Of a stretch of DNA of 5,122 bases, positions 1 to 5,122 are shown one piece after another. The notes below the pieces were generated by a model, which had not been told where the DNA came from, did no database searches, and saw only the letters and a program-made list of their open reading frames with translations. How positions within the stretch are numbered: position 1 is the first letter of the stretch; each line of letters starts with the position of its first letter. The position numbers and the translations under genes were made by a program. This DNA comes from Nitrospinae bacterium RIFCSPLOWO2_12_FULL_45_22 (GTDB lineage: Bacteria; 2-12-FULL-45-22): the NCBI GenBank assembly GCA_001803565.1, contig MHDQ01000261.1:1-5122 (forward strand), written 5' to 3'.

Positions 1-133
1 CCATACCCGTAGCACAGGCATTCTCTATCCGGGTGATGGGCATCTGACGTAACTTGAGGGGACCACCAATAGTCATACCCGTAATACCCGAGCCAATGGT
101 ACCTACCCAGGCAGCCTCATTTTTTGGCTCATA
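1..133 (-). pseudogene. Thiolase-family (acetyl-CoA acetyltransferase-like) fragment, N-terminus missing, runs off left edge
   Basis: The minus-strand frame whose codons include 116-118 reads PKNEAAWVGTIGSGITGM, then PLKLRQMPITRIENACATGM up to the window edge. The ENACATG block matches the loop around the nucleophilic cysteine of the thiolase superfamily (Cys codon at 14-16). PLKLRQMPITRIENACATG resembles SCP-x/lipid-transfer type thiolases, which handle acyl-CoA or acetoacetyl-CoA. Intact members have roughly 50 residues before this point. Here similarity fades around position 127-135, the frame closes at a stop codon at 155-157, and no ATG, GTG or TTG start lies between. The 68-residue gene ends just upstream at 148. 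I infer a 5'-truncated gene, perhaps broken by insertion of the upstream toxin pair. A frameshift restoring another N-terminus was not found. Whether the rest is intact cannot be seen. Confidence 0.7.
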
Positions 134-147
134 GATAATCCATATCC

Positions 148-354
148 TTATACCTTAGCCTTAGCCTTACTTCTGACAAGAGTAAAATTCTTTAGTCCCA
201 GTCTCTGACATAGTAGTTCAACATCTGGCTTATCTCTGGCTTTTATCCACTGTGCCGGAGTTATACCTTTTTCCATAATTTCTCTGTCAATTTCCTCACG
301 CAACTTATGAATCCATTCCAGGGATTTCGTCTCCCATTCTTTTTTATGTTTCAT
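148..354 (-). CDS. Small protein, putative antitoxin or partner of the PIN-domain toxin
   Basis: This is a 68-residue charged protein with no recognised named domain. It has a helical-looking, K/E-rich N-terminal half (EWIHKLREEIDREI, about residues 12-26), a PAQW segment near residue 33, a middle LCQRLGLKN segment, and a basic tail ending SKAKAKV. Its ATG lies inside the 3' end of the PIN gene (11-bp overlap, 344-354). A strong Shine-Dalgarno AGGAGGT at 369-363 sits 8 bases upstream, so translation is probably coupled to the toxin. Short proteins encoded directly behind PIN genes are commonly their antitoxins, which is the basis for the inferred role. The gene order (toxin first) is the reverse of classical vapBC. 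No DNA-binding motif is obvious, so autoregulation is not claimed. Confidence 0.7.
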   Translation of the reverse strand: MKHKKEWETKSLEWIHKLREEIDREIMEKGITPAQWIKARDKPDVELLCQRLGLKNFTLVRSKAKAKV

Positions 355-814
355 ATTCTATTACCTCCTCGGGTGAAACGATTTCTACCAAAGGAAATCC
401 TAGCCGTAAATTAACTGAATGTACTGCACGCCTTGTCCGAATATTTACTATATCACGGAAATTCCAAGATACCACTGCATCCACTCCATTAACCGTTGCC
501 ATAGCAAGATGGCGTAAATCTAATCTGGCCCCTTTGCGAATGAATCCTTCCCTCTCATATATATCCAGAAGGTCTGCGCATTCCTCATCTTCTGAGAGTA
601 TCTGAAGGGGAATCTTTCTGATTTCTTCCAGCAATTGGCCTCTCAAATTATCCAGTGGACATTGTTCAATCTCCTCAATGACGACGTTCGAAATAATGGC
701 AATATGTCTGCCTTCTAAAATTGAATTAAGAAGGATACGGGTTATTTCTACCCTGCGAGGCATTTCAGTATCAAATAATGCCCCAATTACAGAAGTATCC
801 AAATAAAGCCTCAT
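344..814 (-). CDS. PIN-domain ribonuclease, VapC-like toxin
   Basis: PIN domains are metal-dependent RNases; VapC-type toxins cut tRNA or rRNA to stop translation. Counting from the first possible Met at 817, the protein has 157 residues, normal for a single PIN domain. The acidic residues expected in the active site are visible: D7 in the N-terminal LYLDTS strand, E48/E49 in NVVIEEIE, D100 in RLDLRHLAMA, and N119/D122 in the SWNFRDI segment. Two adjacent ATG codons (817 and 814) are possible starts. I prefer 814 because GAGAGG at 825-820 lies only 2 bases from the first ATG and 5 from the second; the protein then begins MRLYLDTS. The gene is followed, with an 11-bp overlap, by a 68-residue gene. 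It lies outside the part of the array bounded by recognisable attC sites. The family assignment is firm; the toxin role is inferred from size and the partner gene. Confidence 0.88.
   Translation of the reverse strand: MRLYLDTSVIGALFDTEMPRRVEITRILLNSILEGRHIAIISNVVIEEIEQCPLDNLRGQLLEEIRKIPLQILSEDEECADLLDIYEREGFIRKGARLDLRHLAMATVNGVDAVVSWNFRDIVNIRTRRAVHSVNLRLGFPLVEIVSPEEVIEYET
363..369 (-). promoter_or_regulatory. Strong ribosome binding site inside the PIN gene
   Basis: AGGAGGT on the minus strand, 8 bases before the ATG at 354 and within the last codons of the PIN gene. It decides the start of the 68-residue gene and suggests the second protein is made at a higher rate than the first, whose site (GAGAGG) is weaker. 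More antitoxin than toxin would fit a toxin-antitoxin pair, but that part is inference. Confidence 0.7.
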
Positions 815-1142
815 CATATCCTCTCGATTATACTCCGTTAATCATCATTCCTACACAATGGTTCATGAAGATAACTGGACGGTCAATATCATTAATAGCT
901 AAAACTGGTAGCACCATCCATCGAACCCCATCTCATATCTTGACTGGTAGGATGGATCCCAAGCTTGTCCAATGTACTCCACAGTCCTTCAACCTCAAAC
1001 TGAGGGATAACTCGGTAACCACTGACTCATGATCAGTGAAAACACTTCCCTAAAATCCCGCTTCCTCGTAGAAAGCTAGACCTTATGATTGACTTTCAGG
1101 GGTGCCGGTTACTACCCGAAATCTATACCTTAGAAATGGGTA

Positions 1143-1316
1143 AGGGGGGACGTAGCCACCCCCTCCCCGTTGTCGCAATGGGGTCAATTCCCCATATTTA
1201 CCAGCGTGACCCTTTCGGTCACCTGGCGGCCCCTGCTAGATTGCCCCAAAAACAGAATAGGTGGGTAATGATATCGACCTTTGCCTGTTCACCAACAGGT
1301 GTTCTCTTGTCAACAC
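1143..1316. other. Cluster of perfect inverted repeats (possible structured RNA or transposon end)
   Basis: Hairpins follow one another closely. AGGGGG 1143-1148 pairs with 1159-1164. ATGGGG 1178-1183 pairs with 1190-1195. A 10-bp stem with one bulge joins CCAG(C)GTGACC at 1201-1211 to 1217-1226. CCTGTT 1284-1289 pairs with 1294-1299. GTGTT 1299-1303 pairs with AACAC 1312-1316. On the minus strand the 1212-1216 loop reads GAAAG, close to a GNRA loop, which slightly favours a minus-strand RNA. I do not recognise the family. Alternatives are the non-coding end of a transposon (the neighbouring transposase remnant points toward it) or a guide-like RNA of an IS element. Confidence 0.4.
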
Positions 1317-1339
1317 GATTACCGCAGATATTCGATAAG

Positions 1340-1476
1340 TAACTACGTCGAGACTGTTCTTAGCATTACATTGAGCCTTCCCCTGCTTTTCATAAATTAA
1401 CGTAGGAGAGAGCCTTGTGTGGCCGATACTCGTAAGCTAACTTCTCCCATGCGGTTACCTCTCCTACCTCTCTCTA
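1340..1476 (-). pseudogene. Remnant of a DDE (rve-type) transposase C-terminus
   Basis: Between stop codons at 1474-1476 and 1390-1392 the minus strand reads EVTAWEKLAYEYRPHKALSY. The pattern WE-x-(6)-YRPHxALxY is the typical C-terminal end of integrase-core transposases of the IS3 and IS481 groups, where it is normally followed by L-T-P-x-E. Here a stop follows five codons after KAL. The next frame continues as LIYEKQGKAQCNAKN, so a single-base frameshift probably broke the gene. No catalytic D-D-E part is present upstream: it is closed by a stop, and the remaining 100 bases up to attC-E show no transposase sequence. The remnant is nonfunctional. The IS end could lie near 1309-1316, but this is not established. 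Confidence 0.5.
1402..1467. repeat. 9-bp perfect inverted repeat within the transposase remnant
   Basis: GTAGGAGAG at 1402-1410 is matched by CTCTCCTAC at 1459-1467, with 48 bases between. The right arm is followed by another CTCTCTC run, so the pairing could slip. It may be chance within a degraded IS element or part of a fold; no function is assigned. Confidence 0.4.
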
Positions 1477-1574
1477 TTAGGTGTACCCTTTTGAGCTTCC
1501 ACAAAGAAACCCTCCTCCGGATACGCTGCAGACCCTAAAGAGCAAGAGCCAGGGATAGCCCCGTGCTCACCGCC

Positions 1575-1638
1575 GCATAACGCTCGCCTTCAGCGGCGCG
1601 CCGCTGTTTGGCGCGTCCGCTGGAAGGCGTTGTTAGAC
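1575..1638 (-). other. attC: Integron attC site (attC-E), last in the visible array
   Basis: On the minus strand R'' is GTCTAAC (1638-1632, a perfect RYYYAAC) and R' is GTTATGC (1581-1575). The arms pair as GAAGGC, CCGCT and GGCGCG with their complements around a short loop. Two bases on the R'' side of the minus strand (C and A; G and T on the opposite strand) stay unpaired, as expected for the extrahelical bases that let the integrase choose the folded bottom strand. The 369-residue gene ends 22 bases upstream. No cassette gene follows: the next DNA is transposon debris. Confidence 0.9.
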
Positions 1639-1659
1639 GCTATTCCTTTGCAAGGTGCT

Positions 1660-2769
1660 CTACAGATGCACCCACCACTCATCAGCCGATACTCTCTTAA
1701 TCACCCTCTTTTCATGAAGAAAACTGAGTATTCGGTCCACGTCTCCCCGCTTAATGAGACAGGTATCGCGATTGCGATCAAGGAAACGACACTTTTCTCG
1801 TCTCACGCTCGTCGCTTGTAACTCCTTTAAAAGCTCTGGCGCAGTCGGATACCTTCCCGTTCGCTTCCTCAACATCACGATTGCCTCGTACAAGCACACC
1901 TCCCCGGTCTCTTCCCTCAACCGCGTGACGTGAGACAGCACTTCTTTCACGGTCTCAGCTACGGCCACTATCTCGCCGGGCAGGTCCATACGGCACAGGG
2001 CAACTACTATTGGCACCAGTTTTGCACTGTCTTTCAGCAGTTGGAAGGCCGCTTCCGTGAGATTCACATGATAGTTGAAGGGTAAGCGTGCGTACAAGAG
2101 GTCGGGCTCGGCAGCGCACTTTAGCTCCATGCTACCACCCGCTTTCGCGACGAATCCTGGCACCGCCTTGGCGAGAGGATCAATATCGGCGGCATCAAAG
2201 TCCGTCTCCCGCCGCTGTGCAGAATCTCGGTCCAGCAACAAAGAAACCAGCTCCGTGTCTGCGCAGACCAGAGAATAGGGCGCCGAGTTCTCAGTTGAGG
2301 CACGTTCGCCCATCGATTCTAGCCACTGGGTAATCCCTTCAGAGACCAAGCGAGACGCGGACGCCGAGTACTCCTCTATCCGGCTGAGGAGTTCAGCGAA
2401 AGAATCAAGAGCTTCCTGAGCTGAAGTTGATCCAGCGCAGTAGTGTTGAAGGATCTCGCTGAGGCGCTCAATGAATTCATGGTAGACAACGTTGCCGGGA
2501 CACACATAGGAAAGCTGGCCGCCCAGACGGTCCGCATACTTCCGCGAGATCGTAGCGTGGTCGAGGCTCGGTAGCTCCAATTTAAGGCTGGCAAGGTCGC
2601 GGGAGAGGTCATGCAACAGGTTCCGGTAATCACGGTACTGGCCGGGCTCTTGGAAAAGTTCTAACTCTTTCGAGGCGCATGTGCGACAGCCTCGCAACAA
2701 TCTGGTCCAAGCGATAGCACCGCAGCTCTTGCAGCGATATTTTTCCAGCGTCTCTTCAGATGAGGTCAT
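1660..2769 (-). CDS. Cassette-encoded zinc-ribbon protein of unknown function
   Basis: This is a 369-residue protein. The N-terminus holds a CX2C-X11-CX2C zinc ribbon (C13, C16, C28, C31). The middle (about 45-350) is mostly helical in appearance, without membrane segments. The end (about 341-369, VDRILSFLHEKRVIKRVSADEWWVHL with tryptophans near the stop) looks like a small winged-helix-type hairpin, so a nucleic-acid-binding or assembly role is possible but unproven. I do not recognise the family. The start at 2769 is supported by GGAGAG at 2780-2775, 5 bases upstream, and by its place 16 bases after the R' end of attC-D, as usual for a cassette gene. The stop is 22 bases before attC-E, so this one gene fills its cassette (about 2791-1581). 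Composition is GC-rich, unlike the 241-residue gene next to it. Confidence 0.85.
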   Translation of the reverse strand: MTSSEETLEKYRCKSCGAIAWTRLLRGCRTCASKELELFQEPGQYRDYRNLLHDLSRDLASLKLELPSLDHATISRKYADRLGGQLSYVCPGNVVYHEFIERLSEILQHYCAGSTSAQEALDSFAELLSRIEEYSASASRLVSEGITQWLESMGERASTENSAPYSLVCADTELVSLLLDRDSAQRRETDFDAADIDPLAKAVPGFVAKAGGSMELKCAAEPDLLYARLPFNYHVNLTEAAFQLLKDSAKLVPIVVALCRMDLPGEIVAVAETVKEVLSHVTRLREETGEVCLYEAIVMLRKRTGRYPTAPELLKELQATSVRREKCRFLDRNRDTCLIKRGDVDRILSFLHEKRVIKRVSADEWWVHL

Positions 2770-2785
2770 AGTTTCTCTCCGTGGC

Positions 2786-2843
2786 GTCTAACGACTGAAA
2801 TCAGCGGTGGCTGTAAGCCATCCGCTGGAGTGATTTGTTCGAC
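2786..2843 (-). other. attC: Integron attC site (attC-D)
   Basis: On the minus strand R'' is GTCGAAC (2843-2837) and R' is GTTAGAC (2792-2786, a perfect GTTRRRY). The inner stem pairs CAGCGG-A-TGGCT with AGCCA-CCGCT around a very short loop; the extra A and the C before AGCGG are the unpaired bases on the R'' side. The R''-side arm AACAAATCACTCCAGCGGA is identical to that of attC-B, so the two sites belong to one attC subfamily. R'' begins 2 bases after the stop codon of the 241-residue gene, and R' lies 16 bases before the ATG of the 369-residue gene. Confidence 0.92.
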
Positions 2844-2845
2844 CT

Positions 2846-3571
2846 CTATCGTTTTCTCTTTTTAGGTTTTTTGAATTCTTTTACAAAAGCCATAATTAGA
2901 TTATCTATGATTTTAGGATATGAGGTATTAAATGAATTGTCATCGATCTTAAACAAATTTTTATCACATTTATCAAAAATATTTTTCATTTTAAGGCAAA
3001 TTTGCATAAAAAGGTTAAACTGCTTATCTTTTTCTGGCGGTAAATTAACTAAACGGTAATTGCCAGAATTAGTAAAAAAATCTTGATTTTCTTGAGTAAA
3101 AAATCTTACTGTGTATTGCCTATCTATTGGGGGAATCAAATTAGGTATTATATGCGCTAATGTCTTCGAGTGGGCAACTATCGTAGACTCAGAAATAGAA
3201 ACCCTTAAACCAAAATAAACATCTATTAATTTTGATAAGATATCTTTATATTCGTTTTGGTTTAAATTATCCCATCTTTTCTCTAAAAACCTTTCACAAG
3301 ATTCTTTATGGCTGATAATAGCTCTCTTAAAGTCATCAAATTCAACCATCTTGGCTTTGGTATCCTCTGGATCTCCCATCCTATGCATACCCCACGATGC
3401 CAATGTGGCATAAATCATTTCAATATGACGATCAGATAAGAAATTATTTCGTTGCTCTTTTATAGATTGAATATGGAAGTAGATTGACGGTCCACCAAAT
3501 TCTTTAAGAACGGCCAAGGACAATTGATAATAATGATTTAGGTTGCTGATTAGTAATTCTTCGTTATGCAT
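2846..3571 (-). CDS. Cassette-encoded protein of unknown function (241 residues, AT-rich)
   Basis: I do not recognise a named domain. Conserved-looking blocks are ATLASWGMHRMG (residues 55-66), EFDDFKRAI (77-85) and LIPPIDRQYTVRFF (145-158). The last is rich in invariant-type residues (P, D, R, Y) and may be part of an active or binding site. The C-terminus is strongly basic (KKPKKRKR, 234-241), suggesting nucleic-acid contact. No signal peptide or membrane segment is seen. The gene is visibly richer in A and T than its neighbours, consistent with a separate origin. The start at 3571 has AAAGAG about 5 bases upstream and lies 13 bases after the R'-like ATTAGAC; the stop is 2 bases before attC-D. 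It is the only gene of its cassette (about 3590-2792). Confidence 0.83.
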   Translation of the reverse strand: MHNEELLISNLNHYYQLSLAVLKEFGGPSIYFHIQSIKEQRNNFLSDRHIEMIYATLASWGMHRMGDPEDTKAKMVEFDDFKRAIISHKESCERFLEKRWDNLNQNEYKDILSKLIDVYFGLRVSISESTIVAHSKTLAHIIPNLIPPIDRQYTVRFFTQENQDFFTNSGNYRLVNLPPEKDKQFNLFMQICLKMKNIFDKCDKNLFKIDDNSFNTSYPKIIDNLIMAFVKEFKKPKKRKR

Positions 3572-3584
3572 TATTTCTCTTTAG

Positions 3585-3672
3585 GTCTAATGCCGAGTTG
3601 AGCGGAATGGCCGGAGCGTCAGACCGGAGGTCTGTAAGCGCAGGACATTTCCGCTCCAACGATTTGTTGGAG
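3585..3672 (-). other. attC: Diverged attC-like site (attC-C)
   Basis: On the minus strand R'' is CTCCAAC (3672-3666), followed by AAATC and AGCGGA as in attC-B and attC-D. R' reads ATTAGAC (3591-3585): it has A where the invariant G of GTTRRRY should be. The arms GAGCGGAA(A)TG and CATTCCGCTC pair with one extra A on the R'' side, and an inner hairpin CAGACC/GGTCTG (3620-3625, 3629-3634) forms the variable end. At 88 bp it is longer than its neighbours. The position, just before the 241-residue gene and with the same spacing as other cassettes, supports the call; the changed core base and long inner part lower confidence. Confidence 0.6.
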
Positions 3673-3729
3673 GCGCGCGAATCGCGGCGCGCCGGAAACA
3701 AATTGTTGGAGTTTACTCAACTCGGCATT
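3589..3729. repeat. 14-bp perfect inverted repeat closing a three-arm structure
   Basis: AATGCCGAGTTGAG at 3589-3602 is the exact complement of CTCAACTCGGCATT at 3716-3729. Between them are two further strong stems: the attC-C arms (3600-3609 with 3646-3656, one bulge) and a 7+7+7-bp stem made of 3654-3660/3705-3711, 3662-3668/3697-3703 and 3672-3678/3687-3693. The latter is interrupted by one G-T position and a 3x3 mismatch. As single-stranded DNA or RNA this segment would fold into a junction with two arms. Confidence 0.75.
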
Positions 3730-3754
3730 GCAGGCGCGCGCAGCGCGCCTGCAA
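3591..3754 (-). other. ORF-less integron cassette (about 164 bp)
   Basis: The segment runs from the recombination point of attC-B (after 3755) to the presumed point of attC-C (A/TT at 3591). It carries no plausible reading frame and is made almost wholly of inverted repeats, about half of it being attC-C. Gene-less cassettes are known in large arrays, some thought to supply promoters or only an attC. No promoter could be recognised here. The alternative is that it is simply a structured leader of the 241-residue gene. Confidence 0.5.
3728..3754. repeat. 12-bp perfect GC-rich hairpin at a cassette boundary
   Basis: TTGCAGGCGCGC at 3728-3739 pairs exactly with GCGCGCCTGCAA at 3743-3754, loop of 3 bases. 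The right arm begins exactly at the predicted cut point of attC-B (GTT on the minus strand), so the R' box of attC-B is mirrored 20 bases on. A hairpin this strong could act as a transcription stop (no T-run is seen) or block recombination at the site. Confidence 0.8.
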
Positions 3755-3809
3755 CGCCTGAAGTCAGCGGCGGCGGCTCCTCGCCGTCCGCTGGAGTGAT
3801 TTGTTATGA
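3749..3809 (-). other. attC: Integron attC site (attC-B)
   Basis: On the minus strand R'' is TCATAAC (3809-3803) and R' is GTTGCAG (3755-3749). The stem CAGCGG-A-CGGCG pairs with CGCCG-CCGCT around a 6-base loop, with the extra A and a C unpaired on the R'' side. The outer arm AACAAATCACTCCAGCGGA is shared with attC-D. The stop codon of the 299-residue gene lies 7 bases upstream. R' ends directly in a GC-rich hairpin. Confidence 0.9.
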
Positions 3810-3816
3810 GTTTCCT

Positions 3817-4716
3817 TTATTTCTGTAAATTATCTGCTTGTTCAATTAGTTTACGAATGAAGACAGCGTCCATCTCACTGGCTGCCAAGTGAAGCTCAGG
3901 ATAGTTGCCCCACCCTTCCGGTATCATTTTTCCGTCTCTATCTCTGTAATTTCCTTTCCGCAACCAAACCGTAATGTTTCGCTTGGTAGGTTTCACCCAT
4001 ATCAAGCCTTTTCCTCCGGTGTAAAAGCACATCATGGATTTCTTTATTCTTTCCTCAACATCCTGATTAACTTGATATACTATCTGCTTAATCAGCATGT
4101 AAGCTTCCCTGACCTGGTCTTCAACCCCGTTAAGTATGTCGTCCTCACTGAATACTTTGATTTCAGTGCCGACATTCTTAATAGCTTTACTTGCCTTCGA
4201 GATTGAACCTAAACTTGCTGTGGTCCGTTGAGATTTTATCTTGTTGTAAGCAATAGTGTCATTAGAATACAAATGTACTTCCCACAATTCAATAGGAAGA
4301 TCCTTGAAGTTTACAGCTTCTATTTGGTAAGGTGTAAAGGAGGGAGATACAAAAATTACCTTTGATTGGGACCAGTCAAAATCGGCTTTTTTGGAAGATG
4401 ATCCTGCATTCTCGTTATATGCAAGCACGAAATCTGCCTTGTTATTCAGCATTAGGGATAAGTAAGCGTATCCTTGGTCGATTATGCTGAAATTTTGATC
4501 CTTTTTGTATTCGATTATCACAAATGATTTAGCCTCCTCGTCGAAACCAATTGTATCTAGGCGAAAATTCCCGACCTGAAACTCCGAACACACAAACTTT
4601 AGTCCGAAAATCAAGTCAAGGTTCTTTTCAGTCATTGTCTGGATATCTTTTTCTCTATTAAGAGAGAGGAGTTTTATGGGACTCAACGACCCGCCTGAAA
4701 TACCAAATAAAGGCAT
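3817..4716 (-). CDS. Predicted PD-(D/E)XK nuclease-like protein with DUF5655-type C-terminus
   Basis: This is a 299-residue soluble protein. Residues about 20-100 (EKDIQTMTEKNLDLIFGL, then the core) have the layout of NucS/DUF91-like restriction-fold nucleases: D54 in FRLDTIGF, E69 and K71 in FVIIEYKK, and Q81 in IDQGYAYL match the D-ExK-Q metal site. Residues about 190-297 (YTGGKGLIWVKPTKRN, GNYPELHLAASEMDAVFIRKLIEQA) match my memory of the DUF5655 domain often joined to this nuclease part. DNA cleavage or binding is therefore likely; a role in defence or repair is inference. The start at 4716 has AGGAGG at 4727-4722, 5 bases upstream. It is the second gene of its cassette, after a 73-residue membrane protein; the stop lies 7 bases before attC-B. 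Confidence 0.85.
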   Translation of the reverse strand: MPLFGISGGSLSPIKLLSLNREKDIQTMTEKNLDLIFGLKFVCSEFQVGNFRLDTIGFDEEAKSFVIIEYKKDQNFSIIDQGYAYLSLMLNNKADFVLAYNENAGSSSKKADFDWSQSKVIFVSPSFTPYQIEAVNFKDLPIELWEVHLYSNDTIAYNKIKSQRTTASLGSISKASKAIKNVGTEIKVFSEDDILNGVEDQVREAYMLIKQIVYQVNQDVEERIKKSMMCFYTGGKGLIWVKPTKRNITVWLRKGNYRDRDGKMIPEGWGNYPELHLAASEMDAVFIRKLIEQADNLQK

Positions 4717-4802
4717 TTATTCCTCCTTATTCAACTTCTTACTCGTAAACGGTATTTGGGTGTGGCTGATGATTGCGCCCAGGCCGTGATAGTCCGGTGT
4801 GT
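4717..4802 (-). other. Intergenic gap within cassette 2
   Basis: There are 86 bases between the two genes of this cassette. There is no attC: neither R-box pair nor stem is visible. It ends in the ribosome binding site AGGAGG of the nuclease-like gene. The minus strand stays open in one frame for about 30 codons up to a TAA directly before the next ATG, but no start or family supports a gene. Confidence 0.5.
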
Positions 4803-5024
4803 CTACCACTGAAGGGCTGTGCCGATGCTCACCAACACCAATCCACCCCAAAACAACGGCCTGACAATGGCAGTTTGAGTGGGAGCCCATAGCTTCTTGT
4901 CAGGATCGATTTCTTTCAATATCTTTTCGTCATACTGGCTCAGCGTTCTGATAGAGAATGCCAAAGATGCTGTTCCGACGAGGACGACGATAAGCCCGAT
5001 TTGTTGACGAGTAATAAATGTCAT
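4803..5024 (-). CDS. Small two-helix membrane protein (73 residues), cassette-encoded
   Basis: Two hydrophobic segments are clear: about 9-25 (IGLIVVLVGTASLAFSI) and about 53-71 (IVRPLFWGGLVLVSIGTALQ). A polar stretch of roughly 27 residues with DEKILKEIDPDKK joins them. It is probably an inner-membrane protein with both ends on the same side; no function is recognised. The start at 5024 has GAGGT at 5035-5031, 6 bases upstream, partly overlapping the R' box of attC-A, so the cassette brings its own ribosome binding site at its very edge. It is the first gene of cassette 2, followed by the nuclease-like gene. Small membrane proteins are frequent in integron cassettes. Confidence 0.8.
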   Translation of the reverse strand: MTFITRQQIGLIVVLVGTASLAFSIRTLSQYDEKILKEIDPDKKLWAPTQTAIVRPLFWGGLVLVSIGTALQW

Positions 5025-5033
5025 CGAGTTACC

Positions 5034-5093
5034 TCATAACGATATAACTAAGCTGTCGGGCTTTGCCCAGTCAGCTTGAGTGCCTTGTTAGCG
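5034..5093 (-). other. attC: Integron attC site (attC-A)
   Basis: On the minus strand R'' is CGCTAAC (5093-5087) and R' is GTTATGA (5040-5034). The inner stem AAGCTG/CAGCTT and GGGC/GCCC closes a 3-base loop; the R'' side has one base more than the other side, the same orientation as the other sites. The arm AACAAGGCACTCAAGCTGAC has the same layout as attC-B and attC-D but a different L box. R' lies 9 bases before the ATG of the 73-residue gene. Confidence 0.8.
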
Positions 5094-5122
5094 AAATTCT
5101 TTTAATTGGAGACCGCCATGAA

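Follow-up and report, generated by a model that had tools for sequence, protein, structure and literature searches.

The window analysed here is a complete contig (C261, 5122 bp) of a MAG that spans 3.67 Mb and is 85% complete, and from position 1575 rightwards it carries a series of attC sites and genes, all of the array genes lying on the minus strand (Table 1). Cassette boundaries were set by the G^TT crossover, recombination by IntI between the G and the TT of the R' box being an established mechanism (PMC2727003). Read in this way, the array would comprise four cassettes, of which three bear genes and one is gene-less, and at the right there is the end of a further, fifth cassette that is cut by the contig end.

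Table 1. Positions of attC sites, cassettes and array genes in the window, with the basis for each; bit scores and E values of attC sites are from the attC covariance model described in the text
Feature	Position	Strand	Basis
attC site A, distal end of visible array	1575-1638	-	46.6 bits, E 2.8e-9
attC site B	2786-2843	-	46.6 bits, E 2.7e-9
attC site C	3749-3809	-	32.9 bits, E 3.3e-6
attC site E	5034-5093	-	30.6 bits, E 1.1e-5
Cassette 1 (1285 bp), membrane protein and nuclease	3755-5039	-	G^TT crossovers of sites E and C
Cassette 2 (164 bp), gene-less, all-attC	3591-3754	-	98% copy at C304:4074-4241, flanks changing at crossovers
Cassette 3 (799 bp), 241-aa gene	2792-3590	-	End of cassette 2 and crossover of site B
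Cassette 4 (1211 bp), 369-aa gene	1581-2791	-	Crossovers of sites B and A
73-aa predicted membrane protein	4803-5024	-	ORF
299-aa PD-(D/E)XK-type nuclease, PADLOC candidate PDC-S18	3817-4716	-	PADLOC E 1.1e-98
241-aa protein, function unassigned	2846-3571	-	Homologues in G169 and G226 attC-flanked
369-aa protein, possible N-terminal zinc ribbon (CxxC...CxxC)	1660-2769	-	Weak Pfam only

The preliminary description had listed a predicted nuclease, a membrane protein and two proteins of unassigned function as the cassette genes. This list stands, except that the membrane protein and the nuclease belong to a single cassette, with no detectable attC between their genes. The 73-aa predicted membrane protein matched no family. 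Most of the nuclease (residues 1-261) is covered by the PDC-S18 profile; its matches to NucS_C and DUF5655 are weak, and residues D54, E69 and K71 do not vary among four homologues. Because no attC was detectable near the homologues' loci in other genomes (L128-L131), the gene family also lives outside integrons, and what sets the present candidate apart from PDC-S18 as listed in PADLOC is that it is a cassette gene, preceded within its cassette by a small membrane protein. The gene for the 241-aa protein has a homologue in G169 (58%), where an attC begins 2 bp past the stop codon, and another in G226 (about 40-42%), where an attC ends 27 bp ahead of the start; it is therefore a cassette gene in other genomes too. 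Its product had no match among plasmids; for the 369-aa protein, neither the other 385 genomes searched nor plasmids yielded a homologue; and PHROGs returned no match.

The attC sites were scored with a covariance model built from 16 seeds, none of which came from the window (five are from other contigs of the MAG and eleven from beside intI genes of named genomes). In this model 91.5% of L-stem cells are paired, and the covariation score is 0.525, as against 0.165 when shuffled; the hand-made attC scanners were noisy, served only to find seeds and were replaced by the model, whose filters were switched off for the search of the window. Five minus-strand attC sites had been claimed in the preliminary description, with an attC covariance model named as one means of checking them. 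Four of these positions are matched by our independently trained model (30.6-46.6 bits, E 1.1e-5 to 2.7e-9), whereas the fifth, at about 3585-3755, reaches a mere 13.9 bits and forms part of the gene-less cassette. The best plus-strand score in the window is 7.0 bits, and a search of the window against Rfam at E<=1 returned nothing.

Pairing of R'' with R' and of L'' with L', together with extrahelical bases on the bottom strand, was found both in the model alignments and in the sequence. At each canonical site of the four, L'' has two unpaired bases on the bottom strand, a G and a T that follows 6-7 nt later; this is the pair of extrahelical bases already known for attC (PMC2727003). The bottom-strand fold of site A has a z score of -6.6. 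The short distances between genes and sites were as reported: in the sequence, stop codon and R'' are 2-21 bases apart, and R' and start codon 9-16 bases. Beyond the window, the model produced 53 matches at E<=1 (i.e., about 50) in the MAG itself, while 8 of the 11 other genomes searched had no match and the remaining three include the lineage relative G001. An ordinary gene cluster, in which palindromes of another kind (terminators, REP elements) or chance resemblances pass for attC sites, might be suggested by the attC-free surroundings of the nuclease family elsewhere, but this view is almost certainly wrong, given E values down to 2.7e-9 from a window-independent model, their restriction to one strand and to cassette boundaries, the wealth of further attC sites in the MAG, and the attC sites that flank the 241-aa gene in other genomes. 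The reading of the stretch as a minus-strand integron cassette array is thus supported, and the observation behind it confirmed.

The stretch had been taken for the interior of an array, which holds for its right end but not for its left. On the right, the array is cut by the contig end at 5122, the last 24 bases of which match no other contig; on the left, the model found no attC in window 1-1574, and the array therefore ends distally at about 1575. Neither intI nor attI, which a complete integron has beside its array, occurs on the contig, which is therefore a CALIN-like fragment; a CALIN has at least two attC sites in the same orientation, and the four minus-strand sites here have E values of 1e-5 or better. 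No intI is visible to the right of the array because the contig ends there, and the array is split from its intI platform by assembly; the genome bins are fragmented MAGs. Like the chromosomal arrays and CALINs described with IntegronFinder 2.0 (PMC9024848), the array has tandem attC sites in one orientation, short and mostly one-gene cassettes, genes of unassigned function, and intI elsewhere in the genome; it differs in that its contig lacks intI and in its origin from an isolated uncultured lineage with many broken intI copies. The array is of a known kind, and what it adds to the class is an isolated uncultured lineage (the order of the MAG had just one other genome among those searched) that is rich in integrons and broken integrases, with a phage-defence candidate among its cassettes.

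Several features lie to the left of the array. Window 1-154 encodes on its minus strand a fragment, GPLKLRQMPITRIENACATGM, that starts after a stop codon and had no Pfam match; we take it to be thiolase-like. The first 73-96 bases of this fragment recur with 98-100% identity at the ends of contigs C213 and C240, so that the contig break probably lies in a repeat. Just past the array, at 148-817, a weakly matching PIN-domain protein (344-817) overlaps a 68-aa ORF (148-354), and the arrangement of the two makes a toxin-antitoxin pair possible. A 450-bp segment devoid of minus-strand ORFs (1135-1583) begins exactly at the crossover of site A and recurs with 82% identity at C131:9309-9782, from a GCGTTATGCG boundary, and the adjoining 146 bp (986-1131) recur at C204:624-768. 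This segment could be a gene-less cassette minus its attC, or array-end sequence; when 980-1590 was searched against plasmids and 145 genomes, it was found in its own genome only, and with a fold z score of -2.2 we make no claim that it is a structured RNA.

The gene-less cassette has a second copy in the MAG: window 3588-3755 corresponds to the first unit beside the intI gene of contig C304. The two copies have in common a G^TT at one end and an A^TT at the other, and outside these points their flanks differ, the change falling exactly there. The preceding flank is attC site C in the window and a presumed attI in C304, and the next bases are in both cases the TTRRRY start of the following cassette. 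The unit is thus bounded by crossovers and occupies more than one array position, as a gene-less cassette does, and it has no minus-strand ORF of 50 aa, the sole ORF that overlaps it being a plus-strand frame that runs across its boundary. A simple palindromic attC at 3654-3711, which we had considered, was ruled out, since the second copy shows the unit to be 3591-3754.

In its build, the cassette consists of a hairpin that joins R' and R'', an outer stem, a nested inner attC and an end that has ATT for GTT. R'', L'', L' and R' are all present within it, and the nested fold is unusually stable (z -9.3 over 149 nt). The GTT core of R' is near-invariant in attC; in the window and C304 copies it is replaced by ATT, matched by AAT in R''. 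Because it scores only 13.9 bits and its ATT core departs from GTT, the window copy may be inactive.

If the 164-bp unit were a non-autonomous transposable element (a MITE, an IS200/605-type palindromic element or a derivative of IS1111-attC) that targets attC or attI, its palindromic, gene-less nature and its multiple copies, two or three of them in one genome, would be readily understood. However, neither copy shows a target-site duplication or end-to-end terminal inverted repeats, as a MITE or an insertion sequence would; both ends coincide with the IntI crossover at two different sites; and the unit has R'', L'', L' and R' boxes of its own, with pairs that covary between lineages. This account is therefore very improbable: crossover-matched ends without a target-site duplication fit a gene-less cassette inserted by IntI, not a MITE.

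The gene-less cassette belongs to a family that extends to other genomes. BLAST against 386 genomes recovered relatives in G087, G227 and G289, which on reading have the same parts and share a core of 73-86% identity over about 100 bp, with a common GCGCTGCGC loop region. A covariance model of this core, trained on 8 copies and run on 70 genomes, most of them integron-bearing, had matches at E<=0.01 in 8 genomes: the MAG itself (G000), G227 and G386 (three copies each), G387 (two), G391, G289 and G087, and G396, whose single match is weak (E 0.005). Outside the training set were the copies in G387 (contig C239), G391, G386 and G396 and the one on contig C17 of the MAG, and of these the C17 and G386 matches are modest (33-43 bits). 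The family is present in at least six other genomes, namely G227, G289, G087 and three named Deltaproteobacteria/Thermodesulfobacteriota MAGs (G386, G387 and G391 are the genomes of named loci L039, L040 and L044).

Every copy that we examined in full starts at G^TT and has R' and R'' as the arms of a short hairpin, whose loop region is in most cases GCGCTGCGC; immediately internal to R'' and R' comes an outer stem, which usually encloses another attC-like R''. Both sides have changed at 5 pairs of the hairpin. In the outer stems, 12-15 bases are paired when each stem has its own two arms, and 8.9 on average (maximum 14) when an arm is exchanged for that of another lineage. In two lineages (the window and C304 copies, and G391), AAT/ATT takes the place of AAC/GTT as crossover pair, both sides having changed; the relatives in G227, G289 and G387 have the GTT core. 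A gene-less unit adjoins an intact intI in C304 and G289 and an intI remnant on C17; attC matches in the surroundings of the copies in G087 and G391 score weakly (13-17 bits). Searches of the loci with related cassettes against Rfam returned nothing at gathering score and hence no known RNA family, and the window cassette had no match among plasmids.

It might be supposed that such units are the remnants of gene cassettes, in which independent gene losses have fused R' to R''. The body between the two boxes is indeed merely a short hairpin, and shorter versions, of about 56 bp, exist in G386, but a core that is so alike across lineages, including its loop, is not expected from independent deletions, and we consider this origin improbable.

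A regulatory role of the gene-less cassette for its neighbours is possible. Promoter activity was detected in most of 29 gene-less Vibrio cassettes tested (PMC11014356), and the present one might similarly be kept as a promoter, insulator or small RNA acting on neighbouring cassettes. A scan for sigma-70 promoters and terminators found no such pattern in it, although in silico prediction is reported to fail for gene-less cassettes (PMC11014356); and what is conserved in the family, the fold and the R boxes, is what recombination alone predicts. Maintenance as a regulatory element is rather unlikely to be the explanation.

Taken together, window 1575-5093 is very probably the distal part of a chromosomal integron array on the minus strand and includes a member of a recurrent family of gene-less, all-attC cassettes. 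We infer that the folded bottom (plus) strand of every attC is the substrate on which IntI excises and inserts cassettes at G^TT (the mechanism in PMC2727003), and the enzyme could be supplied by the full-length copies of the MAG itself, on C304 and C243. In this family the cassette is one large attC: R'' and the R' part found at the 5' end of the cassette pair as arms of a short GC-rich hairpin, and everything downstream of this hairpin forms a nested L stem that terminates in R'. The gene-less cassette is most likely spread by IntI like any ordinary substrate. Since it is as a folded single bottom strand that attC recombines, a cassette that consists of one long and very stable fold should expose its site readily and serve IntI well as a substrate, and this stability of the single-strand fold may make the cassette efficient and possibly selfish.

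Gene-less cassettes as such are known from Vibrio and from oral integrons (PMC11014356, PMC6557892), and they too are bounded by attC crossovers and contain no gene. In the present family, however, the body is only a hairpin that joins R' and R'', a single nested attC takes up nearly all of the cassette, and distant genomes share a core that is conserved in sequence. Large branched attC sites, such as the V. cholerae repeats (PMC2727003), are comparable in their long, complex and branched variable terminal structure, but here there is a second R''-like box inside the site, so that a single R' serves two R'', and AAT/ATT can stand as the crossover pair. Our search of the open-access literature found the gene-less Vibrio and oral cassettes but no hairpin-joined family, and the present one looks like an undescribed variant. 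On balance, we lean toward regarding it as an undescribed, horizontally spread family of attC-only cassettes, with a hairpin-joined R'/R'' followed by a nested double attC, that is minimal, possibly selfish or regulatory, sometimes placed beside intI, and able to use AAT/ATT. The family can be recognised by sequence across distant genomes, some of its members (about 56-210 bp) may be among the smallest cassettes, and it offers natural tests of whether IntI recombination requires the G of GTT and whether a cassette can persist without a gene. Several very short gene-less units occur on contig C28 of G386 (L158 1256-1350, 1959-2054 and 2651-2758), and one G386 unit that was read fully, of about 56 bp, comprises the hairpin and a minimal attC alone, directly after another attC.

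The MAG has two full-length intI genes above the family cut-off, on C304 and C243, and many intI fragments. The array beside the C304 gene has six minus-strand attC matches, two of them weak. The IntI encoded on C304 is 454 aa long, with an N-terminal extension of about 139 aa, most of which is shared by relatives in genomes of Deltaproteobacteria/Thermodesulfobacteriota (up to 72% identity), Nitrospirota, Fibrobacteres, Chromatiaceae and Verrucomicrobia. An IntI subfamily with an N-terminal extension of roughly 100-140 aa, possibly a second core-binding domain, is found in several phyla (L017 4451-4865; L139 2954-3250; L039-L069). Two intI copies of the MAG, C136:20148-20653 and C317:8631-9136 (L021, L022), are 83% identical in DNA and have a common internal deletion of profile positions 125-268, which takes out the IntI-specific region.

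Group II introns in integrons are already known (PMC7923331). One such intron in the MAG, beginning with GTGTGTGCCGGGCATGG, lies at C17:17230-17404 (L019 3231-3405) and occupies the exact place expected for the R' box of an attC; it matches RF02001. A related copy is situated at another attC on C140 (L025 2947-3172).
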